A stretch of DNA of 16,144 nucleotides from Pseudomonadota bacterium (lineage in GTDB: Bacteria > CALINM01): positions 1 through 16,144 of the forward strand of contig JAOAGA010000038.1 of NCBI GenBank assembly GCA_026415985.1. Reading direction: 5' to 3'. Position 1 is the stretch's first letter, and every line of letters begins with the position of its first letter. Positions 1-16,144 of the stretch are shown piece after piece. A model generated the notes under the pieces. That model did no database searches. It had not been told where the DNA came from and saw only the letters and a list, made by a program, of their open reading frames with translations. The position numbers and the translations under genes are program-made.

Positions 1-9
1 GTAAGGGAC

Positions 10-249
10 ATGGAATCAGAAAAGACTACTAATATTTTTGATCTCCGTGGAGTTGCATGTCCATTAAATTATGTAAAAGCGAAATTAAGATTAGAAGAGA
101 TGAATATAGATGAGATACTGATTCTTTATTTAGATGAAGGGGAACCAATTCAAAATGTACCTTTAAGTTTAAAAGAGGATGGACAGGAAATTTTGAGTAT
201 TGAGAATGAGGGAAATTATTATCTTGTCAGGGTTAAAAAGAAAGTATAG
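10..249 (+). CDS. TusA/SirA-like sulfur carrier protein, 79 aa
   Basis: This is a small single-domain protein of the TusA/SirA/YedF fold, whose members carry sulfur as a persulfide on a conserved N-terminal cysteine and hand it between sulfurtransferases. The family signature is visible as DLRGVACPLNYVKAKL around residues 11-26, with the putative carrier cysteine at Cys17. The common motif is CPxP; here it is CPLN, so the second proline is replaced by Asn20. The length (79 aa) is normal for the family. The start is uncertain: an AAGGGA-like site lies almost directly against the ATG, and the frame is open to the window's left edge, so the gene could begin further upstream. It ends 14 nt before a hairpin terminator shared with the convergent phosphatase gene. 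Which pathway it serves (tRNA thiolation, molybdopterin, sulfur or selenium metabolism) cannot be told from this window. Confidence 0.85.
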   Translation: MESEKTTNIFDLRGVACPLNYVKAKLRLEEMNIDEILILYLDEGEPIQNVPLSLKEDGQEILSIENEGNYYLVRVKKKV

Positions 250-262
250 TAAAATTAATGAA

Positions 263-290
263 AAAGCACAGGAATAATATCCTGTGCTTT
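263..290. terminator. Bidirectional intrinsic terminator
   Basis: A perfect 10-bp inverted repeat, AAAGCACAGG / CCTGTGCTTT (263-272 and 281-290), surrounds an 8-nt AT loop in the 50-bp gap between the convergent TusA-like and phosphatase genes. On the minus strand the stem is followed directly by a short T run (CTTTTTC), which makes it a reasonable rho-independent terminator for the phosphatase. On the plus strand the T run is weaker (CTTTG). Confidence 0.75.
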
Positions 291-299
291 GTGAAGGTA

Positions 300-1811
300 T
301 CAATTAGAATAAAAATTAGAACATACTACTGGTTTTTCAATTTTAATTTTAAGAGGTGATTCTTGTGGAATACCCGCGGATTCAGCTAAAATATGGAAAA
401 TTTGTGTATTATCAATTATCTGTGTGCAGGGATACCATTCTCCTCTATATTTATTAATCAATGAAGCTCCCTTACCCTTGGCATATAACATTACTAATTC
501 ATTAGTATGGTTTGTTGTTTTATATGTTACTTCACCATCTGGGTATTGCCAGTTATAATCGTATCCAATTTGTGTTGGTAAATCTCCTATTCCCAATTTA
601 GGTTCATTTGTCAATCTCATGTAGCTATTTCCATGATCGGAAGTTACTATTAGTAGGGTGTTATCCCAATCAATATTATCGTTAGGACGGTTTACAAACT
701 CAATAGCGCTTTTTACTGCTTCATTTAAATCCCATACAGTTCCTATCATCCATTTATAGTTGTTTGCATGATTTGCCCAATCTATGTCACCCTGTTCTAC
801 CATCAAAAAGAAACCATCAGGATCTTTACTTAAAACTTCAAGAGCTGCAATAGTAGCATCTTTTAAAAGAGGATTTTCAATCGTAGCTCTTTGAATATTT
901 GGACTTCCTGGAGTATCACTTGGAATTGGAGGCTCAAAATTACCTCCCCGTCCACCAAAAAGACCAAATAATTTTTTATTTCTGTTAATAGCTTCTGAAG
1001 CGCCATTTTTAATTAGTTGAGAGCCATCTACACCAGGAGTTCTTTCAACAAAAACATAGTCTGTAATTAGACCATTTTTTAATTCGTTATATAAAGTTTC
1101 AGATATATATGTTCTACTCCAGTTTCTGTGTCCACCACCTATGACTACCTCTGGTTTAACTTCTTTAACTATCTCCTCTGCTATTTGATAGTAGTTGTTT
1201 CTATGAACATTGTGACTGACAAAAGATGCTGGGGTTGCATGACTGAAGGGAACTGTACTTACTACACCTATTGAAAATCCTTTCTTTTCTCTCAATATCT
1301 CTGCAATTGTTTTTAATTTACCATTAGCTGGATCTCCAGGAAGCCAGGCTATATTACCATCATCTGTTTTATAGCCCGTTGAAATAGCAGTGCCTGCAGA
1401 AGCTGAATCGGTCGCGAATCTTGGATTTAGGAAGTAATTGTCATCAATATTAGACTTGTCAAGAGGGTACGGAAATTTACCACCCCTTCTGGCATTATAG
1501 CCTATTATAGGATTAATATTCAGAGGGTCATATGCTGGATGATCTAATAAATCAGCATAACCATTATAGGTTGTAACATCCCATGTTGCAACAGGTGCCT
1601 TTACATGAAATTTGTGCCATGAAAGATTATGATCTGTTCCATAGAGATATCTACTTGTTGCTATTTCGTGTTCTAAATGCATCCCATCACCTATGAATAA
1701 TATAATGTGTTTAATGTTTTGAGTATTTTGTTTAGCATGAATGTTTGTGTTAACAAAAAGAATGCTAAAAATAATTGAATAAATGATGGCAAGTTTAAAA
1801 TTTTTACTCAT
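300..1811 (-). CDS. Secreted alkaline phosphatase, PhoA superfamily, 503 aa
   Basis: This protein probably hydrolyses phosphate monoesters outside the cytoplasm. Residues 1-27 form a signal peptide: a basic start (MSKNFK), a hydrophobic core, and a cleavage-like NIHAKQ. The alkaline phosphatase metal and catalytic motifs appear in order: FIGDGM with Asp42; TDSASAGTAISTG with nucleophile Ser136 next to Asp135; HATP with His191; VEQGDIDWANH with Glu339, Asp344 and His348; TSDHG with Asp392 and His393; and NHTNE with His435. All expected zinc and magnesium ligands appear present. It is somewhat longer than E. coli PhoA, with insertions after the Ser motif and before the C-terminus. The ATG at 1809-1811 is preceded by a strong GGAGGGGG ribosome-binding site (1816-1823) at 4-nt spacing. 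It stands alone as a transcription unit. Phosphate-starvation control would be expected for the family, but I do not see a clear Pho box. Confidence 0.93.
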   Translation of the reverse strand: MSKNFKLAIIYSIIFSILFVNTNIHAKQNTQNIKHIILFIGDGMHLEHEIATSRYLYGTDHNLSWHKFHVKAPVATWDVTTYNGYADLLDHPAYDPLNINPIIGYNARRGGKFPYPLDKSNIDDNYFLNPRFATDSASAGTAISTGYKTDDGNIAWLPGDPANGKLKTIAEILREKKGFSIGVVSTVPFSHATPASFVSHNVHRNNYYQIAEEIVKEVKPEVVIGGGHRNWSRTYISETLYNELKNGLITDYVFVERTPGVDGSQLIKNGASEAINRNKKLFGLFGGRGGNFEPPIPSDTPGSPNIQRATIENPLLKDATIAALEVLSKDPDGFFLMVEQGDIDWANHANNYKWMIGTVWDLNEAVKSAIEFVNRPNDNIDWDNTLLIVTSDHGNSYMRLTNEPKLGIGDLPTQIGYDYNWQYPDGEVTYKTTNHTNELVMLYAKGKGASLINKYRGEWYPCTQIIDNTQIFHILAESAGIPQESPLKIKIEKPVVCSNFYSN

Positions 1812-1833
1812 TTTCCCCCTCCTTGTTTTTTTT

Positions 1834-1887
1834 CCACCTTTAGAGTCTCTAAATTATTCACCTCCCTTTTGACAGATTTAAAGGTGG
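1834..1887 (-). promoter_or_regulatory. Structured leader of the phosphatase gene (two competing inverted repeats)
   Basis: Two inverted repeats share sequence in the upstream region of the phosphatase gene. One is a long-range 9-bp pair, CCACCTTTA (1834-1842) with TAAAGGTGG (1879-1887). The other is a compact palindrome, TTTAGAG-T-CTCTAAA (1839-1853). They overlap at 1839-1842, so in RNA only one could form. Either could also be a DNA operator. On the plus strand the long stem is followed by a T run (1890-1895), so it may instead stop stray rightward transcription. Function is inferred. Confidence 0.4.
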
Positions 1888-1915
1888 TATTTTTTGTTTC
1901 TATGAATTTACTGAA

Positions 1916-1921
1916 AGTATA
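1916..1921 (-). promoter_or_regulatory. Possible -10 element for the phosphatase gene
   Basis: The minus strand reads TATACT here, about 105 nt upstream of the phosphatase start. No convincing -35 hexamer lies 16-18 bp further upstream; the region is A/T runs. It could be an activator-dependent promoter, but this is a weak call. Confidence 0.25.
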
Positions 1922-2048
1922 GAGAAAAAAGATTTCTTTATTTTTAATATCAAATTAAATTTTTTTTAAAAAGTTGATTTAAAAATCATATTTTGTTAAA
2001 AATGCATAAAAGTCTAATTAAATAAAATTAAATTTATTTTTATAAAAT

Positions 2049-2068
2049 TATGGTAACTTTTTACCATA
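2049..2068 (+). promoter_or_regulatory. Palindrome upstream of hdrA, candidate activator (UAS) site
   Basis: An 8-bp perfect inverted repeat, TATGGTAA / TTACCATA (2049-2056 and 2061-2068), has a 4-nt spacer. A third half-site, CGGTAAGG, starts at 2072. The palindrome centre lies about 145 bp upstream of the start point predicted from the sigma-54 promoter at 2177-2192, a usual distance for an NtrC-type enhancer site. The rest of 1890-2040 is very AT-rich, and I see no gene in it. Confidence 0.4.
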
Positions 2069-2141
2069 TTTCGGTAAGGATTTATCAAAAAACCTGTTCT
2101 TTAACCTTTTATCAGTATATTGACATTCTCTTATCTTTACC

Positions 2142-2169
2142 TATCACCTATCACTTATCACATATCACG
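2142..2169 (+). repeat. Four tandem TATCACN heptamers
   Basis: TATCACC, TATCACT, TATCACA and TATCACG follow each other without gaps and end 7 bp before the sigma-54 -24 element of hdrA. Only the seventh base varies. They may be a bending or protein-binding array, or a simple replication-slippage repeat. Confidence 0.7.
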
Positions 2170-2176
2170 TATACTT

Positions 2177-2192
2177 TGGCATATACATTGCT
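2177..2192 (+). promoter_or_regulatory. Sigma-54 promoter of hdrA-mvhD
   Basis: TGGCAT-N5-TTGCT matches the sigma-54 consensus TGGCAC-N5-TTGCW at every position except the last base of the -24 element. It is preceded by T and followed by TTTT, as in strong sites. The invariant GG (2178-2179) and GC (2190-2191) have the required spacing. The predicted start near 2203 leaves a leader of about 43 nt with a good ribosome-binding site at its end. The site is intergenic and correctly oriented. Control by an NtrC-type activator follows from the known behaviour of sigma-54; which activator is not known. Confidence 0.72.
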
Positions 2193-2245
2193 TTTTCAAA
2201 AGGGTATTCTGTTTATAAGGGTTACAAAATAAGAAGGAGGTTTTG

Positions 2246-5200
2246 ATGGCTCTTTCAAAGATAAGCTACCTTAAGGCTATATCAGGAGGAAAGGACTTTG
2301 GTGATGTTCTTGTTGTAGGTGGCGGTATTTCTGGGCTTCAGGCAAGTTTAGATCTTGCCAATGCAGGCTTTAAGGTTTATTTAGTGGAAAAGGAGCCTTC
2401 AATTGGTGGGCATATGGCTCAGCTTGATAAGACCTTTCCCACCAATGAGTGTTCTATCTGAATACTGTCACCTAAGCTGGTCGAGGTCGGCCGGCATCCA
2501 AATATAAAGGTGTTCAGTTATACAGAGATTGATGCCATTGAAGGTACAGCGGGCGATTTTACCGTGAGGCTTTTAAAGAAGCCAAGATATGTAATTCAGG
2601 AAAGGTGCACCGGTTGCGGTGTCTGTCAGGAGTACTGTCCTGTTAAGATTCCCGATGCCTTTAATCAGGAGATCTCAAAAAACAAGGCAATCCATATATA
2701 TTTTGCTCAGGCAATACCGCTTGTTGCCTATATAAGTAAAGAGTGTCTCTATTTAAAGGAGAAAAAGTGTGGTATCTGTGAGAATGTATGTGAGAACAGG
2801 GCTATAGATTTCACTCAAAAGGAAGAGAAGGCAGAGATTAAAGTAGGTGCAGTAATTTTATCATCCGGTTTTACCCCCTTCCCTGCGGAGCTCCTTTCCG
2901 AGTATGGTTATGGGAAGTATAAAAATGTAATAACAAGCATGGACTATGAGAGAATACTTAGCTCAACAGGACCCTATGAGGGTGAGATTAAAAGAACTTC
3001 TGATTTGAAACATCCTAAAAAGATTGCCTGGATTCAGTGTGTTGGCTCTCGTTCAGTAAAGGAGCCATCAAAGAGTTATTGTTCTTCAGTGTGTTGTACC
3101 TATACCCAGAAGCAGGTAATCTTAACTAAGGATCACATACATGAGGCGGAATGCACAGTTTTTCATAATGATATAAGGGCCTTTGGTAAAGATTTTGAGA
3201 GGTTTTATCAAAGGACCGCAGGCTTATCGGATGTTAGGTTTATTAGAAGTTATGTAACTGTATCAAGGGAAGACAAAGAAACAGGTAATATTTTCATAAG
3301 GTACTCCACCCCCGATAGAGGTGTTATAGAGGAAGAGTTTGAGATGGTTGTGCTCTCCGTTGGGCTGAATCCCCCGAAAGATTCAGAAAATATCGCTAAA
3401 AAATTTGGTATAGAGATTAATCATCATGGATTTGGGAAAACCGATGCTTTCATCCTTGTAGAGACAAATAAAAAGGGTATCTTTATAAGCGGTGCTTTTA
3501 TTGAGCCCATGGATATTCCTCAAGCGGTCTTTACCGCAAGCTCAGCCAGTGCAAGATCTGGTGAGCTTTTAATGAAGAGAAGGGGTAAGTTATCCACAAA
3601 AAGGGTTTATCCCTTAGAAAAGGATGTGTCTAAGGAAGAGCCGAGGGTTGGTGTGTTTGTATGTGCCTGCGGTGCCAATATAGGCAGGGTTGTAAATATT
3701 AAAGAGGTGGCAGATTATGCAAAGACCTTGCCCTATGTGGTCTATACCCAGACACAGCTTTTCTCCTGCTCTACTGACTCGGCAAAGCAAATTACCGATG
3801 CAATAAAGGAGCACAATCTGAACAGGGTAATCGTTGCTGCATGTACACCGAGGACTCACGAACCTACTTTTAGGGATTCTCTAAGAGAGGCGGGCTTGAA
3901 CCAGTATTATGTTGATATGGCAAATATAAGAGAGCATTGTTCCTGGGTGCACTCAAAGGATAAAGACTCTGCAACAAAGAAGGCCAAGGATTTAGTTAGA
4001 AAATCCGTTGCAAGATCTCTGAAATTACAGGCTTTAGAAGAAATCAGTCTTCCTGTGGATAAAAGAGCTCTTGTAGTTGGTGGTGGTGTATCGGGCATGA
4101 ATTCCGCTCTCTCATTGGCAAAACAGGGGTTTGAGGTATATTTAATCGAAAGGGAGAGGGAGCTCGGCGGGAATGCAAGATTTATCTATAAAACACTTGA
4201 AGGCTTTGATGTTCAGGAGTATCTGAAAAATCTCGTATCAGAGGTTTATAAAAATCCCCTTGTCCATATACGTTTGAGCTCAGAGATTGTTGAAGCAACC
4301 GGGTATGTAGGTAATTTTCTTACGAAAATAAGGACAGACAAAGGAAAGATTGAAGAGATAAAACACGGAGCAGTAATAATCGCAACAGGTGCAAGGGAGT
4401 ATAAGCCCAAGGAATACCTTTATGGAGTATCAGGGAATGTGGTAACAAATAGAGAGCTTGAAAGGCTATTATACGAGAGGGATGATAAAATTTTAAACTC
4501 AGAAAATCTTGTTATGATCCAGTGTGTGGGATGCAGAAATGAAGAGAGAAACTACTGTTCAAGAATATGTTGTAGCCATTCTGTCAAAAATGCCATTGAG
4601 TTTAAGAAAATAAATCCGAAAGGTGATGTTTACATACTTTTCAGAGATATGAGAACTTACGGTCTTAAAGAAGATTATTACAGGCTTGCAAGTGAGATGG
4701 GGGTTAGGTTTATCAGGTTTGAGCGGGAAAATGGCAATATTCCGGAAGCAGAGGAAGTGTCAGAGGCAGGTAAAAAGGTTATAAAGGTCAGAGTTTTCGA
4801 TCCAGTTTTACAGAAAAGGTTAGAATTAAGCGCTGATATTTTAGCCCTTGCAACTGCGGTTATTCCTAATGAGGATGTATATGATATAGCGGGCTTTTTT
4901 AAAGTCTCAACAAGTATAGATGGATTCTTCAAAGAAGCTCATGTAAAGCTAAGACCCGTTGATTTTGGAACAGATGGAGTCTATCTATCTGGTATTGCCC
5001 ACTATCCTAAGTTTATAAACGAATCGGTTAGTCAGGCTTTGGCATCTGCAAGCAGAGCGGTAACGTTACTTTCAAGCGATACTGTTTCTGCGTCTGGTTC
5101 AATCTGTGAGGTTGAAGAGAAAAAGTGTATTGGCTGTGGTGCCTGTGCAGAAGTTTGTTCATACTGCGCAATTGAGCTTTATAAAACAAACAGGGGGATG

Positions 5201-5365
5201 AAGGCAAAGGTAAATCCTGTACTTTGTAAAGGTGACGGGCTTTGCAATGCGGTATGTCCGACCTATGCTATACAGCTAAAACATTTTACCGATGAGCAGT
5301 TAGTAAGTGAGATAGATAGTGCATTGCCAGAGAGGGTAATAGAAAAGATAAAGAAGGCAGGGTAG
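2246..5365 (+). CDS. hdrA: HdrA-like FAD/Fe-S electron-transfer subunit with selenocysteine, 1039 aa
   Basis: This is a large cytoplasmic flavin and iron-sulfur protein of the heterodisulfide reductase A family, the electron-bifurcating hub of Hdr complexes. An in-frame TGA at 2459-2461 falls at codon 72 in C69-S-I-U72-ILSPKLVEVGRHPN, where HdrA normally has CSxC. The frame and homology continue unchanged, so TGA is read as selenocysteine. Domains: FAD-binding GGGISG (25-30); ferredoxin-like Cys clusters (121-132, 175-185); cysteine region IQCVGS to CSSVCC (264-284); an internal HdrA N-terminal-type domain starting near 467 with CACGAN; a second FAD-binding site GGGVSG (612-617); a second cysteine region (758-776); two C-terminal 4Fe-4S motifs (961-975, 994-1005). 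HdrA is usually about 650 aa, so this is an HdrA module joined to a full HdrA. The second module lacks the CSxC/U site. The ATG at 2246 has AAGGAGG (2234-2240) at 5-nt spacing; the TTG at 2243 is too close. mvhD follows after 44 nt. Confidence 0.9.
2459..2461 (+). other. In-frame UGA, predicted selenocysteine codon (HdrA Sec72)
   Basis: The TGA lies in a conserved HdrA motif (PTNECSI-U-ILSPK) at the position of a conserved cysteine. The reading frame is open on both sides with no shift, and the protein family continues immediately after it. HdrA is a known selenoprotein in some methanogens. Decoding needs selA, selB, selC and selD, none of which is in the window. Confidence 0.88.
2476..2495 (+). 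promoter_or_regulatory. Bacterial SECIS-like hairpin of hdrA
   Basis: GCUGGUC (2476-2482) pairs with GGCCGGC (2489-2495), giving 7 bp including two G-U pairs, around the 6-nt loop GAGGUC. The loop begins 21 nt after the UGA and starts with G, within the accepted bacterial SECIS geometry. It contains AGGUC, as does the SelB-binding loop of E. coli fdhF. No bulged U is obvious in the stem. Confidence 0.7.
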
Positions 5366-5372
5366 GTAAAAA

Positions 5373-5390
5373 TTTAGATTTAGGTTGAGA
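5373..5390 (+). repeat. Three degenerate TTTAGG hexamers
   Basis: TTTAGA, TTTAGG and TTGAGA run in tandem between hdrA and mvhD. With the preceding A run they match the beginning and end of the longer hexamer array at 12637-12666, so the two sites look like short and expanded versions of one element. Confidence 0.55.
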
Positions 5391-5409
5391 TAAAAAACAG
5401 GAGGTATAG

Positions 5410-6234
5410 ATGAGCAGTATTTTTAAGCCAAATATTATTGGCTTTGTTTGCTACTGGTGAGGGTACGGGGCTGCAGATTTAGCTGGAGTTTCCAGACTAC
5501 AATACACAAGTGAGATAAGACTAATAAGGGTAATGTGCACAGGGCGCATTGACCTTGGCTTTATAGCCCGTTCATTTTATAACGGTGCAGATGGAGTTTA
5601 TATTGCGGGATGTAGATTAAACGAGTGCAGTTATATTACCCACGGAAATTATTACGCTCTGAATATGACCCTGCTTTTTAAAAGAATTATGGAATACATA
5701 GGGCTGAACCCTAAAAGGCTTCAGCTTGAGTTTATGACCTCAAGCGATGCCCAGTATTTCTCGGGTTCTGTCAATGACTTTGTTGAGAAAATAAGAAAGC
5801 TTGGACCTTTAGGAGATAAAGAAGGTTTATCCGATGAAGAGATAAAAGAAAGGCTATATAAAATTATAACACTCATACCCTATATTAAGATTGCTGAAAG
5901 AGAAAGGCTCAGACTAAGAATCAATAACCCCGAGGAATGGGAGAAAATCTATACTTTAGAACATGTAAAAAACCTCATTGAGAATACACCCTCCTACTGG
6001 ATAGATCCTGAAAAATGCTCTGCCTGCACCCTTTGTGCCCAGAGATGTCCTGTTGATGCCATAGATGGTGGGAAGAACAAAATTCACATAATAGATCAGG
6101 AAAAATGTATCAAATGCGGGAACTGCCTTTTAGTCTGTCCAACAAAATTCAGTGCAGTTCAGAAACTCACAGGCAAGCCGGTACCTCCGCCAATCCCTGA
6201 GGAAAAGAGAATTAAGGTTAGGCCTTCAAGCTGA
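5410..6234 (+). CDS. mvhD: MvhD-like iron-sulfur subunit fused to a 2x[4Fe-4S] ferredoxin, selenocysteine-containing, 274 aa
   Basis: MvhD/VhuD (FlpD) proteins carry a [2Fe-2S] centre and bring electrons from a hydrogenase or formate dehydrogenase to HdrA. The ATG at 5410 has an ideal AGGAGG (5399-5404) 5 nt upstream. The frame meets TGA at 5458-5460 (codon 17) in the family motif C14-Y-W-U17, normally a CxxC, and then continues as GADLAGVSRLQ-type MvhD sequence (here GYGAADLAGVSRLQY). Other family cysteines are Cys43 (MCTGRID), Cys68 and Cys73 (GCRLNEC). The C-terminal part (about 200-250) adds two 4Fe-4S motifs, CSACTLCAQRCP (203-214) and CIKCGNCLLVCP (233-244), resembling the ferredoxin tail of NuoF/HymB-type subunits. 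It shares an operon with hdrA. Its stop lies 4 bp from the convergent metallopeptidase stop. No hydrogenase, HdrB or HdrC gene is adjacent, so the electron donor and acceptor are unknown. Confidence 0.9.
5458..5460 (+). other. In-frame UGA, predicted selenocysteine codon (MvhD Sec17)
   Basis: The TGA replaces the second cysteine of the CxxC (CYWU) in the MvhD domain. The upstream segment has its own ideal ribosome-binding site and MvhD-like sequence, and the same frame is open downstream. VhuD, the methanogen counterpart, is a known selenoprotein. Confidence 0.88.
5480..5499 (+). promoter_or_regulatory. Bacterial SECIS-like hairpin of mvhD
   Basis: CUGGA (5483-5487) pairs with UCCAG (5491-5495) around the loop GUU. 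A lower stem UAG/CUA (5480-5482 with 5497-5499) is separated by one bulged A (5496). The loop begins 27 nt after the UGA and its first base is G, as expected for bacterial SECIS elements. Confidence 0.65.
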
Positions 6235-6238
6235 AAAA

Positions 6239-6916
6239 TTAAATAAATTTTGAAATTATAGATCCCTCTTCTCTTAAAAATTTTCTGTAAATCTTATAGT
6301 CCGGATATATTTCTTTAACCTTTGTCCAGAAGTTTTTACTGTGGTCTTTAATTATTGTATGAACGAGCTCATGAACCACAACATAATCAACACACCCTAA
6401 GGAAGTTAAAATCAATCTAAAGGAAAAGTTGAGATCATTTTTCCCTGAACAGGATCCCCACCTTTTTTTAGCAGAATTAATTTTTACTGAATTGAACTTA
6501 AGTCCAGTAATTTTAGAGTAGTATTCTAATCTTTCTGTGATAATTTTTTTAGCCTCTTTTTTATACCAGAGAAGAAAGAATTCTCTGGCAGATGGGAGAA
6601 GAGACCTTTTAAGACAGAAAGCGTTATCAAAAATAAGGGGTTCTTTTTGGTTATCCTTTAACTCTAATCTGTAATAGTTACCTAAAAATAAAAAATTTTC
6701 TCCCTCAACAAAGTTTGCCTTCTTAATCCTTCTTTGTTTTTCCTCCAGATCTTGCCTTACTTTTACTAACCAATCATAATGTTTTTTTATGAAACTTTCA
6801 ATTTGTTCTTTTGTGGCAAAATTAGGTGCTCTAACTATTAAAAGCCCATCGCTGTTTAACTGAAGGGCAATGGTTTTTCTCTTGCTTTTAATGATTTTGT
6901 CTACTTTCATCCTCAT
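6239..6916 (-). CDS. YgjP/DUF45-family zinc metallopeptidase-like protein, 225 aa
   Basis: The C-terminal half carries the hallmark sequence of the YgjP/DUF45 (WLM/SprT-like) family: RWGSCS (152-157), then a gluzincin-type zinc site HELVH (182-186) with the third ligand His192 in KDHSKNFW. The length is typical. It is predicted to be a cytoplasmic metal-dependent hydrolase or peptidase; substrates of this family are poorly defined. Two closely spaced ATGs are possible (6914-6916 and 6908-6910), and neither has a clear separate ribosome-binding site. The gene starts 7 nt after the stop of the upstream SDR gene, so translation is probably coupled. It converges on mvhD with only 4 bp between stops, with no room for a terminator between them. 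Confidence 0.88.
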   Translation of the reverse strand: MRMKVDKIIKSKRKTIALQLNSDGLLIVRAPNFATKEQIESFIKKHYDWLVKVRQDLEEKQRRIKKANFVEGENFLFLGNYYRLELKDNQKEPLIFDNAFCLKRSLLPSAREFFLLWYKKEAKKIITERLEYYSKITGLKFNSVKINSAKKRWGSCSGKNDLNFSFRLILTSLGCVDYVVVHELVHTIIKDHSKNFWTKVKEIYPDYKIYRKFLREEGSIISKFI

Positions 6917-6923
6917 ATTAATT

Positions 6924-7826
6924 TTATTTTGTTGCCACTACCTTTTTCAGTGCATCAAAGATATCCGGTGTGTCAAACTTAAACCCTAACTCTGATAACC
7001 TTTTAGGTATTACCCTTTGTCCCTTTATGGAATAATCTGCGAAATCTCCCATAACAAGTTTAACCGCGAAAGGCGGTATGGGAAAAAAGGCAAAAACGTT
7101 TAATGCATTGGCCAAAGCTTTTGTAAAATCTTTGTTTCTTACAGGTTGAGGGGATGTTATATTAAAAGGTCCTTCCAAATCTTGACTTTTTAATAAAAAT
7201 AAGTAGGCCTTTACAAGGTCATCTATATAAACCCAGGAAAACCATTGTTTTCCGCTTCCTATTGGTCCTCCTAAGAAACTTCTGAAAAGGGGGATTAATT
7301 TTTCCAGTATTCCGCCGTTTTCTCCCAAAACAAGCCCGAATCTTGTAATTACTACTCTTGCATTTTTTTCTTTTGCCTTTAATGCTTCTGCTTCCCAGTC
7401 TTTTGCAACATTAGCAAGAAAGTCATCACCGGGTGGAAAGGTTTCGTCAATTAATTCATCTCCATGGAAGCCATAATATCCCACAGCAGATGTGCTCATG
7501 AGGGTAATTTTTTTATTCTCCGGAATGGCAGAGACAATATTTCTTGTTGAGTTAACCCTGCTTTCTCTTATTCTTTTTTTTACTTCATCATTCCACCTCT
7601 GCCCTATGGTCTCCCCTACGAGGTTGACTATTGCATCACATTCTTTGATATAATTTTGCCAGTCCCCTGATATTATCGGGTTACCCTCAATGTATGTAAT
7701 TTGATCGGTATCTGTTTTACCAGCCTTTGACCGGCTCAAAATATATAATTTATGACCCTCTCCGATTAAAACCTTCGTTAATCTTTTCCCGATAAATCCT
7801 GTCCCTCCTGTAACAAAAATATTCAT
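6924..7826 (-). CDS. TIGR01777-type NAD(P)-dependent SDR epimerase (YfcH-like), 300 aa
   Basis: This is an extended short-chain dehydrogenase/reductase. The N-terminal Rossmann motif is MNIFVTGGTGFIGKRL (GGTGFIG at 7-13). Family-specific signatures follow: NLVGETIGQRW (68-78), STSAVGYYG (111-119) with the expected Tyr active-site region, and RFGLVLG (162-168). The length is normal for the family. The frame opens further upstream (to 7889), but ATG 7824-7826 is the start: it has an AGGAGGG site (7831-7837) at 4-nt spacing and begins directly at the conserved Rossmann strand. Homologues include E. coli YfcH and plant division-site SulA-like proteins; the substrate is unknown. It probably forms an operon with the downstream metallopeptidase gene. 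It is transcribed divergently from the sensor kinase. Confidence 0.92.
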   Translation of the reverse strand: MNIFVTGGTGFIGKRLTKVLIGEGHKLYILSRSKAGKTDTDQITYIEGNPIISGDWQNYIKECDAIVNLVGETIGQRWNDEVKKRIRESRVNSTRNIVSAIPENKKITLMSTSAVGYYGFHGDELIDETFPPGDDFLANVAKDWEAEALKAKEKNARVVITRFGLVLGENGGILEKLIPLFRSFLGGPIGSGKQWFSWVYIDDLVKAYLFLLKSQDLEGPFNITSPQPVRNKDFTKALANALNVFAFFPIPPFAVKLVMGDFADYSIKGQRVIPKRLSELGFKFDTPDIFDALKKVVATK

Positions 7827-7860
7827 AAAACCCTCCTTTTTAAAGAGATATTTAAGATAA

Positions 7861-7889
7861 ATTTTATCATTATTGTCTTTTATAAACAA
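7861..7889 (-). promoter_or_regulatory. Possible sigma-70 promoter for the SDR-metallopeptidase operon
   Basis: On the minus strand TTGTTT (7884-7889) is followed, after a 17-bp spacer, by TAAAAT (7861-7866). The -35 match is only moderate. The -10 overlaps a 13-bp palindrome GATAAATTTTATC (7856-7868) that could be an operator. Confidence 0.4.
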
Positions 7890-7895
7890 ATTTCT

Positions 7896-7924
7896 TTCAC
7901 TTTTTTAAAACAGATGATTATAAT
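7896..7924 (+). promoter_or_regulatory. Sigma-70-type promoter for the kinase-regulator operon
   Basis: TTCACT (7896-7901) and a perfect TATAAT (7919-7924) are separated by 17 bp. The predicted start near 7931 leaves a very short leader before the ribosome-binding site GGAGGGG (7937-7943). Confidence 0.6.
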
Positions 7925-7947
7925 AGTCAATTGTTCGGAGGGGAAGT

Positions 7948-9435
7948 TTGAAATTTTTCAGAAAGCTAAAGATAAGGTACAAGATCTTAAGTATTGTCTT
8001 GCCTTTAACTATTATTCCCATAGTTATTTTAAGCCTCATCATAGGGTATATAGCCACAGACAAGGCATATAAAAGTATTACAAAAGTCAGCAAGGATGAC
8101 CTAAATCATATAGCCTTTTTCACTGTTGATTTGTTAAATGCCTATTTGGGTGAAGATATTTCAGAGCAGCTAAGACAAAAGGCGTTTATTGATATGAAAA
8201 ATATCATCAGAAGTAAAAAGGTTGGTGATACGGGCTATATATATATAATTGATATGGAAGGCAATCTAATTGTTCATCCTGCCAGAGAGGGCGATAATAT
8301 AAAAGATGCCACAGATTCTGATGGCAATCATTTTATAAAAGAGATGATCCAGAATAAAAACGGATGGATCAGGTACCCCTGGAAAAATCCCGGAGAAACT
8401 GAAGCAAGGTATAAGATTGTCAGATATATCTTTTACGAACCGAAAAACTGGATTATAGCGGTGGGGTCCTATGAAAATGAGTTCTACAGTGAGGCTGAAG
8501 GTATAAAAAGATACATTCTGACAAATATGATATTAACTCTTCTTGTATTTGTCATTTTAGGGGTTGCCCTTAGTGTTTACGTATCAGAAAAACTTACGGA
8601 ACCAATATATAAAATAATTGAGGCAGTTAGAAACGTAAAGAAAAACAAGTTAGATGAAAAGGTCTATATTGATAGTGGAGATGAGTTGGCAGAGCTTGCC
8701 GATAATGTGAACAGAATGATGGATATTCTCTCAAAACAAAAAGAGCTTGAAAAAACACTTAACGAGCAGTCAAAACTTGCCTCACTGGGTGTTCTCGCCT
8801 CTTCTGTAGCCCATGAAGTTAATAACCCTTTGGGCGTAATACTCGGCTATCTGACATTTTTAGAGAGCAAGCTTAATAAAGAAGACAAGATCAGCGAGTA
8901 CATACTGGAGATGAAAAAGGAGTGTCAGCGTTGTAAAAAAATTGTTGAGAATTTTCTTAATTTTGCAAAAATACCAAAGCCCGACTTTCAAAAAGTCAGT
9001 ATTAATGAGCTCTTGGAAGAGATAATAAGTTTTGTATCCAATCATCCGGAGATAAGGGATATTGAGATAGAAAAATCTTTTGATGATTCTCTCACGCCGA
9101 TATTGATAGATCCCGATCAGATAAGACAAGTGGCTTTAAATCTGATTTTGAATAGCGTAAGTGCTATAAAAGAAAAAGGTGGAAAAATAACAATTAAAAC
9201 AGAGAAAGGGATAGAAGGTTTTGTAAATATTATCTTTGAAGACAACGGTGAGGGGATTCCGGAGGAGAATCTTAAAAAGATTTTTGAACCCTTTTTCTCC
9301 ACCAAAGACAAAGGAACAGGGCTTGGACTTGCGATAGTAAGACAAATTATCAAACAACATTTAGGAAATATAAGCATAGAAAGTAAGGTCGGTGAAGGGA
9401 CCAGAATTTATATTACACTGCCTATAAGTCACTGA
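7948..9435 (+). CDS. Cache-domain sensor histidine kinase, 495 aa
   Basis: This is a membrane-bound two-component sensor. It has a transmembrane segment at about 13-34 and an extracytoplasmic single-Cache (sCache_2-like) domain at about 45-180, with VGDTGYIYIIDMEGNLIVHP as its signature. A second transmembrane segment (about 189-212) leads into HAMP (about 213-265) and a HisKA domain with phospho-acceptor His289 in AHEVNNP. The ATPase domain has an N-box NLILNS (398-403), a G1 box DNGEGIP (432-438) and a G2 box GTGLGLA (456-462). Translation starts at TTG (7948-7950): GGAGGGG lies 4 nt upstream and no suitable ATG is near. The next gene, its NtrC-type partner, follows after 1 nt. sCache_2 domains often bind small carboxylates, which agrees with the nearby OFA transporter; the ligand itself is inferred. 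Confidence 0.94.
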   Translation: MKFFRKLKIRYKILSIVLPLTIIPIVILSLIIGYIATDKAYKSITKVSKDDLNHIAFFTVDLLNAYLGEDISEQLRQKAFIDMKNIIRSKKVGDTGYIYIIDMEGNLIVHPAREGDNIKDATDSDGNHFIKEMIQNKNGWIRYPWKNPGETEARYKIVRYIFYEPKNWIIAVGSYENEFYSEAEGIKRYILTNMILTLLVFVILGVALSVYVSEKLTEPIYKIIEAVRNVKKNKLDEKVYIDSGDELAELADNVNRMMDILSKQKELEKTLNEQSKLASLGVLASSVAHEVNNPLGVILGYLTFLESKLNKEDKISEYILEMKKECQRCKKIVENFLNFAKIPKPDFQKVSINELLEEIISFVSNHPEIRDIEIEKSFDDSLTPILIDPDQIRQVALNLILNSVSAIKEKGGKITIKTEKGIEGFVNIIFEDNGEGIPEENLKKIFEPFFSTKDKGTGLGLAIVRQIIKQHLGNISIESKVGEGTRIYITLPISH

Positions 9436-9436
9436 T

Positions 9437-10804
9437 ATGAATAAGATATTATTAATTGATAATGACGAAGGTTTGCTACGTTTAATGAAGGCTGTTCTTC
9501 AGGATGAGGGGTATGCTGTTTTGGCATTTAATAATCCTGTCGAGGGATTGTCTAAATTGAATGAAGAAAATATATCACTCGTAATAACAGATATAAAGAT
9601 GCCCGAGATGGACGGTATTGAAGTTCTTGAAAAAGTTAAAAGTTTCAACTCAACAATACCGGTTATACTTATAACTGCCCATGCAACCATTGATATATCA
9701 ATACAGGCATTGAGAATGGGTGCAGAGGATATAATACTAAAGCCCTTTGAATCACCTGAGCTGGTTTTAAGGGTTAAAAATGCCCTCAAAAACAGCATGA
9801 TACTAAAAGAAAATATTAAACTGAAAGAAGAACTTTCAGGAAGATTTAATTTCAACAATATTATAGGAACATCAAAAAAAATAATGGATGTTATTGAAAA
9901 GGTTAAGAGAGTTGCCCTTACCGATATACCTGTTTTAATAACCGGAGAGTCGGGTACCGGAAAAGAGTTAATTGCTAAAGCTATCCATTATAATTCAAGC
10001 AGAAAAGGTAAGCCCTTTATAGCGGTTAACTGCGGAGCAATTCCTCAAAACTTAATAGAAAGTGAGCTCTTTGGCCATAGGAAAGGTGCCTTTACAGGTG
10101 CCTTAGAAGACAAAAAAGGACTGTTTTTTGAAGCCGATGGCGGGACAATCTTTCTTGACGAGGTGGGTAATCTTAATTTAGAAAGTCAAAAACAACTTCT
10201 GAGAGTTTTGCAGGAAAAGGAGATCAGAAGATTGGGAGATACAAAAAATATAAAAATAGACGTGAGGGTTATATCCGCAACCAATATTAATTTAAAGGAA
10301 GGCATTAAAGATGGTAAATTCAGGGAAGACCTGTACTATCGGCTGAACGGTATAACTATCAATATGCCTCCTTTGAGAGAGAGGAAAGAAGACATACCCT
10401 TTCTGGTTTCACATTTTATAAATAACTATAATAAGCTATACGGAAAATCCTTTGCGGGAGTTAGCCCTTCGGCAATGGCAGTTTTGCAAAACTACGATTG
10501 GCCCGGTAATGTAAGGGAACTTAAGAACATTATTGAAGCAAGTCTTGCTCTCTCTCAGGATGATAAGATAATTGATAAGGAGATTCTCGGCCAGTTTGTA
10601 GAGTTTGAGGGACAGGCAGATTTTCTGGATACAAAGGATGACGGCGATTATGCCCGGTCATTACAAAGTTTTGAGAAGGAATATTTTCTGAATCTTCTGA
10701 AAAAAACAAACTGGGATATTGAAAAGGCAGGCGAAGTTGCAGGGATAAATGTCGCAACTATCTACAGAAAGATAAAAAAATACAGGCTTAAAAGGGACCT
10801 CTAA
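9437..10804 (+). CDS. NtrC-family sigma-54-dependent response regulator, 455 aa
   Basis: Three domains are complete. The receiver (1-120) has acidic residues Asp8, Asp10 and Glu11, phospho-acceptor Asp52 in [11 protein letters not shown], Thr80 and Lys102. The AAA+ domain (about 140-370) has Walker A GESGTGKE (170-177), an intact GAFTGA loop (217-222) and Walker B GGTIFLDE (235-242). The C-terminal Fis-type helix-turn-helix lies at about 415-450 ([19 protein letters not shown]). The intact GAFTGA shows that it should activate sigma-54 RNA polymerase. It is co-transcribed with the sensor kinase (1-nt gap). A near-consensus sigma-54 promoter lies 173 bp beyond its stop, before the small protein and MFS genes, and is its most likely target. 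Whether it also controls the sigma-54 promoter of hdrA is unknown. Confidence 0.95.
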
Positions 10805-10833
10805 TCTTTCTCGCATTTCTGTAAAAAATCCTG

Positions 10834-10848
10834 AAAGATCGTATCTTT
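10834..10848. promoter_or_regulatory. Inverted repeat after the regulator gene: UAS or weak terminator
   Basis: AAAGAT-CGT-ATCTTT is a perfect 6-bp inverted repeat with a T run at its right edge (10846-10850). It may be a weak terminator for the kinase-regulator operon. Its centre is also about 160 bp upstream of the predicted sigma-54 start point (near 11003), which suits an activator site. A second palindrome, CAATAA-G-TTATTG, lies at 10934-10946. Confidence 0.35.
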
Positions 10849-10976
10849 TTACCCATTAAATAAATACCAGATATTTTCTCAATAATCTCTTTTGCAACTT
10901 TGCGAACAAGATTAAAAAAATACTTTTCTTGCACAATAAGTTATTGATATTAAAAAAATAATTAAATTGGACAAGT

Positions 10977-10992
10977 TGGCACATCAGTTGCC
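10977..10992 (+). promoter_or_regulatory. Sigma-54 promoter of the small protein-MFS transporter operon
   Basis: TGGCAC-N5-TTGCC has a perfect -24 element (with a preceding T) and a -12 element matching TTGCW except for the last base. GG (10978-10979) and GC (10990-10991) are correctly spaced. The predicted start near 11003 gives a leader of about 24 nt that contains the ribosome-binding site GGAGG (11018-11022). It lies directly downstream of a gene for a sigma-54 activator. Confidence 0.82.
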
Positions 10993-11026
10993 TTTGTAAG
11001 GACATCTCTTTTTTGCTGGAGGTAAA

Positions 11027-11284
11027 ATGGAGGCACTGTTTAACAAAATTATAAAAGCGGGATATATAAGGGATGAGATTATTTGCCCCTTTTTTGGTCT
11101 CTCCGATAACATTTGCAATACAGGCTGTGGATATGTTTCAAAAGGAGAGGCAAGAGACATAGTCAAGAAATGTCTTAGCTCTTTTGATAACTGTGCCAGA
11201 TATTTGGAGCTTACCGAAAGTTCTAAAGGCAGTTCTGTTGCAAATTTAAAATCAAAGTTACAGAGCTTGATAAAAATTTTTTAA
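11027..11284 (+). CDS. Small cysteine-rich protein of unknown function, 85 aa
   Basis: I do not recognise this protein as a named family. It is soluble (no transmembrane segment or signal peptide). Five cysteines lie in the central part: Cys20 (ICPFFG), Cys30 and Cys34 (ICNTGCGY), Cys49 (KKCLSS) and Cys56 (NCARYLEL), spaced C-x9-C-x3-C-x14-C-x6-C. This resembles short zinc- or cluster-binding motifs with a final C-x6-C followed by aromatic residues, found in several small bacterial proteins; that comparison is inference. The ATG has GGAGG at 4-nt spacing. It is the first gene after the sigma-54 promoter, and the MFS gene follows after 10 nt, so it is probably co-expressed with the transporter and may be a regulatory or accessory partner. 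Confidence 0.8.
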   Translation: MEALFNKIIKAGYIRDEIICPFFGLSDNICNTGCGYVSKGEARDIVKKCLSSFDNCARYLELTESSKGSSVANLKSKLQSLIKIF

Positions 11285-11294
11285 GGGAGGAGAA

Positions 11295-12566
11295 ATGAAA
11301 AAAGGTTGGTTAGTAGTTTTTGCAGGTATGGGGTTAAATTTAGCATTGGGCGTTTTGTATGCATGGAGTGTATTCGGAAAACAGTTTTCAGAAGCCATCG
11401 AGAAGGGGGGTTTTGGATGGAGTAAGACTGATTCGGCAATTCCCTACACTGTAGCAATCGCCTGTTTTGCCATTATGATGGTCCCTGCGGGAAGATTGCA
11501 GGATAAGTTAGGTCCAAGACTTGTTGCTACATTAGGAGCTATTTTTACCGGTTTTGGTTTATTTATAACCGGCTATGCCTCACCGGATAATATTATCCCT
11601 GCTATAATTGGCTTTGGTATAATGGCTGGAACGGGTTTTGGATTAGGATATGCAGCAGCAACACCCGCAGCAGTCAAATGGTTCCCACCGGAAAAAAAGG
11701 GATTAATTACAGGAATAGTTGTGAGTGGCTTTGGATTAGCACCGGTTTATATTGCTCCTTTAAGCAAGTACCTGCTTTCAACCTATGGGATAAATAACTC
11801 TTTTAAAATTCTTGGCGTTTCATTTTTAATCTTTAGCGTTTTGTTGTGTCAGCTTATAAATAATCCTAAAGAGATAGCCAAAAGCAGTTCTAATAATCCC
11901 AAGAAATCAGTTTCTATTGACTATACCTACAGAGATATGTTAAAAACACCTACTTTTTACCTGCTTTGGATTGAGTATGCCTGTGCAGCGACAGCAGGTC
12001 TTATGATAATAGGACATTTAGCTAAGATAGTATCTTTACAATCAAACAATACAATTAAGATAGGCTTTCTTTTTGTAGCTCTTCTGGCTATATTTAATGC
12101 CTCGGGAAGATTAATAGCGGGAATAGTCTCAGATTATATCGGAAGAATTAAAACTTTATTTATTGTATGTCTTGTTCAGGCAGTTGCCATGTTTTTCTTC
12201 TCTACCTTTTCTACCATCGGGCAGTTTATACTTGGTTCCGCAGTAGTTGGTTTTTGTTATGGTGCCTGTCTTTCTATATTTCCATCTGTAACCGCAGATT
12301 ATTGGGGAGCCAAAAATTTAGGTTTTAATTATGGCATTGTTTTTACAGCCTGGGGAGTAGGGGGTGTCTTTGGACCAATCCTTGCAGGGAAAATTGCTGA
12401 TGCCACAGGAACTTATGGAACTGCCTATTTAATATCCTCGGCTTTACTTGTTTTTGCAGCGGTTCTTACCTTTGCAACTAAAGCACCGGAAAGACCAATG
12501 ATATTTGTACCTCAGACAGAGGAAAAACCTGTATTACAACCTCAAACCAGCGGGGAGGGGGTATAA
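11295..12566 (+). CDS. MFS transporter, oxalate/formate antiporter (OFA) family, 423 aa
   Basis: This is an inner-membrane major facilitator with about 12 predicted transmembrane segments and a central cytoplasmic loop near 190-212. OFA-type features include NLALGVLYAWSVFG (15-28), the A-loop AGRLQDKLGPR (65-75), KWFPPEKKGLITG (128-140), a second loop GIVSDYIGR (276-284), and a well-conserved stretch from YGACLSIFPSVTADYWG (322-338) to AWGVGGVFGPILAG (352-365). Family members exchange or take up small monocarboxylates and dicarboxylates such as oxalate, formate, lactate or pyruvate; the substrate here cannot be read from sequence. The start has GGGAGG upstream at close spacing. With the small cysteine protein it forms a sigma-54-driven operon just downstream of a Cache sensor and NtrC-type regulator, which suggests substrate-induced uptake of a carboxylate. 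Confidence 0.92.
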   Translation: MKKGWLVVFAGMGLNLALGVLYAWSVFGKQFSEAIEKGGFGWSKTDSAIPYTVAIACFAIMMVPAGRLQDKLGPRLVATLGAIFTGFGLFITGYASPDNIIPAIIGFGIMAGTGFGLGYAAATPAAVKWFPPEKKGLITGIVVSGFGLAPVYIAPLSKYLLSTYGINNSFKILGVSFLIFSVLLCQLINNPKEIAKSSSNNPKKSVSIDYTYRDMLKTPTFYLLWIEYACAATAGLMIIGHLAKIVSLQSNNTIKIGFLFVALLAIFNASGRLIAGIVSDYIGRIKTLFIVCLVQAVAMFFFSTFSTIGQFILGSAVVGFCYGACLSIFPSVTADYWGAKNLGFNYGIVFTAWGVGGVFGPILAGKIADATGTYGTAYLISSALLVFAAVLTFATKAPERPMIFVPQTEEKPVLQPQTSGEGV

Positions 12567-12578
12567 ATAATAGATTAG

Positions 12579-12626
12579 AGGGAGTGAGAGGAAAAGGGTT
12601 TCAAAAATCCAGCCTCAGCACTCCCT
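12579..12626. terminator. Long imperfect hairpin between convergent genes, possible terminator
   Basis: AGGGAGTG (12579-12586) pairs with CACTCCCT (12619-12626). After a small internal loop, GAGG (12588-12591) pairs with CCTC (12613-12616). An inner stem, GGGTTT with AAATCC-type pairing (12596-12610), closes the top. There is no T run on either side, so this may be a non-canonical terminator or a small repeat element rather than a classic terminator. Confidence 0.4.
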
Positions 12627-12636
12627 TGAATCAAAA

Positions 12637-12666
12637 TTTAGGTTTAGGTTTAGGTTAAGGTTGAGA
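12637..12666. repeat. Five degenerate TTTAGG hexamers
   Basis: TTTAGG x3, TTAAGG and TTGAGA run in tandem between the convergent MFS and glnE genes. The array begins with AAAATTTAG and ends with TTGAGA, as does the shorter copy at 5373-5390. The function is unknown. It may be a spreading or slippage-prone intergenic element. Confidence 0.65.
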
Positions 12667-12704
12667 AAAATCTTTCTTGTAGAGTTTTCATTGACTGGTT
12701 CTCC

Positions 12705-15461
12705 TTACTGAGACAGAAAAACCTGATTAAAAATATTTCTTATCTCCCGTTTAATATCAGACAGGTAATCAAAAAAGTCTTCTTTTTTCATACAAATATT
12801 CAGATTAACAATGATTTCTGATATTATCTCTTCATCTTTCAGAAAGGAGTTTCTGGAAAAACCTGATATTATCCTGAGGTTTCTCTCTATTATCTTAAAA
12901 AAATTATAGTTTTTTTCCAAAAAGTCTGCCTTGTCGTTTGATAATAACCCCATATCCCTTAGGGCAGAAAAATTGTCCTGTGGTTTAAAGCTTCTTAAAC
13001 CGGGATGATGCCCTCCGTAGGCAAGTTTGTAATATTGAATAATAAACTCGATATCCATTAATCCACCCGCACCGGTTTTAATATCTATTATATTTCTTTC
13101 CCGCTCTCTTACCGCTAACTCATCGTCGATCTTTTTTTTCATTGAATAAATTTCTCTTTTTAAAAAGTCTTTATCATAATTTGACTCGTAAAGAATTTTT
13201 GTAATCTCAGCTGTAACCTTTTCGCTAAAAGGTGTAGTTTCACCAAGCACTCTCGCCCTTGTTAATGCCTGCTTTTCAAAAATCCAGGAAGTTTTATGGT
13301 ACTCTCTGAAATTATTAAAGGTTGTAACAAGCGGTCCCTGACTTCCCGTAGGTCTTAATCTCATATCAACCTTATAGAGCTCCCCCTCTCTTGTTACCAT
13401 AGTAAGAGCTGAAATAATTCTCTGCATTAATTTTGAGTTATAAAAACCCGCATTTATATCCTCACTTTCATAGATAACAATTAAATCAATATCTGAGAAA
13501 TAGGTCATTTCATAGCTTCCTAATTTACCCATTCCTATGAAAGCAATGTCCTCATTAACTAAACCATATTTTTCCCCGATGATGTCTTTGCAGAGTTCAT
13601 AAACTATCAAAAGTGATGCTTCTGCTAAGTTTGTAAGGAAGAGTTCTATCTCGTAGGTGTCAATCAACCCGTAGCTTTCCATTATACCAATCTTTAACCA
13701 CTCACTGTTTTTAAACTGTCTGAGAAGACGCATCTTCATCTCAAAATCAGGAGCAGATGAGACAAGCTCTTTCAGGTAGTTGTAATAGGAGCTAAAATTT
13801 TTTCTGTCAATGGTGTCCTCTGTAATGAGAAACTCTAATGTTTCCGGGTAGTTAATGAGTATTCTGACAAGATAATTTCCCAAAAAAAAGGCGTTGGCTA
13901 TAAAGTCAATAGTGTTTTTATTCTCAACAAGAAGAGGCAGATAAATAGGGTTTTTTATTAACCTGTTAAAAAACTCCTCCATCAGAAGAAGATGTTTTTT
14001 CTGGACACCTTTGTTTGAAACAGATTTAAAGAGAAGTAAGATGAATTTTCTGAAATAACTGCGATACTTGGAAGGGATTTTTGCCTGTTTCTGAGCTAAA
14101 TTGTCGATGATAAAATTAATCTCCTCTGAAATTTTTAAACCTGTCTCAAAAAAAATTGTTTTCAGATAATTTTTATCAAAATCATCACTTTCAGCAAAAA
14201 CTTTCTCAATTTGTTTCTCTTTAGAATCATCCTGAAAGAGGGATCTGAAAAGCTCGTTAACCTGTAATCTTATTTGGTTTAATTTAGTGTTAAAACTTTT
14301 CCGGTCCATCTCCATTAACTTAATTAACCTTTCAAATCCATCTCCATCGGGGATATTGTATCTTTGCGATTCCTCATCCATCTGAATATAGTTTTCTGTA
14401 TTTCTTAAAAAGAGGTATGAGTTTTTTAGATTTTTGCCTGTCTCTTCTTCAAGAAATTTGTGTTCCGTTAGCAGATCAATTGCTTTTGAGATATTCCCTT
14501 CTCTTATAAGTTTATTCTTCCCGCCATTTATTATCTGAAAAGTATAAACAAAAAATTCAGCCTCTCTTATGCCACCTCTTCCCAGTTTAATGTTAATACC
14601 TTCCTTATCCTTCCTTGTGCTTTCCAAATCTATCTTATTTTTTAGCTCCTTTAAATCTTTTATCATTGAAAAATCCAAATATCTTCTGAAAATATATCCC
14701 TCGAGCTCGTTTTTCAGTGTATCGTAGATATTTGAATCACCGCAGATAAATCTCGTTCTCAAAAGGGCTAATCGTTGCCATGTTTCTCCGTATAAATAAT
14801 AGTAGTTAAGGAAGGCAGAGGCTGACATTGCAAGAGGGGAATATTTGCCACCGGGCCTTAAATCATTATCAACCCTGTATAAAAAACCCATATCTGTCTT
14901 CTGAGATAATAACTGATTAATCTTAACTGCCCATTTATTATATTTTTCTACGTTTTCTAAGTTATCATCATTGTAAACATAGACAATATCTATATCTGAA
15001 CTAAAATTAAGCTCCATGGAACCTAATTTTCCCATAGCTATTATTGTTAAGGGGCTCAGATCCCTGTAAAGATTATTCTTAGTATATTCATAGATGCCAT
15101 TTACAATGGTAATTGCCAACAGAGACTGCTCGTTTAAGGTTGTCTCTATAGATTGTCTTTGAAAAAGGTCCCTTGCTATCAATTTTAAAAACTCTTTATA
15201 TTTAAGTATCCTGATCTCTCTTGAAAACTCATCTTCCTTTTCAAGATTGATGATTTTGTTTACTTCGTCGTTAATCCTATCGGAGTTGAATGAGTAATCG
15301 GTGAAAATTTCTTTTAAAATGGGTGAAGGCAACCTGTTTATTATCCAGAAAGAAAGAGGAGAGAAGCTGGCTAAGTGAGAAAAAAACTCCTTTTCTTTCT
15401 CATCAATATCTTTTATATTTGAGACAAATCTGTTATATAACCTTTCATCTATGATAGGCAT
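12705..15461 (-). CDS. glnE: Glutamine synthetase adenylyltransferase/adenylyl-removase, 918 aa
   Basis: GlnE is the bifunctional cytoplasmic enzyme that adenylylates (inactivates) and deadenylylates glutamine synthetase in response to nitrogen status through PII. Both nucleotidyltransferase domains are intact: GSMELNFSSDID in the N-terminal adenylyl-removase half (147-158) and GSYEMTYFSDID in the C-terminal transferase half (648-659). Each is followed by its family signature, GRGGIREAEFF and GAGGLMDIEFI. The length is near the usual 900-950 aa. The frame opens to a GTG at 15506, but I choose the ATG at 15459-15461 (MPIIDERLYN), because it overlaps the upstream gene by only 17 nt and starts at family-like sequence; its ribosome-binding site (AGGT) is weak. 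Translational coupling to the upstream membrane-protein gene is likely. glnA and glnB are not in the window. Confidence 0.94.
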   Translation of the reverse strand: MPIIDERLYNRFVSNIKDIDEKEKEFFSHLASFSPLSFWIINRLPSPILKEIFTDYSFNSDRINDEVNKIINLEKEDEFSREIRILKYKEFLKLIARDLFQRQSIETTLNEQSLLAITIVNGIYEYTKNNLYRDLSPLTIIAMGKLGSMELNFSSDIDIVYVYNDDNLENVEKYNKWAVKINQLLSQKTDMGFLYRVDNDLRPGGKYSPLAMSASAFLNYYYLYGETWQRLALLRTRFICGDSNIYDTLKNELEGYIFRRYLDFSMIKDLKELKNKIDLESTRKDKEGINIKLGRGGIREAEFFVYTFQIINGGKNKLIREGNISKAIDLLTEHKFLEEETGKNLKNSYLFLRNTENYIQMDEESQRYNIPDGDGFERLIKLMEMDRKSFNTKLNQIRLQVNELFRSLFQDDSKEKQIEKVFAESDDFDKNYLKTIFFETGLKISEEINFIIDNLAQKQAKIPSKYRSYFRKFILLLFKSVSNKGVQKKHLLLMEEFFNRLIKNPIYLPLLVENKNTIDFIANAFFLGNYLVRILINYPETLEFLITEDTIDRKNFSSYYNYLKELVSSAPDFEMKMRLLRQFKNSEWLKIGIMESYGLIDTYEIELFLTNLAEASLLIVYELCKDIIGEKYGLVNEDIAFIGMGKLGSYEMTYFSDIDLIVIYESEDINAGFYNSKLMQRIISALTMVTREGELYKVDMRLRPTGSQGPLVTTFNNFREYHKTSWIFEKQALTRARVLGETTPFSEKVTAEITKILYESNYDKDFLKREIYSMKKKIDDELAVRERERNIIDIKTGAGGLMDIEFIIQYYKLAYGGHHPGLRSFKPQDNFSALRDMGLLSNDKADFLEKNYNFFKIIERNLRIISGFSRNSFLKDEEIISEIIVNLNICMKKEDFFDYLSDIKREIRNIFNQVFLSQ

Positions 15462-16144
15462 TTTTATCAGTTTTACCTGAGCCGAGCTTAAGATAAAAAA
15501 TAACACCGATAAGCCCCGTTATAATCATTATGACAAACCATAACAAAGATAAGGTAACCGCCTTTTCTTCATTTACGCCCGCAAGACTATAAAAATGTAA
15601 AAATGAGTACTCTCTTAATCCAACTCCTGAGAAAGAGACGGGAATCATAGATATAACCGAGATGATTGGTATAAAAATAAAATGGTAACTTAAGGGGATA
15701 TCGATATTAATTGCCTTTGCCAATAAAAAAACCACAAAAACACCTATACCCTGAACTATTAGGGAAAGACAAAGGGTCTTTATAAAAATATCTCTGTGGA
15801 AAATAAAATCTCTTATGGCAACCCTAACCCCCTTTAATTTTTTATAAAAAATCTCGTATGGGAAAAAGGATACAAAAATTGTCCCCGAGATGAAAGCTAT
15901 CACGATCATAATGAAAAACTTAAAGGCAAAGGTCCCTTTTATATACTGATAACCAATAATGGTAGCAGTTGTGGAGATAAGAATAAGTGCAAGCATTCCC
16001 ATATATCTTTCCATAAAGACCGATACAAGGGAGTCTCCCTTTTTTTGGGTACCTTTATAGAGATAGTAAGCTTTTATCACATCTCCCCCGACGGTCCCCG
16101 GCATGAAAAGATTAAAAAATGTTCCAACCATATACAGTTCAAAC
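15445..16144 (-). CDS. LPG synthase TM-region / AglD-like membrane protein, C-terminal part (cut by window edge)
   Basis: This is a polytopic membrane protein of the lysylphosphatidylglycerol-synthase transmembrane family (UPF0104/AglD/MprF flippase-like region), without the MprF catalytic domain in the visible part. The signature block FFNLFMPGTVGGDVIKAYYL, followed by VFMERYMGML, is characteristic. A later GVGLREYSFLHFYSLAGV motif and several hydrophobic segments complete the C-terminal half. The frame stays open past the first visible Met (16129-16131; upstream codons read FELY), so the true start lies beyond the right edge, and at least 232 residues are visible. Family members are often found with glycosyltransferases and lipid or polyprenyl-linked sugar genes; the role here is not determined. 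Its 3' end overlaps the start of glnE by 17 nt. Confidence 0.88.
   Translation of the reverse strand, partial: FELYMVGTFFNLFMPGTVGGDVIKAYYLYKGTQKKGDSLVSVFMERYMGMLALILISTTATIIGYQYIKGTFAFKFFIMIVIAFISGTIFVSFFPYEIFYKKLKGVRVAIRDFIFHRDIFIKTLCLSLIVQGIGVFVVFLLAKAINIDIPLSYHFIFIPIISVISMIPVSFSGVGLREYSFLHFYSLAGVNEEKAVTLSLLWFVIMIITGLIGVIFYLKLGSGKTDKNAYHR

Follow-up and report, generated by a model that had tools for sequence, protein, structure and literature searches.

The Gene Pair and Its Features

The stretch of DNA analyzed here, referred to as the window, is a contig of 16,144 nucleotides from a bacterial genome assembly (1.57 Mb in 161 contigs, 84% complete). It contains two consecutive genes, each carrying an in-frame TGA (at 2459 and 5458) at a cysteine of the respective protein family and each with a SECIS hairpin just after that TGA, with one sigma-54 promoter ahead of the pair (Table 1). 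An earlier note on this DNA had proposed these features, together with a bacterial host, and all of them are borne out here.

The first gene encodes an HdrA-type protein composed of two FAD/thioredoxin-reductase-like halves together with Fe-S domains. This double HdrA architecture, of about 1000 residues, is the one that characterizes BamE, and the UGA stands at the second cysteine of the HdrA motif CSxC. The second gene, directly after the first, encodes an MvhD domain (PF02662, FlpD, 147 bits) fused to a 2[4Fe-4S] ferredoxin domain (Fer4), the composition and position that characterize BamF, with its UGA at the second cysteine of the MvhD motif CxWC. In the solved HdrA/MvhD-type chains 9sfi_A and 9sfi_K, a non-standard residue X occupies both of these positions, and homology to these chains and to those of 5odc suggests that each selenocysteine (Sec) would lie at or near a redox center.

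Table 1. Coordinates of the gene pair and its associated elements in the window
Feature	Position	Strand	Remarks
Putative activator site, two palindromic boxes, TGGTAACTTTTTACCA (2051-2066) and CGGTAAGGATTTATCA (2072-2087)	2051-2087	+	Profile scan
Sigma-54 (-24/-12) promoter, TGGCATATACATTGCT	2177-2192	+	Perfect match, unique in the window (0.03 expected)
hdrA-type gene, best name bamE	2246-5365	+	1039 aa, Sec72
In-frame UGA, Sec72 of BamE	2459-2461	+	Codon 72; aligns with Cys in Cys homologues
SECIS hairpin of bamE, CUGGUCG-AGGU-CGGCCGG	2477-2494	+	Cross-species conservation
mvhD-type gene with 2[4Fe-4S] ferredoxin domain, best name bamF	5410-6234	+	274 aa, Sec17
In-frame UGA, Sec17 of BamF	5458-5460	+	Codon 17
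SECIS hairpin of bamF, CUGG-AGUUU-CCAG	5483-5495	+	Stem invariant in 35 genes

Decoding of the UGA Codons

The evidence for the SECIS hairpins comes from comparison of the codons that follow the UGAs. Across 37 hdrA genes of Sec type, drawn from several phyla, the codons at +7 (GTC) and +8 (GAG) past the UGA are 100% fixed, and merely 0.6% of the conserved degenerate codons elsewhere in hdrA reach 95% in the same comparison; fixation at +7/+8 is absent from the Cys-type hdrA genes. All 252 cells of the cross-species alignment pair in the bamE stem, one pair of which has changed in compensatory fashion from C-G to A-U in three sequences, and the bamF hairpin is invariant in the form CUGG-N5-CCAG. 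Between the window and its nearest relative, hardly any synonymous changes follow either UGA (binomial P of 0.006 and 0.0009). Folding of the window sequence alone gave hairpins not significantly better than shuffled controls (z of -1.5 and -1.0), so the case for the SECIS elements is carried by cross-species conservation; an Rfam scan of the window returned no match at the gathering threshold.

The genome check called for in the earlier note showed, at the level of sequence, a capacity for Sec decoding: selB (373 bits) and selA (378 bits) are present, as is a tRNA-Sec whose anticodon is UCA. An alternative genetic code in which UGA is sense throughout was considered and rejected because UGA is otherwise an ordinary stop, ending other genes and bamF itself. 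The opposite possibility, that the UGAs are true stops or sequencing errors and both genes are pseudogenes, draws on the truncation that results when UGA is read as a stop and on the termination of BamF at this same codon. It can practically be dismissed. The same UGAs occur in the nearest relative and in about 40 related genes (for Sec72, the ortholog and 38 more genes of the BamE clade described below; for Sec17, 38 related bamF genes with a UGA at the matching position), the SECIS codons are invariant, the decoding machinery is encoded, and dN/dS is low, with strong purifying selection on the Sec-type hdrA (dN 0.11, dS near saturation, against the ortholog). Both selenoproteins are real, combining a UGA at a family cysteine, a SECIS element just after it, and a genome that encodes SelA, SelB, and tRNA-Sec.

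Placement among HdrA-type Proteins

At least 580 relatives were recovered when 84,980 species genomes were scanned. In a tree of 86 proteins, built in a quick run, the window HdrA falls inside the clade of HdrA proteins from bamBCDEF operons with an SH-aLRT of 100. This BamE clade comprises 60 rows, 40 of Sec type and 20 of Cys type or unread. The clade that includes the window protein is basal in the tree and contains one long, compositionally odd member, the bam-cluster copy of the nearest relative discussed below. Among the matches listed, the window HdrA is about 60-66% identical to members encoded in bam operons, and the commonest arrangement of BamE-clade loci is the operon bamB-bamC-bamD-bamE-bamF of class II benzoyl-CoA reductase. 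Where enough upstream sequence was available, bamD precedes the gene in 47 of 49 such loci, again among the matches listed; the two loci without it have a Cys-type bamF. In this same set, a Sec-type BamE is accompanied by a Sec-type BamF wherever the site can be read, and a Cys-type BamE is found beside either form.

These relationships place the window pair in the branch formed by BamE and BamF of class II benzoyl-CoA reductase, not among generic HdrA/MvhD adaptors; at the level of sequence, the identity of the two genes as bamE and bamF is established. The proposal in the earlier note of a novel stand-alone adaptor is thereby revised: a probably electron-bifurcating module with an unlinked partner is retained, and its generic character is not. 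Likewise, the ferredoxin fusion mentioned in that note is no special feature but the ordinary form of BamF, also present in bam operons. What does set the window pair apart from most of these relatives is its setting, as bamB, bamC, and bamD are absent from the 16-kb contig and from the examined flanks of the orthologous pair in the nearest relative.

Promoter and Regulon

The sigma-54 site at 2177 is conserved upstream of the ortholog in the nearest relative. Under the strict pattern TGGCAYRNNNNTTGCW, six perfect matches occur in 235 kb from the window genome and this relative, a figure that is not a whole-genome count because the 235 kb are chosen stretches rich in aromatic genes. The six sites precede bamEF (in both genomes), bamB, bzdQ, oah, and an operon of FeS-thiolase-SDR-hydratase-had genes. 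Every one of the six has, some 80-125 bp ahead of its -24 element, a two-box palindromic element resembling TGGTTA-N4-TAACCA, with boxes 20-23 bp apart; besides the window site, these are at bamEF, bamB, bzdQ, and oah of the relative and at the thiolase-had operon of the window genome. When a profile of these sites was run over 228 kb in leave-one-out fashion, every held-out site outscored all unrelated ones (lowest true site 24.8, highest unrelated site 19.5). The window site itself scored 30.2 bits, just below the five training sites, with the next site at 16.4. On the evidence of these shared promoter elements, common to the bamB, bzdQ, oah, and had operons, the pair is placed in the benzoyl-CoA regulon of this bacterial family.

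Downstream of the pair, the window also encodes a two-component system and a lactate-type transporter (7948-12566). A link of these genes to the pair was considered and rejected: none is claimed because the sigma-54-like site of the transporter, at 10977, has one mismatch and the profile scan found no two-box element in the sequence upstream of it.

Decayed bamE and bamF in the bam Cluster of the Nearest Relative

The nearest relative, of the same family as the window organism and represented by a 91% complete draft assembly, encodes the same Sec pair, spread over two contigs, with 84% and 79% amino acid identity to the window proteins. It also has a separate bam cluster in the order B-C-E-F-D. 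The BamB of this cluster matches the crystallized Geobacter BamB (4z3w) at 994 bits, with the next family at 205, and all invariant cysteines are kept in its BamB, BamC, and BamD. The cluster BamE is of Cys type, is missing about 190 residues (458-649 of the window protein), and has Cys-to-Tyr and Cys-to-Phe replacements at two invariant Fe-S cysteines that are lost in none of 52 references. The cluster bamF has a frameshift, an internal UGA where relatives have none, and a serine at the position of a ferredoxin cysteine of the Sec copy. As read from this one draft assembly, from which the degenerate copy is known, both cluster genes have decayed, and the only intact BamEF found in this genome is therefore the Sec pair encoded elsewhere. 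The relative also encodes oah/bamA, on a contig that carries a bzd-type class I benzoyl-CoA reductase as well (BzdQ, 437 bits).

Candidate Partners in the Window Genome and Alternative Readings

The search for unlinked partners suggested in the earlier note identified candidates in the window genome, a BamD gene and an hdrC-hdrB-hdrA cluster. The single BamD (HdrBC-type) gene, 86% identical to its ortholog in the nearest relative, is interrupted by the start of contig C150 (at base 3), and any bamB-C-E-F genes upstream of it would fall in the assembly gap; bamB, bamC, and bamA (oah) were not found in this assembly, at 84% completeness in 161 contigs. The had gene scores above its curated cut-off (493 versus 339 bits) in an operon that also includes thiolase, SDR, and enoyl-CoA hydratase genes. 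As the note had stated, HdrB, HdrC, and hydrogenase genes are not found beside the pair, and they occur elsewhere in the genome: two [NiFe]-hydrogenase large subunits lie away from it, and contig C84 ends in the hdrC-hdrB-hdrA cluster, which follows sdhCAB-like genes and has its hdrA truncated by the contig end. No Sec formate dehydrogenase was seen, the molybdopterin matches being a complex-I-type gene and one other.

These surroundings allow other assignments of the pair to be weighed. The two copies in the nearest relative, Sec and Cys, recall some methanogen Sec/Cys pairs and could be taken to mean that the pair is a selenium-dependent isozyme used alongside a bam-cluster BamEF of Cys type that is itself intact, with selenium supply as the switch; the Cys-type counterpart of which the window genome might be in possession may sit in the assembly gap before C150. 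Since both genes of the Cys copy in the relative are damaged, however, that copy probably does not function as an alternative there, and this reading is considered unlikely overall. Somewhat more doubtful still is service to the hdrC-hdrB-hdrA cluster, which lies near malate dehydrogenase, fumarase, and succinate dehydrogenase/fumarate reductase genes and might support a confurcation among succinate/fumarate, ferredoxin, and another carrier. HdrA/MvhD proteins can have unlinked partners, and hdrC and hdrB come directly after the sdhCAB-like genes; yet the cluster has an hdrA of its own, the window HdrA falls in the BamE clade, and the pair has the promoter of the benzoyl-CoA regulon, no such site having been found near the sdh-hdr cluster.

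A role with the sulfite-reductase-TusA protein, as an HdrA-linked sulfur enzyme, is highly improbable. The NIR_SIR-TusA gene does lie upstream in both genomes (its TusA end at 1-249 of the window), but in each genome a separate sigma-54 promoter serves the pair, an opposite-strand alkaline-phosphatase-like gene intervenes in the window, and the link is absent in relatives outside the family among the matches listed.

Proposed Role of the Pair

The preferred reading, to which a probability of about 0.8 is assigned, is that the pair represents Sec-containing BamE and BamF, which transfer electrons within a class II benzoyl-CoA reductase (ATP-independent and tungsten-containing), are encoded apart from bamBCD, and are supplied in trans under the benzoyl-CoA regulon. 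This enzyme, which breaks aromatic rings in the absence of oxygen, is thought to push electrons to about -650 mV at its tungsten site via bifurcation (PMC12096430). Its BamDE part is described as a relative of HdrABC, and its BamF as a relative of the electron-transfer subunits of hydrogenases (PMC12016498, PMC13328260). Given these relationships and the published work on bifurcation, the pair is most likely the Sec form of the bifurcation module.

Under this proposal, transcription of the pair along with the other benzoyl-CoA genes would depend on sigma-54 polymerase and on an activator that binds the two palindromic boxes, and SelB, acting with the two SECIS hairpins, would allow insertion of Sec72 and Sec17. 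BamEF would then assemble in trans with BamBCD, and a working Bam complex would also be expected to include BamGHI, an NAD-type module. Electrons may enter BamF at its [2Fe-2S] site and ferredoxin domain and be split by BamE with its two FAD halves, very low-potential electrons passing through BamD to the tungsten site of BamBC and the remaining electrons passing from BamE to a higher-potential acceptor. Complex formation, the bifurcation reaction, and the path and direction of the electrons are inferred.

A further reading, held with moderate confidence, is that the Sec-type BamEF encoded outside the operon took over from the Cys-type BamEF within it, that the megadalton ring reductase is built from two loci, and that retention of the enzyme made the pathway selenium-dependent in this family.

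Relation to Known Systems

Selenocysteine proteins in benzoate-grown Desulfococcus multivorans reportedly form part of the account given by Peters et al. in 2004. The pair shares with the BamBCDEFGHI system of Geobacter metallireducens and D. multivorans a double-FAD HdrA, the MvhD-ferredoxin fusion, and the order bamE-bamF, but differs from it in being located outside the bamBCD operon, in having Sec in both subunits, and in the decay of the operon copy in the nearest relative. Sec in BamE was reported for D. multivorans in 2016 (PMC5109826), and a bacterial Sec-HdrA with Sec-FrhD (MvhD) had been described in 2006 (PMC1794560). Thus, although HdrA and MvhD are known selenoproteins of methanogens, as the earlier note pointed out, their bacterial occurrence is not new (PMC1794560, PMC5109826).

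The HdrA-FrhD(MvhD)-FrhG-FrhA selenoprotein operon of methanogens and Syntrophobacter (PMC1794560) likewise has adjacent Sec-HdrA and Sec-MvhD, with Sec at the same cysteines. The window pair differs in having no adjoining hydrogenase genes and in a double-length HdrA, a form termed type II (PMC12054007), that belongs to the BamE clade. In the MvhAGD-HdrABC complex (PDB 5odc), HdrA aligns with stretches in each half of the window HdrA, and chain D aligns with the window MvhD; the window pair has an extra FAD half and a ferredoxin, is found outside a coenzyme M/B context, and is accompanied by no HdrB, HdrC, MvhA, or MvhG genes in the window. New in the present case are the location of the pair outside the operon, the degenerate state of the operon's own copy in a relative, and the element that marks the regulon.

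Implications

Orphan HdrA-MvhD pairs in metagenomes are difficult to interpret. Here, clade membership, degradation of the operon copy in a relative, and a common promoter element tie such a pair to aromatic-ring reduction, and the two-box motif may be used to find more unlinked Bam parts. If the proposal is correct, the pair would represent a natural swap of the electron-bifurcating module in a benzoyl-CoA reductase and would offer a route for comparing the contribution of two selenocysteines with that of cysteine.

Genes and repeats around the selenoprotein pair

The signalling and transporter genes downstream of the bamE-bamF pair in the window probably constitute a regulon of their own. 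This group contains a sigma-54 site with one mismatch, and its L-lactate-type MFS transporter scores 430 bits against a cut-off of 320.

Upstream of the pair, the window begins within a sulfite-reductase-TusA fusion gene, of which it includes the TusA end; between this fusion and the pair, the minus strand carries an inserted gene of alkaline-phosphatase-like type. The nearest relative, G001, likewise carries such a fusion upstream of its own pair. The window also includes two short tandem repeats, of which the ACCTATC repeat was not seen in the examined upstream stretches of the other promoters with the same two-box and sigma-54 arrangement.

Coordinates of features in the window and at related loci
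Feature	Location	Remarks
TusA end of fusion gene	window 1-249	
(ACCTATC), 4.9 copies	window 2139-2172	between two-box element and sigma-54 site
Cache-domain histidine kinase, NtrC-type response regulator, 85-aa ORF, L-lactate-type MFS transporter	window 7948-12566	
Sigma-54 site, one mismatch	window 10977	
(TTTAGG), 4.3 copies	window 12637-12662	intergenic, flanking genes convergent
Sulfite-reductase-TusA fusion	L057 2634-4982	G001
BamEF-type pairs	L097, L102 (~10001-13900)	
Malate dehydrogenase, fumarase, succinate dehydrogenase/fumarate reductase, hdrC-hdrB-hdrA	L066 5756-12888	G000:C84, single cluster
bzd-type class I benzoyl-CoA reductase	L199 1642-17604	G001:C50

Related loci

Two more BamEF-type pairs, each with a Cys-type bamF, occur in loci from Desulfocarbo indianensis and Desulfosarcina cetonica, with bamBCD absent within 10 kb upstream of either. 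At two further loci (L095, L111) bam clusters are adjacent and the BamE-BamF genes are present in two sets per locus. Elsewhere in the genome of the window, the hdrA of the hdrC-hdrB-hdrA cluster is incomplete, as the contig end interrupts the gene.

The class I reductase of G001 is of the ATP-dependent type, and its BzdQ exceeds the cut-off for that protein. G001 encodes both the class I bzd-type enzyme and a class II bamB, apparently a rare combination.
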